The notes under the pieces are model-generated. The model was given only the letters and a program-made list of their open reading frames with translations, ran no database searches and had not been told where the DNA came from. A DNA stretch of 62,079 bases from Collinsella aerofaciens (GTDB taxonomy: Bacteria; Actinomycetota; Coriobacteriia; Coriobacteriales; Coriobacteriaceae): the NCBI RefSeq assembly GCF_028209625.1, contig NZ_JAQLDU010000003.1, forward strand, positions 104,212 to 166,290. The letters run 5' to 3'. Each line of letters begins with the position of its first letter. The stretch's first letter is position 1. Position numbers and translations under genes: made by a program. This document shows, in pieces, positions 1-62,079 of this stretch.

Positions 1-1
1 G

Positions 2-82
2 GGCGAGCGCGCCGGCAGGCGGGCGAAGCCGGTGCGGATCCGCGCAGCGGATGCGCGGAATCCTATACGCCGCACCATTTGA
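2..82 (+). CDS. C-terminal end of an unidentified gene (partial)
   Basis: Reading from base 2, one frame stays open to a TGA at 80-82, five bases before an intrinsic terminator. The visible 26 residues are rich in Arg and Ala and end in RRTI; no family can be recognised from this tail. The tight stop-terminator spacing is the main reason to think it is a real gene end. The start lies outside the window. A structured RNA end is a weaker alternative, because no tRNA arms can be folded here. Confidence 0.4.
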   Translation, partial: GERAGRRAKPVRIRAADARNPIRRTI

Positions 83-86
83 GATT

Positions 87-117
87 AAAGCTCCCGGCAA
101 CGGGGGCTTTTCTTTTA
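87..117 (+). terminator. Intrinsic terminator
   Basis: A 10-bp stem (87-96 with 101-110, one G-T pair) with a GCAA tetraloop is followed by a T-rich run. It would end the gene entering from the left edge. Confidence 0.8.
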
Positions 118-239
118 CGCCAGCTTGAGTGCTTTTGTCCAAAGGGACGATTTACTGTCGACTCGTGTAAGATTCCGAGTAGATGTCGCGACTTATTCGC
201 GACCACTCCTTCTCAAGCGACCGATCAGGGTGATATTTC

Positions 240-2681
240 GTGGCAGAACGTCCGACATACAAGCTCAGGTTTCTCGATCCCAAGAAGCGCTTTCCGGCGA
301 TGCCCGAGCAGCCAGCGGGACGCTCGTATGGCGTGGTCTGGAAACTCTTTGGCGAGGATCAGCATGAATCTTGTTATGTCGTCGAATTCGTTGGCAAAAG
401 TCATGTGTCGCTTTTGGGCTACGTAAGCGTTTCGGGTGAGGTGTACAAGGTGGACCGCCCCGTTAGCGAGGCTCCGCTGCCCAACGATCCCGATATGGAA
501 CTCGTCCTTGACGAGTCGGACTCCGGTATTGGTGAGATTGTGGTTCGGGGAGCCAACGGCACAATGCGCGCGTGCGCGCGAACCGTCGGCTCTCCCGAAG
601 GCCCCATGCGCGAACAGTCCGAACACGAGACATGGAATTCGGCCCGCTCCCTTCCTTACGGCGAGTTCATGGCATCGATGTTCCTGCGCTACGTGATATT
701 CGCTGACTCCGAAAATGCCATTGCGAGCACGGCGGACGCCGGCGGACTCGACGAGGGTATGCAAAATGTTATCGACAAGATCAAGCTCGTAAAGTTGCCC
801 GAGCCGGTCGAGGTGTTTTTGGGCTTTAACACGGCACCGCTCCCTGATGCTATCGAGACGCTGCTTTACCGCGTTGACCATGCCGAGAATCCGAGCGGTA
901 TCGAGCGCTATGCCGCCGCCCTTATGAGTGAAATTGACTTGCCCCGCTTGCGCACCATCGCCGCTAAGTCCGAGATGAGCCTGGCTCGCATCGATCGCTC
1001 AAAGCTTTTCTATCTCAATTTTGATCGCAGCCTGCTGGACCAGGACGAGATTGACATGCTGCTTGCCATCGAGTGCCGTCTTAACCGTCTCTCCGGCATC
1101 CTTGAGCACATCGGGGCCGGATTGGTCCCTGCGGCATCCTCGCCGAGCCTTGAGGGCTGCGCGCTCTTTGATGCGTGGCATATCGCCAAGACGACCAACG
1201 ATGTTCCCCGACTGCTCGATACGGCCTCGAGCGATAACCCGTGGGGCAAACCGGGTACGGTGGCTTGCCAGCCGGGCGGTGAGTGGGATGTGCGTACCCG
1301 CTTCGCGCGTATTGTCGAGGCACTTAACGTGGTCACGCGGCTCGACTATACCTATCGGGCAAACGTTGCCGAGGGGATCATGCTCGTTCGGTTTGGGCAG
1401 TCTGTCGCGGACGCCATGCCGCAACGTGAATACGACGCTCAAGATGACGCCTGGCGCGAGCTGGACGAGGACACGCGCACGATCTGGTCCGCGGAGCACG
1501 ATGCGCGTGTGGCAATCACGCTTGCGGCAGCGTGTTTTGCCGCGGGCACCTGCATCACGCGCTGCTATGTGCAGATTGCTGCTCCCGACGGTGAGCAGGG
1601 CGAGCGCGTTGTCGCAACGTATTTCTTTGGGCGCGCGGCCTATCTGGCCGATTGCGTGCCTGTCGCCAAGGATCTTGAGAGCATGGACATGGACGATATG
1701 CCGTGCAAGCGTGTACTTGAGGCGTATGAGTCAACCGCTCCGGAGACGATTGAGCCTGCGGAGGTTCATGCTCGTCCGCGTGATGACCATCGCATGCTGC
1801 CGCCGGCGTTGCGCGATCTGCTGCTTGCCGATACGGCTGACGAGCTGGAGGTCATGGAAGAGGACGACGACCCATACGTGGCCCGTGTTGTTGAATTGCG
1901 CGAGCAGGCAAAAGTCGACCGTACAGGCGCTTTTGAAGGCTTTTCCCGTCTTGTCGAGGAGTTGGAGGCTAAGTGCGCCGTCGCCGAGCTTTTGGCGACA
2001 GGTCTGGTTCAAACGCAGTTTTGCGATAACCAGCTGGTGCGCATGGTGCTACCGGTGTTGGAAGAAGACCGCTCTGTGCGAATCCTTCGTGCGCCCGATG
2101 CGCTGTACTTTGCCCAGCACGAGATCTGCAGTTTTTACGCCGAGCAAGAGGACTTTGAACGAGCACTGCCCGAGGTGCGCCATCTTTACGATCTGGCGCG
2201 CTCGTCCATGCAGTCGCACTTTGCGCTCATCAACGTGCTTGCGCGTCTGGAGCGCTTTGACGAGATTATCGAGGTGGCGCGCCACGGCCTACGTATTGCC
2301 AGCGATCGTTCTGCAATCGGCTACCTGTTCTATCGCTTGGCGTTTGCCTATTGGAATTGCGATCAGCTCGACCTGGCGCTGGCTTGTTACCGTCTGGTGC
2401 CGCGCGGCGAGGAGTCGGGCAGCAGCGCGCTGGAAGAAATGCAGGGCCTTATGAACGAGATGGGTGTCAGCGAGCCTCCGACGTTCGAGGAAGCGGTCGA
2501 GACCATCCGCAGGGCTGGACTCGAATTGCCGCCCGTGCCCGCGGTGGCCAACCAGCTTGCGGATGCCGCCGTGCAGCTGGTCGATAACGGTTTCTTTTTC
2601 CTGGCGCGCGGTTGCATCTTCCAAATGTGGCGCACCATGGGCAACGACGAGCTCGGCTCCCTCAACCGCTCGCTGGGGTAG
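240..2681 (+). CDS. Large tetratricopeptide-repeat protein of unknown function
   Basis: An 813-residue soluble protein with no signal peptide or membrane segment. The GTG at 240 follows a weak ribosome site; no better start was seen. The N-terminal 600 residues match no family I recognise. Roughly residues 615-770 are helical pairs typical of TPR repeats (alternating A/L/Y positions, e.g. around AFAYWNCDQLDLALACYRLV), suggesting a protein-interaction scaffold. An acidic segment (EEDDD, near residue 540) separates the two halves. It stands alone, with a terminator before it and a tRNA after it, so context gives no role. Function unknown. Confidence 0.85.
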   Translation: MAERPTYKLRFLDPKKRFPAMPEQPAGRSYGVVWKLFGEDQHESCYVVEFVGKSHVSLLGYVSVSGEVYKVDRPVSEAPLPNDPDMELVLDESDSGIGEIVVRGANGTMRACARTVGSPEGPMREQSEHETWNSARSLPYGEFMASMFLRYVIFADSENAIASTADAGGLDEGMQNVIDKIKLVKLPEPVEVFLGFNTAPLPDAIETLLYRVDHAENPSGIERYAAALMSEIDLPRLRTIAAKSEMSLARIDRSKLFYLNFDRSLLDQDEIDMLLAIECRLNRLSGILEHIGAGLVPAASSPSLEGCALFDAWHIAKTTNDVPRLLDTASSDNPWGKPGTVACQPGGEWDVRTRFARIVEALNVVTRLDYTYRANVAEGIMLVRFGQSVADAMPQREYDAQDDAWRELDEDTRTIWSAEHDARVAITLAAACFAAGTCITRCYVQIAAPDGEQGERVVATYFFGRAAYLADCVPVAKDLESMDMDDMPCKRVLEAYESTAPETIEPAEVHARPRDDHRMLPPALRDLLLADTADELEVMEEDDDPYVARVVELREQAKVDRTGAFEGFSRLVEELEAKCAVAELLATGLVQTQFCDNQLVRMVLPVLEEDRSVRILRAPDALYFAQHEICSFYAEQEDFERALPEVRHLYDLARSSMQSHFALINVLARLERFDEIIEVARHGLRIASDRSAIGYLFYRLAFAYWNCDQLDLALACYRLVPRGEESGSSALEEMQGLMNEMGVSEPPTFEEAVETIRRAGLELPPVPAVANQLADAAVQLVDNGFFFLARGCIFQMWRTMGNDELGSLNRSLG

Positions 2682-2732
2682 GGGCGAAAACTGCAAGGAG
2701 GAAAGGCCGCTGGGCAATTAGAAAATTCCCTC

Positions 2733-2761
2733 TTGCCCAACTTCGACTGTTTGGTTACTAT
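2733..2761 (+). promoter_or_regulatory. Promoter of tRNA-Ser
   Basis: TTGCCC (2733-2738) and TACTAT (2756-2761) are separated by 17 bp and end 14 bases before the tRNA. A small inverted repeat TGGGCAA/TTGCCCA (2711-2740) overlaps the -35 box. Confidence 0.6.
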
Positions 2762-2775
2762 AGAACGGCTGTTAC

Positions 2776-2866
2776 GGAGAGCTGACCGAGAGGCCGAAGG
2801 TGCTCGCCTGCTAAGCGAGTATGCCCCAAAAGGGCATCTGGGGTTCGAATCCCCAGCTCTCCGCCA
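2776..2866 (+). tRNA. tRNA-Ser (anticodon GCT)
   Basis: A complete 91-nt class II tRNA. The acceptor stem GGAGAGC pairs with GCTCTCC, followed by discriminator G and an encoded CCA (2864-2866). The anticodon arm CTCGC-CTGCTAA-GCGAG gives GCT, reading AGC/AGU serine codons. A long variable arm (ATGCCCC/GGGCAT) and a GGTTCGAAT T-loop are present. An intrinsic terminator follows within 20 bases. Confidence 0.97.
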
Positions 2867-2880
2867 GTACGAATTTGAAG

Positions 2881-2906
2881 AAGGGTCCCATTTGGGGCCC
2901 TTTTTA
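2881..2906 (+). terminator. Terminator of tRNA-Ser
   Basis: A 9-bp stem AAGGGTCCC/GGGGCCCTT with an ATTT loop, followed by five Ts. Confidence 0.85.
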
Positions 2907-2940
2907 TTATCAAGAATGGCGGCTGGGGATTCGAACCTCA

Positions 2941-2973
2941 AAAAAGGAGGCATCCTTTCGGACGCCTCCTTTC
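2941..2973 (-). terminator. Terminator of the carboxypeptidase gene
   Basis: Strong stem AAAGGAGGC...GCCTCCTTT with extra GTCC/GGAC pairs. On the minus strand it ends in a T run (plus-strand A run at 2941-2946), so it serves the leftward gene that stops at 2997. Confidence 0.85.
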
Positions 2974-2996
2974 AGCGGACTTATTATTCTTGCGCC

Positions 2997-4337
2997 CTAC
3001 ACCTCGGGCGCCTTGGCGACGGTCTCGCTTTCTGCCGTGAGCGGGCGGTTGTCGATGCGACGGCCCAAGCGATCGAGCTTCACGAGCAGCCATTCAATGG
3101 GATTCGGCCCTGCGCCTTCCTCGTCGGCAACCAGGTCCATGACGGCGATCTTGGTGCCGTCCTGCTTGAGCGTAACGCTGCCCACCTTGTCGCCCACATG
3201 CACCGTGCCCGAAAGATCGTCGTAGCTAACCTTTTCGGTCACCTCGCCGGCAAGGGAAAACACGGTCGCTTGCGCCGTGGGATCGGCGAGTGTGGCGTCG
3301 ATCGTCTTATCCGTCCAGTCGGTTTGACCAATGCGCGCCATAAGCGGGTTGCCGTTGGCGGTCTTTTCCTGTGTGTTGGCGATTGCGACCGTCACCTTGT
3401 GACCGTAGTACCAATTGGCAAGGGTTGCGGTATCGGTAAAGCGCTGGTCGGTGGTGGTGGAGTTCAAAACGACGGTGTAGATCTCGTCGCCGTCGCGGTT
3501 GTAGGCGCTCGTAAAGCAATAGCCCGCGTCGTCGGTGGTACCGGTCTTGCCACCGATGTTGCCATCTTGGCCCAGCAAATAGTTATGCGTGTCCATGGAA
3601 TGCGAATGGTCGGTGCCGTCGGCGCCCGTGACTTCGATCCAGGAATCCTCGCTCGCTACGACCTCGCGGATCGTATCGTTTTTCATGGCCTCCTGCATCA
3701 TCAGCGCTACGTCGTGTGCGGTTGAGTGCATATCGCCAGCCCACTCATCAAAGTCCAGACCATGCGGGTTTTCAAAAAGCGTACCGGTGCAGCCGAGCTT
3801 CTTAGCGCGTTCGTTCATGGCCTTCACAAAGGTGGCCTCGGCGTCTTTAGTCTTAGGGTCGATCTTCTTGCCCACATATTCGGCGAGCACGATGGCGGCG
3901 TCGTTGCCCGAGGGAATCATCAGGCCGCGCAGCGCCTGCTCCACGGTAAGCTCGTCGCCTTCGAGCAAGCCGGCGGTCGAATTACCCACGGTGGCTGCGG
4001 CGTTGCTCACCGTGACCTTCTCGTCCATCTTGCAATTCTCGACGGTTAGGATTGCGGTCATGACCTTGGTGATCGAGGCGATTTTGACCTGCTCATCGGC
4101 GCCGCGCCCATAGTAGACGGTGCCGTCTTTGCCCATGACGAGGGCATTGGTCGCATCGATATCGGGCAGGTTTTCGGCCGTGATGCCGCGCGCATCGGCG
4201 GTTTTGCCGCAAACATTGTCGGTCGTGAGCACTTGGGCGCCGGCGACGGTGGGCACGCCAGCGGCAAGGGCGATAGCGCAGACAAAGCCGGCGGCAAGCT
4301 GGGCTGAGCGCTTTGCAAAAGAGATGAGGGACTTCAC
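2997..4337 (-). CDS. Serine-type D-alanyl-D-alanine carboxypeptidase (PBP5/DacA family)
   Basis: An exported penicillin-binding protein (446 aa from the chosen start) that trims the terminal D-Ala from peptidoglycan stem peptides. Catalytic motifs are complete: SITK (Ser88, Lys91), SGN (143-145) and KTG (264-266). A PBP5-type beta-rich C-terminal domain follows. The GTG at 4337 is preferred over the upstream ATG at 4448: it puts a clean signal peptide (KSLISFAKRSAQ, a hydrophobic stretch, AGA cleavage) at the N-terminus, and a TATACT box lies inside the longer reading frame. It is transcribed divergently from a VanRS-like pair, which suggests shared regulation (inference). It is a serine enzyme, not a zinc VanY or VanX. 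Confidence 0.9.
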   Translation of the reverse strand: MKSLISFAKRSAQLAAGFVCAIALAAGVPTVAGAQVLTTDNVCGKTADARGITAENLPDIDATNALVMGKDGTVYYGRGADEQVKIASITKVMTAILTVENCKMDEKVTVSNAAATVGNSTAGLLEGDELTVEQALRGLMIPSGNDAAIVLAEYVGKKIDPKTKDAEATFVKAMNERAKKLGCTGTLFENPHGLDFDEWAGDMHSTAHDVALMMQEAMKNDTIREVVASEDSWIEVTGADGTDHSHSMDTHNYLLGQDGNIGGKTGTTDDAGYCFTSAYNRDGDEIYTVVLNSTTTDQRFTDTATLANWYYGHKVTVAIANTQEKTANGNPLMARIGQTDWTDKTIDATLADPTAQATVFSLAGEVTEKVSYDDLSGTVHVGDKVGSVTLKQDGTKIAVMDLVADEEGAGPNPIEWLLVKLDRLGRRIDNRPLTAESETVAKAPEV

Positions 4338-4376
4338 AGATTTCGCTTTCGACGGGATGGTCTCTTCTGGAACTAG

Positions 4377-4382
4377 AGTATA
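4377..4382 (-). promoter_or_regulatory. -10 box of the carboxypeptidase promoter
   Basis: On the minus strand TATACT lies about 40 bases before the GTG start. The -35 region is poor, so the promoter may need an activator; the VanR-like regulator next door is a candidate (inference). Confidence 0.45.
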
Positions 4383-4534
4383 TCGTTTGCCGGTGTCGGC
4401 GATCATCGCGTGCGTGCGTGGCCCACATCCGCGCCCGAACGGGCACAAGGGTGCTTAAGGCCGACTTAATCACCCACGCTTGTTGTGTGTGGCATGCGCC
4501 CCCTCGGGCATAATGGAGCGCGAGAGGAGCACGC

Positions 4535-5230
4535 ATGAACGAGCGCATTTTGGTAGTTGATGACGAAAAGGCCATCGCCGACTTGGTTGGTATCTACCTT
4601 ACAAAAGAAGGCTTTGACGTACAGGTCGCCTATAGCGGGGCCGATGCTGCCAAGGCAATCTTGGAGCAGGAGTTCGATCTGGCGCTGCTGGATGTCATGC
4701 TGCCCGATATCGATGGCTTTGAGCTGCTACGTACGATCCGTTCCAGCCATACCTATCCCGTGATCATGCTGACGGCGCGCGATGCCCAGCAAGACAAGAT
4801 CGAGGGCCTTTCGCTTGGCGCGGACGATTATGTGGTCAAGCCGTTCCGTCCGCTTGAGCTCATCGCACGCGTGCACGCTCAGCTTCGTCGCTACACCAGC
4901 TACGGTAGCCGCGCGCAGGCGGCCGAGTCGCCGACCATCCAGCTCGACGGCCTTGAGATCAACCGCGATGCTCGTTCCGTGACAGTGGACGGTTCACCGG
5001 TTCGCCTCACGCCCATCGAGTATTCCATCTTGCTGTATCTGGTCGAGCATCGCGGCAGCGTGGTGGCCGTGGAGGATCTGTTCCGCGCGGTGTGGAACGA
5101 GGATTTTATGCCCGGCTCCAACAATACGGTGATGGTGCACATTCGCCACCTGCGCGAAAAGATCGGCGACGACGCTCAAAAGCCGCGCTTTATCAAAAAC
5201 GTCTGGGGCGTCGGCTACATCATCGAATAA
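4535..5230 (+). CDS. OmpR/PhoB-family response regulator, VanR-like
   Basis: A 231-residue response regulator: receiver domain (1-120) with acidic pocket DDE (9-11), phospho-acceptor Asp53 in LLDVMLPD and Lys102 in KPFRPLELIARV, then an OmpR-type winged helix (130-230) ending VWGVGYIIE. The receiver resembles VanR of enterococci closely (ADLV, TYPVIMLT, KPFRPLELIARVHAQLRRY). The ATG follows GAGAGGAGC. It lies 24 bases before its kinase and divergent from a D-Ala-D-Ala carboxypeptidase, so cell-wall sensing is the likely theme. The VanR label is by similarity only; no vanHAX genes are present. Confidence 0.88.
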   Translation: MNERILVVDDEKAIADLVGIYLTKEGFDVQVAYSGADAAKAILEQEFDLALLDVMLPDIDGFELLRTIRSSHTYPVIMLTARDAQQDKIEGLSLGADDYVVKPFRPLELIARVHAQLRRYTSYGSRAQAAESPTIQLDGLEINRDARSVTVDGSPVRLTPIEYSILLYLVEHRGSVVAVEDLFRAVWNEDFMPGSNNTVMVHIRHLREKIGDDAQKPRFIKNVWGVGYIIE

Positions 5231-5254
5231 CGCCTCGACGGCGGGGGAGTGGAT

Positions 5255-6493
5255 ATGACAAAAGACGACAGAAGGGTATTCGAGGTGCCCGATCGACTCT
5301 TTGAATACATGAGGGCGGTCGTTGACAACCGTGCGTTAGCGACGGTGCTGCTCTTTTTGCTGAGCCTGCTGCTTATCGGCATCGACAATATCGTCGGCAT
5401 TCTGGCAGTTCTGCTCATTGGCTTTTTGCTGATTGATCGATTCGAAATCGTTCGTCGCTGTGTGGTAATCGGCGGTGCCGCATGGACCATTACGCTGGCG
5501 ATCGGGGCCATGGCGCTTGGCGGTATTGTCGAGCCCGTGTTCTTTGACGCCGGCTTTGTGTTCAACATGCTTGGCTTTGTGCTGGCGCTTGCCGTGTGCG
5601 TCCTGTTCTTTTGCGGCCGCGCCCTGTACTACCAGGGCTATGAGCAGGGCGAGCAGCATGCCGATTGTGTGCTGGCCGCTCGTATTCAAGATCGCCTGAT
5701 CGATCACCCCGACACCTGGGACAACATCGACGGCGACTTCCTGGAGGTCGAGGGCGCACTCAACCGTGTGCGCGATCGCGAGCGCAAGGTGCAACAGGCC
5801 TTGCGTGACGAGTCTCATCGCAAGGACGATCTGGTCACGTACTTGGCACATGACCTACGCACCCCGCTTGCCAGTGTGGTGGGCTATCTTTCGCTGCTTC
5901 AAGAGGCTCCTGAGCTGCCGGTTGAGCAGCGCGCACGCTTTACGGGCGTGGCGCTCGACAAGGCCCATCGGCTCGACGCGCTTATCGAGGAGTTCTTCGA
6001 CATCACGCGCTTCGATTTCCACGATATCGTGCTCACCCGCAGCTACGTCGATTTGGGGCTATTGCTGGCGCAGGTGGCAGACGAGTTCTATCCCATTCTC
6101 AACGAGCAGCGCAAAGAAGCCCGGGTTGATATCTGCGAGGACCTGACGGTGCTCGTGGACGGCGACAAGATGGCGCGCGTATTCAACAACATCATGAAAA
6201 ATGCCGTTGCCTATAGCTATGAAGGCTCGATGATCACGATTGAGGCTAGGCGCCTGAGCGACGGCGGCGTGCGCGTGCGATTTATCAACCAGGGCGATCC
6301 GATCCCCGAGCCAAAGCTCAAGGTGATCTTTGAGAAGTTCTATCGCCTGGATGCGGCGCGTGCGACCAATCGCGGCGGCGCTGGGCTGGGTCTTGCCATC
6401 GCCAAGGAGATTGTCGGGGCGCATGGCGGTACCATCGCGTGCGAATCGACGCCCGAGCATACCGTTTTTACCATCGAACTGCCCGCCGCGTAG
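5255..6493 (+). CDS. Sensor histidine kinase, VanS-like
   Basis: A 412-residue membrane kinase. Two or three hydrophobic segments lie between about residues 25 and 125, then a linker helix, a HisKA domain with His199 in YLAHDLRTPLASV and a HATPase domain (N box NNIMKNAV, G boxes GGAGLGLAI). The region around YLSLLQEAPELPVEQRARF is strikingly VanS-like. ATG 5255 is chosen over GTG 5249 because the GGGGAG ribosome site sits at the right distance only for the ATG. It forms an operon with the regulator upstream. Signal unknown; cell-wall stress is inferred from the neighbours. Confidence 0.87.
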   Translation: MTKDDRRVFEVPDRLFEYMRAVVDNRALATVLLFLLSLLLIGIDNIVGILAVLLIGFLLIDRFEIVRRCVVIGGAAWTITLAIGAMALGGIVEPVFFDAGFVFNMLGFVLALAVCVLFFCGRALYYQGYEQGEQHADCVLAARIQDRLIDHPDTWDNIDGDFLEVEGALNRVRDRERKVQQALRDESHRKDDLVTYLAHDLRTPLASVVGYLSLLQEAPELPVEQRARFTGVALDKAHRLDALIEEFFDITRFDFHDIVLTRSYVDLGLLLAQVADEFYPILNEQRKEARVDICEDLTVLVDGDKMARVFNNIMKNAVAYSYEGSMITIEARRLSDGGVRVRFINQGDPIPEPKLKVIFEKFYRLDAARATNRGGAGLGLAIAKEIVGAHGGTIACESTPEHTVFTIELPAA

Positions 6494-6596
6494 CGCAGGC
6501 GTCCTTACAAACACCTGACAATGCGCTCACGTGCGTATGAGCCGCGATTTCTACTATCGATACTGCTGAATTGATATCGATGTGGAGGTATGCGGT

Positions 6597-7472
6597 ATGA
6601 CGGCTGCTGCGGCTGTGGAGCCCACGGAGCTTGAAGAACTCATGGAAGCGCAGGCCGAGGCCGCGCATGAGCGCGAGGTTGGGGATGCGACTCGCCCCAC
6701 GGCAGAGGATCTTGCCGCCTCGCCGACGCGCATCGACGTCGAGGGCCTCGACCTGTTCTATGGCGACCACCATGCGCTCAAGGACGTGAATATCAAGATC
6801 CGCGACAAGCAGATCACCTCGTTCATCGGGCCTTCGGGCTGCGGCAAGTCGACGCTGCTGCGTTGTTTTAACCGCATGAACGACAGTATCAAGGACTGTC
6901 GTATCGAGGGCAAGATCGCGCTCGACGGCCAGGATATCCTGGGCGACTACGACATCTGCCGTCTGCGCCAGCGCGTGGGCATGGTGTTCCAGCGCCCCAA
7001 CCCGTTTCCCATGAGCATCTACGACAACGTCGCCTACGGTCCGCGCGGTATGGGTGTGCGCGATCGCGCCGTGCTCGATGAGCTGGTCGAGGACTCCCTT
7101 CGTCGCGCTGCGCTATGGGATGAGGTCAAGGACAAGCTCAAGGAGTCGGGCCTGGGTCTTTCGGGTGGACAGCAGCAGCGCCTGTGCATCGCCCGCGCAC
7201 TTGCCGTGCAGCCCGATATTCTGCTGATGGACGAGCCTACGAGCGCCCTTGACCCCGTGTCGACGCTGGTGGTGGAGCAGCTCGCCTGCGAGCTCAAGGA
7301 GACCTGCACGCTCGTGGTCGTTACGCACAATATGCAGCAGGCGGCGCGTATTTCCGACTCGGTCGCGTTTTTCTTGTTGGGTGAGTTGGTGGAGCACGCG
7401 CCCACCGCTCAGCTCTTCAAAAATCCGACCGACCCGCGCACGGCCGATTATTTGACGGGGCGTTTTGGCTGA
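6597..7472 (+). CDS. pstB: Phosphate ABC transporter ATP-binding protein PstB
   Basis: A 291-residue ABC ATPase with Walker [10 protein letters not shown] (about 78-86), PstB-specific stretch [13 protein letters not shown]-loop [19 protein letters not shown], signature LSGGQQQR and Walker [14 protein letters not shown]. It energises high-affinity phosphate import with PstSCA. The ATG at 6597 follows GGAGG; the GTG at 6582 would lack a ribosome site. The first 45 residues are an acidic, Ala/Glu-rich extension not typical of PstB. No pstS, pstC, pstA or phoU is nearby, so the gene is detached from its operon but precedes a PhoB/PhoR-like pair. Confidence 0.93.
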
Positions 7473-7536
7473 TACCATCTCGTAAAGGCACCTTTAGGGT
7501 TAAGATGCGGTCATGCCGGCCGCAAAGGGGTTCAAC

Positions 7537-8265
7537 ATGATCTATTACGTCGAGGACGATGACAACATCAGGGATTTGACGGTCTATGCGCTGCGCAAGC
7601 AGGGGATCGAGGCCGAGGGCTTTTCGTGCGATGGCGAGTTTAAAGCTGCCGTGGCGCGACGGGTGCCCGATGCTGTGCTGCTCGATATCATGCTGCCCGA
7701 TACCGATGGCCTGGCGATTATGCGTCGCCTGCGTGCCGACCGCCTGACGGCGACGGTGCCCATCATGATGCTCACCGCCAAGGACACCGAGCTCGACAAG
7801 GTTATGGCGCTCGATGGCGGTGCCGACGATTACCTGACCAAGCCGTTTTCGCTCATGGAACTTGCCAGCCGTTGCCGTGCGCTGCTGCGCCGCGGCGGCA
7901 TGGTCAAGCAGGCGAGCGACGTGCTCAGCGTGGGCGATATCGTGCTTTCGCCCAGCCATCGCGAGGTGACCGTTGCCGGCGAGCCGCTTAAGCTCACCCT
8001 GCGCGAGTTCGACCTGCTCGAGTACCTCATGCGCAAGCCCGGCGTGGTCTTTACCCGCGAGTCGTTGCTGCAGAGCGTGTGGGGCTGGGACTTCGACGGC
8101 GGTTCGCGCACCGTTGACGTGCACGTGCAAACGCTTCGCCAAAAACTGGGCGAGCATGCCAGCGCCATCGAGACCGTGCGCGGCGTGGGTTATCGCCTGG
8201 CCGAGCCTTCTGCCGGTGATGGTGCCGAAGGCGACGACACCGCGGCCACCGCATCGGAGGAGTAA
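7537..8265 (+). CDS. PhoB-like response regulator
   Basis: A 242-residue OmpR-family regulator. The receiver has the acidic pair EDDD (6-9), Asp50 in VLLDIMLPD and a Lys in TKPFSLMEL; the C-terminal winged helix contains LTLREFDLLEYL and ends RGVGYRLAEP, plus a short acidic tail. ATG 7537 is chosen because AAAGGGG precedes it; the ATG at 7513 has no such site. The kinase gene begins three bases after the stop. Next to pstB, control of phosphate starvation genes is likely (inference from position and family). Confidence 0.85.
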   Translation: MIYYVEDDDNIRDLTVYALRKQGIEAEGFSCDGEFKAAVARRVPDAVLLDIMLPDTDGLAIMRRLRADRLTATVPIMMLTAKDTELDKVMALDGGADDYLTKPFSLMELASRCRALLRRGGMVKQASDVLSVGDIVLSPSHREVTVAGEPLKLTLREFDLLEYLMRKPGVVFTRESLLQSVWGWDFDGGSRTVDVHVQTLRQKLGEHASAIETVRGVGYRLAEPSAGDGAEGDDTAATASEE

Positions 8266-8268
8266 CCC

Positions 8269-9693
8269 GTGGTCTTCGCCCCCCAGGGAAAACATACGCT
8301 GTCGCACCGCGTTTTTGTGACGATCTTTGTCTGCGCCATGGCGGTTATCGTGGCGTTTACGGTGCTGGGTGCGTTCTTTGTGCAAAACACCTTGGCGGAT
8401 GCCACGAGTGCCAATCTGGCGCAGGAAACCGAGCTCATTGCTGCCGCCCTCGACGAGCAGCAGGAGCCCATCCCGTTCTTGCGTAGCCTCGATCGCGAGG
8501 ACTTACGCATCACGCTGATTAACAAGGATGGATCGGTTGCCTACGACAACGAGGCGTCGCCTTCCACACTGCCCAACCATGGCGATCGCCCCGAGGTCAT
8601 CGAGGCCTTTGAGAGTGGTTCGGGTTCCGCGGAGCGCGCAAGCTCTACACTCGACGAGATTATGCTGTATCGCGCCGTCACCCTTGATAACGGCCAGGTC
8701 GTCCGCTTGGCGCAGGCCCAGCCTGGCGTTGCGGCGATTTTGCTGTCGATGCTGGGGCCGATGCTGCTTATCGCAGCAGCGGGTGCAGTACTCTCGTTTT
8801 TTATGGCGCGCCGTGAGTCCCGTGCCATCATCGCGCCGTTGCAAGAGGTGGATTTGGATCACCCACGCCGTAGCTATGAGCACGCCTATGCCGAGATGGT
8901 CCCTATGCTTGAGCGTATCGAGTCGCAGCGCCAGGAACTCAAGCGCCAAATGGCGGTGCTAGCGGACAACGACCGTATGCGCCGCGAGTTCACAGCGAAT
9001 ATCACCCATGAGCTCAAGACGCCGCTTACGGCGATTTCGGGCTATGCCGAGCTCATCGCAAACGGCATGGTCGAGGGCGAGGACGACCTGCGCAACTTTG
9101 GCGGTCGCATCTATCGTGAGGCGGGCCGCTTGGCAGCGCTTGTCAACGACATCCTTACGCTGTCTAACTTGGACGAGGCCGAACGTGCAACTGAAGGCGA
9201 GGCAGTGCCCATTGGGTCCACGGAGCCTATTGAGCTCTCGCGTGCGATCTACGCGGTTGAGCAGCGTCTTGAACAGGTTGCCCGTCAGGCGAATGTGACG
9301 ATAAGTCATGAGACCAAGCCTGTGGTCATCGAAGGCGTGTCGCGCTTGGTCGACGAGCTCATCTATAATCTGGCAAGCAACGCCATCCGCTACAATCGGC
9401 CCGGCGGTACGGTTACGCTGCAGTGCGGCACCAACGACGAAGGCCATCCGTTCCTCGCTGTCGCCGACACGGGAATCGGTATCGCGCCTGAAGAACAGGG
9501 CAAGGTATTTGAGCGGTTCTATCGCGTGGACAAGAGTAGGTCCAAGGCACGCGGCGGAACCGGCCTGGGGCTTGCCATTGTCAAGCATGCGGCCCTGTAT
9601 CATCACGCCACGCTTGATCTGTCGAGCGAGTTGGGCGTGGGAACCACCATTACGGTGACGTTTCCCATACAGCAGGACGAGCCATTCGCATAG
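8269..9693 (+). CDS. PhoR-like sensor histidine kinase
   Basis: A 474-residue kinase. Transmembrane helix 1 lies near residues 15-40, an extracytoplasmic sensor covers about 41-155, helix 2 spans about 155-180, then comes a HisKA domain with His247 in FTANITHELKTPLTAISGYAE and an ATPase domain (N box LIYNLASNAIRYN, G boxes DTGIGI and GGTGLGLAIVKH). The GTG start follows GGAGGAGTAACCC and nearly abuts the regulator gene, so the two are co-translated. It probably senses phosphate status or another envelope signal; the sensor domain itself is not diagnostic. Confidence 0.86.
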   Translation: MVFAPQGKHTLSHRVFVTIFVCAMAVIVAFTVLGAFFVQNTLADATSANLAQETELIAAALDEQQEPIPFLRSLDREDLRITLINKDGSVAYDNEASPSTLPNHGDRPEVIEAFESGSGSAERASSTLDEIMLYRAVTLDNGQVVRLAQAQPGVAAILLSMLGPMLLIAAAGAVLSFFMARRESRAIIAPLQEVDLDHPRRSYEHAYAEMVPMLERIESQRQELKRQMAVLADNDRMRREFTANITHELKTPLTAISGYAELIANGMVEGEDDLRNFGGRIYREAGRLAALVNDILTLSNLDEAERATEGEAVPIGSTEPIELSRAIYAVEQRLEQVARQANVTISHETKPVVIEGVSRLVDELIYNLASNAIRYNRPGGTVTLQCGTNDEGHPFLAVADTGIGIAPEEQGKVFERFYRVDKSRSKARGGTGLGLAIVKHAALYHHATLDLSSELGVGTTITVTFPIQQDEPFA

Positions 9694-9718
9694 CGATACA
9701 ACACAGATATTGATGTAG

Positions 9719-9753
9719 ACGCCGCATTTGACTTTCGGGTGCGGCGTTGTTGT
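9719..9753 (+). terminator. Hairpin after the PhoR-like gene
   Basis: An 8-bp stem ACGCCGCA/TGCGGCGT with a 13-base loop, followed by a modest T/G tail. Probably a terminator, weaker than others in the window. Confidence 0.5.
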
Positions 9754-9812
9754 GCAATTTTACGATTGCTTCCGACATTTTTACAGGAGAGCCTGTTTCT
9801 TATGTATAGAGT

Positions 9813-9841
9813 TTGGTCTCGGTAAAAAGATGCGATAACAT
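9813..9841 (+). promoter_or_regulatory. Promoter of the exopolysaccharide control operon
   Basis: TTGGTC (9813-9818) and TAACAT (9836-9841) are separated by 17 bp, 48 bases before the first start codon. Confidence 0.5.
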
Positions 9842-9888
9842 ACGGACAGTTTTGTCAATCCGAACTGGGGAAATGAAAGGCAAGCTGC

Positions 9889-10545
9889 ATGACCCTTCTC
9901 GAACTGTTCCAGCTGCTGAAGAAGCACCTCAAGCTGGTCATCACCCTTCCGGTGGTCTGCGCGATCGCCATGGGCATCGTGTCCTTCGTTGCGATGGACA
10001 ACACCTATACCGCGACGACGAGCATGTACATTCTCGCCAAGACCGACGATAGCGGTCAGATGAGCTACAACGATCTCTCGGCGAGCCAGATGCTTTCCAA
10101 CGATATCGCCACGCTGCTGGATAGCGATAGCGTTAAGAGCGGCGCCGCCAAAGAACTGGGCCTCACCGATTTGGATGACTACAAGGTGTCTGTTTCCTCC
10201 GAGACCACCACGCGTGTCATTACGCTTTCGGTTACCGGCACCGATGCCAAGGAGACGGCTGAGGTCGCAAAGGCCATTGCCAGCTCGGTGAGTACGGTCG
10301 CTCAGAACGTCGGCGCTGCCCAGAGCATCAACGTTATCGACGAGGCTAAGACCCCCGAAGCCCCCAGCGGCCCCAAGCGCACGCTGTATATTGCCGTCGC
10401 GTTCCTCGCCGGTATCTTTATCGCAGTTGCCTATGTCGTTTTGGCAGACATGCTCAATACCCGCATCCGCGGTGCCGAAGAGGCAGAAGAGCTCCTGGGT
10501 ATTCCCGTTGTTGGCCGAATTCCGGCTATGAAAGGTGGTAAATAG
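9889..10545 (+). CDS. Polysaccharide chain-length / BY-kinase adaptor (Wzz/CpsC/YveK family)
   Basis: A 218-residue inner-membrane protein. A cytoplasmic N-terminus (MTLLELFQLLKKHLKLV), a first membrane helix (about 18-38), an extracytoplasmic domain rich in Ser/Thr and a second helix (about 164-184) lead to a cytoplasmic tail ending in GIPVVGRIP, the conserved segment that activates the partner kinase. It controls polymer length in capsule or exopolysaccharide export. The kinase gene starts two bases after its stop. No glycosyltransferase, flippase or polymerase gene is present in the window. Confidence 0.87.
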   Translation: MTLLELFQLLKKHLKLVITLPVVCAIAMGIVSFVAMDNTYTATTSMYILAKTDDSGQMSYNDLSASQMLSNDIATLLDSDSVKSGAAKELGLTDLDDYKVSVSSETTTRVITLSVTGTDAKETAEVAKAIASSVSTVAQNVGAAQSINVIDEAKTPEAPSGPKRTLYIAVAFLAGIFIAVAYVVLADMLNTRIRGAEEAEELLGIPVVGRIPAMKGGK

Positions 10546-10547
10546 GC

Positions 10548-11285
10548 ATGGCTAAGGCAAAGAACACCGATAAGCTCGTTGTGCAGAATGCCGCCAAGAC
10601 CCTTCTGGCCAACATCCGCTTTGCGAGCGTGGACGACCCCATTCGCACCATCACCGTTACCTCCTCGATTCCCAACGAGGGCAAGTCTACGGTTTCCATT
10701 AATCTTGCTCAGGCAATCGCCACGAGCGGCAAGAGTGTCCTGCTGGTCGAGGCTGATATGCGTCGCAGGTCCCTTGCCGATATGCTCGGCGTCCGCTCCC
10801 GCGGCGGACTCTATGCAGTCCTGTCCGAGCAGATCTCCATTGACCAGGCAATTGTCGAGACGGGTCAGAAGAACTTCTACTTCCTCGATGCCGAGCCGCA
10901 CATTCCCAATCCTGCCGACATCATCGTCTCCCATCGCTTTGCCAAGCTGGTAAAGGCACTGTCCGCCAAGTTCCAGTACGTCATCTTCGATGCTCCTCCG
11001 GTCGGCACCTTCATCGATGCTGCCGAGATTGCCAGCTTGACTGACGGCGCGCTGTTCGTGGTGCGCGAGGACTTTACCAAGCGCGAAGAGGCGCTCAACG
11101 CTATCGCCCAGCTTAAGAAGTCCGAGAAGGTCAAGCTCATCGGTACCGTCATGAATTACTGTGAGACCGAGACCAGCGTGTACTACTATTCTTACTACAC
11201 CAAGGACGGTAAGAAGGTTAAGAAGGGCTCCGACGATCAGGGCACTTCCAAAAAGGGCATCTTCACCAACCGAGCAAACGTTTAG
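10548..11285 (+). CDS. Bacterial tyrosine kinase (CpsD/CapB/YwqD family)
   Basis: A 245-residue cytoplasmic BY-kinase. Walker A is SSIPNEGKST (about 39-48), Walker A' is LLVEADMRRR (Asp70) and Walker B is YVIFDAPPV (about 144-152). The C-terminal Tyr cluster VYYYSYYTKDG is the autophosphorylation tail. With the membrane adaptor just upstream it forms the split Gram-positive arrangement that regulates polysaccharide assembly, reversed by the phosphatase encoded next. It ends in a short basic and Ser/Gly-rich extension. Confidence 0.9.
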   Translation: MAKAKNTDKLVVQNAAKTLLANIRFASVDDPIRTITVTSSIPNEGKSTVSINLAQAIATSGKSVLLVEADMRRRSLADMLGVRSRGGLYAVLSEQISIDQAIVETGQKNFYFLDAEPHIPNPADIIVSHRFAKLVKALSAKFQYVIFDAPPVGTFIDAAEIASLTDGALFVVREDFTKREEALNAIAQLKKSEKVKLIGTVMNYCETETSVYYYSYYTKDGKKVKKGSDDQGTSKKGIFTNRANV

Positions 11286-11302
11286 TTGATTAAGGCTGAC
11301 CT

Positions 11303-11953
11303 ATGCGTGACATTCATTGCCATATCTTGCCGGGTGTAGACGACGGCGCCGCCGATCTCGAAGAGAGCTTGGCGATGCTCGAGGCTGCCAAGCGGGCCGG
11401 TGTAACCAGAATCGTTTGCACTCCTCACTGCCGTGATCCCTATTTTGATTACGACAAGATGTGGGATGCCTTTGAGCTGCTGCGCGATAACGCTGACGGT
11501 TTTCCGCTCCAGATGGGCTTCGAGGTCAACCATCGAAAGCTCGTTGAGCTTGGTATCGATGCCGCGGATCACTTGCATTTCGATGGGACCAACGAGTTTC
11601 TGCTCGAGCTTTCGACGCATGCCGATGCGTATGCGTTTAGAGAGTACGAGAACACGATTTACGATTTGCAGTGCCGTGGCTACCAGGTGATCATCGCTCA
11701 TCCTGAGCGCTATCGTGCGGTTCAAAAGGATGTAAGTGTGGCGGAGCGCCTGGTCGATATGGGCTGCAAGCTGCAGGCTTCGGCGGACTTTATTGCCGGC
11801 GGTCGATTTGGTCGCGAGAAAAAGCCGGCACAGCGCCTGTTCGATCAGAACCTGTACAGCTTCATCGCGAGCGATGCCCATAACGTGGGTCATTACGACT
11901 GCCTGGCGAAGGCTCGCGCGAAGTTTAGCGTGCGCGGAGCTCATTTTCGCTAA
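11303..11953 (+). CDS. PHP-family protein-tyrosine phosphatase (CpsB/CapC/YwqE)
   Basis: A 216-residue metal-dependent phosphatase of the PHP fold. Metal ligands are visible as DIHCHILPGVDDG (residues 3-15), a CTPHC motif near residue 36, a conserved Glu in MGFEVN, IIAHPER and a C-terminal SDAHN. It removes phosphate from the tyrosine tail of the kinase encoded upstream, and is the third gene of that operon (17-base gap). Length matches the family. Confidence 0.9.
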   Translation: MRDIHCHILPGVDDGAADLEESLAMLEAAKRAGVTRIVCTPHCRDPYFDYDKMWDAFELLRDNADGFPLQMGFEVNHRKLVELGIDAADHLHFDGTNEFLLELSTHADAYAFREYENTIYDLQCRGYQVIIAHPERYRAVQKDVSVAERLVDMGCKLQASADFIAGGRFGREKKPAQRLFDQNLYSFIASDAHNVGHYDCLAKARAKFSVRGAHFR

Positions 11954-11992
11954 AATCTGTCCCTAACGTCCGCATTGAATGAAAGGGCAGCC

Positions 11993-12493
11993 ATGGATAT
12001 CCAACTTAAGACGGGATGCTTTGATGACGCGGCGTTGGTGCGCCGCGTCGTTTTTATGGACGAGCAGGGCTACGAGAATGAGTTTGACGCTATCGACGAG
12101 GATCCGAACTGCATCCATGTGACGCTCTATGTAGACGGTGAGCTTGCCGGTTGCTCGCGCGTGTTTCCCGAAGAGCTTGAGCGCGCAGCTGACGCAGAGG
12201 CTCCGGTGTCGCCGGCGTGCGACTTGGACGAAGGCGTCGCGGCGGGGGAGACCTACATTATGGGGCGCGTGGCCGTGCTGCCGAGCATGCGCCGTCGCGG
12301 TTTGGCGAGCAAGATTGTCGAGGCCAGTGATACGTGCGCGCGTGATGCCGGCGCCAAGCTCATTAAGCTGCACGCGCAGGAATACGTGCTGCCGCTCTAT
12401 GCCAAGGCGGGTTACACGCAGATTGCCCCGGTGGACTACGAAGACGAGGGCCAGCCCCATGTTTGGATGGCCAAGCGCGTAGATGGCAGATAG
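11993..12493 (+). CDS. GNAT-family N-acetyltransferase (ElaA/YjcF type)
   Basis: A 166-residue acetyltransferase. The acetyl-CoA site is seen in YIMGRVAVLPSMRRRGLASKIVEAS (R-R-G-L-A loop), followed by the helix GAKLIKLHAQEYVLPLYAKAGY and a C-terminal strand. ATG 11993 is chosen because GAAAGGGCAG precedes it; an in-frame ATG at 11975 has no ribosome site. Substrate unknown. It begins 39 bases after the phosphatase gene and may be its last co-transcribed partner, with no functional link evident. Confidence 0.82.
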   Translation: MDIQLKTGCFDDAALVRRVVFMDEQGYENEFDAIDEDPNCIHVTLYVDGELAGCSRVFPEELERAADAEAPVSPACDLDEGVAAGETYIMGRVAVLPSMRRRGLASKIVEASDTCARDAGAKLIKLHAQEYVLPLYAKAGYTQIAPVDYEDEGQPHVWMAKRVDGR

Positions 12494-12640
12494 GGACGTT
12501 CCTTTCCTGCCGGCAGTCGGGGACACTCCTTGGCAATTGGCGCATCAGAGCGTTTGGACATACAGTTTTTCGATTCCGTATGTATATATGCGCGCTAATG
12601 GGTTATAAAATCTAAGTCTGAACATAGCAGGTCTGCAATG

Positions 12641-12665
12641 CGGCTCGGGCAACCGGGCCGTTTTT
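12641..12665 (+). terminator. Terminator-like hairpin in the htpG leader
   Basis: An 8-bp stem CGGCTCGG/CCGGGCCG (one G-T pair) with a GCAA loop is followed directly by TTTTT, 31 bases before the htpG start. No gene ends here on the plus strand within 145 bases, so it may act as an attenuator of htpG. The rest of the 12494-12695 gap is AT-richer with TATATAT and TTATAAAA stretches that could hold the promoter. No CIRCE or HAIR heat-shock operator was seen. Confidence 0.6.
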
Positions 12666-12695
12666 GCGGACGGGGGTAGCGCGAAAGGACTGCAC

Positions 12696-14720
12696 ATGCG
12701 TCAATTTAAGACCGAGAGCAAAAAACTGCTCGACCTCATGATCAACTCCATCTACACCAATAAGGAAATCTTCCTGCGCGAGCTTATCTCCAACGCGAGC
12801 GATGCCGTCGACAAGCTCAACTTTAAGAGCCTGCAGGACCCGAGCGTCAAGCTCGACCAGGGCGACCTGGCTATTCGTGTTTCCTTTGATAAAGATGCCC
12901 GTACCATCACCATTTCGGATAACGGTATCGGCATGACCGCCGAGGAGCTCGAGCGCAATCTGGGCACCATCGCCCATTCCGGCTCCGAGGAGTTTAAGAC
13001 TGAGAACGCCGAGCAGCAGGGTTCCGATGTCGACATCATCGGTCAGTTTGGCGTGGGTTTCTACTCCGCCTTTATGGTCGCCAGCCACGTGAAGGTCGTC
13101 AGCCGCGCTTATGGCGAGGATACCGCCCACGTTTGGGAGTCCGACGGTCTTGAGGGCTACACCATCGAGGATGGCGAGCGTGCTGAGCACGGTACCGATG
13201 TCATCCTGACGCTGCGCGAGAACGAGAAGCTCGACGCCGACGGCGAGGCCGAGACCTACGATCGCTTCCTGACCGAGTGGGGCCTCAAGAGCCTGATTCA
13301 GCAGTACAGCAACTATGTGCGCTACCCGATTCAGATGATGGTGAGCAAGAGCCGCCAGAAACCCAAGCCCGAGGACGCCGGCGACGACTACAAGCCCGAG
13401 TACGAGGACTACCAGGAGCTCGAGACCATCAACTCCATGACGCCGATTTGGAAAAAGCGCAGCTCCGACGTTGAGCAGAAGGATTACAACGAGTTCTACA
13501 AGTCCACGTTCCACGACTTTGACGATCCCGCGCGCACTATCAGCTTCCATGCCGAGGGTACGCTTGAGTACGATGCGCTGCTGTTTGTGCCGGGTCGCGC
13601 CCCGTTCGATCTGTACAGCAAGGACTACGAGAAGGGCCTGGCGCTCTACAGTTCCAACGTGCTGATTATGGAGAAGTGCGACGACCTGCTGCCCGACTAC
13701 TACAACTTTGTGCGCGGTGTCGTGGACTCTGCCGACGTGACGCTCAATATTTCGCGTGAGACGCTGCAACAGAACCGTCAGCTCAAGGCCATTGCCAAGC
13801 GTGTCGAGAAGAAGATCACTGCCGATCTTGAGGACATGCGCGATAACGACCGCGAGGCATACGAGAAGTTCTTTGAGAACTTTGGTCGCGGTCTGAAGTA
13901 CGGCATCTACTCGAGCTACGGCATGAAGGCCGACGAGCTCGCCGACCTGTTGCTGTTCTGGTCTGCCAAGGAGCAGAAGATGATCACCCTTGCCGAGTAT
14001 GCCAAGGGCATGCCCGAGGGCCAGAAGGCAATCTACTATGCCGCCGGCGATTCGCGCGAGCGTCTGGCCAAGATGCCCGTCGTGAAGGGCGTGCTCGACC
14101 GCGGCTACGATGTATTGCTGCTGACGCAGGACGTGGATGAGTTCACCTTCCAGGCCATGCGTGAGTACGTGGCTGCCGATATGCCCAAGGTCTACGAGGA
14201 TGACGCTGCTCGCGAGGCTGCCGAGAAGGCAGTTGCCGATGGTGCCGAGCCCGAGGTCGAGGATCGTCACCTGGAGCTTAAGAACGTCGCGACCGGCGAT
14301 CTTGACATGGCGACCGATGACGAGAAGAAGGAGGCCGAGGACGCCACCAAGGAGAACGAGGATCTCTTTAACGCCATGAAGGAGGCGCTCGGCGACAAGG
14401 TCGAGAAGGTCGCCGTCTCTGCGCGTCTGACTGACGCTCCCGCCTGCATCACCACCGAGGGTCCGCTTTCGCTCGAGATGGAGAAGGTGCTCCAGAAGGG
14501 GCCCGAGGGCGCGCCCGACGGCATGCCCAAGAGCCAGCGCGTGCTCGAGCTCAACGCCAAGCACCCGGTCTTTGACAAGCTTGTCGCTGCCCAGAAGGCA
14601 GGCGACGCCGATAAGATCAAGCAGTACTCCGGCTTGCTCTACGATCAGGCCCTGCTGGTCGAGGGCATCCTCCCCGAGGACCCCGTTGCCTTCGCAACAG
14701 CTGTCTGCGAGCTTATGTAA
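12696..14720 (+). CDS. htpG: Hsp90-family molecular chaperone HtpG
   Basis: A 674-residue cytoplasmic chaperone. The N-terminal GHKL ATPase shows FLRELISNASDAVDKL, ISDNGIGMT and GQFGVGFYSAFMV; the middle domain includes LFVPGRAPFDLY and the conserved stretch RGVVDSADVTLNISRETLQQ. The C-terminal dimerisation domain follows an acidic linker (about residues 540-560, rich in Lys and Glu). It is slightly longer than Escherichia coli HtpG. The ATG follows GCGAAAGG. It is monocistronic, with a hairpin leader upstream and a repeated palindromic element immediately after the stop. Confidence 0.97.
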   Translation: MRQFKTESKKLLDLMINSIYTNKEIFLRELISNASDAVDKLNFKSLQDPSVKLDQGDLAIRVSFDKDARTITISDNGIGMTAEELERNLGTIAHSGSEEFKTENAEQQGSDVDIIGQFGVGFYSAFMVASHVKVVSRAYGEDTAHVWESDGLEGYTIEDGERAEHGTDVILTLRENEKLDADGEAETYDRFLTEWGLKSLIQQYSNYVRYPIQMMVSKSRQKPKPEDAGDDYKPEYEDYQELETINSMTPIWKKRSSDVEQKDYNEFYKSTFHDFDDPARTISFHAEGTLEYDALLFVPGRAPFDLYSKDYEKGLALYSSNVLIMEKCDDLLPDYYNFVRGVVDSADVTLNISRETLQQNRQLKAIAKRVEKKITADLEDMRDNDREAYEKFFENFGRGLKYGIYSSYGMKADELADLLLFWSAKEQKMITLAEYAKGMPEGQKAIYYAAGDSRERLAKMPVVKGVLDRGYDVLLLTQDVDEFTFQAMREYVAADMPKVYEDDAAREAAEKAVADGAEPEVEDRHLELKNVATGDLDMATDDEKKEAEDATKENEDLFNAMKEALGDKVEKVAVSARLTDAPACITTEGPLSLEMEKVLQKGPEGAPDGMPKSQRVLELNAKHPVFDKLVAAQKAGDADKIKQYSGLLYDQALLVEGILPEDPVAFATAVCELM

Positions 14721-14723
14721 TTG

Positions 14724-14756
14724 GGTAGTTACGCGGTTCTGCGAACCGCGTAACTA
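14724..14756. repeat. Perfect 14-bp inverted repeat after htpG
   Basis: Arms at 14725-14738 and 14744-14757 (GTAGTTACGCGGTT and its complement) flank a 5-base loop. There is no T run. It sits directly before the larger palindromic element. Confidence 0.75.
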
Positions 14757-14772
14757 CTCGACGCTGCCCTTC

Positions 14773-14924
14773 GTTCCGCCGTTCTAACGAACGGCGGACC
14801 AGCCGACGCTGCGCGGGCACCAGAGCGACAACTTGTCATTCAAAGAGGACGGCATGACCAGAAGGTCTATGCCGTCCTCTTTTCATGCCAATTTGTTCGC
14901 TCTGGTGACCGCTCGCTGGCATTA
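14773..14924. repeat. Palindromic element, family A, copy 1 (inverted orientation)
   Basis: Contains, on the minus strand, a 15-base block TAATGCCAGCGAGCG (14910-14924), an outer stem (14818-14839 with 14885-14907), a perfect 14-bp inner stem (14842-14855 with 14869-14882) around the loop GACCTTCTGGTC (complement at 14856-14867), and a 42-base block (14773-14814) with its own hairpin CCGCCGTTC/GAACGGCGG. The flanking blocks and loop recur in copy 2 at 20224-20375; the stems differ in sequence but still pair. The inner stem with flanking A and T runs would work as a bidirectional terminator for htpG. Confidence 0.85.
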
Positions 14925-15215
14925 CCAAAACATCGACGGTCCAATAATGATCCCTTGGGGACGGAGAAAAAGTGGTCGTTGGGGGACGTTCTTGTTTGAC
15001 TGGTAGTTTAAGAACGCCCCCGATGACTATTCGGATTGCTAATTTGTGCGGGTTGTGGTTTTGTGACCTGCTGAAATTTGAGATACTGTACAACTGTACG
15101 TTAACTAATCTTCGTAGTATATTGCTACCCGCAAAACTCAATACCATTGTGCTTCGAGACGCTAAAGCGCCTACGTACAATGGTTTTTGATAGTACGATT
15201 TGATTCAACGACAGG
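14925..15215. other. Intergenic region without a recognisable gene
   Basis: Holds a hairpin (GGGGGACGTTCTT at 14981-14993 with AAGAACGCCCCC at 15010-15021), a short repeat CTGTAC-A-ACTGTAC near 15090, and an ACCATTGT/ACAATGGT inverted repeat (about 15141-15183). The last two could be operators for the YhgE genes, but this is speculative. Short frames here look non-coding. Confidence 0.4.
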
Positions 15216-18005
15216 ATGGATGGTCCAAGCGTGAGTCTCGGCAGCAAACTATCCAACGCAAAGGTCTCCTTTGCGATATTTAAGCGCGACATTAAGCGAC
15301 TGCTTATGAACCCCGTCGCCCTGGTGGTTACCTTGGGCGTGTGCGTCATTCCCTCGCTGTATGCCTGGTACAACATCGTTGCCAACTGGGATCCGTACGG
15401 AAATACCCAGGGCATTAAAATCGCCATCGCCAACAACGATCAGGGCACCCAGAATGACTTGGTGGGCGAGCTCAATGCAGGCGATAAGGTGGTCGACCAG
15501 CTCAAGGAAAACGATCAGCTGGGCTGGACCTTCGTCGACTCGGCTGCCGATGCCAAAGAGGGCGTCGAGAGCGGGGAATACTACGCGGCGATCGTAATCC
15601 CCAAGAACTTCTCCGACAATCTTGTTTCGATGCTCGATGGCAATTACCATCAGCCGAAGCTCACCTATTACGTCAATGAGAAGAAGAGCGCCATTGCGCC
15701 CAAGGTCACCGATACCGGTGCCAACACCATCGAGGAGCAGATCAACTCGGAGTTTGTCTCCACGGTGGGCGAGACTGTTGCCAGTATCGCCAAGGATGCC
15801 GGTGTCGATTTAAAGGACAAGGCAACCCAGACTCAGGACTCGCTGACAAGTTCGGTGTCCGAGGCATCCGACACCTTGGGTGAGGTGCGCGATTCGATTG
15901 GCGATATGAATGCCGCCATCGATAAGACGAGTGGCGCTATCGCCTCGGCTGATGCGGCGCTTGCCGGCTTGCAAGGTCAGGCACCGTCGCTGACGCAGGC
16001 AATCTCCCAGGGCAACGACCTGCTGGGCGAGGCTCGCGCCACGGCGGGCAACTCTATCACCTCGCTCTCCAAGGCACTCTCGGAAGGTAGCCTTGCACTC
16101 ACCAAGACGTCAGCCTCCGCGAACGCTGCGATTGGCAAGCTAACGGGTACGGTCACATCTACGACCACCCGCATCGACAACTCGCTCGAGTCTCTCCAGG
16201 CGACGATCGATCACAATAAGGCCGTTATCGGGCACTTGGAGATTCTCGTTAATGACACGTCGACAGGTTCCGAGGAAATTGACGCGCGCATTGTATCGAC
16301 CATCGATTCGCTTCGCGAGCAAAACCAGAAGCTGCAGAGCATCAAGGATGGCCTTTCTGCACAGTCGAGCGCCATGGCAAACGACGCTACGGCAATCTCG
16401 AACGCGAGCAACGCACTCAACGCGGCAATTCAGACCGGTACGGCTAACCTCGGTCAGGCTCAGACCGATCTGGGTCAGAACGCACTTCCGAAGGCTTCGA
16501 GCGCGCTTGACTCCTTTGCCGCCGTTTCGGGCGATTTGACCGGCATTGTGTCGGGTATGACCCCCACGATAGCGAGCGCGCGCGGCACGCTGGCGCAGCT
16601 CGACGCCACGCTCAAGCAGGCAAAGACCACGCTGTCCCAAACCGACGCCTCCCTTGCCAAGGTTCAGGACAAGCTCGCGACCGCCGCCAATGACATTGCG
16701 GCGCTGCAGACCTCTGAGTCTATGGGCGAGTTAGCCGACCTCATGGACGTCGACGTCAATGACGTGGCAGATTTCATGGCATCTCCGGTTGAGCTGACGT
16801 CCAAGTCAATCTATCCGGTCAAGAGCTTTGGCTCGGGCATCGCGCCCTTCTACACCAATCTGGCGCTGTGGGTAGGCGGCTATGTGCTCATCGCTATCTA
16901 TAAACTCGAGGTCGACCGCGAGGGCATCGGTAGCTTTACGGCGCGTCAGGGCTACTTTGGCCGCTGGCTGCTGCTGGTGATCCTGGGTGCGTTGCAGGCC
17001 ATCATCGTTACGGTGGGAGATCTGGTCATTGGCGTTCAGTGCGTCAATCCGCTGCTCTTTGTACTGGGCGGCATCGCTATTTCGTTCACCTACGTCAACA
17101 TCATCTATGCGCTGTCCACCACGTTTAAGCATATCGGTAAAGCCATTGGCGTCATCCTCGTCATTGTGCAGATCCCCGGCTCGTCGGGCATGTATCCCAT
17201 CGAGATGATGCCCGGCTTCTTCCAATGGCTGCATCCGCTGCTGCCCTTCACCTATGGCATCAACCTGCTGCGCGAGACCGTCGGTGGCATGTATTCGTTC
17301 AACTACCTGTTCAACCTGTGCATCCTGGGCGTGTTCCTTGCCATCGCACTCTTTATTGGCTTGCAGCTGCGTCCGCTGCTGCTCAACCTCAACCTGCTCT
17401 TTGACAAGCAGCTTTCCACGACGGGCCTCATGATCTGCGAGTCCAACGACCTGCCGCGCCAGCGCTATTCGCTGCGCACGGCCATGCGCGTCATGCTCGA
17501 TTCGGATTCGTACCGTCGCGAGCTGCTCGATCATGCCGTGGCGTTTGAGCATCGCTACCCGTACTACATCAAGGGCGGTTTTGCCGCCGTGGTAGGCGTG
17601 CAGGTTCTGCTCTTTGTGCTTTCGACGGTGCTCGATATCGACAATAACGGCAAGATCATCCTGCTCGTTATCTGGATCATTTCGGTTATCGCCATCTGCG
17701 GCTGGCTCATCAACATCGAATACATCCGTGCGAGCCTCAATACCCAGATGCGTATCTCGGCGCTTTCGGACGAGGACCTTCGCCGCGAGATGCGCGAGCA
17801 CACGGCTGCCATCCCTGCCGCCCGTCGCATGTTTGGTCTCAACGCCAGCGAGCGTGGCGCCAAGGGAGGCGAACAGCCTACGAGCCGTCTGTCGCATATC
17901 GGTGCGCATCGTAAGGCTCAAGATGCCGACGGCGCTGACAACGTAAACGGAAACGACGGGGACACCACCTCGCTTGGCAAGCACTCTAAAGGAGGTGAGG
18001 CATAA
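15216..18005 (+). CDS. YhgE/Pip family membrane protein (ABC-2-like), first copy
   Basis: A 929-residue membrane protein. A cytoplasmic start and first membrane helix (about 30-50, NPVALVVTLGVCVIPSLYAWYNI) lead into the conserved YhgE N-domain (WDPYGNTQGIKIAIANNDQGT). A long extracytoplasmic coiled-coil region (about 190-500, rich in Ala, Ser, Thr, Gln) follows, then a C-terminal ABC-2-type bundle of six helices, two more helices near 790-835 and a charged tail. ATG 15216 has its AGG very close; GTG 15231 is an alternative start. The family includes phage-infection protein Pip and type VII-linked factors. A paralogue starts at the next codon position. Confidence 0.87.
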   Translation: MDGPSVSLGSKLSNAKVSFAIFKRDIKRLLMNPVALVVTLGVCVIPSLYAWYNIVANWDPYGNTQGIKIAIANNDQGTQNDLVGELNAGDKVVDQLKENDQLGWTFVDSAADAKEGVESGEYYAAIVIPKNFSDNLVSMLDGNYHQPKLTYYVNEKKSAIAPKVTDTGANTIEEQINSEFVSTVGETVASIAKDAGVDLKDKATQTQDSLTSSVSEASDTLGEVRDSIGDMNAAIDKTSGAIASADAALAGLQGQAPSLTQAISQGNDLLGEARATAGNSITSLSKALSEGSLALTKTSASANAAIGKLTGTVTSTTTRIDNSLESLQATIDHNKAVIGHLEILVNDTSTGSEEIDARIVSTIDSLREQNQKLQSIKDGLSAQSSAMANDATAISNASNALNAAIQTGTANLGQAQTDLGQNALPKASSALDSFAAVSGDLTGIVSGMTPTIASARGTLAQLDATLKQAKTTLSQTDASLAKVQDKLATAANDIAALQTSESMGELADLMDVDVNDVADFMASPVELTSKSIYPVKSFGSGIAPFYTNLALWVGGYVLIAIYKLEVDREGIGSFTARQGYFGRWLLLVILGALQAIIVTVGDLVIGVQCVNPLLFVLGGIAISFTYVNIIYALSTTFKHIGKAIGVILVIVQIPGSSGMYPIEMMPGFFQWLHPLLPFTYGINLLRETVGGMYSFNYLFNLCILGVFLAIALFIGLQLRPLLLNLNLLFDKQLSTTGLMICESNDLPRQRYSLRTAMRVMLDSDSYRRELLDHAVAFEHRYPYYIKGGFAAVVGVQVLLFVLSTVLDIDNNGKIILLVIWIISVIAICGWLINIEYIRASLNTQMRISALSDEDLRREMREHTAAIPAARRMFGLNASERGAKGGEQPTSRLSHIGAHRKAQDADGADNVNGNDGDTTSLGKHSKGGEA

Positions 18006-20195
18006 ATGAAAAACATCCTGCACCTGTTTAAGCGCGATGTCCAAAACGTGTCTCGCTCCGTGATCGGCATGGTCGTCGTGATGGGCCTGATCATCGTGCC
18101 ATGTCTCTATGCATGGTTTAACATCGCCGGAAGCTGGGATCCCTACGGCAATACCGGCAACCTTAAGATTGCAGTGGTCAACACCGATGAGGGTTACGAG
18201 AGCGATCTGATTCCCGTCGAGGTCAACGTGGGCGAAAACGTAACCGCCACCCTGCGCGGCAACGAGAACTTCGACTGGGTCGTCCTCAACGACCGTGATA
18301 AGGCGATTGAGGGCGTTAAGTCGGGCGCGTACTACGCTGCCGTCGTTATCCCTAAAACGTTTAGCGCCGACATGATGACGCTTTTCTCGACCGAGGTGAA
18401 GCACGCCGATATCGAGTTCTATGAGAATCAGAAGGCCAACGCCATCGCACAGATCGTGACTGAAAAGGGTTCGAGCGCCGTCCAGAGTCAGGTCAACGAG
18501 ACCTTTACCAAGACCATCACGACCATCGGCCTTAAGACCGTGTCCAGCCTGCTCGACTATATGAGTACCGACCAGGTGAGCAGCTTTATCGCCAATCTGT
18601 CCTCGACGCTGGGCGATTCGGTCGAGGACCTGCAGGACGTTCAGGCGAGTGCGACGTCGCTCGCGGGCATTTTGAGCTCCACGTCCGATTCACTGACATC
18701 GGCGGGCGGCATGCTCAAGCAGACGGGCACCGTTGATGAGTCGACGAAGCAGCTGATGGAGCACGCCAAGAGTGGCATCAATGATTCCAAGGAAGCGCTC
18801 AAGGCCGCCAACGATGCCGTTGACGCGGCGATTGACGGAAGCGCGGGCTCGTTCGACAACGTGTCCGCCGAGCTTGCGAAGGCATTCGATGCCGCGAATC
18901 AGCATGTTGACCTTACGGTGTCTCAGCTCAACGAAGCCGCAGCGGCGCTCAATACGCGTGCTGACGATATCGATGCGATGACCGATCAGCTCCGTAACCT
19001 TGCCGACCAGGTAAGTGATGACAAGCTCAAAGACGGTCTCGAGTCCGCTGCGACGTCGCTGGGCAGAATTGCCGTGGAGTGCCGCAACAATGCGAAGGAC
19101 CTGACGGCGACCGCAAAGTCCCTTTCGGACGGCATGGCGGAGGTCAACAACTCGCGTGCCGAGGTCGACCAGGCCATCGCCGATGCCAAGGCGGGTATCT
19201 CGGGAGCCAAGTCCGACTACGATTCCACGTTCTCGGTTAAGGCCAAGGAGCTCAAGAAGACCATTTCGGGCGTTCTGGATTCCCTGAACGGTATCTCGGG
19301 TGACTTGGATAGCGCCGTGAGCGGTCTGACCGACGCCTCTGGCTCGCTCGCAAAGGGCCTCTCCAAGGCTGCGACGCTGGTCAACAAGGCTTCCGATCAG
19401 CTGGGTGAGGCATCGGACAAGATCAGCGCCCTTAAGGACGAGCTCGATGGCGCCCTGATGTCGGACGACCTTGCCACGATCAAGACGATGATCGGCAACG
19501 ATCCCGAGGGTTTGGCCGTGTCGCTTTCCGGCCCCGTCGCGCTCGACCGCAAGCCGGTCTATCCGATCCGCAATTACGGTTCGGCCATGGCGCCGTTCTA
19601 TACGATCCTGTCGCTGTGGGTCGGCTCGATCGTGCTGGCGGCCATGATGAAGGTATCGGTTGACGATGAGCTCATCAACGAGCTGATCCCCGTGCGCCTG
19701 CACGAGATCTACCTGGGCCGCTACCTGTTCTTTGGAGGTCTGGCCCTGCTGCAGGCGACACTCGTGTGCGCGGGCGACATCCTGTTCTTTGGCATCCAAT
19801 GCGACAACCCGCTGCAGTTTGTGCTGGCGGGCTGGGTCGCGAGTCTCGTGTTCTCCAATATCGTCTACACGCTCACGGTTTCGTTTGGCGATATCGGCAA
19901 GGCGCTCGCTGTCGTGCTGTTGGTCATGCAGGTCGGCGGTTCAGGCGGTACGTTCCCCATCGAGATGACCGGCCCCGTGTTCCAGGCGATCTACCCGTTC
20001 CTGCCGTTTACCCACGGCATCAACGCCATGCACGCCGCCATGGCTGGCGCCTACCATATGGAGTACTGGGTTGAGCTGGGTATCTTGGCGAGCTATCTGA
20101 TTCCGTCGCTGGCCCTGGGCGTCATCTTCCGCCGTCCGGTCATCAAAGCCAACGACTGGATCATCGAAAAGCTGGAATCAACAAAGCTTATCTAG
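18006..20195 (+). CDS. YhgE/Pip family membrane protein, second copy
   Basis: A 729-residue paralogue of the preceding protein: N-terminal helix (about 18-38), WDPYGNTGNLKIAVVNTDEGY, a long Ala/Ser/Asp-rich extracytoplasmic coiled coil (about 180-490) and a six-helix ABC-2-like C-terminal domain starting at FYTILSLWVGSIVLAAMMKVS. It lacks the extra C-terminal helices and tail of its neighbour. A strong AAGGAGGTGAGG site inside the end of the upstream gene couples their translation. Two size classes in one operon suggest a heteromeric envelope complex (inference). Substrate unknown. Confidence 0.88.
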   Translation: MKNILHLFKRDVQNVSRSVIGMVVVMGLIIVPCLYAWFNIAGSWDPYGNTGNLKIAVVNTDEGYESDLIPVEVNVGENVTATLRGNENFDWVVLNDRDKAIEGVKSGAYYAAVVIPKTFSADMMTLFSTEVKHADIEFYENQKANAIAQIVTEKGSSAVQSQVNETFTKTITTIGLKTVSSLLDYMSTDQVSSFIANLSSTLGDSVEDLQDVQASATSLAGILSSTSDSLTSAGGMLKQTGTVDESTKQLMEHAKSGINDSKEALKAANDAVDAAIDGSAGSFDNVSAELAKAFDAANQHVDLTVSQLNEAAAALNTRADDIDAMTDQLRNLADQVSDDKLKDGLESAATSLGRIAVECRNNAKDLTATAKSLSDGMAEVNNSRAEVDQAIADAKAGISGAKSDYDSTFSVKAKELKKTISGVLDSLNGISGDLDSAVSGLTDASGSLAKGLSKAATLVNKASDQLGEASDKISALKDELDGALMSDDLATIKTMIGNDPEGLAVSLSGPVALDRKPVYPIRNYGSAMAPFYTILSLWVGSIVLAAMMKVSVDDELINELIPVRLHEIYLGRYLFFGGLALLQATLVCAGDILFFGIQCDNPLQFVLAGWVASLVFSNIVYTLTVSFGDIGKALAVVLLVMQVGGSGGTFPIEMTGPVFQAIYPFLPFTHGINAMHAAMAGAYHMEYWVELGILASYLIPSLALGVIFRRPVIKANDWIIEKLESTKLI

Positions 20196-20223
20196 TACAG
20201 CAACGTTAACGCCGATGCAGCGC

Positions 20224-20375
20224 TAATGCCAGCGAGCGAGCCGCATTTGCGCCAAGGTGACGTGAAATGAAAGGGCGCTGACCTTCTGGTCGCGCCCTTG
20301 AAATTGAACGTTAGATTGGCGTGAATGCGGCTCGCGCAGCGTCGGCCGGTCCGCCGTTCGGTAGAACGGCGGAAC
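20224..20375. repeat. Palindromic element, family A, copy 2
   Basis: Same order as copy 1 read in the opposite direction: TAATGCCAGCGAGCG (20224-20238), outer stem (20238-20255 with 20316-20333, 16 of 18 paired), inner stem around GACCTTCTGGTC (20280-20291), and the 42-base block (20334-20375) that matches copy 1 at 40 of 42 positions. Outer and inner stems have different sequences from copy 1 yet remain complementary. It fills most of the gap after the second YhgE gene and probably terminates that operon. Confidence 0.85.
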
Positions 20376-20396
20376 AAAATGCTTTAGTGGGCTGGA

Positions 20397-20426
20397 TTGC
20401 GATGCAACACCGGTTGTTGCTACAGT
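20397..20426 (+). promoter_or_regulatory. Promoter of the EamA transporter gene
   Basis: TTGCGA (20397-20402) and TACAGT (20421-20426) are separated by 18 bp. The start point would fall inside the hairpin that follows. Confidence 0.5.
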
Positions 20427-20428
20427 AG

Positions 20429-20464
20429 CGGGGCGTGCCGGGGGTCCGGCGCGTCCCGTTTTTA
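20429..20464 (+). terminator. Terminator-like hairpin between promoter and EamA gene
   Basis: A 13-base stem with two G-T pairs (20429-20441 with 20446-20458) and a T-rich tail lies about 70 bases before the start codon, just after the predicted promoter. Either it ends a leader transcript (attenuation) or the true promoter is elsewhere. Confidence 0.55.
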
Positions 20465-20534
20465 TTTGACCATGAGGCGGCACGCAGCCATACGCGTGCG
20501 GACACCACGCCCAGATTGAGTGCGAGGATGTTCC

Positions 20535-21518
20535 ATGGCCCAATACGCTGCCAACGAAATCGAAAACATGCCCGATAGCCCTGTAGCCCGTGAGGATTTG
20601 GGCGCGGGTGGTATTCCCCGGGGTGCCGGCGCACGCTCGCCGTTGTTCTGGAAAGTTCTACTGCTTTCGGTGGCGATTATCTGGGGCTACTCCTTTACCA
20701 CTATGAAGGACGCACTCGACACCATTCCGGTGTTCGAGCTGGTCTATGTTCGCTTTCTCCCGGCATCACTGGTTATGTTTGCAATTTTCCATAAGCGCAT
20801 CATCGCTCATTTCAATGCCCGCAACCTGATCGTCGGGCTTGGCATGGGCGCGCTCATGTGGGGTGCCTACGGTTTGCAGACGATCGGCCTGGCACAGACC
20901 ACGGCGGGCAAGAGCGCTTTTTTGACCGGCACGTATTGCATCCTTGTGCCGTTTGCAAGCTATGTCCTGAGCGGTGAAAAGCTTACCCGGTATAACCTGG
21001 GTGCAGCGTTGTTGTGCCTGGCGGGTATTGGCCTGGTAGCGCTCGATAGCGTCGAGTTCAATGCCGGCGATGTTATTACCTTGGGCGGCGCGATCTTCTT
21101 CGCCATCCAGATGGCGGTGACTGCCAAGTACGGTCGCAAGATGGACATCAACGTCATCACGTTTTGGATGTTTGTGGGCAATGGCGTTTTGAGTTTAATC
21201 ACGTCGCTGCTATTCGAGACTCAGGCGCCCCTCTCTGCATGGACGCCGGAGTTTATCGGTGTGGCTGTTTTCCTCTCGGTGGGCTGCACATGCGCGGCGC
21301 TGCTCGTCCAAAACGTCGGTTTGGCGCATGTCCCCGCCTCGACGGGCTCACTGCTTCTTTCGATGGAGTCGCCTTCGGGCGTGTTGTTTTCGGTGCTGCT
21401 GATGGGGGAGGCGCTCACCTCGCGCCTGCTCGCCGGCTTCGTGCTTATCTTCCTGTCGATTATCTTGAGCGAGACTCACTTCGATTTTTTGCGCAAAAAG
21501 CCGCGCCCGCAATTGTAA
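20535..21518 (+). CDS. EamA/DMT-superfamily transporter
   Basis: A 327-residue inner-membrane protein with ten predicted helices in two EamA repeats (about residues 35-160 and 175-315). Landmarks are KVLLLSVAIIWGYSFTTMKDAL, GLQTIGLAQTTAGKSAFLTGTYCILVPF and the second-repeat ASTGSLLLSMESPSGVLFSVLLMGE. Members export or import small metabolites such as amino acids or nucleosides; the substrate cannot be told. ATG 20535 follows GCGAGGATG; an upstream in-frame GTG at 20520 has no site. A terminator follows the stop. Confidence 0.85.
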   Translation: MAQYAANEIENMPDSPVAREDLGAGGIPRGAGARSPLFWKVLLLSVAIIWGYSFTTMKDALDTIPVFELVYVRFLPASLVMFAIFHKRIIAHFNARNLIVGLGMGALMWGAYGLQTIGLAQTTAGKSAFLTGTYCILVPFASYVLSGEKLTRYNLGAALLCLAGIGLVALDSVEFNAGDVITLGGAIFFAIQMAVTAKYGRKMDINVITFWMFVGNGVLSLITSLLFETQAPLSAWTPEFIGVAVFLSVGCTCAALLVQNVGLAHVPASTGSLLLSMESPSGVLFSVLLMGEALTSRLLAGFVLIFLSIILSETHFDFLRKKPRPQL

Positions 21519-21530
21519 ACAACTTGTTGC

Positions 21531-21556
21531 GCCGCCCTCTCGGGGCGGCATTTTTT
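21531..21556 (+). terminator. Terminator of the EamA gene
   Basis: 7-bp stem GCCGCCC/GGGCGGC with a short loop, followed by A and six Ts. Confidence 0.85.
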
Positions 21557-21634
21557 ATGCGTCGCCCTTAAAGTTGTACCTTGCACTTTACGCTATCAAA
21601 GTGCTTGCTGCAAAAACGTTACTGGAGGGCATTT

Positions 21635-22930
21635 ATGGCACCAGCTCTGTCCGATCTTCAACCGCAATCAGCGCCCAAGGCCACCGCAGCGGCGCAGGCC
21701 GCTATCGGTGACGGTCTCGTTGCAGAAGCTCAGGCTTTTGCAGACGAGCTCGCTGTGTGGCGACACGATTTACACCAGATGCCCGAGCTGGGTAATAGCC
21801 TCCCGCAGACCTCTGCGTATATTCAAGCGCGCCTGACCGAGATGGAAATCCCATTTGCCACGCTCGTCGATGGTTCCTGTGTCGTGGGCCTTGTCGGCGC
21901 CGGTGCCGCCGCGGCCCAGGGCAATGGCGTCTGCACGGACGAACAGGCCGGTACGGTCATCATGCTCCGTGGCGACATGGATGCCCTGCCCGTTGCCGAA
22001 GAGTCAGGCGAGCCTTTCGCCTCTACGAACGGCTGCATGCACGCATGTGGACACGATATGCACGCGACGGCGTTGCTTGGAGCGGCGCGCCTGCTCAAGG
22101 CCCGCGAGTCTGCGCTTGTCGACGCCAACGCCACGGTTAAGTTGCTGTTCCAGCCGGGCGAGGAAACCTTTGAGGGTGCCCGCGCCGCCATCGCCGACGG
22201 TCTGCTGCAGAACCCGCGTCCCCAGGCCGCCTTTGCCATGCATGTCAATAGCCAGTCGCCGCTTGGCCTGGTGCTCTACGGCAGCCCGGCGCTCTCGGGC
22301 GTGTACGGTTTTCGCATCACGCTTCAGGGCAAGGGCGGCCATGGCTCGAGCCCCGAGATCTGCATCGACCCCATCACGGCCGGCGTCCATGTGCATCTGG
22401 CGCTTCAGGAGCTTATCTCTCGCGAGGTGCCGGCGGCCAAGGAGGTCGCGCTTACCGTTGGCAAGTTCGCCGGCGGTCAGGCCGCAAATGTCATCCCCGA
22501 CACTTGTGTGCTCGAGGGAACGCTGCGTGGCTTCGACGTCGAGCTCATGGAGCGCCTCAAGACCCGCATCGCGGAGGTCGTCAAAGGCGTTGCCACGACC
22601 TATCGTACGCCGGCGACTATCGAGACACTCTCGGATGTTCCCCCGCTCGTACTCGACGACGGCATGACGCAGGCGTCGCTTGGCTACGTGGGCGCGGTGC
22701 TGCCCAAGTCCGCCTTCCTGCCGCTGTTCCACGCCATGGCGAGCGAGGACTTCGCGTTGATCTCGAGCGAGATCCCGAGCGCGTACTTTACCGTGGGCGC
22801 TGCTGTGACTGATACGGACGAGCATTTTGCTCAGCATCATCCCAAGGCACGTTTTAGCGATGCCGAGCTTCCCCTTGGCGCCGCGGCTTATGCCGCCGTC
22901 GCTTTGGGCTACATCGCCGACCACCGGTAG
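21635..22930 (+). CDS. M20-family amidohydrolase (N-acyl amino acid / hippurate hydrolase type)
   Basis: A 431-residue cytoplasmic metallohydrolase. Metal-binding motifs are RGDMDALP, ACGHDMHATALLGAARLL and LFQPGEETFEGA, with a HVNSQSPLG segment and a C-terminal HAMASEDFALISSEIPSAYFTVGA. The lid domain begins near GKGGHGSSPE. It probably frees amino acids from N-acyl or small-peptide substrates. ATG 21635 follows GGAGGG; the earlier frame has no ribosome site. The MFS gene begins 39 bases downstream, so uptake and hydrolysis may be linked (inference). Confidence 0.9.
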   Translation: MAPALSDLQPQSAPKATAAAQAAIGDGLVAEAQAFADELAVWRHDLHQMPELGNSLPQTSAYIQARLTEMEIPFATLVDGSCVVGLVGAGAAAAQGNGVCTDEQAGTVIMLRGDMDALPVAEESGEPFASTNGCMHACGHDMHATALLGAARLLKARESALVDANATVKLLFQPGEETFEGARAAIADGLLQNPRPQAAFAMHVNSQSPLGLVLYGSPALSGVYGFRITLQGKGGHGSSPEICIDPITAGVHVHLALQELISREVPAAKEVALTVGKFAGGQAANVIPDTCVLEGTLRGFDVELMERLKTRIAEVVKGVATTYRTPATIETLSDVPPLVLDDGMTQASLGYVGAVLPKSAFLPLFHAMASEDFALISSEIPSAYFTVGAAVTDTDEHFAQHHPKARFSDAELPLGAAAYAAVALGYIADHR

Positions 22931-22969
22931 CACCCAATCTTGCTACTCGTTTGCTTAAAAAGGAACAGT

Positions 22970-24273
22970 ATGTCTCAGCAACGTAAGTTCTTCCCCGGCT
23001 GGCTCGTGGTGGCCTCCGGCTTTGTGATCATGGCCACGTGCTACACCATTTTCGTCAACTGCATGAGCCTGTTCCAGCCGCTCATCGTCAGCGACTTGGG
23101 GATATCTCTTGCGCAGTACAACATCTCCAATGCGATCTCCACGGTGGTGAGCGTTATCGGATCGCTTGTCATTGGCCATGTTGCCGACAAGGTTAGTGGT
23201 CGTATTTTGGGTTCGCTTACCGTCATCGCCACCTCGGCGGTGCTCGTGGGCATGAGCTTTGTCGGTGAGCTGTGGCAGGTCTACGTGCTCTTTGCCGTCT
23301 CGGGCTGCTTCGCCGTCGCATCGACCCGTCTGCTTATTAGCCTGGTGACCGCTAATTGGTTTACCGCCAAGCGCGGTCTTGCCATCTCCATCGCGCTTTC
23401 GGGCTCGGGCTTTGGCGGTGCCATCCTTTCGCCGATTGTGAGTTCACTTATCGTGAGCGTGGGTTGGCGCTCCGCCTTTCTGGTGCTTGCCGCCGTCTGC
23501 ATGGTGGCGGCGCTGCCCATCACGGCGTATTCCTTCCGCACCAAACCTTCCGAGATTGGCCTGAAGCCGCTCGGCGAGAACCCGGGCGATCCGTCCGTCT
23601 CGACGGCTGGCGACAAGGACGGGCGCACGGCGCCCGAGGTTAACGTTGGCTGGTCTCGCATCAAGAAGAGCCCGGCGTTTTGGCTGCTCGTCGTCGCCTT
23701 TCTCTTTATGGGCCTCGTTAACGGCGCCATTTTGCCCAACCAGGTCACCAACATGACGAGCGTTACCGTCAACGGTGCCAAGATCGTCACGGGTGGCCAC
23801 GACCCCATGTGGGCCGGTACGGTTCTTTCGGCCTACATGGTCACCGTCGTTATCGCCAAGATTTCGCTCGGCGCCATTTACGACCGTTTTGGCCTGCGCT
23901 TTGGCAATGTGCTGGGTTCTGTCGCGTGCATCATCGCCTGCGCCGCCCTGTGCTTTCCCGCAACCGACCTTGGCCCCATTGTGGCTGCCATTAGCTTTGG
24001 AATCGGAACGTGCATGGGCACCATCACGCCTACCATTGCCGCGTCCAAGCAGTTTGGCATGGCCGACCTGGGCAAGGTAACGGGCACCATCACCTCGCTC
24101 GAGATGGTTGGCGGCACGGTGGGCGCCATCGTCTCGGGATACTGTTCGATGCCACGGGCTCCTTTACGAGCACATGGATCGTGTGCCTGGCGTGCTCGGT
24201 GGCAATGCTGGTGTTCCTGCTGGCGTCTGAGCCCATCGCGGCTAAGCTGCGCGCGAGCGTGGCGGGGGAGTAG
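22970..24273 (+). pseudogene. MFS transporter (OFA family), frameshifted near its C-terminus
   Basis: Major facilitator protein with 12 helices, similar to oxalate:formate antiporter-type carriers (FFPGWLVVASGFVIMATCYT, GRILGSLTVIAT, ANWFTAKRGLAISIALSGSGFGG). The frame is intact to GAIVSG, where one base appears missing at 24138/24139. Read on, it becomes Arg/Trp/Cys-rich nonsense to 24418. Adding one base restores ILFDATGSFTSTWIVCLACSVAMLVFLLASEP and a stop at 24271-24273, the expected last helix. Start ATG 22970 follows AAAAAGGAACAGT. A sequencing error cannot be excluded. It may supply substrate to the amidohydrolase encoded upstream. Confidence 0.8.
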
Positions 24274-24309
24274 GGACGACGTCGCTCGTAGCTCTTTGCC
24301 CCGTTTTGT

Positions 24310-24512
24310 CCGTGGCTGCCTTGGAAGCCGAATGGATGCTCGTACCGTCATTCGGTTTCCCATGCAGCCACGGGCTCAAGAGATGACCCGAAGTCTTTCC
24401 GTCCAACGGATTTTGTGATCCGAAGAGGCGGAAGGATTGCAGATTGCACACCGCGGCGGTGCATCTGGCCGAACGAGTCCCCATACCCTCGTTCGGTCAG
24501 ATGCACCGCCGC
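24310..24512. repeat. Array of three long hairpins before hisS
   Basis: Hairpin 1 has 25-base arms (24310-24334 with 24349-24373, 22 paired). Hairpin 2 is a shorter stem around 24394-24435. Hairpin 3 has 25-base arms (24453-24477 with 24488-24512, 24 of 25 matching) followed by a T/G-rich tail. Together they fill the gap between the broken MFS gene and hisS. Hairpin 3 could terminate transcription. Confidence 0.75.
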
Positions 24513-24529
24513 TGTTTGTGTTTGTGCCG

Positions 24530-24535
24530 TATAAT
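24530..24535 (+). promoter_or_regulatory. -10 box of the hisS promoter
   Basis: A perfect TATAAT, 43 bases before the hisS ATG and after the last hairpin. No good -35 box at 16-18 bp. It implies the hairpin array is outside the hisS transcript. Confidence 0.6.
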
Positions 24536-24577
24536 GACCACTACCTATGACGCGATACAAAAGAAAGGTGTTTGCCC

Positions 24578-25891
24578 ATGCAGGCACAGAAGGCGGAGGG
24601 AACCCGCGACCTTATCGGCGCTGAGATGCGCGCCTGGCAAAAGATGCAGCAGATCGCTGCCGGCGTGTTCGAGCCGTTTGGCTTTAAGCCCATCGAGACG
24701 CCCGCCATCGAGCAGGTGGACGTGTTTGTCCACGGCATCGGCCAGTCGACCGACGTCGTGCGCAAGGAGATGTTCCGCGTGTTTAGCGGCGCCAACCTGG
24801 AGCGCGTCTTTACCGAGGGCACCGATACCAAGCTCAAGCCCAAGCAGCGCCTGGCGCTTCGTCCCGAGGGCACGGCTGGCGTGGTGCGCGCCGTCGTGGA
24901 GAACAACTTGGTGCCCCAGGGCTCCACGCCGTTTAAGGCTTACTACGCCGAGGCCATGTTCCGTGGCGAGCGTCCCCAGAAGGGCCGCCTGCGCCAGTTC
25001 CATCAGGTGGGCATCGAGTGGCTCGGCGCTCCCGATCCGGCGGCAGACGCCGAGTGCATCATTATGCTCATGGAGTTTTACAAGCGCCTGGGCTTCGATC
25101 TGTCCAAGCTCCGTCTGCTCATTAACTCGATGGGCGATGCCCAATGCCGTCCGGCCTATCGCGAGCAGGTTAAGCAGTTCATTCTCGACCACGCCGATGA
25201 GATGTGCGACGAGTGCCGCGAGCGCGCCGAGCTTAACCCGCTGCGCGCCTTCGACTGCAAGAACGACCACTGCCGCGAGATCATGGCCGACGCCCCGCTG
25301 ATGGGCGACAACCTGTGCGATGAGTGCCGCGAGCACTACGAGCAGGTCAAGCGCTATCTGGACGTCGCCGGTATCGAGTACGTCGAGGATCCCACCCTGG
25401 TGCGCGGCCTGGACTACTACACCCGTACCGTCTTTGAGGTCGAGGCCCCTGGCGCCGGCGTCGGCTCCATCGGTGGCGGCGGCCGCTACGATGGCCTGGT
25501 CGAGCTCGAGGGCGGCAAGCCCACGGCCGGCGTCGGCTTCGCCGTCGGTTTTGAGCGCGCCCTGCTGGCCCTGCAGGCCTTTGGCGGCGACCTGGGCGCC
25601 GAGGAGACCCCGTGTGTCTACGTCGCCAATGCCGGCAAGGAGTTGCGCCAGAACGTCTTTGCCATTACGCAGGAGCTTCGCGCCGCAGGTATCGTGACCG
25701 AGGCAGACTATCAGGGTCGTTCGCTTAAGGCTCAGTTTAAGCAGGCCGACAAGGTGGGCGCTAAGCTCATTTTGGTCTTGGGCGGCGACGAGCTTGCCGC
25801 CGGCAAGGTCAAGGTGCGCGACATGGAGAGCCATGACGAGGCCCTCGTCGATCTGGCCAACGTGGTCGAGGCGGTTCGTGAGCGCCTGTAG
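24578..25891 (+). CDS. hisS: Histidine--tRNA ligase
   Basis: A 437-residue class II aminoacyl-tRNA synthetase charging tRNA-His. Motif 2 appears as YYAEAMFRGERPQKGRLRQF, the histidine-binding loops as LVRGLDYYTRTVFE and SIGGGGRYDGL, and motif 3 as AGVGFAVGFERALLAL. The C-terminal anticodon-binding domain spans about 340-430. A Cys-rich insert (CDECRERAEL, CDECREHYEQ) with paired CxxC motifs is visible, as in many bacterial HisRS. ATG 24578 follows AAAGGTG. It is monocistronic; aspS, often its neighbour, is 10 kb away. Confidence 0.96.
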   Translation: MQAQKAEGTRDLIGAEMRAWQKMQQIAAGVFEPFGFKPIETPAIEQVDVFVHGIGQSTDVVRKEMFRVFSGANLERVFTEGTDTKLKPKQRLALRPEGTAGVVRAVVENNLVPQGSTPFKAYYAEAMFRGERPQKGRLRQFHQVGIEWLGAPDPAADAECIIMLMEFYKRLGFDLSKLRLLINSMGDAQCRPAYREQVKQFILDHADEMCDECRERAELNPLRAFDCKNDHCREIMADAPLMGDNLCDECREHYEQVKRYLDVAGIEYVEDPTLVRGLDYYTRTVFEVEAPGAGVGSIGGGGRYDGLVELEGGKPTAGVGFAVGFERALLALQAFGGDLGAEETPCVYVANAGKELRQNVFAITQELRAAGIVTEADYQGRSLKAQFKQADKVGAKLILVLGGDELAAGKVKVRDMESHDEALVDLANVVEAVRERL

Positions 25892-25949
25892 CGCATGATT
25901 TTTGAGCTGTGGACTCACTAAAGCGCTCAGCTCATTGAGAGCGATTGTT

Positions 25950-25988
25950 ACGGGGGTGTTTCGCATTTATGCGGAATGCCCCCGTTTG
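25950..25988 (+). terminator. Terminator of hisS
   Basis: Arms 25950-25966 and 25969-25985 pair with several wobble pairs, followed by a short T run. The region between here and ppc holds no gene. Confidence 0.8.
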
Positions 25989-26099
25989 CATATGCCGCCC
26001 ACCGAGAAATACGACCATTTGGGGCAAAAAGCCTTGCAATGCAGAAAATACTTTTGTGTGGTAAAGCGCAATCAGCGTCGAAAGTTTTTGCCGAGTGCC

Positions 26100-26105
26100 T
26101 ATAAT
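26100..26105 (+). promoter_or_regulatory. -10 box of the ppc promoter
   Basis: TATAAT 45 bases before the start codon. The -35 region (GTCGAA) is weak. Confidence 0.5.
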
Positions 26106-26149
26106 AAATACCGCATGTTACGTGCATAGAAGGAGGAATGGGAGGAAAC

Positions 26150-28963
26150 GTGGCTGAGAACCTAAGCAACCAGTCTGTACCCGAAGCCGCGGCGCGCGTC
26201 GCTGCCGTGGTCAACCGCCTCGTTAACCGAATCGGCTCGAATGCCGAATCCAAGGAGCGTCTCGCCGAGATCGAGATCCCCGAGGAGCTGCGCGACAATC
26301 TGGCGCTGTTCTTGCGCCTGGAGCGCCGTGTGCTTAGCGAGTATGATCCCGAGATCGCGGACCTGTTCGACAAGATTTTGACAGCCGAGATTGTGGCCAA
26401 TGCCGGAAACCCCGGCACCCGTGCTGCCGACGAGTCCGTCGACGAGCAGGGCGTGCCCACTGCCGACGAGCCCACCGCCGTGGCGTTTCGCGAGGTCGTT
26501 GATCTGATCGACAGTCTGCCGCTCGATAAGCAGCAGGTTATCGTCCGCGCCTTTACGAGCTTCTTCCATCTGGCAAACCTGTCGGAGGAGAACTACCGCG
26601 TGGCGCAGCTGCGCGAGCGCGAGGCAGGTGCGTCGACCGATACCGAGGTCGATCCCGCCAACGAACTCACCGTCGCCTATCACCAGTTGGTAAACGAGAT
26701 GGGTGTCGAGGGCGCCAACGAGCTGCTCGACAAGCTCGAGTTCCACCCTGTCTTTACCGCACATCCCACCGAGGCCCGTCGTAAGGCCGTCGAGGGCAAG
26801 ATTCGCCGTATCTCCAACCTGCTGGAGGAGCGTCCGCGCCTGGGCGGCTCCGACCTGGTGGAGAACGAGCGCCATATGCTGCAGGAGATCGACGCTCTGG
26901 TGCGTACGAGCCCCATCGCGCTCAAGAAGCCCACGCCGGTCGAAGAAGCCGATACCATCATCGACATCTTCGATAACACGCTGTTCGACGTCATTCCCGT
27001 TATCTATCGTCGTTTTGATGACTGGGTGCTGGGCGACAAGGCCGGCACCGTGCCGCCGCTGTGCCCGGCGTTCTTCCACCCCGGCAGCTGGATCGGTTCC
27101 GACCGCGACGGCAACCCCAATGTCACCGCCAAGGTGAGCCGCGAGGTTGCTGCCAAGTACTTCACCCATATGGTGCTCAAGCTCGAGGACAAGTGCCGCC
27201 GCATCGGCCGTAACCTGACGCTTGAGGCCACCTACAGCAAGCCGTCTGCCGAACTCATCAACCTGTGGAACCATCAGGTCGAGATGAGCACTCAGTACAC
27301 CGCACGTGCTGAACTGATCTCCGAGCACGAGCCGCATCGCGCCGTTATGCTCGTCATGGCCGACCGTCTGAACGCCACCGTCCGTCGCATCACCGATACC
27401 ATGTACCACAGCGCCGATGAGTTCCTGGATGACCTGCGCGTCGTCCAGCGCTCCCTGGCCGCCTGCGGTGCCGTCCGTGCCGCCTACGGCCCGGTCCAGA
27501 CCATCATCTGGCAGGTCGAGTCCTTCGGCTTCCACATGGTCGAGATGGAGTTCCGTCAGCACTCCGTGGTGCACGCCCGCGCCCTCAAGGATATCCACGA
27601 GAACGGTATCCATGGCGACCTGCAGCCCATGACGCGCGAGGTTATCGACACCTTCCGTGCCATCGGTTCCATCCAAAAGCGCTACGGCAAGAAGATGGCG
27701 CACCGCTACATCATCTCGTTCACCAAGAGCGCCCAGCATGTGGCCGACGTCTTTGAGCTGGCCCACCTGTCCTTTGCACACGAGGAGGATGTCCCCGAGC
27801 TCGACGTGATCCCGCTGTTCGAGCAGCTCGAGGACCTCGAGGGCTGCGTCGACGTGCTCGACCAGATGCTTACGCTGCCCGTGGTGCAAAAGCGCCTTGC
27901 CCAGACCAACCGCCGCATGGAGGTCATGCTGGGCTATTCCGACTCCTCCAAGGATGCCGGTCCTACCACGGCCATGCTCGCGCTGCACTCCGCGCAGGAG
28001 CGCATTGCCAAGTGGGCCGAGAAGAACGATATCGACCTGGTGCTCATGCACGGTCGCGGCGGTGCCGTGGGCCGTGGCGGCGGTCCGGCCAACAAGGCCG
28101 TGCTGGCGCAGCCCAAGGGTTCGGTCAACTGCTTCTTTAAGCTCACCGAGCAGGGCGAGGTCATCTTTGCCCGTTACGGCAACCGCACGCTGGCTCAGCG
28201 CCATGTTGAGTCCGTTGCCGCCGCAACGCTTTTGCAGTCGGCCCCGAGCGTCGAGAAGACCAACACCGAGACCACGCAGAAGTTCTGGGATATGGCGGAG
28301 AAGCTCAACGCAGTAAGCCATGAGCGCTATCTGGACCTGCTGAACACCGAGGACTTTACACCGTGGTTCTCGACCGTGACGCCGTTGACCGAGGTCGGTC
28401 TGCTGCCAATCGGCTCGCGTCCCGCCAAGCGCGGCCTGGGCGCCAAGTCGCTCGACGACCTGCGTACCATTCCGTGGATCTTTAGCTGGAGCCAGGCACG
28501 CATCAATCTGGCCGCTTGGTACGGCCTGGGCACCGCCTGCGAGCAGTTGGGCGACCTTGACCAGCTCAAGGCTGCCTACCAGGAGTGGCCGTTCTTCCGC
28601 ACGTTCATCGACAACATCGAGATGTCGATCGCTAAGACCGATCAGCGCATCGCCAAGATGTACCTGCACCTGGGCGATCGCCAGGATCTGTCCGAGAAGG
28701 TCTTCACCGAGATGCAGCTCACCCGTAAGTGGGTCCTTGCCATCGTCGGTGACGAGTGGCCGCTGCAGCGTCGCCGCGTGCTCGGCTGCGCCGTCCGCGT
28801 GCGTAACCCCTATGTTGACGCCCTATCCATCGCCCAGGTTCGCGCCCTTCGCGAGGTGCGTATGAACCAGGACGAGATGGCCGAGGAGAAGAAGGCCGAG
28901 TACATGAGCCTGATTCTTTCGACTGTGACCGGCGTCTCGGCAGGATTGCAGAACACGGGGTAA
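26150..28963 (+). CDS. ppc: Phosphoenolpyruvate carboxylase
   Basis: A 937-residue enzyme making oxaloacetate from PEP and bicarbonate, the anaplerotic step feeding succinate fermentation and aspartate. Catalytic motifs are present: FTAHPTEARR (His205), GSDRDGNPNVTA, GYSDSSKDAG and the mobile loop MHGRGGAVGRGGGP; the C-terminus ends in the conserved glycine-containing tail LQNTG. GTG 26150 is chosen over ATG 26138, since the GGGAGGAA site lies at ideal distance only for the GTG. Monocistronic, followed by a family B palindrome. Confidence 0.96.
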   Translation: MAENLSNQSVPEAAARVAAVVNRLVNRIGSNAESKERLAEIEIPEELRDNLALFLRLERRVLSEYDPEIADLFDKILTAEIVANAGNPGTRAADESVDEQGVPTADEPTAVAFREVVDLIDSLPLDKQQVIVRAFTSFFHLANLSEENYRVAQLREREAGASTDTEVDPANELTVAYHQLVNEMGVEGANELLDKLEFHPVFTAHPTEARRKAVEGKIRRISNLLEERPRLGGSDLVENERHMLQEIDALVRTSPIALKKPTPVEEADTIIDIFDNTLFDVIPVIYRRFDDWVLGDKAGTVPPLCPAFFHPGSWIGSDRDGNPNVTAKVSREVAAKYFTHMVLKLEDKCRRIGRNLTLEATYSKPSAELINLWNHQVEMSTQYTARAELISEHEPHRAVMLVMADRLNATVRRITDTMYHSADEFLDDLRVVQRSLAACGAVRAAYGPVQTIIWQVESFGFHMVEMEFRQHSVVHARALKDIHENGIHGDLQPMTREVIDTFRAIGSIQKRYGKKMAHRYIISFTKSAQHVADVFELAHLSFAHEEDVPELDVIPLFEQLEDLEGCVDVLDQMLTLPVVQKRLAQTNRRMEVMLGYSDSSKDAGPTTAMLALHSAQERIAKWAEKNDIDLVLMHGRGGAVGRGGGPANKAVLAQPKGSVNCFFKLTEQGEVIFARYGNRTLAQRHVESVAAATLLQSAPSVEKTNTETTQKFWDMAEKLNAVSHERYLDLLNTEDFTPWFSTVTPLTEVGLLPIGSRPAKRGLGAKSLDDLRTIPWIFSWSQARINLAAWYGLGTACEQLGDLDQLKAAYQEWPFFRTFIDNIEMSIAKTDQRIAKMYLHLGDRQDLSEKVFTEMQLTRKWVLAIVGDEWPLQRRRVLGCAVRVRNPYVDALSIAQVRALREVRMNQDEMAEEKKAEYMSLILSTVTGVSAGLQNTG

Positions 28964-28984
28964 TCGATAGCCCTGTAGTCGTCC

Positions 28985-29111
28985 GGGCCCGCCATCAGCT
29001 TACTTTTAGGCACGTCCTCGGACATGCAAGAAGCCCTCGCTGCGCACTTCGTGCGGCGAGGGCTTCTTGCGTCCTGCGGAGTGTGCCTAAAAGTAAGCTA
29101 ATGGCGGGCCC
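28985..29111. repeat. Palindromic element, family B, copy 1
   Basis: Outer arms of 29 bases (28985-29013 with 29083-29111, 28 matching) enclose a 69-base core. The core has conserved shoulders GTCCTCGGACATGCAA and TTGCGTCCTGCGGAGT around a perfect 15-bp inner stem (29026-29040 with 29056-29070) capped by CGCAC-TTC-GTGCG. The shoulders contain mini-hairpins, so the whole can fold as a cross. It lies just after ppc and probably terminates it. Copy 2 is at 31576-31696. Confidence 0.9.
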
Positions 29112-29337
29112 TGCGATGTCCGGTCTTCGGCGGATTACTGGCTGGGGGAATAATGGTGCGCTTTGCGCGTTTGGAAAAGGCTTCGTGCTGCGGAATGCAT
29201 TCAGAGGGAAACCCGTCGGGCCTCTTTGTCCTCGGTCTTCTGGGATTGGGGCTGAAGAGATTAAAGTGCGCTTTGCGCCTCGCGTCTTATCGATCGGGAT
29301 TGAGATGCATGTGGCGCTTCTTGACTTACGACTGTAG
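29112..29337. other. Intergenic region, no gene recognised
   Basis: About 225 bases between the palindrome and the next terminator. GTGCGCTTTGCGC occurs twice (about 29157 and 29270). The terminator that follows has no annotated gene before it, so a small RNA or a decayed gene could lie here; no convincing coding frame was seen. Confidence 0.35.
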
Positions 29338-29374
29338 CGGCCGCGGTCCCGTTTGGGGTCGCGGCCGTTTTGTT
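29338..29374 (+). terminator. Intrinsic terminator upstream of larA
   Basis: 13-base arms (29338-29350 with 29355-29367, one mismatch) with a short loop, followed by TTTTGTTG. It isolates larA from upstream transcription. Confidence 0.75.
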
Positions 29375-29493
29375 GTGGGTCAAATATGAACGTTGTGTTA
29401 ATGAGTCGGTGGACGGTGGTGTTTTTCGGTGAGCGGCGTATCCTTCCAACGGTTTATCTAGTGTGTCAGTTGAAAGGAAGAGGGCGCTCGTCA

Positions 29494-30771
29494 TTGTTTG
29501 AATGTGAACTGCCGTTTGACCACAAGACGTTGCATCTGGAGCTCGAGGATAAGAACTTCGCGGGTGTGATGGAAGGTCATCAAAACGAGTTTAAGACTAC
29601 AAAATCACAGGAAGAGCTGGTAGAGGAGTCACTTGCCAACCCTTATGGCTCGCCTTCGCTCGAGGAGCTTTGTGCTGGCAAGAAGGATATCGTCATCATT
29701 AGCTCCGATCATACGCGCCCCGTTCCCTCGCGTGTGACGATGCCTATTCTGCTGCATCACATCCATTCCGCTGCGCCCGAGGCGCGCGTTCGCATTCTGG
29801 TTGCTACGGGCATGCACCGTCCGTCGACGCACGAGGAACTCGTCAATAAGTATGGCGAGGAGATCGTTGCTAACGAGGAAATCGTTATGCACGTCGCGAC
29901 CGACGACAGCATGATGAAAAAGATCGGCACCCTGCCTTCTGGTGGCGAGTGCATCATCAACAAGATTGCCGCCGATTGCGATCTGCTGCTTGCCGAGGGC
30001 TTTATTGAGCCGCACTTCTTTGCCGGTTTCTCTGGTAGCCGCAAGTCCGTCCTGCCCGGCATCGCCAGCTACAAGACCATCATGTACAACCACAACGGTC
30101 AGTTTGTGAACGATTCCCACTCGCGTGCCGGCAACCTGTGCCACAACCACGTGAGCGAGGACATGTTCGCCGCCGCCGAGATGGCTCACCTTGCCTTTGT
30201 GCTTAACGTGGTGCTTAACGGCAAGCACGAGGTCATCGGCTCCTTTGCCGGCGATATCCACAAGGCGCACGAGGCCGGCTGCGAGTTCGTGAAGAGCCTT
30301 GCCGGCGTTGAGCCCGTCGAGTGCGAGATTGCCATCACCACCAACGGTGGCTACCCCCTCGATCAGAACATCTATCAGGCTGTGAAGGGCATGTGCGCTG
30401 CCGAGGCCACGCTTCCTGAGGGCGGCGTGATCATCGACGTCGCCGGTTGTGCCGACGGCCACGGTGGCGAGAGCTTCTATCACAACATCGCCGACAACGA
30501 TCCGGCGGAGTTTGAGCACGCCTGCATCGACCGTCCTAAGGACGAGACCCTGCCCGACCAGTGGACGAGCCAGATCTTTGCCCGCATCCTGGCGCATCAC
30601 CCTGTGATCATGGTCACCGATCTGTGCGATCACCAGATGCTCAAGGATATGCACATGACGCCGGTCAACACTATCGAGGAGGCGCTCAAGCTCGCCTTTG
30701 AGATGAAGGGTGCCGATGCCAAGGTTGCCGTCATTCCCGATGGCCTGGGCGTTGTCGTCGCGCAGCACTAG
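29494..30771 (+). CDS. larA: Nickel-pincer lactate racemase LarA
   Basis: A 425-residue cytoplasmic enzyme interconverting D- and L-lactate with a covalently bound nickel-pincer nucleotide. Key residues match the numbering known for Lactobacillus plantarum LarA exactly from the TTG start at 29494: Asp72 and Arg75 (SDHTRPVPS), His108 (ATGMHRP), His174 (EPHFFAGF), Lys184 (SGSRKSVLPG, cofactor lysine) and His200 (MYNHNG). This supports that start, which follows AAGGAAGAGGG, over longer frames. It heads an operon with larD. Cofactor enzymes larC and larB are on the opposite strand downstream; larE is not in the window. Confidence 0.92.
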   Translation: MFECELPFDHKTLHLELEDKNFAGVMEGHQNEFKTTKSQEELVEESLANPYGSPSLEELCAGKKDIVIISSDHTRPVPSRVTMPILLHHIHSAAPEARVRILVATGMHRPSTHEELVNKYGEEIVANEEIVMHVATDDSMMKKIGTLPSGGECIINKIAADCDLLLAEGFIEPHFFAGFSGSRKSVLPGIASYKTIMYNHNGQFVNDSHSRAGNLCHNHVSEDMFAAAEMAHLAFVLNVVLNGKHEVIGSFAGDIHKAHEAGCEFVKSLAGVEPVECEIAITTNGGYPLDQNIYQAVKGMCAAEATLPEGGVIIDVAGCADGHGGESFYHNIADNDPAEFEHACIDRPKDETLPDQWTSQIFARILAHHPVIMVTDLCDHQMLKDMHMTPVNTIEEALKLAFEMKGADAKVAVIPDGLGVVVAQH

Positions 30772-30820
30772 TGCGCGGCCTAAACGAATCGTTTATAACC
30801 GACAAGAAAGATAAGGTTTT

Positions 30821-31552
30821 ATGCTTACCAAACTCCTCTGCGAATTCGGCGCGACGGCCCTCATGATCGTCTTTGGCGTGGGCGTGCACTGCGATACCGT
30901 GCTCAAGGGCACCAAGTATCAGGGCTCCGGCCATATGTTTGCCATCACCACCTGGTCTTTTGGCATCTCGGTCTGCCTGTTTGTCTTTGGCGGCGCCGTG
31001 TGCATGAACCCCGCCATGGTGCTTGCCCAGTGCATCGTCGGCTTGGTGCCGTGGGGCAGCTGCATCCCCTTCATGATTGCCGATATGCTCGGCGGCTTTG
31101 TGGGTGCCGTAATCGCCTGGTTTATGTATGCCGATGAGTTCAAGGCTTCCGAGGGCGTCGTCGACCCCATTGCCCAGCGCAACATTTTCTCGACCAACCC
31201 CACCACCGAGGGTACGAACTATGCCCGTAACTTCTTCTGCGAGGCTATCTGCACTTTTGTGTTCATCAGCGCCATCCTTGCTGCCGCTAGCCGCGCCGGC
31301 GAGAACGTTCTGATGCTCGCTATCTGCGTCGGTCTGATCGTTTGGGCTGTTGGCATGGGCATGGGCGGCATCACCGGCTTCGCCATGAACCAGGCTCGTG
31401 ACCTTGGTCCTCGCATGGCCTATCAGGTGCTGCCGATTAAGAACAAGGCTGACAACAACTGGAAGTATGGCCTGCTTGTTCCTGGCATCGCTCCGTTTGT
31501 CGGTGCTGCTGTGGCCGCGCTGTTTGTGCATGGTTTCTTGGGCATGTTCTAG
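30821..31552 (+). CDS. larD: Aquaglyceroporin-family lactate channel (LarD-like)
   Basis: A 243-residue MIP-family channel with six helices. The first NPA half-helix motif is GGAVCMNPAM; the second is altered to GFAMNQARDLGPR (NQA instead of NPA). In lactobacilli a MIP protein, LarD, beside larA conducts lactic acid, and position 49 bases after larA suggests the same role here. AAGATAAGG precedes the ATG. General glycerol or water transport remains possible. Confidence 0.82.
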   Translation: MLTKLLCEFGATALMIVFGVGVHCDTVLKGTKYQGSGHMFAITTWSFGISVCLFVFGGAVCMNPAMVLAQCIVGLVPWGSCIPFMIADMLGGFVGAVIAWFMYADEFKASEGVVDPIAQRNIFSTNPTTEGTNYARNFFCEAICTFVFISAILAAASRAGENVLMLAICVGLIVWAVGMGMGGITGFAMNQARDLGPRMAYQVLPIKNKADNNWKYGLLVPGIAPFVGAAVAALFVHGFLGMF

Positions 31553-31575
31553 CCCAAGGCTACATAGTTGTCCGC

Positions 31576-31696
31576 TGGCCGCATGGGGCAACTTCCCAGC
31601 GCGTCCTCGGACATGCAAAAAGGCTCGCTGCGCACTTTGTGCGGCGAGCCTTTTTGCGTCCTGCGGAGTGCGCTGGGAAGTTGCCCCATGCGGCCA
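31576..31696. repeat. Palindromic element, family B, copy 2
   Basis: Perfect 27-base outer arms (31576-31602 with 31670-31696) enclose a 67-base core. The core has the same shoulders as copy 1 and an inner stem GCAAAAAGGCTCGC (31615-31628 with 31644-31657) whose A and T runs make a bidirectional terminator. It sits between the convergent larD and tetR genes. Outer arms share no sequence with copy 1. The remaining bases up to 31854 hold no gene. Confidence 0.92.
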
Positions 31697-31854
31697 GCTG
31701 CGGAGTCTTTGTTGCGTTCGTACAAGCAACCCAACATATATATCTGAATTTGGATGTGAGGGGCTTGTTGCTGGTAGGGGCGTTGAAGCGCGAGTGACAC
31801 TTTGGGGTGCGTGGCGCCTTGGGGTGGGGCGATGCTTTGGGATGAGCTTCTTAC

Positions 31855-32394
31855 TTAGTTGAAGAGGGGTTTTATGGCCGATAGGTAGTCTTTGGCTACT
31901 TCGGCCTTATCTGCTTGGAAGTTGTGCCAGGCCCACCATTGGACCATTCCTACGAAGCTTGAGGCTATGTGGTGCAGTAGGAAGCTTCGGTCCATGGCGG
32001 CGGCGGGGCCGTTTGGGTCGGTGGGGACGGTTTCGGCTGCTCGTGACATGATGGTCTTGCGTAGGCAGTCGGCGAAGACGCGTGAGCCGGCGCCGGCTAC
32101 GAGGGCTCGTACGCCCTGGCGGCGTTCCCAGAGGTTGTTGAGGATATGCTCGACTTGTACGAGCGGATCATCGAGCGGTGTGCCATCGTCGTCGAGGGCG
32201 TGGGTGCAGATGTCGCTCACGAGTTCGGACAGTAGGTCATCTTTGCTCTTGAAGAGGCCATAGAACGTGGCCCGACCCACATGGGCGCGAGCGATGATGT
32301 CGCCGACGGTGATCTTGCCGTAGTCCTCTTCGCGCAGCAGTTCGGAGAACGCCGCGACGATGGCGGCGCGGCTTTTTGCCTTGCGGGCATCCAT
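31855..32394 (-). CDS. TetR-family transcriptional regulator
   Basis: A 179-residue regulator. The N-terminal helix-turn-helix reads AAIVAAFSELLREEDYGKITVGDIIARAHVGRATFYGLFKSKDDLL (about 8-55); the C-terminal ligand domain has a hydrophobic end (MVQWWAWHNFQADKAEVAKDYL). The ATG at 32394 starts two bases after the larC stop, so translation is coupled. As last gene of larB-larC-tetR it probably controls the lactate racemase genes, perhaps through the palindrome before larB (inference). Ligand unknown; lactate is a reasonable guess. Confidence 0.85.
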   Translation of the reverse strand: MDARKAKSRAAIVAAFSELLREEDYGKITVGDIIARAHVGRATFYGLFKSKDDLLSELVSDICTHALDDDGTPLDDPLVQVEHILNNLWERRQGVRALVAGAGSRVFADCLRKTIMSRAAETVPTDPNGPAAAMDRSFLLHHIASSFVGMVQWWAWHNFQADKAEVAKDYLSAIKPLFN

Positions 32395-32396
32395 GG

Positions 32397-33338
32397 CTAT
32401 GCGTCCGCGTGAACGAGCAGGCAGCGGAGCGTGCCGGAGCAGCCCTCGTAAGGGCGCTTGCCGGCGCCGTAGCCGACGGCCTCGATGCGGTAACGGACCG
32501 GAAGGTGCTCGGACGTGCGTAGCGCGGCGACGATGGCGGCGCCCGTGGGCGTCACGAGCTCGCCGGTGACCGGTGTGGGCGTGAGGGCGATATTGCCCGC
32601 CTGGCACAGGTTGACGACAGCGGGGACGGGAATGGGCATGAGGCCGTGGGCACAGCGGATGGCGCCGTGACCCTCGGAGAGCGATTCGACCACAATATCC
32701 TCAACGCCCAGGTCGTCGAGGCAGATGGCGACAGAGCAGACATCGACGATGGAGTCGATGGCGCCCACCTCGTGGAACATGACGGTCTCGGGCGTCTTGC
32801 CGTGAGCCTTGGCCTCAGCGGCGGCGAGCGCGGTAAAGATGGCGAGCGCGCGACGCTTGGCGCCATCGCTTAGCTGCGAGCCGTCGATGATGGCGGTGAC
32901 ATCTGCCAAAGAACGGTGGTGATGGTGGTGGGCGTGATGATGGTCCTCGTGGCCATGGTCATGGGCCTCATGATCATGCTCGTGGCAGTGCACGCGTTCG
33001 TGCTCGTGGCAGTGCTCGTGTTCGTGCTCGCCATGATCATGATGGTGGTGCTCATGCTCGTGTGTGTGCTCGGCAGCTGCTTCGTTGCCGTAGAGCCAGG
33101 CCATGTCGTGGTCGTGGTTCTCGAGCTCCTCTGCCAGCTGAACGTCAAAGTCGCAGGCGTCGATGCCATGTTTGTTTACGCGTGAAACGGCAATCTCAAA
33201 GCCGCCGACCGGAAGCGTGGCGAGCTGCTCGCGCAGATGCTCCTCGCTGGCGCCCAGGTCGAGCAGGGCCGCGACGGTCATGTCGCCGCTGATGCCCGAG
33301 GTGCCGTCGATGATAAGCGTGTGCTGATGGTTGGACAT
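32397..33338 (-). CDS. larC: Nickel insertion protein LarC, short form with His-rich insert
   Basis: A 313-residue protein of the LarC family, which inserts nickel into the pincer cofactor of LarA. N-terminal landmarks are IDGTSGISGDMTVAALLDLGA; the middle carries about 65 residues extremely rich in His, Asp and Glu (about 85-150), a likely nickel store. Later motifs FHEVGAIDSIVDV, TPTGAAIVAAL and VGYGAGKR are normal. The protein stops soon after this last motif, whereas complete LarC proteins continue for about 130 residues (LarC2 region). No LarC2-like frame follows; tetR begins two bases on. Confidence 0.87.
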   Translation of the reverse strand: MSNHQHTLIIDGTSGISGDMTVAALLDLGASEEHLREQLATLPVGGFEIAVSRVNKHGIDACDFDVQLAEELENHDHDMAWLYGNEAAAEHTHEHEHHHHDHGEHEHEHCHEHERVHCHEHDHEAHDHGHEDHHHAHHHHHRSLADVTAIIDGSQLSDGAKRRALAIFTALAAAEAKAHGKTPETVMFHEVGAIDSIVDVCSVAICLDDLGVEDIVVESLSEGHGAIRCAHGLMPIPVPAVVNLCQAGNIALTPTPVTGELVTPTGAAIVAALRTSEHLPVRYRIEAVGYGAGKRPYEGCSGTLRCLLVHADA

Positions 33339-33348
33339 GGAATGCTCC

Positions 33349-34131
33349 TTAACGGGCGCAGGGCATGCCGGCGCTCAGATGATTGATAAGACTTGCCTGG
33401 TAGGCGGCGCCAAAGCCGTTGTCGATGTTGACGACCGAAACGCCGCTGGCGCAGGAGTTGAGCATGGCGAGCAGTGCGGCCACGCCGCCAAAGCTCGCGC
33501 CATAGCCCACGCTGGTGGGGACGGCGATGACCGGACAGCTCACCAGGCCGCCGATGACGCTCGCAAGGGCGCCTTCCATGCCGGCGATGGCGATGACCAC
33601 CTGTGCCTGGGCAAGTTCCTCGGCATGAGCGAGCAGGCGGTGCAGGCCGGCGACACCTACGTCGTAGAGGCGGTCGACCTCGTTGCCATAGAATTCGGCC
33701 GTCAACGCGGCTTCTTCGGCGACGGGTAAGTCGCTCGTGCCGGCGCAGGCGACAACGATGCGCCCGTTGCCGGTGGGGGAGGGCTTGCCGCCCACGAGGG
33801 CGAGCTGGGCGTCCGGGACATATCCCAGGTTGATGTCGTTTCCGAGAAGCTCCGAGGTGTGGGCTGCCTTTTCGGAGTTCAGACGCGTGATCAGGATGCG
33901 CTCCTGGCCGGCATCGCGTAGCGCTTCGATAATGGCGGCAATCTGCTCGGCGGTTTTACCGGCACCGTAGACAACCTCGCCGGCCCCCTGGCGTACCCCG
34001 CGCGAAAGATCGAGTTGCGCAAAGCCCAGATCGGCGGTCGGCGCTGTCTGGATGCGCGCGAGGGCGGCGGCCGGTGTGACTGTTCCGCCGGCAACATCGC
34101 TCAGCAACTGCTCAAGATCTCGCTTATCCAT
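33349..34131 (-). CDS. larB: Pyridinium-3,5-biscarboxylic acid mononucleotide synthase LarB
   Basis: A 260-residue AIR-carboxylase-like enzyme that carboxylates and hydrolyses NaAD, the first step of nickel-pincer cofactor synthesis. Visible are RQGAGEVVYGAGKTAEQI, ACAGTSDLPVAEEA, VAGLHRLL, VIAIAGMEGALASVIGGLV, AVPTSVGYGASFGGVAALLAML and VNIDNGFGAAYQA, all standard for LarB. ATG 34131 follows GAAGGGA. It is first in the larB-larC-tetR operon, 10 bases before larC, with an operator-like palindrome over its promoter. Confidence 0.92.
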   Translation of the reverse strand: MDKRDLEQLLSDVAGGTVTPAAALARIQTAPTADLGFAQLDLSRGVRQGAGEVVYGAGKTAEQIAAIIEALRDAGQERILITRLNSEKAAHTSELLGNDINLGYVPDAQLALVGGKPSPTGNGRIVVACAGTSDLPVAEEAALTAEFYGNEVDRLYDVGVAGLHRLLAHAEELAQAQVVIAIAGMEGALASVIGGLVSCPVIAVPTSVGYGASFGGVAALLAMLNSCASGVSVVNIDNGFGAAYQASLINHLSAGMPCAR

Positions 34132-34154
34132 ATATGTTCCCTTCGACGGTGCAA

Positions 34155-34209
34155 AGTCTAGCACTCAAAAGGGAGTTTCCGAACATTAGAACAAAATTGT
34201 TCGGAAACT
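34155..34209 (-). promoter_or_regulatory. larB promoter with overlapping palindromic operator
   Basis: On the minus strand TTCGGA and TAGACT (34178-34183 and 34155-34160 in plus coordinates) are spaced by 17 bp. A perfect 12-bp inverted repeat, AGTTTCCGAACA at 34174-34185 with its complement at 34198-34209, covers the -35 box; a second nested palindrome GAACAA-AA-TTGTTC shares one arm. Candidate site for the TetR regulator of this operon. Confidence 0.6.
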
Positions 34210-34247
34210 AGACATAGAGGATTTAATTCTGTTGTTAGATGGATCGG

Positions 34248-34883
34248 CTAGTCGCGCAGGATGATGTCCATGGCGAGCATGAGATTGCGCTCGTCGATGG
34301 CAAACGGAGCGGCCTCGCGCGTCTTGGGCTTGGCGCAAAACGCGATGCCCGTGCCCGCGGCCTGGATCATGGGTATGTCGTTGGCGCCGTCGCCGATCGC
34401 GACGGTATGGGCCATGTCGACACCGCACTCAACGGCCCAATCCAGCAGCTGGATAAGCTTGGACTCCTTGGTCACGATGTCTGCCGCCAGCTTACCGGTG
34501 AGCTTGCCGCCTACGACCTCCAGGCGGTTGGCCAGGCAAAAGTCGATGCCCGCGGCGGCCACGATCTTATCGGCGACCTCGTGGAAACCGCCGCTTACCA
34601 CGCCGACCTTCCAGCCCTTGCTGTGCGCCGAGCGCACAAGCTCCAGCGCGCCGGGGGTAAACGTCACGTGCTCAAAGGTGCGCTCGAACACGCTCTCGTC
34701 CAGGCCGGCGAGCAGCCCCACGCGCTCCTCGAGTGCCTGCTTAAAGTCGAGCTCGCCGCGCATCGCACGTTCGGTAATTTGCGCCACCTGCTCGCCTACG
34801 CCTGCCTCCTCGCCCAAAAGGTCGATGACCTCCTGGTTGATGAGGGTGGAGTCGATATCCATAACGATGAGGCGTGCAGTCAT
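34248..34883 (-). CDS. serB: Phosphoserine phosphatase SerB
   Basis: A 211-residue HAD-superfamily phosphatase for the last step of serine synthesis. Motif I is VMDIDSTLI (Asp9, Asp11), motif II GVVSGGFHEVADKI, motif III KESKLIQLL and motif IV VAIGDGANDIPMIQAAGTGIAF. A cap region of helices lies at about 17-70. ATG 34883 follows GGAAAGG; the longer frame to 34952 has none. It lacks the N-terminal ACT domains of some SerB proteins. Divergent from aspS, with both promoters in the 256-base gap. Confidence 0.92.
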   Translation of the reverse strand: MTARLIVMDIDSTLINQEVIDLLGEEAGVGEQVAQITERAMRGELDFKQALEERVGLLAGLDESVFERTFEHVTFTPGALELVRSAHSKGWKVGVVSGGFHEVADKIVAAAGIDFCLANRLEVVGGKLTGKLAADIVTKESKLIQLLDWAVECGVDMAHTVAIGDGANDIPMIQAAGTGIAFCAKPKTREAAPFAIDERNLMLAMDIILRD

Positions 34884-35139
34884 GGCGGGCCTTTCCGAGT
34901 GCAGTTGTATTGGGGCACATTGTCGCACGCCGCACGCCTGGGCGACGGCCACGGTGCGTCAATTGTTTCGTCTCCGTCAAGTCTTTGGGCAAGAGCTACT
35001 TTTTCGTGGCACATCGACGCGGGTGAGATAAGATAGAACGCCATGTCCGGCTGCGCGGTTTACGCAGGCTGGGCAAATCTGTACGACGCCGCCCGGAACG
35101 ACACGGGGCGGCACAGATCCATAAAGGAGGATCACTGGT

Positions 35140-36927
35140 ATGAGCCAGACCCGTCCCATTGACGAGCATTCCATGCACACCCGTACTTGTGGCGAGCTTC
35201 GCTTCGAGAACGTGGGCGAAGAGGTCACCCTCACCGGTTGGGTGAGCCGTCGCCGCGACCACGGCGGCCTTATCTTCTGCGACCTTCGCGACCGCGAGGG
35301 CATCACGCAGCTCACCTTCGACCCCGAGCACTCCGACGGCGATGCCTTTAAGATCGCCGAGACCATGCGTCCCGAGTGGCCCATCAAGATCCACGGCGTC
35401 GTGCGCGCTCGTGGCGAGGAGACCACCAACACCAAGCTCGCGACCGGCGAGATCGAGGTCCTGACCGACCACGCCGAGGTGCTCAACACGTCCGTCACCC
35501 CGCCGTTCCAGATCGAGGACGGCATCGAGACCAGCGAGGACACCCGTCTGCGCTATCGCTATCTGGACCTCCGTCGTCCCGAGATGATGGCCAACCTGCG
35601 TCTGCGCTCCGACTTCACCTTCGCCATTCGCGAGGCGCTGCACAACCGTGAGTTCATGGAGGTCGAGACGCCCTCCCTGTTCAAGTCCACGCCCGAGGGC
35701 GCCCGCGACTTCATCGTCCCCAGCCGCATCCAGCCGGGCAACTTCTACGCCCTGCCGCAGTCCCCGCAGCTCCTGAAGCAGCTGCTTATGGTCGGTGGCG
35801 TCGAGCGCTACTATCAGGTTGCCAAGTGCTTCCGCGACGAGGACCTGCGTGCCGACCGTCAGCCCGAGTTCACCCAGGTCGATATCGAGATGTCCTTTGT
35901 GGACCAGAACGACGTCATGAGCGCACTCGAAGAGGTCCTGTCCGATGCCTTCGGCCGCATGGGCGTCGAGATGCCCACGCCGCTGCGTCGCATGGACTAT
36001 TGGGAAGCCATGGACACCTATGGCTCCGACAAGCCCGATACCCGCTACGGCATGCACCTGGTCGACCTGACCGACATCTTTGCCAACTCCAAGTTCAAGG
36101 TCTTCGCGACCGCCGCAAACGAGGAGGGCTCTGTCGTCAAGGCCATCAACGCCAAGGGCGCCGGTGCCTGGGCACGTGCCAAGATCGATAAGCTCGCCGG
36201 CGTGGCCTCCACGTTTGGCGCCAAGGGCCTGGCCTGGATCGCATTCCGCGAGGACGGCTCCATCAACAGCCCCATCGTCAAGTTCTTCTCGGACGAGGAG
36301 ATGGCGGCTCTGCGTGAGCGCATGAACGTCGAGCCCGGCGACCTTGTGATGTTCGCCGCCGGTCCGCGCCTGCTCTCTGACGAGATCCTGGGCGGCATGC
36401 GTTCCCACATGGCTAACGCGCTCGAGATCAAGCGCGAGGGCCACGACTTCCTGTGGGTCGTCAACTTCCCGCTGTTCCACTGGGACGAGGATCGCAAGGC
36501 CTATGCAGCCGAGCACCAGCCCTTTACCCTGCCGACCGAGACCGACATCGCCAAGATCGAGGCCGACCCGCTGGCAGCCGGTTCTTGCACCTACGACTTT
36601 GTCATGGACGGCTTTGAGGCCGGCGGCGGCGGTATGCGTATCCACAACGCCGAGATGCAGATGTCCATGCTCAAGCTCCTGGGCTTTACCGAGGAGCGCG
36701 CCGAGTCGCAGTTCGGCTTCCTTATGGAGGCGCTCAAGTTTGGTGCGCCCCCGATGGGCGGTTTCGCCCTGGGCCTGGACCGCGTGTGCATGCTGCTCAC
36801 CGGTTCCGATTCCATCCGCGACGTCATGGCGTTCCCCAAGACGGCCAGCGGCTCCGACCTCATGTCGGGCGCCCCGAGTGCCGTTTCCGGCGCCCAGCTC
36901 AAGGACGTCAGCCTGCGCCTGATGTAG
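35140..36927 (+). CDS. aspS: Aspartate--tRNA ligase
   Basis: A 595-residue class IIb synthetase of the bacterial type. The N-terminal OB-fold anticodon domain (TGWVSRRRDHGGLIFCDLRDREG) is followed by motif 1 region, QSPQLLKQLLMVGGVERYYQVAKCFRDEDLRADRQPEFTQ-type motif 2, the bacterial GAD insertion (about 285-410) and motif 3 FGAPPMGGFALGLDRVCMLL. The ATG follows AAAGGAGGATCACTGGT. Whether it is discriminating or also charges tRNA-Asn cannot be settled here. Terminated by a strong hairpin. Confidence 0.96.
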   Translation: MSQTRPIDEHSMHTRTCGELRFENVGEEVTLTGWVSRRRDHGGLIFCDLRDREGITQLTFDPEHSDGDAFKIAETMRPEWPIKIHGVVRARGEETTNTKLATGEIEVLTDHAEVLNTSVTPPFQIEDGIETSEDTRLRYRYLDLRRPEMMANLRLRSDFTFAIREALHNREFMEVETPSLFKSTPEGARDFIVPSRIQPGNFYALPQSPQLLKQLLMVGGVERYYQVAKCFRDEDLRADRQPEFTQVDIEMSFVDQNDVMSALEEVLSDAFGRMGVEMPTPLRRMDYWEAMDTYGSDKPDTRYGMHLVDLTDIFANSKFKVFATAANEEGSVVKAINAKGAGAWARAKIDKLAGVASTFGAKGLAWIAFREDGSINSPIVKFFSDEEMAALRERMNVEPGDLVMFAAGPRLLSDEILGGMRSHMANALEIKREGHDFLWVVNFPLFHWDEDRKAYAAEHQPFTLPTETDIAKIEADPLAAGSCTYDFVMDGFEAGGGGMRIHNAEMQMSMLKLLGFTEERAESQFGFLMEALKFGAPPMGGFALGLDRVCMLLTGSDSIRDVMAFPKTASGSDLMSGAPSAVSGAQLKDVSLRLM

Positions 36928-36950
36928 GCGAGCGGCTACATAGTGCCTGT

Positions 36951-36986
36951 AACGAGGGAAGGACACGTGCCTTCCCTCGTTTTTTA
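36951..36986 (+). terminator. Terminator of aspS
   Basis: Perfect 12-bp stem AACGAGGGAAGG/CCTTCCCTCGTT with a 7-base loop and a run of Ts. Confidence 0.93.
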
Positions 36987-37014
36987 TACGCCGAGATTGT
37001 GAGGGCATGGGATG

Positions 37015-37226
37015 ACCGGGCGTTGCGGAAAGTGCGTCCCGGAATCTGCGTCCAGAACGGGTCGTGCTTTCCCAAAGGGGGTCCTCTGGGAAAGCGCGAC
37101 CCAGAATTCGGCAAAATAATGGGACACAGTTTCCGCTTGAGCGGTATAACGGAAACTGTGCCCCAGAATGAGCGCTCAAAACGGGGCAGGCTTTCCGCAA
37201 CAACTGTCTGGCGAAAAGCCCGGCCC
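37015..37226. repeat. Tandem array of degenerate hairpins
   Basis: At least three hairpins follow one another: 37059-37074 with 37087-37102 (15 of 16), 37121-37135 with 37150-37164 (14 of 15), and 37183-37198 with 37210-37226 (imperfect). Each carries a TTTCC in the left arm and GAAA in the right, and two are followed by CCCAGAAT. A weaker unit lies at 37017-37043. It occupies the gap between aspS and the lacI-type gene; no gene is seen. Confidence 0.75.
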
Positions 37227-37232
37227 AGTTTC

Positions 37233-38249
37233 CTACAGCGAGTCTCTCTGAACGAGCTGCATGTGCATCACGGAGGTGGTGGGCTCGGCGCCCTTGATCA
37301 TGTCGAGCGCAATGTTGGCGGCCATGTGGCCTTCTTCGCGCAGGGGCTGGCGGACGGTCGTGAGTGCGGGGACGCAGCGCGCCGCAATCTCGTGATCGTC
37401 GAAGCCGACGACAGAAACGTCTGCCGGAACGGATAGGCCTGCCTCGTTGAGTGCGGTGATGACGCCAGCCGCGATACGGTCCGATCCGCAGAGCACGCCA
37501 TCGAAAGCAATCTCGCGCGCGAGGATCTGGTGCATGGCCTGATAGCCGTCTCCGCTGTTCCAGCCGGTATAGATAACGTTTGCGCCTGGGAGGTCTTCGC
37601 CCAGGACGGTGCGGTAGCCGCGCAGGCGGTCGACAACAGCGGGGTTGTCTTGCGGTCCCAACACGGCGACGATATCTTTGCGCCCGCGATCTTTCATAGC
37701 GAGTGCCGCAAAGCGTCCACCCTCTTCGTCGTCAGAGTAGACTGTCGAGAACACATCGCGATAGGGGTGGCCCTCGAGCTGGCCGCACAACACGGTGGGT
37801 ACGCCCAGCTCGCGCAGCACCTCGAGCAGCTCGCTGCCCTTGTAAGGGGAGACGTCGATCACGGCGTCGAACGAGCGGCGCTCAAAGTGCTCGCGTGCGC
37901 GGTTGCGCTCATGCGTAGAAGACGCCTGCAAGATAACGGGCAGATAGGACGACTCCGACAGTTCCTCGGTAATGCCGCTCAAAAATTCGCTATAGGTGGG
38001 GTCGCTGAAGAGCTCACTCAGGGGCTCGGTCACGAGCACGGCGATGATTTCCGTGCGCCCGACAGCGAGCGCTCGGCCGCGAGCGTTGGGGACAAAATTG
38101 ACTTTCTTGGCCGCCGCACGGACGCGCTTTTTGGTTTCCTCGCTAATGCGGGGCGAATCGTTGAGGGCGCGCGATGCCGTGGAGCGCGACACGCCGGCAG
38201 CTGCGGCAACCTCGGCAAGCGTAGGTGCGGTGCGAACTGGCTGGGTCAT
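37233..38249 (-). CDS. LacI-family transcriptional repressor of the beta-galactosidase operon
   Basis: A 338-residue regulator. The helix-turn-helix with hinge reads TLAEVAAAAGVSRSTASRALNDSPRISEETKKRVRAAAKKVNFVPNARGRAL (about 10-60); the rest is a periplasmic-binding-protein-like sugar domain with DAVIDVSPY, VVGFDDHEIAARCVPALTTVRQP. ATG 38249 follows CAGGAGA. It is divergent from the GH2 gene, whose promoter carries three copies of a CAACCGGTTG operator, the type of site LacI proteins bind, so it most probably represses that operon until a galactoside-derived inducer appears. Confidence 0.9.
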   Translation of the reverse strand: MTQPVRTAPTLAEVAAAAGVSRSTASRALNDSPRISEETKKRVRAAAKKVNFVPNARGRALAVGRTEIIAVLVTEPLSELFSDPTYSEFLSGITEELSESSYLPVILQASSTHERNRAREHFERRSFDAVIDVSPYKGSELLEVLRELGVPTVLCGQLEGHPYRDVFSTVYSDDEEGGRFAALAMKDRGRKDIVAVLGPQDNPAVVDRLRGYRTVLGEDLPGANVIYTGWNSGDGYQAMHQILAREIAFDGVLCGSDRIAAGVITALNEAGLSVPADVSVVGFDDHEIAARCVPALTTVRQPLREEGHMAANIALDMIKGAEPTTSVMHMQLVQRDSL

Positions 38250-38490
38250 GGCGTCTCCTGGAAAATGCGATCGATGTTGTCACTGATACGGGCTGGTGCG
38301 GATACAGCTTACTATAGTGCACCTGAACAGCGTTCATGATATCCGGAGACCGGTGTCGTTTTGCAACCAAGCCGCAATCGAATACGTCTCGTGTGGCTGA
38401 GATATCAGCGGGCGTGGCGGTTGCCTACGAGCTTAAGAACGATGTTTTGCGTTGGGTTTCGATATTCAGGGTGACATAAGTGTCGCGGTT

Positions 38491-38590
38491 GTACAACCGG
38501 TTGCACCGTTAATCCGGCCAAATCGACCGTTCAGCGGACAACCGGTTGCACAGTTTTTTGCATCGCCCGTAAGATAAGGACAACCGGTTG
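38491..38590 (+). promoter_or_regulatory. Three LacI-type operators and the beta-galactosidase promoter
   Basis: CAACCGGTTG occurs at 38494-38503, 38539-38548 and 38581-38590 (spacings 45 and 42 bp, about four helical turns). Each is followed by CAC; the first is the longer palindrome GTACAACCGGTTGCAC. A promoter TTGCAC (38546-38551) and TAAGAT (38567-38572), 18 bp apart, has the second operator on its -35 and the third over the start point. This arrangement predicts tight repression with looping. The rest of the 38250-38625 gap holds the divergent promoter of the repressor gene. Confidence 0.85.
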
Positions 38591-38610
38591 CACAAGAATC
38601 ACTACGATGA

Positions 38611-41634
<3,024 letters not shown>

Positions 41635-41637
41635 GTC

Positions 41638-42093
41638 ATGCATGTCTTTAACTCGCGCGCCGATTTCGACGCTCAGATGAAGTCTGTCAAGAAGTGGATG
41701 CGCACCGGCCAGGCGCTCGATGGTGTTGCCGACCTGCAGCACGACGTGGCGTACTCCATCGGCGACTCGTTGGTGTACTGGTGGGTGAACGCCCACGAGG
41801 CAGCTACCGCCGATCTGGTCGGTCACCGTCGCTACCATGCCGTGCTCGCCCCGCTCGATGGCGACCTGACCGTCGAGGTGGCTTCCAAGACGGATCTTAC
41901 CTGCACGCGCGCCTACAGCGATATCGACGATCGCGAGCGCTTTGAGGGTACGGGGGAGACCGTGACGATTCCCGCCGGCGGCGTTGCCGTCGTCGAGATC
42001 GACGAGGCCTACCGTGTCGTGGCCGATTCCGCGGATCCCCGCGTCGTGGTACTGCACGTGACGGTTGAAGGTTATTCCTTTCCCAACAAGTAG
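41638..42093 (+). CDS. ebgC: EbgC/YhcH-type beta-galactosidase subunit
   Basis: A 151-residue protein of the YhcH/YjgK/YiaL family (cupin-like beta barrel). Landmarks are DGVADLQHDVAYSIGDSL, HRRYHAVLAPLDGD, VASKTDLT, the central FEGTGETVTIPAGGVAVVEIDEAY and a C-terminal VVLHVTVEGYSFPNK. In Escherichia coli the homologous EbgC binds EbgA and is needed for full activity. Translation is coupled to the GH2 gene (AAGGAGG within its end). A hairpin without a T run follows at about 42128-42169. Confidence 0.87.
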   Translation: MHVFNSRADFDAQMKSVKKWMRTGQALDGVADLQHDVAYSIGDSLVYWWVNAHEAATADLVGHRRYHAVLAPLDGDLTVEVASKTDLTCTRAYSDIDDRERFEGTGETVTIPAGGVAVVEIDEAYRVVADSADPRVVVLHVTVEGYSFPNK

Positions 42094-42246
42094 TATTCGT
42101 CCGTTTGGACGTTTGCTTCGCGCCGTTAAGGGGGATGGCTTTGTTGACTCCCTTTTCCCCATTCCCCTTAGCAGGTGCGCCGTCCACGATTGCGCTTGCA
42201 GTCCGGACGGTTTTAGATGAGATATAACGGATGATTGGGAGGGCTT

Positions 42247-43709
<1,463 letters not shown>

Positions 43710-43756
43710 CGGCTAGGATTAATCTACGGCTGTGGAATAAATCGATTCCCTTTCCT

Positions 43757-43794
43757 AAGGAGGGGCCTTACGAGGCCCCTCCTTTTGTGTTTTG
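43757..43794 (+). terminator. Terminator of the transporter gene
   Basis: 11-bp perfect stem AAGGAGGGGCC/GGCCCCTCCTT with a 6-base loop and a T-rich tail. Confidence 0.9.
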
Positions 43795-43813
43795 GGGCAT
43801 GGTTTTGGACCCA

Positions 43814-44033
43814 GTGGTCAAAAAATGCCAAATATGAGTACTGTTGCAAAAGAGATGTCATATTTTTCGGCCTGTTCTGAGCAAAAACGGGCTCAAAATC
43901 AATTTATATAACCCCCTTTAAAGGGCGTTTGACGGCTTTCAACCTCTTCGAATCGCTCAAAGGAGGCAATTTGCTCTCGATTTTGCTGCTACTAAATTGG
44001 TGACAGTACTCATATTTGCCACTTTTTGCCCAC
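43814..44033. mobile_element. MITE-like element with 31-bp terminal inverted repeats
   Basis: Ends 43814-43844 and 44003-44033 are inverted repeats matching at 28 of 31 bases (core CAAATATGAGTACTGT). The 158-base interior is AT-richer than the surroundings and has no coding frame. Size, end structure and intergenic site fit a non-autonomous mobile element or a large cruciform. No target-site duplication is obvious. Confidence 0.6.
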
Positions 44034-44130
44034 GAGGTGTTCAGAGGAGCTCTCGACAAGCATCTAACGCTACAATAACTACCACGTGGCTGGGTTTGCC
44101 GGCCGAATGTGCGATGCCGTGGGAGGGGAC

Positions 44131-44379
44131 ATGGTCGAGTTTACAAAGACGATTAAAGATCCGTTGGGACTGCATGCCCGCCCGGTTGCGCTGCTCTATG
44201 ACATTATTGCCAAGCATCGTAGCAACGTATCGGTCAGCATCGGCGATCGCCATACCGACGGCCGCGATGTAATGGGGCTCATGGCTCTCTACGGCGAGTG
44301 CGGCGAGGACATCATCTTCCGCATTTCGGGCGTAGACGAGGCCTCGTGTGTCACGTCGATCAGAAACCTCTCCCTCTAA
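44131..44379 (+). CDS. HPr-family phosphocarrier protein with Asp at position 46
   Basis: An 82-residue HPr-like protein. His15 lies in the canonical GLHARPV site that accepts phosphate from enzyme I and passes it to PTS permeases. The regulatory loop reads GRDVMGLMAL, so position 46, a Ser phosphorylated by HPr kinase in Firmicutes, is Asp here. ATG 44131 follows GGGAGGGGAC; the longer frame from 44086 is not preferred. It stands alone, away from other PTS genes. Position 46 implies either a constitutive mimic of Ser46 phosphate or simple absence of that control. Confidence 0.85.
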   Translation: MVEFTKTIKDPLGLHARPVALLYDIIAKHRSNVSVSIGDRHTDGRDVMGLMALYGECGEDIIFRISGVDEASCVTSIRNLSL

Positions 44380-44388
44380 ACGCAACAA

Positions 44389-44417
44389 TGTGACAAAGGG
44401 GCTGTCCCCTTGTCACA
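44389..44417 (+). terminator. Hairpin after the HPr gene
   Basis: TGTGACAA and GGGG pair with CCCC and TTGTCACA with one bulged base; T-rich tail is weak. Probable terminator. Confidence 0.55.
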
Positions 44418-44467
44418 CCTGTTTCATATGGGAAACTTTTTCGAAAACTGAATAGGGACCCTTTCCA

Positions 44468-44521
44468 AAAAGTTAACCACGTGCTAGTTTACTGTAGCGA
44501 ACATAGACGTGGTTAACTTTT
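44468..44521. promoter_or_regulatory. 15-bp inverted repeat upstream of the feo operon
   Basis: AAAAGTTAACCACGT at 44468-44482 is matched perfectly by its complement at 44507-44521, with 24 bases between, 44 bases before feoA. It could be an operator pair or a leader hairpin for iron control. Confidence 0.5.
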
Positions 44522-44564
44522 GCTGCGTCGATGTTGAGGACGAACTGACGTTAGGAGCACACTC

Positions 44565-44807
44565 ATGTCTTGCGGACCGCAGATGCCGGCCATGCCGCTT
44601 TCGATGGTGAAAGCGGGCGAAACCGTGCACGTGTCTCGTGTAAAGGGCAATGAGGACATGAAGCATCACCTCAAGGACCTCGGCTTTGTCGAGGGCAACG
44701 AGGTTCACGTGGTGAGCTCGAGTGGCGCCAATATCATCGTCACCGTGCTCGGCGCGCGCTTTGGTATCGATTCCAAGGTCGCCATGCACATCATGACTGT
44801 CGGTTAG
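44565..44807 (+). CDS. feoA: Ferrous iron transport protein A, first copy
   Basis: An 80-residue SH3-like FeoA protein: PLSMVKAGETVHVSRVKGNEDMKHHLKDLGFVEGNEVHVV and a closing LGARFGIDSKVAMHIMTV. FeoA is a small cytoplasmic partner of the FeoB iron permease. It has a short N-terminal extension with a Cys (MSCGPQMPAM) that the second copy lacks. The ATG follows GTTAGGAGCACAC. First gene of feoA-feoA-feoB. Confidence 0.9.
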   Translation: MSCGPQMPAMPLSMVKAGETVHVSRVKGNEDMKHHLKDLGFVEGNEVHVVSSSGANIIVTVLGARFGIDSKVAMHIMTVG

Positions 44808-44846
44808 TTCGCAGCATTCCATAAAAGCTGAAAGGGGGAAAAGAAT

Positions 44847-45068
44847 ATGAAGACGTTGGGTGACGTTAAGGTGGGCGAGAGCTCTACCATCGTCAAGCTT
44901 CACGGCGAGGGCGCGCTTCGCCGTCACCTTATGGACCTGGGCCTCATCAAGGGCACTTCGTTCAAGGTCGTTAAGGTTGCACCGCTCGGAGATCCGGTCG
45001 AGATCAACGTGCGCGGCTACGAGCTTTCCATCCGCAAGGAGGAGGCTGCCGTCGTCGAGGTCCAGTAG
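44847..45068 (+). CDS. feoA: Ferrous iron transport protein A, second copy
   Basis: A 73-residue FeoA paralogue: LGDVKVGESSTIVKLHGEGALRRHLMDLGLIKGTSFKVVKVAPLGDPVEINVRGYELSIRKEEA. This copy keeps the complete canonical FeoA pattern, so it is probably the main FeoB partner; the first copy may be regulatory. The ATG follows AAAGGGGGAAAAG. A 123-base gap with an operator-like palindrome separates it from feoB. Confidence 0.92.
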   Translation: MKTLGDVKVGESSTIVKLHGEGALRRHLMDLGLIKGTSFKVVKVAPLGDPVEINVRGYELSIRKEEAAVVEVQ

Positions 45069-45096
45069 GGGCCCGCGGCAACTATTTATGCAGATA

Positions 45097-45116
45097 AAGT
45101 TAGGTTTTTCTAACTT
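45097..45116. promoter_or_regulatory. Possible metal-regulator operator before feoB
   Basis: AAGTTAG-GTTTTT-CTAACTT is a perfect 7-bp inverted repeat in an A/T context, loosely like DtxR/IdeR boxes. It suggests extra iron control between feoA and feoB. Confidence 0.45.
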
Positions 45117-45191
45117 AAATTTGCAATGTTGAAGCACATTATCCAGCCCGTGCGGAGAAAGCAGCGCGGGCACACAAGGAAGAAGGATTGA

Positions 45192-47519
45192 ATGGCGGAT
45201 TCTCAGATCCATGTCGCGCTGGCGGGTAACCCCAACTGCGGCAAGACCACGCTTTTCAACCTGATCACCGGCGCCAACGGCTACGTTGGCAACTGGCCCG
45301 GCGTCACGGTTGAGAAAAAGGAAGCCAAGCTCCTGAGTGACAAGAACGTCACGATTACGGACCTCCCCGGCATCTACTCGCTTTCCCCCTACAGCCCCGA
45401 GGAGCAGTGCTCGCGCGATTACCTCATGAGCGGCGAGCCCGATGTGGTCGTCCAGGTTGTCGACGCGACCAACCTTGAGCGCAACCTGTACCTGGCACTT
45501 CAGGTCATCGAGACCGGTCTGCCCGTGGTCGTTGCCCTCAACATGGCCGACCTCGTGGAGAAGAACGGCGATAAGATCGACACGGACAAGCTTTCCAAGA
45601 AGCTCGGCTGCCCGGTCATGATGATCTCGGCCCTTAAGAACAAGGGTATCAAGGAGCTGTTCGATCAGGTCAAGAAGTCCGCTGCTTCCAAGGGCCAGGT
45701 GCCGGAGCACAAGTTCGATTCTTCTATCGAGGACGTTCTGACCCACATCGAGAACAACCTGCCGGCGAGCGTTTCCGCCAACAAGCGTCGCTACTACGCC
45801 GTCAAGCTGTTTGAGCGCGATGCGGACGCCTGCAAGCTCATCAACCTCACCAAGGAGAAGGCCGATCGCGTTGAGCAGCTGGTCGCCCAGTGCGAGCAGG
45901 ATTGCGACGACGACGCCGAGTCCATCATCACCGGCGAGCGCTACGGCGTGATTGCCCACATCATCGACGAGTGCCTCACCAAGGCTCCGGCCAAGATGAG
46001 CACTTCCGAGAAGATCGACCGTGTGGTTACCAACCGCATCCTCGGTCTGCCGATCTTCGTCGTGATCATGTTCTGCGTGTACTACATCGCCGTTTCTACC
46101 CTCGGCGGCACGGTGACCGACTTCACCAACGACCAACTCTTCGGCACCGACGGCTGGTACGTGCTCGGTCAGGGTCGCGACGCCTATGACGCAGCTGTTG
46201 AGGCTGCGGGCGACAATGCCGACTCGGTCGACCCGGCACAGTACGGCCCCTATGTCCCGGGTATCACCACCATGGTGCACGACGCCCTTGTGGCGGGCGG
46301 CACCGAGGACGGCGGCCTGGTCGATTCGCTGGTCTGCGACGGCATCGTCGGCGGCCTGGGTGCAATCTTTGGCTTTGTGCCGCAGATGTTCCTGCTCTTT
46401 GTGATGCTGTCTTTCCTGGAGGACTGCGGCTACATGGCCCGCGTCGCCTTCATCATGGACCGCGTATTCCGCCGCTTTGGCCTGTCCGGTAAGTCGTTCA
46501 TCCCCATGCTCGTGTCCTCGGGCTGCGGCGTCCCCGGCGTCATGGCCACCAAGACCATCGAGAACGAGAAGGACCGCCGCATGACGGTCATGACCACCAC
46601 GTTTATTCCCTGCGGTGCCAAGCTGCCGATCATTGCCCTGCTCATGGGTTCCATCATCGGCGATTCTTCCACCACCGCCGCGTGGATCAGCCCGCTCTTC
46701 TACTTCCTGGGCGTCTTTGCCGTCATCGCCTCGGGCCTCATGCTCAAGAAGACCAAGCTCTTCGCCGGTCGCCCGACGCCGTTCGTTATGGAGCTTCCCG
46801 CCTACCACTTCCCGGCGATCCGCTCTTGGGCGCTGCATGTATGGGAGCGCTGCTGGGCCTTTATCAAGAAGGCCGGCACGGTCATCTTCGCGTCCACCGT
46901 CGTGGTTTGGTTCCTCTCCAACTTTGGTAGCTACAACGGTTCCTTCGGCTTCCTGCCTGCGATGGACGGCATCCCCGAGGAGTTTATGGACTACTCCGTG
47001 CTCGCCATGCTGGGCAACCTGGTCGCTTGGATCTTCGCCCCGCTCGGCTTTAGCACCTGGCAGGCCACCGCGCTGACTGTCTCTGGACTTGTCGCCAAGG
47101 AGAACGTCGTCGCCACCGCCGGCTCGCTGCTGTCCGTTGCCGACGCCGCCGAGACCGACCCGAGCCTGTGGACCGCGTTCGCCGGCATGTTCCCGACTAT
47201 GGGCGCTTGCGTTGCCTTTGGCGCCTTTAACCTGCTGTGCGCCCCGTGCTTTGCCGCCATGGGCACTATCCGCAACCAGATGGACTCCGGCAAGTGGACC
47301 GCGATTGCCATCGGCTACGAGTGCGCCTTTGCCTGGGTGATCGGCCTGTTCATCAACCAGTTCTACAACCTGCTTGTCCTTGGCCAGTTTGGTATTTGGA
47401 CGGTTGTAGCCATCGTTCTGCTGGTTGCGATGCTCTTCCAGATCTTCCGTCCCATGCCCAAGCACGCTTGGACCGACGAGGACGAGACCAACACCGCTTC
47501 CGCTGCAGTTTCCGCTTAA
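45192..47519 (+). CDS. feoB: Ferrous iron permease FeoB
   Basis: A 775-residue inner-membrane Fe(II) transporter. The N-terminal G domain shows G1 AGNPNCGKTT (11-20), G3 DLPGIYSLSPYS and G4 LNMADL; a helical GDI domain follows to about 260. The membrane part contains two Gate motifs (for example SGCGVPGVMATKT and LIPCGAKLPI-type FIPCGAKLPIIALL) and a Cys-rich stretch LLCAPCFAAMG. An inserted extracytoplasmic loop (about 300-380) lies after the first helix. The GTPase drives or gates uptake of ferrous iron in anoxic habitats. Confidence 0.96.
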   Translation: MADSQIHVALAGNPNCGKTTLFNLITGANGYVGNWPGVTVEKKEAKLLSDKNVTITDLPGIYSLSPYSPEEQCSRDYLMSGEPDVVVQVVDATNLERNLYLALQVIETGLPVVVALNMADLVEKNGDKIDTDKLSKKLGCPVMMISALKNKGIKELFDQVKKSAASKGQVPEHKFDSSIEDVLTHIENNLPASVSANKRRYYAVKLFERDADACKLINLTKEKADRVEQLVAQCEQDCDDDAESIITGERYGVIAHIIDECLTKAPAKMSTSEKIDRVVTNRILGLPIFVVIMFCVYYIAVSTLGGTVTDFTNDQLFGTDGWYVLGQGRDAYDAAVEAAGDNADSVDPAQYGPYVPGITTMVHDALVAGGTEDGGLVDSLVCDGIVGGLGAIFGFVPQMFLLFVMLSFLEDCGYMARVAFIMDRVFRRFGLSGKSFIPMLVSSGCGVPGVMATKTIENEKDRRMTVMTTTFIPCGAKLPIIALLMGSIIGDSSTTAAWISPLFYFLGVFAVIASGLMLKKTKLFAGRPTPFVMELPAYHFPAIRSWALHVWERCWAFIKKAGTVIFASTVVVWFLSNFGSYNGSFGFLPAMDGIPEEFMDYSVLAMLGNLVAWIFAPLGFSTWQATALTVSGLVAKENVVATAGSLLSVADAAETDPSLWTAFAGMFPTMGACVAFGAFNLLCAPCFAAMGTIRNQMDSGKWTAIAIGYECAFAWVIGLFINQFYNLLVLGQFGIWTVVAIVLLVAMLFQIFRPMPKHAWTDEDETNTASAAVSA

Positions 47520-47548
47520 GTCCGAATAAGGATCAGCCCCTTTCCACG

Positions 47549-47582
47549 AGCCCGGGTGTCCCAGTGACACTCGGGCTTTTTG
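47549..47582 (+). terminator. Terminator of feoB
   Basis: 12-base stem AGCCCGGGTGTC/GACACTCGGGCT with a short loop followed by Ts. The small Cys-rich gene downstream therefore has its own promoter or depends on read-through. Confidence 0.88.
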
Positions 47583-47694
47583 GTGAGGGAGATGTGGCGT
47601 TTCCGCAGATAAAACCGACCAAAATATACCTGTCCCTTTTTGGCAGGTGGAGAATGGGGTAAAGTAAGTGATGGTTAACTAGAGGAGGCTTGCT

Positions 47695-47895
47695 ATGGCA
47701 CCTATCGATATTGTTGTACTGGCTATTATCGGTATTGCGTTTGTCGCCGTGTGCGTGCGCATTTATCGCAAGGGCACCTGCGCCGACTGTGCTCAGGGTG
47801 GTGTTTGCACGGGACATTGCTCCAACAAAAAGACCTGCGCCGCACTTAAGGGCGTGGATAAAATCGCCGAAGACCTGGGCCGCGGTATCAAATAG
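47695..47895 (+). CDS. FeoB-associated Cys-rich membrane protein
   Basis: A 66-residue protein: one membrane helix (about 4-22, IDIVVLAIIGIAFVAVCV), a basic stop (RIYRKG) and a cytoplasmic tail with five Cys in the pattern CADCAQGGVCTGHCSNKKTC. Small proteins of this kind follow feoB in many anaerobes and may ferry iron or protect the permease; the function is not established. AGAGGAGG precedes the ATG. Confidence 0.85.
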   Translation: MAPIDIVVLAIIGIAFVAVCVRIYRKGTCADCAQGGVCTGHCSNKKTCAALKGVDKIAEDLGRGIK

Positions 47896-47907
47896 GACTC
47901 AGGCATC

Positions 47908-47946
47908 AAAGCGCCCCGCGAGCATCCGTTCACGGGGGCGCTTTGT
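47908..47946 (+). terminator. Terminator after the Cys-rich gene
   Basis: Stem AAAGCGCCCC with GGGGGCGCTTT, large loop, weak T tail. Confidence 0.7.
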
Positions 47947-48031
47947 GCATTCGGGGGCGAGCGCGGCGATTGGACTCGATGCCGCCGGCCGTCCGCATTT
48001 GAGTCGTTAGGGAGGGTGCCCCCTCTTGCGG

Positions 48032-48225
48032 CGTACATTTTTGGGAATATTCAGCAAACGTATGTCCCGATAGAGGGGCAGAACGGCTGTTTTAAGTGCC
48101 TACGATGGCGTAATTCGCCATCGTAGGCACTTATTTATGCCGATCGGGCGCAAAATGCGCACCAAATGGGGCGTCGAGGACGCTGCGCGGCGCACTCCGA
48201 TGCTGAATATTCCCAAAAATGTACG
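48032..48225. repeat. 194-bp element with perfect 25-bp terminal inverted repeats
   Basis: Ends 48032-48056 and 48201-48225 are perfect inverted repeats. A second perfect palindrome, 17-bp arms at 48094-48110 and 48116-48132 with a TAATT loop, lies inside. A 9-base repeat (48062-48070 and 48226-48234, complementary) crosses the outer pairing. No coding frame is convincing. MITE-like element or cruciform; the flanking region to 48267 holds no gene. Confidence 0.7.
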
Positions 48226-48267
48226 TCGGGACATGACCCACCTGGGCAAAAGCACACAAGTTCGGTG

Positions 48268-48296
48268 TTCAGGGGTGCCAGTATCGGCGGTATACT
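48268..48296 (+). promoter_or_regulatory. Promoter of the OYE-family gene
   Basis: TTCAGG (48268-48273) and a good TATACT (48291-48296) with 17 bp between. It leaves a leader of about 110 bases containing a CCGAGC...GCTCGG hairpin. Confidence 0.5.
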
Positions 48297-48416
48297 AGAG
48301 TTTTGTGAACCGAGCAGAAGCCGGGGGAACACGTGCGCTCGGGCACCGCTCGGTTGCTGCTACGATAGATAGGTCAGTAATTTGCCGCCGAGCGGCTCAA
48401 ACGAAAGGAAGCCTGC

Positions 48417-50366
48417 ATGGAGTCATCCGCCTACCCGATGCTCTTTAGTCCGATCAAGGTCGGTACGACCGAGGTCAAGAACCGCGTCTTTATGCCGCCG
48501 GTGTCTACCAACCTGGCCGATCACGGCTATGTGACCGACGACTTGGTCGATCATTACCGTGCCCGCGCCAAGGGCGGCGTGGGCCTGATCATCACTGAGG
48601 TCGTGACGGTCGAGCCTACCTATACCTATCTGCCGGGTGACATGTGCTGCTACGACGACACGTTTATCCCTGGCTGGGAAAAGCTCGCCGCCGCCGTCCA
48701 CGAGTATGGCTGCAAGATCATGCCGCAGCTCTTCCACCCCGCCTACATGGCCTTTAACATTCCGGGCACCCCGCGCCTCATCGCTCCGTCCTTTGTGGGC
48801 CCGTCCTATGCCCGCGAGGCTCCGCGTTCCATCACCATCGACGAGATCCACGAGCTCACGCATCAGTTCGGCGACGCTGCCGTGCGTATGCAGAAGGCCG
48901 GCGTCGATGGCGTCGAGGTTCATGCGGCGCACGCCCATGGCATGCTCGGCGGCTTTTTGACCCCGCTCTATAACAAGCGTACCGACGAGTACGGTGGCTC
49001 GCTCGACGCCCGCATGCGCTTCTTGCTCGAGGTCATCGCCGAGATCCGCGAGCGCTGTGGCAAGGACTTCATTATCGACGTCCGCATCTCGGGTGACGAG
49101 TACACCGATGGCGGCTTGACCCTCAACGACATGATCTACGTCTCGCGCCGCCTGGAGAAGGCCGGCGTCGACATGATCCATGTGTCGGGCGGCACCACCA
49201 TCAAGCGCGGCTCTGCAATTCCCGCTGCCGGCACGCAGCAGGCCTCGCACGCTGCCTGCTCGCGCGAGATCAAAAAGCATGTGAACATTCCCGTTGCCAC
49301 GGTCGGCCGCATCAACGAGGCATGGATTGCCGAGGAGCTGATCGAGGACGGTGCCGCCGACATCTGCATGATGGGCCGTGCCAATCTGTGCGATGCCGAG
49401 TTCTGCAACAAAGCGGCTGCCGGCAACGCCGACGAGATCCGTCCCTGCATCGGCTGCCTGCGCTGCCTGAACGGCATCATGTTTGGCAAGCGCATCTCCT
49501 GCACCGTCAACCCGGACGTGGAGCGCGACGAGGCCGGCTACGAGCCTGCCGCCGAGGCGAAGAACGTGCTCGTCGTGGGCGCCGGACCCGCGGGCATGGA
49601 GGCGGCCTACATTGCCGCCAAGCGCGGCCATAACGTGGTGCTCGTGGACAAGCAGGACGAGCCGGGTGGCGAGATGCGCATCGCGGCCGTTCCGCCGGCA
49701 AAGCAGGAGCTCACGCGCGTGATCAAGTATCAGTACCGTCGCCTGGCCGAGGCCGGCGTCACGTGCGTCTTTGGTACCGAGCTGACCGCCGAGGACATCC
49801 AGCGCGATTACGCGGGCTACGAGGTTGTCCTGGCTTATGGCGCCGAGCCCATCGCTCCGGCTTTTATGCAGGGCTTTAAGCAAGTTATGACGGCTGACGA
49901 CCTGCTGGGCGGCAAGGCTTTCCCGGGCAAGAAGATCGTCATCGTGGGCGGCGGCACCGTCGGCTGCGAGACGGCCGATTACCTGGCCCCGTTGGTCAAC
50001 GACCTGTCGCCGGCCAATCGCGACGTCACCGTCATCGAGATGACCAAGACGCTCGCCGCTAACGAGGGCGGCGCCGGTCGCGCGGTGCTCATCACGCGCA
50101 TGCTCTCCAAGGGCGTTCACGTGCTAACCGAGGCCAAGGTGACCGAGATCACCGAGGACACCATCTCGTACGAAAAGGATGGCCAGATCCACACCATCGC
50201 CGATGCCGATACGCTGGTGCTTGCCATGGGCTATCGTCCCAATACCAAGCTTGCCGACGACCTTGCCGCTGCCGGCGTTGCCATCCACGTGCTGGGCGAT
50301 GCCAACAAGTGCGGCAACATCCGCGACGCTATCGGCGATGGCTACAAGGTTGCCTGCGAACTCTAG
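48417..50366 (+). CDS. FMN/FAD/4Fe-4S oxidoreductase of the Old Yellow Enzyme family
   Basis: A 649-residue flavoenzyme like 2,4-dienoyl-CoA reductase, enoate reductase and BaiCD/BaiH. The N-terminal FMN TIM barrel (1-335) shows GVDGVEVHAAHAHGMLGGFLTP and YGGSLDARMRF. The iron-sulfur cluster ligands are Cys344, Cys347, Cys350 and Cys362 (CIGCLRC...C). The C-terminal FAD/NAD part has VLVVGAGPAGMEAAYIAAKRGH and IVIVGGGTVGCETADYL. It reduces activated C=C bonds using NAD(P)H; substrates could be enoates, plant compounds or steroids, and cannot be told from sequence. A GntR regulator follows. Confidence 0.88.
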   Translation: MESSAYPMLFSPIKVGTTEVKNRVFMPPVSTNLADHGYVTDDLVDHYRARAKGGVGLIITEVVTVEPTYTYLPGDMCCYDDTFIPGWEKLAAAVHEYGCKIMPQLFHPAYMAFNIPGTPRLIAPSFVGPSYAREAPRSITIDEIHELTHQFGDAAVRMQKAGVDGVEVHAAHAHGMLGGFLTPLYNKRTDEYGGSLDARMRFLLEVIAEIRERCGKDFIIDVRISGDEYTDGGLTLNDMIYVSRRLEKAGVDMIHVSGGTTIKRGSAIPAAGTQQASHAACSREIKKHVNIPVATVGRINEAWIAEELIEDGAADICMMGRANLCDAEFCNKAAAGNADEIRPCIGCLRCLNGIMFGKRISCTVNPDVERDEAGYEPAAEAKNVLVVGAGPAGMEAAYIAAKRGHNVVLVDKQDEPGGEMRIAAVPPAKQELTRVIKYQYRRLAEAGVTCVFGTELTAEDIQRDYAGYEVVLAYGAEPIAPAFMQGFKQVMTADDLLGGKAFPGKKIVIVGGGTVGCETADYLAPLVNDLSPANRDVTVIEMTKTLAANEGGAGRAVLITRMLSKGVHVLTEAKVTEITEDTISYEKDGQIHTIADADTLVLAMGYRPNTKLADDLAAAGVAIHVLGDANKCGNIRDAIGDGYKVACEL

Positions 50367-50419
50367 TCAACCCCTTGGTGCATGAAGAGGGGCGTCTCTG
50401 CGCCATCCGATAGCAAAAC

Positions 50420-50462
50420 AGCGGTGGTGTCCCGGGTTTCGGGATGCCGCCGCTTGCTCTTG
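50420..50462 (+). terminator. Terminator of the OYE-family gene
   Basis: 15-base stem AGCGGTGGTGTCCCG/CGGGATGCCGCCGCT with wobble pairs and a short loop; T-containing tail. Confidence 0.75.
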
Positions 50463-50569
50463 CGGTGCTGGCGACGTGAGCACCGCCTCTTTCACCGCAA
50501 TTGAGGAGATGGGGGATGCGATAGTATTACGTGGTATTCGACAAACCGTGAGCTTCATCCGAGGGCTTT

Positions 50570-51262
50570 ATGGAACAACACCAGCATTATCAGAGCCTGC
50601 AAGACCAGGCATACAACGCATTGCGCTCCAAGATCATCTATGCCGAGCTCAAGCCCGGCACGCGTCTTTCGGCGATTGGTCTGGAAAAGGAGACGGGAAT
50701 CGGGCGCACGCCCATTCGCGAGTCCTTTGTGCGCCTGCGCGAGCAGGAGCTGGTGGAAACGCGTCCCAAAAGCGGCACCTATGTCTCAAAAATCAGCATG
50801 GAGCGCGCCGAGAACGCCTGTTTCTTGCGCGAGAAACTCGAGCGAAGCGTGCTCATCAAATGCTGTTCGGCCGCCACACCCGAGCAAAAGCATCGGCTCG
50901 AGCAGATTCTTGCCGAGTCCGAATCGCTCGACCATCGCGAAACACGTCGCTTTTTCGATCTGGACAACCTGTTCCACGAGACGTGTTTTGAGATTGCCGG
51001 CCGCCACATGTTGTGGGATTGGATGAAGAGCGTCAACACGCATTTTGAGCGATACAACTGGTTACGTATGGTGTCGCAGGATTTGGATTGGGAGCCGATT
51101 CGTCGGCAGCATCGCCGGATTCTCGAGGCCATTAAGAAGGGCGATACCGATACGGCGAGCTATTTGGCAGAGACGCACTTGCATCTGATGCCCGAGGAGC
51201 AGGGCCCGGTTATCGCCTTGCATCCCGACTATTTCGAGCTGCCCAAAGACTCGGCTATCTAA
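50570..51262 (+). CDS. GntR-family regulator with FCD domain
   Basis: A 230-residue regulator. The N-terminal winged helix reads SLQDQAYNALRSKIIYAELKPGTRLSAIGLEKETGIGRTPIRESFVRLREQELV (about 8-65); the C-terminal all-helical FCD ligand domain (about 85-210) shows the usual metal-site residues in DNLFHETCF, RQHRRILEAI and AETHLHLM. FCD regulators sense small carboxylates or sugars acids. It may control the flavoenzyme gene just upstream (inference). A GAGGGC site precedes the ATG. Confidence 0.87.
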   Translation: MEQHQHYQSLQDQAYNALRSKIIYAELKPGTRLSAIGLEKETGIGRTPIRESFVRLREQELVETRPKSGTYVSKISMERAENACFLREKLERSVLIKCCSAATPEQKHRLEQILAESESLDHRETRRFFDLDNLFHETCFEIAGRHMLWDWMKSVNTHFERYNWLRMVSQDLDWEPIRRQHRRILEAIKKGDTDTASYLAETHLHLMPEEQGPVIALHPDYFELPKDSAI

Positions 51263-51382
51263 CTCGCCCCCTTTATTTGCTGCGGTGAAATTAAGATCGC
51301 TCTGCGGCTCTGGTGGCGTAGGCAGTCCGTATAAATGCCTAAAATGGCTCAGGTTGCCGACAATGGGGAAACGGGGTGCGCT

Positions 51383-52405
51383 ATGGCGCAGATGAGAATC
51401 AAGGACATTGCCGCCGAGGCGGGCGTGAGCCCGGCCACGGTCTCGCGCTACCTCAATAACCGCCCCGGGCAGATGACCGAGGAAACCCGCGCCCGCATCG
51501 CGGCGGTTATCGAGCGCACCGGCTATCGCCCGCGTGCCGCCGCGCGTAATTTGCGCAGCTCGCGCACCAATCTCATCGGCGTGATCATGGCCGACATTAG
51601 CAACCCGTTCTCCAGCGCCATGCTTGAGGACCTTTCCGCCAGCGCCGCTGCGCGCGGCTGCTCGCTCATGACGGCCGTTAGCGGCAATGATCCTGCTAAG
51701 GAGGCCGAATCGCTCACCAGGCTTATCGATGCCGGCGTGGACGGCCTCGTCGTTAACACCTGCGGCGGCAACGACGAGGCGATCGCCGCGGCCGCGGGAC
51801 GCCTGCCTGTCGTTCTGCTCGACCGCGATGTTGCCGCCGGCGGCATCGATCTGGTGACCTCCAACAACCGTGAGCTGGTCGCCGGCCTGGTAGACGCCTT
51901 GGCCTCTGCAGGCAGCGAGCGTCTGTGCCTGCTCACCGAGGCGAGCGACGACAGCCCCGTGCGTCGTGAGCGCGCCGAGGCCTTTGCCGACGAGCTCTCG
52001 CGTCGCGGTCTGGCAGGCGAGGTCGTTACCCTGGCCGATGGTGGCGCCACGGGCGTCGGCCGCCTGGACGAGGCCATCCGCGAGTACGCGGGTAAAAAGC
52101 TCGGCCTTATCGCCGTCAACGGCTTAGTCTTTCTGCGTCTGACCGAGGCGCTGGCGCAGCTGGGTCCCTCGCTGCCGGCGGGTCTCAGGATCGCGGCGTT
52201 TGACGATTACCCCTGGCACCACGTGCTCTTTGGCGGTGTGACCACGGCCGCGCAAGACACCCTTACCATTGCCGAGCGCGTAGTCGAGCGCCTGTCCGAG
52301 CGCATCGACGTCGTTACCACTACGGTGGGCGATGCCGCAAAGCTCGCCCCCAAGCGCATCGAGGTCCCCGGCCACATCGAACACCGCGCTTCGACCTCGC
52401 GCTAG
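51383..52405 (+). CDS. LacI-family transcriptional regulator
   Basis: A 340-residue regulator: helix-turn-helix and hinge RIKDIAAEAGVSPATVSRYLNNRPGQMTEETRARIAAVIERTGYRPRAAARNLRS (about 5-58), then a sugar-binding-protein-like domain with IMADISNPFSSAMLEDL, VLLDRDVA and RIAAFDDYPWHHVL. The FDDY-type pocket is usual for sugar ligands. ATG 51383 follows ACGGGGTG; the frame extends 16 codons upstream without a site. No sugar operon is adjacent, so its target is unknown. Confidence 0.87.
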   Translation: MAQMRIKDIAAEAGVSPATVSRYLNNRPGQMTEETRARIAAVIERTGYRPRAAARNLRSSRTNLIGVIMADISNPFSSAMLEDLSASAAARGCSLMTAVSGNDPAKEAESLTRLIDAGVDGLVVNTCGGNDEAIAAAAGRLPVVLLDRDVAAGGIDLVTSNNRELVAGLVDALASAGSERLCLLTEASDDSPVRRERAEAFADELSRRGLAGEVVTLADGGATGVGRLDEAIREYAGKKLGLIAVNGLVFLRLTEALAQLGPSLPAGLRIAAFDDYPWHHVLFGGVTTAAQDTLTIAERVVERLSERIDVVTTTVGDAAKLAPKRIEVPGHIEHRASTSR

Positions 52406-52447
52406 TCTGTGTGATAATATATAGACAATGTCATACAGGAGGTATCC

Positions 52448-52942
52448 ATGGCTGCGTCTGTGCTGAGTGTGCGAGTGGACTCGTCAATTAAAGATTCATT
52501 TGCCGAGCTGTGCGAAGAACTTGGCATGACTTCGTCTGTTGCAGTCAATATGTTTATGAGACAGATGCTGCGCGAGCGTTCGCTGCCGTTTGTCCCTTCA
52601 CTCGGTAAAAGCTCTGCGAGCGGAAGCGTCGCGGCGGGCATTTTGGATACCGCTCAGATTGAGTCCGCTGTCCGTGAGGCGGCCAGCCCGATTCACGCCA
52701 TCAAAAGCGTGATTCTTTTTGGCTCGTATGCTCGTGGCGACGCGCGCGCCGATAGTGACATTGACTTGCGTCTCGAAGTCGATCGCGATCAGGGCTTTGG
52801 CCTTTTCGCGTTGTCGGCATTCGGCGAGGCGGTGCGCAAAGAAACTGGGAGGCAGGTTGATCTTGTCTCGAGCGACCATCTTGATGCCGATCTTGCCGCG
52901 GTAATCGAGCGCGAAGGAGTGATCCTTTATGATCGCGCGTAA
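52448..52942 (+). CDS. RHH (RelB/DinJ-like) domain fused to MNT nucleotidyltransferase, putative antitoxin
   Basis: A 164-residue two-domain protein. Residues 4-45 form a ribbon-helix-helix unit of the RelB/DinJ type (SVRVDSSIKDSFAELCEELGMT, then VAVNMFMRQML). After a Ser/Gly-rich linker, residues 85-163 are a minimal nucleotidyltransferase with GSYARG (92-97), catalytic D104-I-D106 and a third acidic residue Asp138. In MntA-HepT systems this fold inactivates the HEPN toxin by adding AMP to a tyrosine. The RHH part should add DNA-binding autoregulation. It overlaps the HEPN gene by 14 bases. A TCATACAGGAGG leader with a strong ribosome site precedes the ATG. The fusion is unusual in my knowledge. 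Confidence 0.88.
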   Translation: MAASVLSVRVDSSIKDSFAELCEELGMTSSVAVNMFMRQMLRERSLPFVPSLGKSSASGSVAAGILDTAQIESAVREAASPIHAIKSVILFGSYARGDARADSDIDLRLEVDRDQGFGLFALSAFGEAVRKETGRQVDLVSSDHLDADLAAVIEREGVILYDRA

Positions 52943-53300
52943 GTCAGACGGCCTCCGCGCCCAAGAGGTCTTGGACGCCATCTCTGAAACGAACGAGCGC
53001 ATCAAGGCTTTTGATATCACCGAGGACCAGTTTCTGCATGCGAATGACGTGCGGACGAGGGCGTTGGCGGACTCCCTTTTGATGTGCGCGCTTAGGGTGA
53101 CGGAAGAAGCGGGCAAGTTGTCGGAACGCTCGCAGCGGCTTCATCCCGAAATTGAGTGGCGTGGAATTATCGGCATGAGAAATTACCTCGCGCATGATTA
53201 CGGCAATGTCGACCGATCGGTTGTTTGGGATGCGGTGACGATGGAGTTCCCAGCGCTGGAACGAGCGTGTAGGCAAATTGTTTCCGAATCTGAACGCTAG
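52929..53300 (+). CDS. HEPN-domain protein (HepT/DUF86 type), putative RNase toxin
   Basis: A 123-residue all-helical protein of the HepT family. The active motif RNYLAHDY (Arg84, His89, Tyr91) is an exact RX4HXY, as in HepT, where Arg and His are needed for RNA cleavage and the Tyr is the AMPylation target. Preceding helices contain EEAGKLSERSQRLHPEIEWRGIIGMRN, typical of the family. Gene overlap with the nucleotidyltransferase gene means coupled translation. Together they make a type VII-like toxin-antitoxin unit (function inferred from motifs). Confidence 0.9.
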   Translation: MIARKSDGLRAQEVLDAISETNERIKAFDITEDQFLHANDVRTRALADSLLMCALRVTEEAGKLSERSQRLHPEIEWRGIIGMRNYLAHDYGNVDRSVVWDAVTMEFPALERACRQIVSESER

Positions 53301-53434
53301 CCATTCGTTCGCAACGGCCTGCTCGCGCACGTTTTTTGAGCGCTTGATACGCTTTAACCCTGCGGAAACATTTTTCTGCGATAGTATCTGCGATATAGAC
53401 CAGTCGAAACCCGCCCGAAAGAAAGGGGAGCGAC

Positions 53435-54772
53435 ATGAACCAGCAGAACATCGATTACGTACTCCGCTCCGTAGAGCAGCGTGACATCCGCTTTGTGCGT
53501 CTGTGGTTTGTCGACATTCTTGGCCGCCTCAAGAACTTTGCCATTAGCCCCGAGGACCTCGAGGTCGCTTTTGAGGAGGGTATTGGCTTTGACGGCTCTG
53601 CCATCGAGGGCTTTGCCACGCCCGAGGAAGCCGACATGCTGGCGTTCCCCGATGCTTCGACCTTCCAGATCCTGCCGTGGCGCCCGAGTCACAACGGCGT
53701 CGCCCGCGTGTTCTGCGACGTGTGCACCCCCGATTGCAAGCCGTTTGCCGGCGACCCGCGCGATGCCCTGCGCCGCATGTTCCACAAGGCCGAGAAGGCT
53801 GGCTATCTGCTCAACGTGGGTGCCGAGCTGGAGTATTACTACTTCCCCGACGAGCACACCCCCGAGCCGCTCGACAACGTGGGCTACTTCGATCTTTCGG
53901 TGAGCGATGCCGCCCGCGACCTGCGTCGCAACACGGTTCTCACGCTCGAGAAGATGTCCGTGCCCGTGGAGTACACCTTCCACGCCGCCGGCCGCTCACA
54001 GCATGGCATGAGCCTGCGTCACGCCGAGGCCCTGAGCATGTCCGACGCCATCACCACGGCCAAACTCATCATTAAGCAGCAGGCCTACGAGAGCGGTTGC
54101 CACGCCTCCTTTATGCCCAAGCCGTTGGCGGGCGAGGACGGCAGTGCCATGTTCCTGTGCCAGTCGCTGTTCGACCATGACGGCAACAACGTCTTTTGGG
54201 GCGAGGACGACGAGAAGTACCACCTCTCCGATATCGCCAAGCACTACATGGCCGGCATCTTGGCGCACGCGCGCGAGATCAGCGCCATCACCAACCCCAC
54301 GGTCAACTCGTACAAGCGCATCACCACGGGTGGCGACTCCGTGCCGCAGTACGCCACGTGGGGCCTGCGCAACCGCGCGAGCATGGTCCGCATTCCGGTC
54401 TACAAGCCCGGCAAGCAGCTGTCCACGCGCATCGAGCTGCGCAGTCCCGATCCCATGGCCAATCCGTACCTGGTCAACGCCGTTACGCTGGCGGCTGGTC
54501 TGGATGGCATCGAGCGCAAGCTGGAGCTCCCGCCCGAGGCCACGGCCGAGACGCTCAAGCTTACCGACCGTCAGATGGTCGAGGCCGGCTACACGCCGCT
54601 GCCGCGCTCGCTCAAAGAGGCGCTCGACGTGTTTGAGGACTCGCAGTTTATGAAGGATGCCCTCGGCGAGCACATCCACAGTTTCTTCCTCAAAAAGAAG
54701 CGCGACGAGTGGCATAAGTTTGAGTCTACGATCACCGAGTGGGAGATCAAGCACTACCTGGCGAACTCCTAA
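53435..54772 (+). CDS. glnA: Glutamine synthetase type I (alpha subgroup)
   Basis: A 445-residue enzyme making glutamine from glutamate and ammonia, forming dodecamers. Landmarks are FVRLWFVDILGRLKNFAI, FEEGIGFDGSAIEGFA, GAELEYYYF, the ATP site STFHAAGRSQHGMSLRH-like segment and RNRASMVRIPVY. The adenylylation-site segment of GSI-beta enzymes (NLYDLPPE) is absent, so control by GlnE is unlikely. The ATG follows GAAAGAAAGGGGAGCGAC. The next gene is a GlnR-like regulator 50 bases downstream, suggesting a nitrogen-control operon. Confidence 0.95.
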   Translation: MNQQNIDYVLRSVEQRDIRFVRLWFVDILGRLKNFAISPEDLEVAFEEGIGFDGSAIEGFATPEEADMLAFPDASTFQILPWRPSHNGVARVFCDVCTPDCKPFAGDPRDALRRMFHKAEKAGYLLNVGAELEYYYFPDEHTPEPLDNVGYFDLSVSDAARDLRRNTVLTLEKMSVPVEYTFHAAGRSQHGMSLRHAEALSMSDAITTAKLIIKQQAYESGCHASFMPKPLAGEDGSAMFLCQSLFDHDGNNVFWGEDDEKYHLSDIAKHYMAGILAHAREISAITNPTVNSYKRITTGGDSVPQYATWGLRNRASMVRIPVYKPGKQLSTRIELRSPDPMANPYLVNAVTLAAGLDGIERKLELPPEATAETLKLTDRQMVEAGYTPLPRSLKEALDVFEDSQFMKDALGEHIHSFFLKKKRDEWHKFESTITEWEIKHYLANS

Positions 54773-54822
54773 TCGCGCTGGCTTGTTCCAGTACGATTGA
54801 GCTCATTTCTTTGGAGGCCGAT

Positions 54823-55485
54823 ATGTCCGAAAAGAGTGCCCTGTTCATGGCGCGCACGACGCGCTTCCACGAGTTTGCCCGCAGCTTGACGACTACCCTG
54901 GGTGTCGAGGTGAGCCTGGCAACCCCCGATTCGCCAACTGCGGCGCACGACTTTGACCTGCTGATCCTCGATTCCGATGGCATCCGCAGCGACCGCATCG
55001 ATCAGATTGCCAAGTGGCTTGACGATCGCGGCGGTGTCCCCATGCTGGTGATTGTCGACGACGAGGCACTCGGCACCTTGCGCCTGCCCAATCACGCGCA
55101 TGCCGACTTTGTATGCCCTACGGCGACGCCCAACGAGCTCAAGGCTCGCGCGCAGCGTCTGATGGGCGAGGAGGAGACCGTCACCGCCGACGATGTGCTC
55201 AACATCGATAACCTCGAGATCAACCTGGCCACCTACCAGGTGACGCTCGATAACGAGCCCATCGACCTTACGCTGATGGAGTACTCGTTGCTGAGCTTTT
55301 TGGCAACACACCCCAACCGTGCCTACAGCCGCGAGGTGTTGCTGCACCGCGTGTGGGGCTTTGAGTACTGCGGCGGCACGCGCACCGTCGACGTGCACAT
55401 CCGACGCATCCGTTCCAAGGTGGGGCCGCAGATCGCGGCGCACATCACCACCGTCCGCGGCGTGGGCTATCTGTTTAAGGACTAG
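54823..55485 (+). CDS. Atypical OmpR-family regulator, GlnR-like, without a partner kinase
   Basis: A 220-residue regulator whose receiver domain lacks the acidic pair at strand 1 (ALFMARTTR) and the usual Lys (CPTATPNEL replaces the KP motif), while an Asp in LLILDSDG remains. The C-terminal winged helix (about 125-218) is standard: LTLMEYSLLSFLATHPNRAYSREVLLHRVWGFEYCGGTRTVDVHIRRIRSK. This pattern, and its position after glnA, match the actinobacterial orphan regulator GlnR of nitrogen metabolism. Start ATG 54823 follows TTGGAGG. No kinase gene is adjacent. Confidence 0.83.
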   Translation: MSEKSALFMARTTRFHEFARSLTTTLGVEVSLATPDSPTAAHDFDLLILDSDGIRSDRIDQIAKWLDDRGGVPMLVIVDDEALGTLRLPNHAHADFVCPTATPNELKARAQRLMGEEETVTADDVLNIDNLEINLATYQVTLDNEPIDLTLMEYSLLSFLATHPNRAYSREVLLHRVWGFEYCGGTRTVDVHIRRIRSKVGPQIAAHITTVRGVGYLFKD

Positions 55486-55505
55486 CAAGTAAATAGAGGA
55501 ATGTG

Positions 55506-55538
55506 AGGGTACCGGAGATTTCTCCAGTACCCTTTTCT
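55506..55538 (+). terminator. Terminator of the glnA-regulator operon
   Basis: Stem of 13-14 pairs (AGGGTACCGGAGA with TCTCCAGTACCCTT) and a TTTTCTCGTTT tail. Confidence 0.85.
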
Positions 55539-55667
55539 CGTTTAGGGCGAGAAGAAGACCTTTCACCGATTTAAAGTGTGTCAGTAAAAACAATATCAAA
55601 CGTATAGCACTATCTCACGAATATCATTTAGTTACCGTATCTCCCTACTGCACGGATGGAGGAAGAA

Positions 55668-56795
55668 ATGCGTTATTCGAGAAAGGTGATTGTCGGATTC
55701 ATAGTATTGCTTGCCGCCCTGATGTCTCCAAGGTTGGTTTTTGGAGACGACGACTTGGTTCGTGTCACACCGCAAATAGCTGTGGAGCAAGCGCAAGCTT
55801 TCTTTGATGACGTATCGGATGAGCCGGTGACCGCTTGTGACCCAGTAAAAATGGTGAATTCCGATGGGGAATCAATCGGGTATATCGTTCGCGCGAAGCG
55901 GGATGACGTTAACTATGGCTACGTCGTATTTGATTCAGAGCGATCTTGGTGGATCAGCGAATACTGCTTGGCTCCGAACGCTCTTTTACCTATCGAGAGT
56001 GCAAGCGAAGAAATTGCACTCCTCGCATCCTCGGATAACGTCGTTGCGTTAAAGATTGACGAGCTAACTGTTGGCGTTGCCGACTTAGATAAAAACATTG
56101 TTTTAGACGCAAGTGGAAAAAAAGTACCAAATAAATTGTCCTCGGGAGGCAATCGCAGCGGATCGCCGGAACATTTCGATGACGTTTTTGTATCTGCCAA
56201 GGATTTGTATAAACAGGGATATGTTGTTGATGCGAGCAAAACGGTTTCGGGAATAATAACGCCAACGCAAACAGAAGTTATCAAAGAAACGGGGACTTAT
56301 GCTTGCGCTGTTTCGGCAATGTTTGCAGTTAGCAGTCACTATGTGACTTTGAACCGCCTTAAATTGTCCGATTTATACTCGGAGCTTTGGAGGCTGTCGG
56401 GGACATGGGAAGAAGAAGAAAAGAAATATGATCAAGCGACTGGTCTGTACTTTACTCAAGGCAAGACTTCTCCTGACAAACCCGCTCCGGCCTTAAAGGA
56501 GTTTTGTGCAAGACGAGGCAAGGAGCTTGAGACGTCATTCGTTTGGTATCCGTCATGGGATTCCTTTAGGGTGAATACCGACTCGGGGAATCTGAGTATT
56601 TTCTCTGGAAGGCTCCGGTCAAATGGCAGCGGGCACGCAATGGCAGTTGTGGGCTACGTGGCAATGCATAACACATACTCGAATGCCAAGAAGTACCTGC
56701 TTGTTGTTTGGAATGGATGGACAAACCAGCTACAGTTTCTTCCATATGACGTATCAATTTACACGTCTCACGATGGCACATATTGCAAGGGTTGA
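55668..56795 (+). CDS. Secreted papain-like cysteine protease homologue (C10/C47-like) with propeptide
   Basis: A 375-residue exported protein. A signal peptide (about 1-26, VIVGFIVLLAALMSPRLVFG) is followed by a segment like the streptopain propeptide (TPQIAVEQAQAFF, GESIGYIVRAKRDDVNYGYVVFDS). The presumed catalytic domain has Cys213 in TGTYACAVSAMFAV, His323 in GSGHAMAVVGYV and Asn349 in VVWNGW, the order expected for papain-fold enzymes of the streptopain/staphopain type. The ATG at 55668 follows GGAGGAAGAA. Codon use is AT-richer than in neighbours, suggesting transfer. It could act on host or rival proteins; activity is not proven by sequence. Confidence 0.7.
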   Translation: MRYSRKVIVGFIVLLAALMSPRLVFGDDDLVRVTPQIAVEQAQAFFDDVSDEPVTACDPVKMVNSDGESIGYIVRAKRDDVNYGYVVFDSERSWWISEYCLAPNALLPIESASEEIALLASSDNVVALKIDELTVGVADLDKNIVLDASGKKVPNKLSSGGNRSGSPEHFDDVFVSAKDLYKQGYVVDASKTVSGIITPTQTEVIKETGTYACAVSAMFAVSSHYVTLNRLKLSDLYSELWRLSGTWEEEEKKYDQATGLYFTQGKTSPDKPAPALKEFCARRGKELETSFVWYPSWDSFRVNTDSGNLSIFSGRLRSNGSGHAMAVVGYVAMHNTYSNAKKYLLVVWNGWTNQLQFLPYDVSIYTSHDGTYCKG

Positions 56796-56803
56796 TTGTA
56801 CTC

Positions 56804-57160
56804 GTGAACGGCGACAAGTTCATTCGAAGGGCAATGCTCCTATTGGTGCTTTCCTTTGCTTTGCTCACCGCAGCGAGCTTCTTTCTGTTAAGGGCGACTA
56901 ATGGGGGAGAAAACGACACGGTTGTTGCAGTCGAGGTGCGCGCTCTATCGGATGTTCATAACGGGCAATTTGAGGCGCTTATGCCAAGTGGTTGCCGTAA
57001 GAGAATCGATATGCGCCGTAAGTCAAGTTCCGGATATGTCTCAGGGTTGAAAGCAGGTGATAAATGGATTCTAGTTTTTGTGGAAGATAAGGAACTTGAC
57101 GGGACTGTTCTGTATCCCCATTCAGCTGAGAAAGTCAAATCAAGTAGACAAGGGGAATGA
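56804..57160 (+). CDS. Small membrane-anchored hypothetical protein
   Basis: About 118 residues: a basic start (NGDKFIRRA), one hydrophobic segment (LLLVLSFALLTAASFFLL) and an extracytoplasmic soluble part (VVAVEVRALSDVHNGQFEALMPSGC, SGYVSGLKAGDKWILVFVED) with a small-barrel look. Family unknown. The start is uncertain: GTG 56804 is annotated, but ATG 56834, with AAGGGCA just before it, is equally possible. It begins nine bases after the protease-like gene and is AT-rich like it, so a joint role (anchor or inhibitor) is conceivable. Confidence 0.6.
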   Translation: MNGDKFIRRAMLLLVLSFALLTAASFFLLRATNGGENDTVVAVEVRALSDVHNGQFEALMPSGCRKRIDMRRKSSSGYVSGLKAGDKWILVFVEDKELDGTVLYPHSAEKVKSSRQGE

Positions 57161-57163
57161 AGA

Positions 57164-57748
57164 ATGATTGATAGAAAGCAGTTCTTAGGTCTGATGGCGG
57201 GGGCTCCTATTTTGATGCGAGCCGGGATGGCAGAAGCCGTGGAGTTGCCGGACGCTCAGAAGCGATTGACGCTCGTGGTCGACACGGTGGTTAGAGATGA
57301 AAATGGCAATGAAAAAACGCGAACAAGAAGCAGAGAGACTATTTTCACGCCAGAGAGCAAAACTGTGTCTGCCGACGCTATGGCCGGTGATGTCATAACA
57401 ATCCAGAGGGAATCAGATGAAACGTTGCCGCTGCTTGCCAAGATTGAGCTCACAGTCGCTTATTATAACGATAAAACAGAAATTGAGATTCGTTCCGGAA
57501 AGTACTCGATAGTCCAAATCAATCCGCTTGTGATGTATGCAAACGCTTGGTACGCGCTCATGCAGAAGGATAAATACGTGATGAATAACTTCACGGAAAG
57601 CGAAGCATCATATGAAACGGGGTGGGAGCCAACGCCATACGACGCGGAGAAAGATAAGTGGACGTGCGGATCAGGCATGGGCGCGACGATTACGGACTTC
57701 ATTAACGATTCAACATATAGCTTTGCTATCGACTGTTATATCGAATAG
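57164..57748 (+). CDS. Exported hypothetical protein, possible Tat substrate
   Basis: A 194-residue protein of unknown family. The N-terminus IDRKQFLGLMAGAPILMRAGMAEA looks like a signal with an imperfect twin-arginine motif (RKQFLG) and an AEA cleavage site. The rest is mostly beta-strand with many charged residues (VVRDENGNEKTRTRS, AYYNDKTEIEIRSGKYS) and a C-terminal region containing two Cys (KWTCGSGMGATITDF, FAIDCYIE). It starts three bases after the preceding gene, so the three genes from 55668 form one operon. No similarity to the protease inhibitors I know can be claimed. Confidence 0.7.
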   Translation: MIDRKQFLGLMAGAPILMRAGMAEAVELPDAQKRLTLVVDTVVRDENGNEKTRTRSRETIFTPESKTVSADAMAGDVITIQRESDETLPLLAKIELTVAYYNDKTEIEIRSGKYSIVQINPLVMYANAWYALMQKDKYVMNNFTESEASYETGWEPTPYDAEKDKWTCGSGMGATITDFINDSTYSFAIDCYIE

Positions 57749-57867
57749 ACATGACGGCATAGAACGAATTGGCCTATAAGCATGTCATTACTTAAGCAAA
57801 GCTGAAATCTTGGCATCTAGTGCTCGGGACTGCCCAGCTTGGGGTACAACTCAACGTGAACAATGAT

Positions 57868-57895
57868 GGCCCGCCACATGTTTGGCGGGCCTTTG
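57868..57895 (+). terminator. Terminator before htrA
   Basis: Perfect 9-bp stem GGCCCGCCA/TGGCGGGCC, 6-base loop, short T run. It ends only 26 bases before the htrA start, so the htrA promoter must overlap it or transcription reads through. Confidence 0.7.
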
Positions 57896-57920
57896 GTTAT
57901 TTGAAGAAAGGATCGCAGCT

Positions 57921-59390
57921 ATGAGCGAGAACGATTCCCAGCGTCCCCAGGATGTTGGCAATGCCGGCGAGACTCAGCAGCAGCCGCGCGTGCAGGTGGA
58001 GTCGACGCCTGCCGACGGCAACAACATTCCCTACGTGCAGGCCTACGATACGCAGACCGGCAAGCCGCTGGGCGGCCAACAGGTCGTGAACAAGCACACA
58101 GTGGTCAAGACTAAGACCAAAAAGCTGCCGATCTTTATTACGGCGCTTGCCGGTTGTGCCTGCGGCGCCCTGCTGGTCATTGCGCTCATTATGAGCGGCA
58201 CGCTCAACATTGGCGGCGGAAAGAATGCCGTGACGGCGGGTGCTTCGGGTTCATCGACGCAAAAGATTACGATTGATTCCGAGGACACCACGCTGGCCGA
58301 GGCCGTTTCTGCCAAGGCGTTGCCCTCCGTGGTTTCCATTACCGCCACTTCGAGCGGCAGCCAGAATGGCTCGCTTTCGCAGTCTGCCGACGAGTCGGAC
58401 AGCTCGGGCAGCGTCGGTTCGGGCGTGGTGCTCGATACCGAGGGCCACATCCTCACCAACAACCACGTGGTCGATGGCTATGACCAGTACGTGGTGACCA
58501 TGGATGACGGCACCACCTACGAGGCCGAGTTCGTGGGCAACGACGCTTCGAGCGACCTGGCCGTCATCAAGCTCAAGGACGCAGACGCCTCCAAGCTCAC
58601 GCCGATTGAGATCGGTGATTCCTCCAAGCTCAACGTGGGCGAGTGGGTCATGGCGATCGGCTCGCCGTTCGGCAACGAGCAGTCTGTCTCCACCGGTATC
58701 GTCTCGGCGCTCTACCGCTCCACGGCCATGAGCTCTACCAACGGTAACACCATCTATGCCAACATGATCCAGACCGATGCCGCCATCAACCCGGGCAACT
58801 CCGGCGGCGCGCTCGTCAACGACAACGGCGAGCTGGTAGGCATCAACTCGCTCATCGAGAGCTACTCAGGTTCCAGCTCGGGTGTTGGCTTTGCTATTCC
58901 CGTTAACTACGCCAAGAACATTGCCGACCAAATCATCGACGGCAAGACGCCGGTTCATCCGTACCTGGGAGCCACGCTTTCGAGCGTCAACGCGCTCAAC
59001 GCCCGTACCAACAAACTGAGCACCGATAGCGGTGCCTACGTGGCGAGCGTTGTCGAGGACGGTCCCGCTGCCAAGGCTGGTATCCAGGAGGGCGACGTCA
59101 TCACCAAGCTGGGCGACGACGAGATTACGAGTGCCGACGGCCTGATCATCGCACTGCGCAGCCACGAGGTGGGCGAGAAGGTCGAGATTACGCTCATGCG
59201 CGGCAAGGAAGAGAAGAAGGTCACCGTCGAGCTGGGCTCCGACGAGGAGCTGCAGAGCCAGCAGCAGAACGACAGCGCGACCGATACCGGCAACGGCGGT
59301 ATTACCGACGAGCAGCTGCGCCAGTATCTGGAGGAGCTGCTGGGCCAGCAGGGCCAGGGTCAAGGCCAAGGCTATGGCCAGGGTTTCTAA
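57921..59390 (+). CDS. HtrA/DegP-like trypsin-type serine protease with PDZ domain
   Basis: A 489-residue membrane-anchored protease for envelope quality control. A 75-residue hydrophilic cytoplasmic head (Gln/Ser-rich) precedes one helix (about 77-95, IFITALAGCACGALLVIALIM). The protease domain has catalytic His182 (TNNHVVDG), Asp212 (SSDLAVIKL) and Ser294 (NPGNSGGAL). One PDZ domain follows (about 370-455, VVEDGPAAKAGIQEGDVI) and a Gln/Gly-rich tail (GQQGQGQGQGYGQG). The ATG follows GAAAGGATCGCAGCT; the longer frame from 57882 has no site. Confidence 0.94.
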   Translation: MSENDSQRPQDVGNAGETQQQPRVQVESTPADGNNIPYVQAYDTQTGKPLGGQQVVNKHTVVKTKTKKLPIFITALAGCACGALLVIALIMSGTLNIGGGKNAVTAGASGSSTQKITIDSEDTTLAEAVSAKALPSVVSITATSSGSQNGSLSQSADESDSSGSVGSGVVLDTEGHILTNNHVVDGYDQYVVTMDDGTTYEAEFVGNDASSDLAVIKLKDADASKLTPIEIGDSSKLNVGEWVMAIGSPFGNEQSVSTGIVSALYRSTAMSSTNGNTIYANMIQTDAAINPGNSGGALVNDNGELVGINSLIESYSGSSSGVGFAIPVNYAKNIADQIIDGKTPVHPYLGATLSSVNALNARTNKLSTDSGAYVASVVEDGPAAKAGIQEGDVITKLGDDEITSADGLIIALRSHEVGEKVEITLMRGKEEKKVTVELGSDEELQSQQQNDSATDTGNGGITDEQLRQYLEELLGQQGQGQGQGYGQGF

Positions 59391-59415
59391 CGAGCCGTAT
59401 TGCACATATCGAAGC

Positions 59416-59457
59416 CAGAGGGGACTGTCCCGCCAACGCGGGACAGTCCCTCTTTTC
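59416..59457 (+). terminator. Terminator of htrA
   Basis: About 15-bp stem built on GAGGGACTGTCCCGC-type arms (59418-59433 with 59438-59452, one bulge), followed by TTTTCTTA. Confidence 0.88.
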
Positions 59458-59517
59458 TTATTGATCCGTTGGGGACGTGGAAACGGATCATTTAGAAATG
59501 GCACGGATAGGAGTTGA

Positions 59518-61866
<2,349 letters not shown>

Positions 61867-61909
61867 CGCATCGATAGCCAAATTGAAGAACCACCCGAAA
61901 AGCATGATG

Positions 61910-61933
61910 TGAACTGCGCCCCAATTCTTGGAC
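61910..61933. mobile_element. Terminal repeat of an IS3-type element
   Basis: This 24-base sequence (starts TGAACTGCGCCCC, ends TTCTTGGAC) recurs with four differences at 62004-62027. It lies just outside a minus-strand transposase end, fitting an IS end. Confidence 0.55.
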
Positions 61934-61948
61934 GGGCTAATAAGCGGC

Positions 61949-62003
61949 CTACGCCGCACATAGGGACTGATTCCGGAATTCCTCCGGGGTCAGTCCCTTC
62001 AGT
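61949..62003 (-). pseudogene. C-terminal remnant of an IS3-family transposase
   Basis: Read on the minus strand, the sequence encodes LKGLTPEEFRNQSLCAA followed by a TAG at 61951-61949. This is the typical last segment of IS3-family OrfB (the L-T-P-x-x-F/Y-R-N motif). The rest of the gene is missing: from about 62004 rightward the sequence looks like the left end of another copy pointing the other way. The segment can also form a stem (about 61962-61998) that might end ligA transcription. Confidence 0.55.
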
Positions 62004-62027
62004 TGAACTGCATCCCATTTCTTGGAC
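62004..62027. mobile_element. Left terminal repeat of an IS3-type element entering from the right
   Basis: A 24-base copy of the 61910 repeat in the same direction, followed 37 bases later by a likely orfA start. It probably marks the left end of a complete insertion sequence. Confidence 0.5.
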
Positions 62028-62064
62028 TTTGAAATTAAGGTTCGAGAAAAGGGAGGCATCGGAA

Positions 62065-62079
62065 ATGCCCCGCAGGAAG
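62065..62079 (+). CDS. Start of an IS transposase OrfA (partial)
   Basis: An ATG with a GGGAGG site eight bases upstream begins MPRRK and runs off the window. Short basic starts of this kind and the preceding terminal repeat suggest IS3-family orfA. Only five codons are visible. Confidence 0.45.

Follow-up and report, generated by a model that had tools for sequence, protein, structure and literature searches.

In type VII toxin-antitoxin systems, the gene of the antitoxin MntA, a minimal nucleotidyltransferase (MNT), precedes and overlaps the gene of the HEPN toxin HepT. Examples are SO_3165/SO_3166 of S. oneidensis (5yep, 6m6u, 7bxo) and the pairs of A. flos-aquae (7ae2, 7ae9) and L. pneumophila (8xeh). 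MntA carries the motif GSX10DXD as defined in PMC7641770, and HepT the motif RX4HXY. In Shewanella, three AMPs have been reported on Y104 of the HEPN protein (PMC7641770), and for the Legionella pair it has been reported that the RNase site does not have to coincide with RX4HXY (PMC11586414). The regulation of MntA-HepT is poorly settled. SO_3165, which has no predicted DNA-binding domain, has been reported as binding its own promoter and repressing it, and promoter activity was 1.6-fold higher in the deletion strain (PMC4621449). Makarova et al. 2009 proposed a DNA-binding component acting in trans for HEPN/MNT pairs (PMC2701414). The same work reports paREP1 proteins in which a ribbon-helix-helix (RHH) domain is likewise attached to one half of a HEPN/MNT pair. 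There, however, the RHH sits on HEPN and, as far as that account goes, none lies in an operon with MNT, whereas in the unit described below it sits on MNT. A precedent for an antitoxin fold that acquires various DNA-binding heads is HicB, which occurs fused to RHH or to XRE domains (PMC2701414) but, unlike MNT, is not a nucleotidyltransferase. In Streptococcus suis, Xress-MNTss is an auto-regulating pair made up of an MNT and a partner named Xre, but it consists of two components rather than one fusion and its MNT is reported as the toxin (PMC8406773). Anantharaman et al. 2013 name fusions of MNT to HEPN; the terms 'RHH' and 'ribbon-helix' are absent from the main text of that work.

The unit analysed here lies in a window (the whole stretch of DNA under study, 62,079 nucleotides) that looks like chromosomal DNA of Actinomycetota, and the closest named relatives of the unit are from Collinsella aerofaciens strains. 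It forms a cassette of 895 bp on the plus strand (52406-53300) with a leader, a fusion gene and a HEPN gene and no other content, flanked by what we named by eye as a LacI-type gene upstream and a glutamine synthetase-like gene downstream. As in type VII pairs the MNT gene comes first and overlaps the HEPN gene, here by 14 bp, and both motifs and the predicted folds are shared. The difference is the RHH head fused to the MNT, since MntA is described in the relevant passages of PMC7641770 and PMC4621449 as being without a DNA-binding domain.

The proposed antitoxin has 164 residues (52448-52942, plus strand). Its RelB/DinJ-type RHH head comprises residues 1-50 (52448-52597, plus strand): TIGR02384 (RelB/DinJ) matches residues 1-58 with 55.0 bits, above its cut-off of 45.65, and PF04221 covers residues 4-48. 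The MNT domain follows at residues 69-164 (52652-52939, plus strand), is matched by PF01909 and PF18765 at residues 75-163 and contains the exact MntA motif at residues 92-106 (G92-S93-X10-D104-X-D106) plus D138. The initial annotation had described an RHH that continues into a complete MNT domain, and the profile score and the intact motif bear this out. Both RelB profiles end early in the fusion, PF04221 at position 46 of 82 and TIGR02384 at 58 of 85; the C-terminal toxin-binding part of the RelB/DinJ profile is missing and a variable linker and the MNT domain are found there instead. The fusion therefore resembles the type II antitoxins RelB/DinJ (9lew, 4q2u, 4ml0) in its N-terminal RHH, but has an enzyme in place of the toxin-binding tail and a HEPN protein instead of a RelE-fold toxin as its partner. 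In a structure comparison the solved structures nearest to the MNT model are MntA antitoxins. The MNT part also matches PADLOC models of the phage-defence candidate PDC-S09, with a best E of 4e-15.

The partner, a protein of 123 residues and the proposed toxin (52929-53300, plus strand), matches PF01934 (HepT-like) with an E of 2e-16, and no RelE-fold toxin lies next door. Its overlap with the fusion gene and its RX4HXY motif had been pointed out before, and both are present, the latter as R84-X4-H89-X-Y91. The solved structures nearest to the HEPN model are HepT toxins. The pair is kept out of the NCBIfam equivalog families of MntA (NF047752, 50.6 bits with the fusion) and HepT (NF047751, 30.6 bits with the HEPN protein) because the curated cut-offs of 60 bits are not reached.

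We consider it probable that the unit combines a type VII-like enzyme antitoxin bearing an operator-binding RHH head with a HEPN RNase toxin in one mobile cassette. The HEPN protein would be a growth-inhibiting RNase that is kept in check by the fusion. The MNT half would move AMP from ATP onto Tyr91 of HEPN, within the R84/H89 motif, and this AMPylation would block the toxin; AMPylation and RNase activity are both deduced by analogy to MntA and HepT, and on that analogy the unit should work like MntA-HepT. The RHH half would dimerise, and the dimer would repress the operon by binding the leader between about 52407 and 52438, where it would cover the -10-like hexamer and reach as far as the Shine-Dalgarno sequence. 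We infer this repression from the behaviour of RHH antitoxins and from the conservation of the leader. One polypeptide would serve as type VII enzyme antitoxin and as type II repressor at once.

Both halves of the fusion are conserved together. PF04221 and a nucleotidyltransferase domain occur together in 85 of 120 homologues among the matches listed (126 in all; identities 46-94%), a tally made by hand that includes some fragments. The search for further RHH-MNT proteins that the initial annotation had suggested thus yielded a family. An origin of the fusion by chance or mis-assembly is ruled out by these two-domain homologues, by open frames in many assemblies and by the selection on the genes. 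In 36 aligned fusions the invariant positions of the RHH include R9, K15, F18, C22, E24-L25-G26, S30, A32, N34, Q39, R42 and P47-F48, and the active-site residues G92, S93, D104, D106 and D138 of the MNT are invariant in all 36. R84, H89 and Y91 are invariant in 36 of 36 aligned HEPNs, rows that were picked partly by the RX4HXY motif itself. Compared with loci L002, L003, L004, L005 and L014, the RHH shows a dN of 0 at 5-9 synonymous changes, and dN/dS is 0.09-0.16 for the MNT, 0.04-0.11 for HEPN and 0.30-0.48 for the linker. In the nearly identical L001 the RHH is unchanged and the MNT has two replacement changes and one silent change (ratio 0.64). Against L006, where dS is saturated, dN amounts to 0.055 in the RHH, 0.85 in the linker, 0.34 in the MNT and 0.15 in HEPN. 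These comparisons place the RHH, the MNT and HEPN under purifying selection, with far weaker constraint on the linker; head, enzyme and toxin are thus all maintained.

The leader of the window spans from a -10-like hexamer (52413-52418) to a Shine-Dalgarno sequence (52437-52442). The candidate operator within it is an imperfect inverted repeat (52407-52438, plus strand) with the arms CTGTGTGA (52407-52414) and TCATACAG (52431-52438) separated by 16 bases. A possible but weak promoter lies at 52391-52418 on the plus strand (TCGACC-16-GATAAT, with TG ahead of the second hexamer); the promoter consensus scan found one match versus 0.6 expected in shuffles. No Rfam family reached threshold within 51000-54000 in a search for structured RNA. 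The leader of L006 shares 31 of 42 bases with that of the window, compared with 11 of 33 just upstream and saturated synonymous sites, and keeps the arms CTGTATGA and TCATACAG at the same 16-base spacing. In L059 a perfect 10-bp repeat has the same outer spacing as in the window, and in the remaining leaders of this RelB-type group (group A) the left arm and the spacing vary. GTCATACA precedes the gene in all 11 distinct group A leaders despite differing flanks, once near copies from the window's own site are set aside; one such near copy, L014, has ATCATACA in its leader. Shuffled leaders contained TCATACA 0.06 times on average, and ACAATGTCATACA occurs only once in the 62-kb window, at 52425-52437. 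A significant palindrome in every single leader was considered and rejected on the per-group counts against shuffles: palindromes at p 0.05 or less were found in 3 of 12 leaders of group A, 3 of 8 of group B, 13 of 20 of group C and 2 of 2 of group E, and in none of the single Fic-HTH leader, the two leaders of XRE and L038 heads and the five unfused MNT-HEPN controls.

Other HEPN-linked MNTs of the same order carry other heads, which we grouped by short patterns with manual fixes: a second RelB type (group B), CopG/Arc-like (group C), Fic-HTH (group D), AbrB-like (group E) and XRE (group F). P0241 of group B passes TIGR02384 with 56.9 bits. Group C was named by eye and from weak PHROGs matches, some of them to Arc-like repressors (E 0.001-0.08 in three of three); its heads gave no Pfam match above cut-off in P0121, P0167, P0123, P0170 and P0219 and no NCBIfam head match above cut-off in P0123, P0170, P0219 and P0189. 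The head of L038 was likewise named by eye. The AbrB-like heads reach 18.4-19.4 bits with TIGR01439, below its cut-off of 28.3, in all three scanned; such heads are joined to an MNT with HEPN downstream in L075, L077, L078 and L083 and without it in L080. For the XRE head of L040, PF01381 gives 27.0 bits (cut-off 23), and this locus (L040:1342-2140, genome G066) continues with a HEPN carrying RNRIVHDY. In L025 both the Fic and the HTH_DeoR part score above their Pfam cut-offs. Here (L025:409-2185, genome G090, same order) a Fic region (DUF4172 and Fic), HTH_DeoR and MNT form one antitoxin-like protein that combines two different nucleotide-transfer folds, and a HEPN with RNRLAHAY follows.

The leaders of these groups have motifs of their own. 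TDCAWWTG cores are found in 17 of 20 group C leaders versus none of 11 in group A and sit in palindromes such as GTATTGCAATTGCAATAC; a first degenerate pattern for group C had matched none of the 20 and was replaced by these shorter cores. Six of eight group B leaders contain GTAATA/TATTAC (0.62 on average in shuffles), as do 4 of 20 in group C. Both group E leaders have the palindrome CTTGGTACCAAG, which was also seen before L077 and L078, two loci inspected once the motif had been fixed. L060 joins a RelB-type head to a core of the CopG-like grouping; its leader has GTCATACA and lacks the group C core. GTCATACA is also present in three group C leaders (L043, L058, L082). On the whole the leader motif goes with the type of the N-terminal head, and this conserved, head-specific motif is a candidate operator. 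The merger of type II and type VII logic, as originally proposed for this locus, is supported by the intact motifs, the MntA/HepT folds and the joint conservation, by mobility as one cassette and toxin-only loss (below) and by the head-matched leader motifs; a limit is that the inverted repeat of the window, taken alone, is not significant versus shuffles (p 0.40).

RHH domains are obligate dimers. The head could merely dimerise or stabilise the MNT or cluster it with HEPN, with the conservation of the leader reflecting translation or promoter signals. That MNTs are paired in known complexes, reported as 2:6 or 2:2 MNT:HEPN (PMC11586414), would agree with such a role, as would the fact that in most leaders of group A the motif directly adjoins the Shine-Dalgarno sequence. 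However, GTCATACA is kept 15-18 bases from the start codon in L059, L021 and L022 and 10-13 bases from it elsewhere, and a change of head type is accompanied by a change of leader motif, also for AbrB-like heads whose MNT-HEPN cores lie among CopG-like ones. We consider a head without operator function improbable.

The best reading of these sequences is that the operator-binding head is exchangeable among relatives. In a joint MNT+HEPN tree of 35 loci, groups E and D and L060 are nested in the group C clade, on branches marked with a star. The AU test did not reject keeping the CopG-like rows together (p 0.073), and head swaps within the CopG-like clade are suggestive only. Group A is not one clade in this tree, being broken up by L059 and the unfused L046 (three changes, of which starred branches force one); it forms one clade with support 84 in a weak MNT-only tree built on 100 columns, in which 45 of 92 inner branches are open. 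Separate origins of the two RelB-type fusions would rest on the 100/100 branch that divides groups A and B in the joint tree, in which four long branches are flagged. A wider model can be put forward only tentatively, and we regard it as rather doubtful: the type VII-like antitoxin of this order would be a modular chassis with exchanged operator-reading heads that couples DNA binding to toxin modification. Its MNT-HEPN core would have repeatedly taken on or swapped heads (two RelB-type RHHs, CopG/Arc-like, AbrB-like, XRE and Fic-HTH), with at least four head groups having their own leader motif. The antitoxin bound to unmodified HEPN would leave the operator and go back to it once its HEPN is AMPylated. 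If this is true, the operon senses ATP-dependent neutralisation rather than the mere toxin:antitoxin ratio.

A search for the downstream glutamine synthetase-like gene in 44 genomes gave 13 loci of at least 95% identity in that gene. Nine of them are clean empty sites, in which the LacI-type gene is joined directly to the glutamine synthetase-like gene, three carry the whole unit and one carries the fusion without HEPN (L015/L089, genome G015; HEPN deleted, RHH-MNT fusion intact). As part of the probable explanation given above, this site would have gained or lost the cassette in one piece. The hexamer CGCTAG is found at both cassette ends (52400-52405 and 53295-53300) and includes the stop codon of the upstream gene at one end and that of HEPN at the other; the two copies could reflect duplication of a target or homology by chance. 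Three empty sites (L091, L094, L098) have CGCTAA instead. The upstream flanks differ in L006/L011 and L017-L022, so relatives occupy other sites.

Of the 18 group A loci that could be assessed, 15 have a HEPN gene directly downstream of the fusion (by HEPN profile, distinct proteins; L056 at a contig end and the headless L026 were not counted). The exceptions are L015, L020, which has only an apparent HEPN remnant as judged by eye, and L023. The corresponding counts are 5 of 8 in group B, including L024 and L041 with a HEPN stopped near its N-terminus, 14 of 20 in group C, with a split frame in L027 and fragments in L065 and L082, 4 of 5 for AbrB-like heads, and 3 of 3 for the single cases of Fic-HTH (L025), XRE (L040) and L038. 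For all head types together, 41 of 54 loci have a HEPN match above 80 bits; L079, L086 and L087 had been left out as near copies or for an incomplete head. Conversely, an MNT lies directly upstream of all 24 HEPN matches (E 1e-20 or better) in 65 genomes inferred to be Coriobacteriaceae. One of these MNTs is interrupted, as is its HEPN (G022:C21, the L041 fusion, which is broken by its own stop), and no intact toxin without an antitoxin gene was found among the 24. These counts therefore indicate that the toxin is lost while the antitoxin is kept. Several genomes of the genus also have short MNT genes of about 100 residues with no adjoining HEPN match (L031, L032, L033, L035, L039).

The C-terminal part of RelB-type antitoxins embraces the toxin. 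With a head above the RelB/DinJ subfamily cut-off, and with RelB-type genes in the order that are not fused and precede a gene for a YoeB toxin (L034, L053), the fusion might be a double antitoxin whose RHH still neutralises a RelE/YoeB/YafQ-type toxin elsewhere in the cell and whose MNT handles HEPN. This is very unlikely, since the toxin-embracing part is replaced by the variable linker and the MNT. It is equally hard to believe that the two proteins belong to some domesticated or unrelated nucleotidyltransferase system, acting for example in small-molecule nucleotide transfer, rather than to a toxin-antitoxin system: MNT rows from HEPN-MNT pairs rank above AadA in the structure comparison (13.6 versus 8.0), the aligned HEPNs keep R, H and Y, unlike the HEPNs fused to MNT in one protein, which are reported to be typically without RNase residues (PMC3710099), and clean cassette ends and toxin-only loss fit toxin-antitoxin behaviour.

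In the literature searched, mostly open-access and in part available only as excerpts, we found no description of an RHH-MNT fusion beside HEPN, which does not prove its absence. The Shewanella findings are a partial precedent for an MntA that binds DNA; the novelty lies in a dedicated head that varies from relative to relative. Such a head would make promoter control of the Shewanella type specific and exchangeable. As a DNA-binding head is fused next to a candidate operator, autoregulation in a type VII-like system can be tested directly, and the other head types with their different leader motifs are natural swap experiments. NCBI labels P0003 and P0241 as type II RelB/DinJ antitoxins, and automatic labels for proteins of this type overlook the enzyme half. 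In an even sample of 396 genomes across the phylum, six gave matches with an E of 1e-15 or lower, and all six belong to the order. A distant protein, P0299, has a RelB-like N-terminus (PF04221 17.5 bits, cut-off 22.4) and an MNT domain and may hint at an RHH-MNT architecture beyond the order.
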